This document shows, one piece after another, positions 1-5,199 of a stretch of DNA of 5,199 nucleotides (positions are counted from its first letter, which is position 1; each line of letters starts with the position of its first letter). The DNA is from Deltaproteobacteria bacterium. GTDB taxonomy: Bacteria > Desulfobacterota > Syntrophia > Syntrophales > UBA5619. The stretch covers positions 1-5,199 of the forward strand of contig JAPLJY010000274.1 in assembly GCA_026388345.1 (NCBI GenBank), written 5' to 3'. The translations under genes and the position numbers were made by a program. The notes under the pieces were generated by a model that was given only the letters and a program-made list of their open reading frames with translations, had not been told where the DNA came from and made no database searches.

Positions 1-248
1 GTCTTGGCCCGGTAGGCGGCGATGGCGGCCGTCAGGGCCTCCGGATAGCTCCCCTTGTAGACGGCCTTGACCTCATAGTCGCCCTGACCGGCGTTGAATT
101 TGGCGACGAGGTCGTTGACCCTATCACCCAGAAACCCTGTATGGGCGTGCCACCACTGGATCTCCGTCTTTGCCGGGGCCGACGCGGGCAGGATCAAAAC
201 ACAAAGGACCACCATGCCGCACAACAGAAGACACGTTTTTCGGTTCAT
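1..248 (-). CDS. ugpB: UgpB-like ABC transporter substrate-binding protein, N-terminal part
   Basis: Reading leftwards from the ATG at 248-246 gives 82 complete codons before the window edge, so the gene is cut by the window and not shown to be broken. A strong Shine-Dalgarno (AAGGAGGTG, minus strand, 262-254) sits five bases before the ATG and fixes the start. Residues 1-25 are a Sec signal peptide: basic MNRK, a hydrophobic run to about residue 20, then PASAPA as likely cleavage region. The start of the mature chain, IQWWHAHTGFLGDRVNDLV and then AVYKGSYPEALTAAIAAYR (residues 62-80), resembles the N-terminus of E. coli UgpB (FWHSMEGELGKEVDSL, then YKGNYEQNLSAGIAAFR). The family delivers sn-glycerol-3-phosphate or related glycerophosphodiesters to an inner-membrane ABC permease from the periplasm. 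Substrate is not determinable from 82 residues; another family-1 sugar-type receptor is possible. It is divergent from the aryl-acid genes and probably unrelated to them. Confidence 0.85.
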   Translation of the reverse strand, partial: MNRKTCLLLCGMVVLCVLILPASAPAKTEIQWWHAHTGFLGDRVNDLVAKFNAGQGDYEVKAVYKGSYPEALTAAIAAYRAK

Positions 249-350
249 TACGCCACCTCCTTATTGTTTTTATAAGAAAAACCTGCCGGATGTTTCTTGA
301 AAAAAGTTGAAAAACCGCTTTCCTGCTTTTCTATCATCTCCGGGCATTTC

Positions 351-377
351 CGGGCAATCAGCGATACGGATTGCCCG
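351..377. repeat. 9-bp perfect dyad in the divergent ugpB/paaK intergenic region
   Basis: CGGGCAATC (351-359) and GATTGCCCG (369-377) are exact reverse complements separated by nine bases. The dyad lies almost midway between the two divergent start codons (248 and 503), where an operator for a dimeric regulator would be expected. There is no T-tract after it on either strand, so it is not a typical intrinsic terminator. A smaller 6-bp stem (CCGCGA/TTGCGG, 375-392, with one G-T pair) overlaps its right side. I see no convincing -35/-10 pair for paaK. On the minus strand TATAAA (274-269) resembles a -10 box but is too close to the ugpB Shine-Dalgarno to be persuasive. The regulator is unknown. 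Confidence 0.45.
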
Positions 378-502
378 CGATCTTCGTTGCGGATTATGCA
401 TCATCTTTCCGCGGAACAAAAGATTTATTTGCTTTTTACGAAGTCGTCAGGGTTGAATTTGCGCGCCGGATGTGATAGCGGAATGCCCCGAAAGGAGATG
501 CC

Positions 503-1792
503 ATGAACCGAAGCTTCCTGCCCGCATTCAAGACGAAAGAGGAACTGGCCGCCATCCAACTGGCCGGCCTGAAATGGACCGTCCGCCACGCCTGGGAGGG
601 GTCGCCCTTCTACCGCAAGAGGCTGTCGGAGGCCGGCGTCACACCGGATCGGATCCAAAGCCTGGTCGATCTCAAGCGCCTCCCCTTCGTCACCGCCCAG
701 GATCTCCGGGAGCACTACCCCTGGCCGCTCCTCTCCGTCCCGATGACGCAGATCGTCCGTCTCCACGCCTCAACGGGAACGACGGGAAAACGAAAGGTCC
801 TCGTCTACACGGCCAGGGACATCGACGACTGGGCCGACATGTTCGCCCGCTGCTACGAAACGGCAGAGCTTTCCCGCGAGGACCGGGTCCAGATCTGCGT
901 CGGCTACGGCGTCTGGACCGCGGGTGTGGGATTTCAGCTCGGCTGCGAGCGGTTTGGGGCGCTCGCGATCCCGGCCGGCCCGGGAAACATCGATCTACAG
1001 ATTCAGTTCCTCGTCGATTTCCAGACGACCGTGCTGTGCTGCACCGCCTCGATGGCGCTGCTGCTGGCCGAGGAGATCGCCAAGCGCGGCCTGCGCGATC
1101 AAATCCATGTGAAGAAGGTGATCTTCGGCGCCGAGCGGTCGAGCGACGCGATGCGCGCAAAGGTGAAAACCCTGACCGGGGCCGACCACGTCTTCGACAT
1201 CCCCGGCCTCACGGAGGTCTACGGCCCCGGCACCGGTCTCGACTGCACCTTTCACACGGGAATCCATTACTGGGCGGACTACTACATCCTGGAGCTCCTC
1301 GACCCGGACACGCTGGAACCGGTTTCCGAGGGCGAGGTGGGCGAGATGGTCTACACGACGCTCCGGAAGGAGGGCGCCCCGCTCATCCGCTACCGCTCCC
1401 GCGACCTGACGCGGGCGATCCCCGGAGAGTGCCCCTGCGGCTCGCCTCTCCCCCGCCACGACCGGATCGTCGGCCGCTCCGACGACATGTTCATCGTCCG
1501 CGGGGTCAACATCTATCCCAGCCACATCGACGAGATCCTCTCCCGCGAGAAGGGGATCGGGAGTGAATTCCAGATCCACCTCGACCACCACGGGGACGGC
1601 AAGGACTACATGGTGCTCAAGGTAGAGCGGGAGGATGCGGGAAGGCCGGAGGCCGACGCCGCACTCGCCGCGAAGATCGAGCGCGCGGTCCGGAAGGAGA
1701 CGCTCGTCAGCGGCAAGGTGGAGATCGTGGACTACCAGAGTCTCCCCCGGACGGAACGCAAGGCGAAGCGCGTCTTCGACCACCGGGGTTGA
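503..1792 (+). CDS. paaK: Phenylacetate-CoA ligase family protein (arylacetate-CoA ligase, AMP-forming)
   Basis: A 429-residue cytosolic member of the adenylate-forming (ANL) superfamily, close to the usual 430-440 residues of PaaK. The family converts an arylacetate, ATP and CoA to arylacetyl-CoA, AMP and PPi. Visible motifs in order: the ATP-binding P-loop HASTGTTGK (88-96; typical form HASSGTTGK); YGVWTAG (135-141); GAERSS (209-214, typical GAEPW/S); DIPGLTEVYGPG (232-243); RYRSRDLT (296-303); CPCG (310-313); GRSDDM (324-329) with hinge and GVNIYPS (334-340); and near the C-terminus PRTERKAKRVFDHR, whose Lys420 fits the conserved adenylation lysine region. AAAGGAG at 491-497, five bases before the ATG, supports the start. 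It lies upstream of the Trp leader and iorAB on the same strand. From that context the acid is more likely an arylacetate linked to amino acids (indoleacetate, phenylacetate) than one of the aerobic paa pathway, none of whose other genes is visible. Substrate is inferred, not read. Confidence 0.93.
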   Translation: MNRSFLPAFKTKEELAAIQLAGLKWTVRHAWEGSPFYRKRLSEAGVTPDRIQSLVDLKRLPFVTAQDLREHYPWPLLSVPMTQIVRLHASTGTTGKRKVLVYTARDIDDWADMFARCYETAELSREDRVQICVGYGVWTAGVGFQLGCERFGALAIPAGPGNIDLQIQFLVDFQTTVLCCTASMALLLAEEIAKRGLRDQIHVKKVIFGAERSSDAMRAKVKTLTGADHVFDIPGLTEVYGPGTGLDCTFHTGIHYWADYYILELLDPDTLEPVSEGEVGEMVYTTLRKEGAPLIRYRSRDLTRAIPGECPCGSPLPRHDRIVGRSDDMFIVRGVNIYPSHIDEILSREKGIGSEFQIHLDHHGDGKDYMVLKVEREDAGRPEADAALAAKIERAVRKETLVSGKVEIVDYQSLPRTERKAKRVFDHRG

Positions 1793-1812
1793 ACGGCAGC
1801 GGAATGGATCGA

Positions 1813-1839
1813 GGAGAAAAATGCTTGCATTTTTTCTCC
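1813..1839. repeat. Inverted repeat between paaK and the Trp leader
   Basis: GGAGAAAAATGC (1813-1824) and GCATTTTTTCTCC (1827-1839) are reverse complements except for one extra T in the right arm, and only TT separates them; as RNA the loop would open to about four bases (CTTG). It starts 20 bases after the paaK stop codon. The T-run is inside the right arm and not after it, so this is not a textbook intrinsic terminator. It could be an RNA processing or 3'-stabilising hairpin for paaK, or a DNA operator just upstream of the leader. A TTGCAT hexamer (1825-1830) lies in it, but the region 17 bases on (TAGGAA) is a poor -10 match, so no promoter is called. Confidence 0.5.
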
Positions 1840-1873
1840 GGATCGGATAGGAACCACCCCGGAAGGTGTTTTT

Positions 1874-1948
1874 ATGGGAAACATGAACCGCACGTCGAAC
1901 CTCTGGTGGTGGCGCAGCTCACATAAAGGGAGCGGGGTGCAGGTCTAA
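1874..1948 (+). CDS. Tryptophan leader peptide with three tandem Trp codons
   Basis: A 24-codon ORF in a gap otherwise without genes. It has its own Shine-Dalgarno, AAGGTG at 1863-1868, five bases before the ATG. Codons 11-13 (1904-1912) are TGG TGG TGG inside NLWWWRSS, and the ORF ends with TAA at 1946-1948, 27 bases before the stem of a strong terminator. It holds no Phe or Tyr codon and only one His, so the amino acid bias is specifically Trp. A run of tandem Trp codons followed by Arg, in a short ORF just before a terminator, is the hallmark of trp-operon leader peptides (E. coli trpL has two Trp codons; several proteobacterial leaders have WWW). Its product presumably has no function beyond being translated: ribosome stalling reports tRNA-Trp charging. 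An internal ATG at 1883 is a less likely start. It precedes iorAB here, not trpE, so I leave the symbol blank. Confidence 0.87.
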   Translation: MGNMNRTSNLWWWRSSHKGSGVQV

Positions 1949-1975
1949 GGCGGATCGGTGTTTCACAAAAAAATC

Positions 1976-2009
1976 AAGGCCATGGGCGCACAACCCATGG
2001 CCTTTTTTT
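1976..2009 (+). terminator. Intrinsic terminator (attenuator stem) upstream of iorA
   Basis: AAGGCCATGGG (1976-1986) pairs perfectly with CCCATGGCCTT (1994-2004) around a 7-base loop, followed by an unbroken run of seven T (2003-2009), then A and three more T. It lies between the leader stop codon and iorA, with 103 bases left before the iorA ATG, and not after a full-length gene. That position marks it as a conditional attenuator more than as the end of a paaK transcript, although it could serve both. A run of seven A (1967-1973) precedes the stem, so a weaker reverse-strand terminator is formally possible, but no minus-strand gene ends here. Confidence 0.92.
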
Positions 2010-2032
2010 ATTTGACCGGGAGCGCAACCCGC

Positions 2033-2059
2033 AAGCCCCGCCCTGTGGGCAGGGAGCTT
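2033..2059 (+). other. Imperfect hairpin in the iorA 5' leader
   Basis: CCCTG (2041-2045) pairs with CAGGG (2050-2054) around TGGG. An outer AAGC (2033-2036) pairs with GCTT (2056-2059) across an internal loop (CCCG against A). No T-tract follows, so it is not an intrinsic terminator. It sits about 50 bases before the iorA start, downstream of the attenuator, and might stabilise the read-through transcript. It may also be a chance structure in GC-rich DNA. Confidence 0.35.
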
Positions 2060-2112
2060 CAAATTCCGTCACGGGAACGCAAAACCTCAAGGAGCGAATC
2101 AAGGGCAAGGAA

Positions 2113-3948
2113 ATGATCAATCATTCGGAACAGAGAATCCTGATGGGAAACGAGGCGATCAGCCGCGGCCTCGTCGAGGAGGGTTGCACGCTGGCGGCCG
2201 CCTACCCGGGGACGCCGGCCTCGGAGATCCTCTCTGCGGTCGTCGCCTTCGCGAAGGAGACGGGTGCTGCGCTCCACGCGGAGTGGTCGGTCAACGAGAA
2301 GGTCGCCTGCGAGACGGCGCTCGCCAACAGCATGGCGGGGCGGCGCTCGGCGGTGGCGATGAAGCAGGTGGGGCTGAACGTCGCGGCCGACCCCTTCACC
2401 CGCGCAACCTACCTCGGCGTTAAGGGGGGATTCATCCTGATCGCCGCCGACGACCCGGGACCCCACAGCTCCCAGACGGAGCAGGACAGCCGCCTCTTCG
2501 CCCATTTCGCCAAGGCGCCGGTCTTCGACCCCTCCTCGCCCCGGGAGGCGCGGGAGATGGTGGCCGAGGCCTTCGCGCTCTCAGAGAAGTATGAGATTCC
2601 GGTTATGCTGCGGCCGACGACCCGCGTCTGCCACGCGCGCCAGAATGTTGCCTGCTGCCCGCCGCAGTCCCGGGAGCAGAAGGCCTGTTTTGAAAAGAAC
2701 CCCGGCCGGTGGGTGGCCACGCCGCAGTTCCTCACCGAACTCCACCGTCTCTTGAACGAAAAGCTCGACCGGATCGCTAAGGAGGCGGCCTTCTCCCCCG
2801 TCCTGACCCCCGGCGACGGCGCAAGGCCGCGGATCTGCATCGTCGCCTCCGGCGTCGCCCATGCCCACGCCTCCGAGCTCCTCGATACGCTGGGGCCGGA
2901 GGGAAGAATCGACCTCTACCAGGTTCGCCTCGCCTACCCGCTCCACCAACCGTTCATCGAGGAGATCCGGAAACGCTATGACAAGATCCTCGTCCTCGAG
3001 GAGACGGACGCGGTGATCGAGATGCAGCTTGGCGACAGCCTGGTCTGCGGCCGGGGTTCCGGCGACGTTCCCCGGCAGGGGGAGCTCTCGCCCGACATCA
3101 TCGAAGAGATCCTCCGGAAATTCCTCGATCTCCCCGTGGCTCCGGTTGTTTCGGCCGCCAAGAAGGGGATCCGCCCGTCGCTCTGCGCGGGTTGCGGCCA
3201 CCGGGCGGCCTTCTATGCGATCCGTGACACGTTTCCCGCTGGTATATTTCCCAGTGACATCGGCTGCTATACGCTGGGGATGAACTTCGGCGCCGTGGAC
3301 ACCTGCCACTGCATGGGTGCCTGCATCGGCCAGGGGGCGGGTTTCTACCACGCCTATGCCGCGGGCGGGGCTGATTTCCCGACGATCGTCGTCACGATCG
3401 GGGACTCCACCTTCTTCCATGCGGGGATTCCGGGGCTGATCAACGCCGTCTTCCAGGGGGCGCGTTTCATCCTGGTCATCCTCGACAACGCGACGACCGC
3501 GATGACCGGCCACCAGCCGACCCCCCAACTTGGCGTCCGGGCGGACGGAAGCGAAGGGCGAAAGGTCTTCATTCCCGACCTCGTCCGGGCCTGCGGCGTC
3601 CGGCACCTCCGCGAGATCGACCCCTACGATATCGAGGCCTTCACCACCGCGCTCAAAGAGGCGGACGCCTTCATCCGTTCTCCGGAGGGGGACATCGCCG
3701 TCCTCATCGCCAAACATCCCTGCATCGTGAACAGGGCGGCACGCCAGGCACAGGCGGTATTGACGATGAGCATCACGGACGACTGCGTCGGTTGCCGGGC
3801 CTGCATCGACACCTTCGAATGCCCGGCCATCTTGTTTGATGAAGAGGAAAACAGGGCAGGGATCGATCAAAACCGCTGCATCGGCTGCGGGGTCTGCGTG
3901 CACGTCTGCCCCGCGGGCGCGATCCGGGCGGAAGGGGAAAAGCCATGA
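2113..3948 (+). CDS. iorA: Indolepyruvate:ferredoxin oxidoreductase, alpha subunit
   Basis: A 611-residue thiamine-diphosphate (TPP) and iron-sulfur subunit, within the usual IorA range (about 590-650). With IorB it catalyses arylpyruvate + CoA + oxidised ferredoxin to arylacetyl-CoA + CO2 + reduced ferredoxin, reversibly, in the cytosol. The N-terminal MGNEAISRG (11-19), YPGTP (31-35) and NEKVACETA (61-69) mark the pyrimidine-binding domain; DDPGPHSSQTEQDSR (113-127) is typical of IorA. The TPP-binding part has CAGCGH (358-363), GDSTFFHAGIPGL (430-442) and DNATTAMTGHQ (458-468). The C-terminus carries two 4Fe-4S sites: Cys558, 561, 564, 570 (CxxCxxCx5CP) and Cys589, 592, 595, 599 (CxxCxxCxxxCP). 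All key residues are present. AAGGG at 2101-2105, seven bases before the ATG, supports this start; Met11 is the alternative. It overlaps iorB by four bases and lies behind the Trp attenuator, so its expression probably rises when tryptophan is scarce. Side-chain preference (indole, phenyl, imidazole) cannot be read. Confidence 0.96.
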   Translation: MINHSEQRILMGNEAISRGLVEEGCTLAAAYPGTPASEILSAVVAFAKETGAALHAEWSVNEKVACETALANSMAGRRSAVAMKQVGLNVAADPFTRATYLGVKGGFILIAADDPGPHSSQTEQDSRLFAHFAKAPVFDPSSPREAREMVAEAFALSEKYEIPVMLRPTTRVCHARQNVACCPPQSREQKACFEKNPGRWVATPQFLTELHRLLNEKLDRIAKEAAFSPVLTPGDGARPRICIVASGVAHAHASELLDTLGPEGRIDLYQVRLAYPLHQPFIEEIRKRYDKILVLEETDAVIEMQLGDSLVCGRGSGDVPRQGELSPDIIEEILRKFLDLPVAPVVSAAKKGIRPSLCAGCGHRAAFYAIRDTFPAGIFPSDIGCYTLGMNFGAVDTCHCMGACIGQGAGFYHAYAAGGADFPTIVVTIGDSTFFHAGIPGLINAVFQGARFILVILDNATTAMTGHQPTPQLGVRADGSEGRKVFIPDLVRACGVRHLREIDPYDIEAFTTALKEADAFIRSPEGDIAVLIAKHPCIVNRAARQAQAVLTMSITDDCVGCRACIDTFECPAILFDEEENRAGIDQNRCIGCGVCVHVCPAGAIRAEGEKP

Positions 3949-4442
3949 AACAGCAGATCGTCGTCAGCGGCATCGGCGGCCAGGGGGTCCTCTTCGTGAC
4001 GCGCATCCTCGCCGAGGCCGCCATCGAAAAGGGGCTGGAGGTTCTCACCTCGGAGACGCACGGGATGGCGATGCGCGGCGGGACGGTGATCTCCCACATC
4101 AAGGTCGGCCCCTTCACGAGCCCGCTGATCCGGACGGGACAGGCCGACATCGGCCTCTTCCTCCACGCGGGAAACCTGGAGGTCCACCGGGGGTTCCTGA
4201 AACCTGGAGGAGCGATCTACATGAATGAGGCCAATGGTGGGGACAAAGAGGCGATCGACGCGACGCGCATCGCCCGGGAACACGGGTCGCTCGTCATCGC
4301 GAACCTGGTGCTGCTGGGGTTTGCCGTCCGTCAGGGAAAGTTTTTCTGCGATGCGGCCACCGTCGAGGCGGTCCTGATGCGGATCTCACCGGAAAAGCAG
4401 CTCGAAACGAACCTGACAGGCTTCCGCCTGGGGGTTGCATGA
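3945..4442 (+). CDS. iorB: Indolepyruvate:ferredoxin oxidoreductase, beta subunit
   Basis: The start overlaps the iorA stop as ATGA, a sign of translational coupling, with AAGGGG (3932-3937) as ribosome-binding site inside the iorA 3' end. The 165 residues are the pyruvate-ferredoxin oxidoreductase gamma-type domain that completes the enzyme. The nucleotide-type glycine motif GIGGQG (9-14) follows the first strand, then SETHGMAMRGG (36-46), the family's most conserved stretch, and SPLIRTGQADIGLF (59-72). IorB proteins are commonly about 190-200 residues. This one is short because the middle (about 95-115) is reduced; the end, ETNLTGFRLG (154-163), matches the usual C-terminal NL.AF..G pattern, so it is not truncated. 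It has no iron-sulfur site, as expected, since those are on IorA. Confidence 0.94.
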   Translation: MKQQIVVSGIGGQGVLFVTRILAEAAIEKGLEVLTSETHGMAMRGGTVISHIKVGPFTSPLIRTGQADIGLFLHAGNLEVHRGFLKPGGAIYMNEANGGDKEAIDATRIAREHGSLVIANLVLLGFAVRQGKFFCDAATVEAVLMRISPEKQLETNLTGFRLGVA

Positions 4443-4467
4443 CGGGAGATGCCTCTTGCCGGGCCGC

Positions 4468-4592
4468 GGATCTTTTTCCGACCATGTGCATCCTCGCTCC
4501 GCTGCCGGAAAACGAACTCGCGCCTGAAGGCGCTCAAACATGTTTTCCGGCGGTCGCTTCGCTGTGGTGGCATGGTGCCCGGAAAAATCTCC
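4468..4592. repeat. Nested palindromic intergenic element (REP/MITE-like)
   Basis: Three inverted repeats lie one inside the other in the iorB-dctP gap. Core: GCGCC (4520-4524) and GGCGC (4529-4533) around TGAA. Middle: GCCGGAAAAC (4504-4513) and GTTTTCCGGC (4542-4551), ten perfect pairs. Outer: TTTTTCCG plus ACCATG (4473-4486) with CATGGT plus CGGAAAAA (4571-4587), interrupted by a 3-base insertion, and three more pairs at the ends (4468-4470 with 4590-4592). The middle palindrome is flanked by an 11-bp direct repeat differing at one base (TCGCTCCGCTG 4494-4504, TCGCTTCGCTG 4554-4564). There is no T-tract after the outer stem. Short ORFs crossing it have no coding character. It resembles repetitive extragenic palindromes or a remnant of a small non-autonomous mobile element. 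It might also act as a 3' stabiliser or partial terminator between iorB and dctP. Confidence 0.6.
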
Positions 4593-4606
4593 AATGCGGT
4601 CCTTGC

Positions 4607-4638
4607 AAAGGGTACCTCCCTTTATGGGGTGGGGTTTT
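4607..4638 (+). other. Small hairpin(s) with T-run upstream of dctP, weak terminator candidate
   Basis: AAAGGG (4607-4612) can pair with CCCTTT (4618-4623). Alternatively CCTCCC (4615-4620) can pair with GGGG-GG (4626-4632, one bulged T and one G-T pair), which is followed by GGTTTT ending at 4638. The two stems exclude each other. The second would be a short, weak intrinsic terminator about 28 bases before the dctP start codon. The T-run is only four bases, so I do not call it a terminator. Confidence 0.25.
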
Positions 4639-4665
4639 AGAATAAGAAGTTAAAGGAGGCGAAAG

Positions 4666-5199
4666 ATGAAAATCGATGCTCTGTTCAAGACAATCCTGAC
4701 GATTCTGTGTCTGGCCATTCCGGTCGCACTTGTGCCGGCGCCGGTGAATGCCGCGCCCGTCACGCTCACCTACGCGAACTTCCCGCCGGCCTCGACCTTC
4801 CCCTGCGTCCAGATGGAGCGGTGGGTCAAGGAGATCGAGAAACGGACGAACGGCCAGGTGAAGATCAACACCTTCCCCGGCGGGACGCTGCTTCCGGCCA
4901 AGAACATCTTCGACGGCGTCATCGCCGGGACGGCCGACATCGGGAACTTCGCGATGAGCTACCAACCGGGGCGGTTTCCCGTCTCGGAGGCGGTGGATCT
5001 GCCGCTCGGCTTCCCGAACGCCCGCGTGGCGAGCCTCGTCCTCACCGACCTGATCGACAAGTACAAACCGAAGGAGTTCGAGAAGGTGAAGATCCTGACG
5101 CTGTTCACCTGCCCGCCGGCGGATTTCATGACGAGCAAACCCGTCCGGACGCTGAAGGACCTGAAGGGAATGGAACTCCGCGTCTCCGGGACCGGCGCC
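4666..5199 (+). CDS. dctP: TRAP transporter solute receptor, DctP family, N-terminal part
   Basis: 178 codons run to the right edge without a stop, roughly half of a family protein (about 330-360 residues). AAAGGAGG (4652-4659), six bases before the ATG, fixes the start. Residues 1-29 are a Sec signal peptide: MKIDALFK, a hydrophobic core (9-23), and VNA as cleavage site before APVTLTYANF. The mature chain shows the family pattern: a first beta strand VTLTYAN (32-38), a long helix VQMERWVKEIEKRTNGQVKI (48-67), FPGGTLLP (70-77), FDGVIAGTADIGNF (82-95), and LKDLKGMELRVSGTGA (163-178). Arg172 there corresponds to the conserved arginine that binds the ligand carboxylate in TRAP receptors. The protein works in the periplasm and passes an organic acid to a DctQ/DctM membrane pair, expected to the right of the window. 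Being downstream of paaK-iorAB, it may carry an aryl acid or aryl-keto acid, but this is inference from position. It is 223 bases from iorB, so co-transcription is uncertain. Confidence 0.92.
   Translation, partial: MKIDALFKTILTILCLAIPVALVPAPVNAAPVTLTYANFPPASTFPCVQMERWVKEIEKRTNGQVKINTFPGGTLLPAKNIFDGVIAGTADIGNFAMSYQPGRFPVSEAVDLPLGFPNARVASLVLTDLIDKYKPKEFEKVKILTLFTCPPADFMTSKPVRTLKDLKGMELRVSGTGA

Follow-up and report, generated by a model that had tools for sequence, protein, structure and literature searches.

The window, that is the whole stretch of 5,199 nucleotides of DNA analysed here, carried on its plus strand a gene for a paaK-type arylacetate-CoA ligase (503..1792), the genes iorA (2113..3948, TIGR03336) and iorB (3945..4442, NF004916 and PF01558) for the alpha and beta subunits of indolepyruvate:ferredoxin oxidoreductase, and dctP (4666..5199, cut by the window end) for a TRAP solute-binding protein of the aromatic-acid or Dde_0634 kind (PF03480). 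IorA, IorB, and PaaK all scored under their NCBIfam cut-offs. IorA matched TIGR03336 over its full length with 639.3 bits (cut-off 650.9, E 5e-192), IorB matched NF004916 with 205 bits (cut-off 227, E 7.5e-61), and PaaK, a putative indoleacetate-CoA ligase encoded 5' to the leader described below, matched TIGR02155 with 390 bits (cut-off 646, E 8e-117) and PDB 4r1l at E 1.7e-105. On the minus strand, positions 3-248 contained the first part of a divergently oriented gene that encodes an ABC binding protein like UgpB.

Between paaK and iorA lay a leader ORF of 24 codons (1874..1948, plus strand) with the Shine-Dalgarno GGAAGG at 1861..1866 (plus strand). Its translation, MGNMNRTSNLWWWRSSHKGSGVQV*, was free of Phe and Tyr codons and included a Trp-Trp-Trp run, TGGTGGTGG (1904..1912, plus strand), which was kept in divergent relatives and is the candidate regulatory element. 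The stop codon TAA (1946-1948) stood 27 nt 5' to the stem of an intrinsic terminator (1976..2009, plus strand), consisting of a hairpin (1976-2004) with 11 perfect pairs and a 7-nt loop and of a T run at 2003-2009. The initial annotation had described this ORF, its Shine-Dalgarno, its three Trp codons, the lack of Phe and Tyr, the stop-to-stem distance, the perfect 11-bp stem, and the seven T, and each of these points was correct when the sequence was re-read. A promoter-like element (TTGCAT, 17 nt, TAGGAA; 1825..1853, plus strand) was picked out by eye as a candidate promoter. A similar TTG-17-TA element occurred at the same place in relatives (alignment A1), the copy in the window being poor, and a sigma-70 scan of the window gave no site above threshold.

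A strict scan was applied to 1.50 Mb comprising both strands of the window and of 80 fetched iorA loci (L001-L080). A match required TGGTGGTGG within a short ORF and, behind that ORF, a perfect stem (9 bp or more) with a T run after it. The scan returned 18 matches representing 14 places (WWWW was counted twice), all of them at the iorA 5' end, and no match elsewhere in the 1.50 Mb. A Markov-resampled control of 11.9 Mb gave 0 matches. Three of the 17 leaders known by then (L005, L022, and L025) were missed by the scan. The Trp leader with its terminator before iorAB was confirmed as real, far beyond chance. A Trp run was present in every leader locus found, as WWW or WWWW in most leaders, as WRWW in L022, and as WW in L118, and the leader peptides (for example NLWWWRSSHK, TFWWWQSINK, TWWWWRKIKG, and TAWWWIMTSS) had little in common except Trp. 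Among 4227 Rfam families, including the enteric Trp leader and the T-box, the window had no match at E up to 1.

We then compared relatives, nearly all of which were metagenome-assembled genomes. Three of the 80 fetched loci began inside iorA; of the remaining 77 loci with the iorA start present, 16 had a Trp leader 5' to iorA. In the order that includes the Smithella genome (L012, G009), a threshold of E 1e-150 for a close iorA selected 22 of 155 genomes. Of these 22, 20 had the leader, that of G012 being read from L024, and two, G031 and G074, were without it. In a second class, the leader occurred in two genomes, G013 and one of the two G200 copies, and the L118 leader of this class combined its WW with a 16-bp terminator. 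In an IorA tree of 49 rows, a single clade of 30 (98/91) contained every one of the 23 leader rows, together with seven leaderless ones. Since five changes were needed on the tree, one gain with losses and several gains both fit. The iorA of L033 (5001-), excluded from the tree, was broken in frame after 289 codons behind an intact leader, which may reflect assembly error or decay.

The initial annotation had named loci that keep the terminator and lose the ORF or the Trp codons as evidence against an attenuator. No such locus was seen inside the leader-bearing clade, where the seven leaderless rows had no strong terminator within 500 nt 5' of iorA; one of them, L030, had a weak hairpin of 10 pairs, 3 of them G-C. 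Outside this clade, in a leaderless sister clade, L015, L016, and L023 had a terminator-like hairpin of unrelated sequence (CCCCCCTTT...AAAGGGGGG, with a T run) 81-91 nt before iorA and no Trp leader. Short ORFs with Trp-Trp or Trp-X-Trp in L015, L027, L029, L048, and L056 had no matching terminator behind them and were judged to be chance. The proposed comparison of the gap between relatives bore out the idea of a conserved device: the Trp leader and a covarying terminator were conserved, and the antiterminator covaried more weakly.

Covariation was measured in an alignment (A3) of 14 ior and 3 trpE leaders. The terminator, which is intrinsic and lies between the leader and the structural gene, was paired in 96.0% of cells, compared with 86.2% in shuffles. 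It contained 29 double-change cells, compared with 8.8 in shuffles, and 0 of 500 shuffles reached this number. Compensatory change was widespread in it: both sides were changed in 9 of 12 pairs, a figure likewise reached by 0 of 500 shuffles. For the antiterminator, the initial annotation had drawn a pairing of 1938-1946 with 1976-1984, which was right in part; the register common to relatives differed, pairing 1943-1947 with 1983-1987 and 1949-1951 with 1979-1981 and adding 1937-1940 with 1988-1991 across a 2-nt bulge. Segment 2, the 5' strand of the antiterminator (1937..1951, plus strand), therefore spans the stop codon, and segment 3 (1979..1991, plus strand) is common to antiterminator and terminator, as the duplex and covariation tests indicated. 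In A3, 75.9% of the antiterminator was paired, compared with 71.8% in shuffles (as high in 1 of 500) and 29-46% for slid copies. Its covariation score reached 0.318, compared with 0.259 in shuffles (as high in 2 of 500) and no more than 0.178 for slid copies. The register tested came from two sequences of the alignment (the window and L012), which favours it over slid controls. There were 15 double-change cells (7.7 in shuffles, with 0 of 500 reaching 15), sliding the register by -2 gave 14, and the five antiterminator pairs changed on both sides were no excess over shuffles (313 of 500 as high).

The antiterminator duplex of the window had an energy of -16.4 kcal/mol (p = 0.075 versus shuffles), which is weak evidence alone, so the case for an antiterminator was made by the set of relatives. 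Among 16 representative ior leaders, nine formed duplexes better than those of shuffles at p<0.05 (Fisher 2e-12). Cognate ior strands paired at -18.0 kcal/mol, compared with -14.9 kcal/mol when strands of different loci were combined (permutation p 1e-4). By duplex energy, the trpE leaders gave eight of eight (permutation p 0.002). Not significant alone were the window, L005, L006, L025, L105, and L106 (p 0.05-0.28 for the latter five), and in L011 the antiterminator was absent (p 0.62). Because the stop position shifts between loci, this test was anchored on the Trp run and superseded a version in which segment 2 was fixed to the stop codon; that version had given Fisher 1.6e-9 and permutation p 0.004 for ior, and Fisher 2.4e-5 and permutation p 0.0025 for trpE. 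In four trpE leaders (L083, L085, L086, and L093), two terminator-like hairpins followed one another in the stretch from the Trp leader to trpE, and of these the first paired well with the antiterminator strand and the second did not. The first hairpin was used at these loci, a choice made once the second was seen not to pair. Across the set, then, an antiterminator sharing the 5' arm of the terminator, and so exclusive with it, was found, weakly in the window and not in L011.

The RNA was also modelled with the ribosome at different positions. With a ribosome placed at the Trp codons of a truncated RNA, each of the 17 ior leaders modelled formed an antiterminator, with 6 to 19 expected pairs. 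By geometry, a ribosome at the stop codon would cover the antiterminator strand, leaving 0 to 0.7 expected 2:3 pairs in the 17 ior leaders (maximum in L106). In full-length RNA at equilibrium with the ribosome stalled, the terminator was favoured in most loci (0.97 in the window), the exceptions being L005 (0.15) and L001 (0.67); the switch would therefore have to be kinetic. Attenuators of trp operons are generally held to be kinetic switches. The protector hairpin of segments 1:2 (1912..1940, plus strand) was moderate in the window, strong in L009, L011, L101, and L105, and near absent in L012, L025, L099, and L106, these counts being rough because the two ranges overlap by 3 nt. The region 1863-2013 of the window had a folding z of -3.3. 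In the minimum-energy fold of the leader, the ORF start region paired with the stretch just 5' of the terminator (1868-1975). Taken together, the leader ORF with its Trp run, the terminator, the antiterminator, and the position of the stop codon fitted the structure of a ribosome-mediated attenuator of the trp type, a conclusion that the comparison of relatives supported.

The initial annotation had placed this device before iorAB and not before trp biosynthesis genes. This was true of the window; in relatives the device was also found before trpE. A TrpE-family match was present in 9 of the 14 leader-bearing genomes searched (7 over cut-off), the remaining 5 being without a match in what are draft assemblies; with these TrpE matches, Trp need not come by salvage. 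All eight loci with a readable trpE 5' end had a Trp leader. At an E threshold of 0.01, a covariance model (R1) built from the ior and trpE leaders gave matches in 153 of the order's 155 genomes, a figure that includes weak matches and rests on rough E-values. From these, 40 matches were picked by hand (the second per genome and strong ones), a selection whose proportions are not a census. The downstream gene was trpE in 27, paaK in 2, trpB in 1, a TrpB-like gene in 1, DAHP synthase in 2, trpD in 1, and a PF13557-type gene in 5 (4 genomes), and one match had no assigned gene. Behind Trp-leader-like elements we found trpB in L188, the TrpB-like gene in L199, and in L198 an AsnC-type domain fused to TrpD. 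The two DAHP synthases were in L197, identified by a family model, and in L189, identified by eye; the L197 match lacked a Trp ORF and could be a chance one. The distance from the leader to trpE in L210 was 1.3 kb. With leaders at trpE and other Trp genes, the ior leader was placed in a tryptophan regulon. Within the same genomes, the attenuators of trpE resembled the ior leaders in their tail (GGUCUGUCCACCGC, versus GGUCUGUUCACCGC in some ior leaders) and in a GCCGUGG-type terminator arm, and differed in their downstream genes and in that the arm was changed to GGCCAUGGGC in the clade of the window.

The five PF13557-type genes (L192, L193, L194, L195, and L196, from G101, G102, G104, and G105) encoded proteins of the Phenol_MetA_deg type behind WWW or WWWW leaders; the family assignment was tested for L192 and L194, and the others were alike by eye. 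These proteins are possibly an outer-membrane door for aromatic acids. In two genomes paaK had its own Trp leader and terminator (L180:914-1153 in G121, and L184, minus strand, in G012). In the G121 leader, the stop codon of the ORF came immediately behind WWW, a position that may make the switch less effective.

The neighbourhood 3' of iorB pointed to a transporter. A dctP gene was located within 500 nt 3' of iorB in 21 of 23 leader loci versus 0 of 19 leaderless loci, counted in the available sequence, which is less than 300 nt after iorB for leaderless L018, L026, and L030; L110, where the contig ends in iorA, was uncounted. The leader-bearing G013 and G200 had no dctP in the 531 and 931 nt 3' of iorB, and leaderless L034 had dctP 1.9 kb 5' of iorA. 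The DctP product was 44-50% identical to solved relatives including Dde_0634; a full-length dctP homologue in L001, 96% identical over the part in the window, matched PDB 4n6d, 4pgn, and 4nap, the last of which is DDE_0634. The structures 4pgn and 4pgp contain indolepyruvate and indoleacetate. By sequence and fold, DctP was closely akin to TRAP proteins of the Dde_0634 kind. Dde_0634 itself was reported to bind indole-3-acetate (IAA) (excerpts of PMC9973260 and PMC9543091), which is a candidate ligand for the DctP of these operons. Close dctP homologues were found in 89 of the 395 genomes of the phylum; 29 of these loci, the query's own apart, were scanned over roughly 1.5 kb, and none had a convincing Trp leader. 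Several of these loci had some WW ORF, and only that of L131 was just before dctP, without a terminator. With homologues so widespread and the scanned loci lacking the leader, the family may carry other aromatic acids. In the window the iorB-dctP gap was 223 nt, so dctP may have its own promoter; the regulated unit probably includes dctP and its partners through co-transcription. This gap (4443-4665), most of which was kept in L001 as judged by eye, contained a short Trp-Trp ORF as well as a palindrome, CCGGAAAAC...GTTTTCCGG.

Sequence comparison established the device with its conservation and covariation, its occurrence also at trpE, the genes around it, and the kinship of the binding protein, and these findings suggested the following course of events. 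When charged tRNA-Trp is plentiful, the ribosome would reach the stop codon and cover segment 2, the terminator would form, and transcription would end before iorA. When Trp is short, the ribosome would stall on 1904-1912, segment 2 would pair with 1979-1991 before the 3' arm of the terminator is made, and RNA polymerase would read through into iorA. The structural tests, the covariation, and the trpE leaders of the same genomes lent support to the earlier proposal that iorAB would be expressed on Trp starvation. The attenuator (1874-2009) would govern iorAB; for most relatives, its control probably extends to the TRAP transporter genes that come next.

The purpose of such control would be Trp supply through salvage. 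The TRAP transporter would import indoleacetate or a related aryl acid, PaaK would form the CoA thioester of indoleacetate, IorAB working reductively would convert indoleacetyl-CoA and CO2 to indolepyruvate, and an aminotransferase would convert indolepyruvate to Trp. With Trp codons, an importer of the indoleacetate type, and a PaaK-type ligase side by side, reductive IorAB is the simplest account. Rumen bacteria make Trp from indoleacetate. In Methanococcus maripaludis, IOR makes aromatic amino acids from aryl acids, according to excerpts of PMC3462420 and PMC4162585; that pathway is like the one proposed here in this respect and unlike it in being archaeal and in that the excerpts describe neither a Trp attenuator nor a TRAP importer. 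We infer that iorAB is probably anabolic here, as opposed to the usual catabolic view. As a whole, a ribosome-mediated attenuator of the trp type before iorAB that serves salvage of Trp from indoleacetate is the explanation in which we place high confidence. We lean, with less assurance, towards a wider reading in which a Trp-starvation regulon of these anaerobes scavenges environmental indoleacetate (auxin) and related aryl acids and, when charged tRNA-Trp falls, rebuilds Trp from indoleacetate that was excreted. Its parts would be DctPQM, the PF13557 outer-membrane-type protein (four genomes), PaaK, and IorAB, each standing behind trpE-like attenuators in one genome or another.

Other explanations were weighed against salvage. 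The attenuator could be a true trp attenuator while IorAB works oxidatively or on several aromatic 2-oxoacids, in redox balance or phenylacetate handling for example, with Trp reporting a general aromatic shortage. Excerpts of PMC13290082 describe IOR-type enzymes of anaerobes that oxidise aromatic 2-oxoacids, including related enzymes used oxidatively by gut acetogens, and the wide spread of close dctP homologues, with none of the 29 scanned under a convincing Trp leader, agrees with this account. However, switching on at Trp exhaustion makes little sense for Trp breakdown, and the same device stood before trpE, trpB, and DAHP synthase and, in two genomes, before paaK; we regard an oxidative role as unlikely.

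The two remaining accounts concern the device itself. A stalling switch of the tnaC kind, in which the nascent peptide senses Trp and iorAB is induced for Trp catabolism, would explain Trp codons in a leader before a gene able to act in Trp breakdown. Leaders of the tnaC type have a peptide sequence conserved beyond the Trp codon. Here, in contrast, the peptides diverged freely outside the Trp run, termination was intrinsic with a covarying hairpin, and the device occurred before trpE in the same genomes, which leaves such a switch very improbable. That the hairpin merely terminates paaK and the WWW ORF is chance would suit the position of paaK, which ends upstream, and the terminator-like character of the hairpin on the minus strand too. 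This is scarcely credible in view of the empty 11.9 Mb control, the Trp run at every leader locus, and the cognate antiterminators; moreover, L005-L007 had the leader with the nearest paaK at least 3 kb upstream.

Attenuators of the trpL type are described for trp operons of Proteobacteria and for Corynebacterium and Streptomyces (excerpts of PMC1262725). The device before iorAB shared with them a leader peptide with repeated UGG, one strand common to antiterminator and terminator, and a U run, and differed in controlling iorAB, probably dctPQM, and in two genomes paaK, besides trp genes. Among the best matches in the open-licence literature there was no report of Trp attenuation of an ior, paaK, or TRAP operon, in line with the statement of the initial annotation that it knew of no described case for iorAB. 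Ribosome-mediated trp attenuation has long been known, and as far as we found, the target and the implied metabolic role are new.

The codons of an attenuator name the end product of the genes it controls, and the Trp run would thereby label both substrate and direction of the oxidoreductase. Such a label is useful because the sequence of this oxidoreductase family does not reveal the substrate; excerpts of PMC13290082 state that no clear motif predicting indolepyruvate oxidation was found. The finding points to a reductive salvage of Trp from indoleacetate in bacteria with a dedicated importer and opens this salvage to tests on cloned leaders and purified enzymes. It also suggests that members of anoxic communities cross-feed indoleacetate.

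Just 3' of the terminator, at 2032-2060 of the window, a GC-rich palindromic repeat-like element, CAAGCCCCGCCCTGTGGGCAGGGAGCTTC, was noticed by eye. Elements like CAAGCCCCGCCCTGTGGGCAGGGAGCTTC were also seen by eye 5' of iorA in L003 and 5' of the leader in L101.
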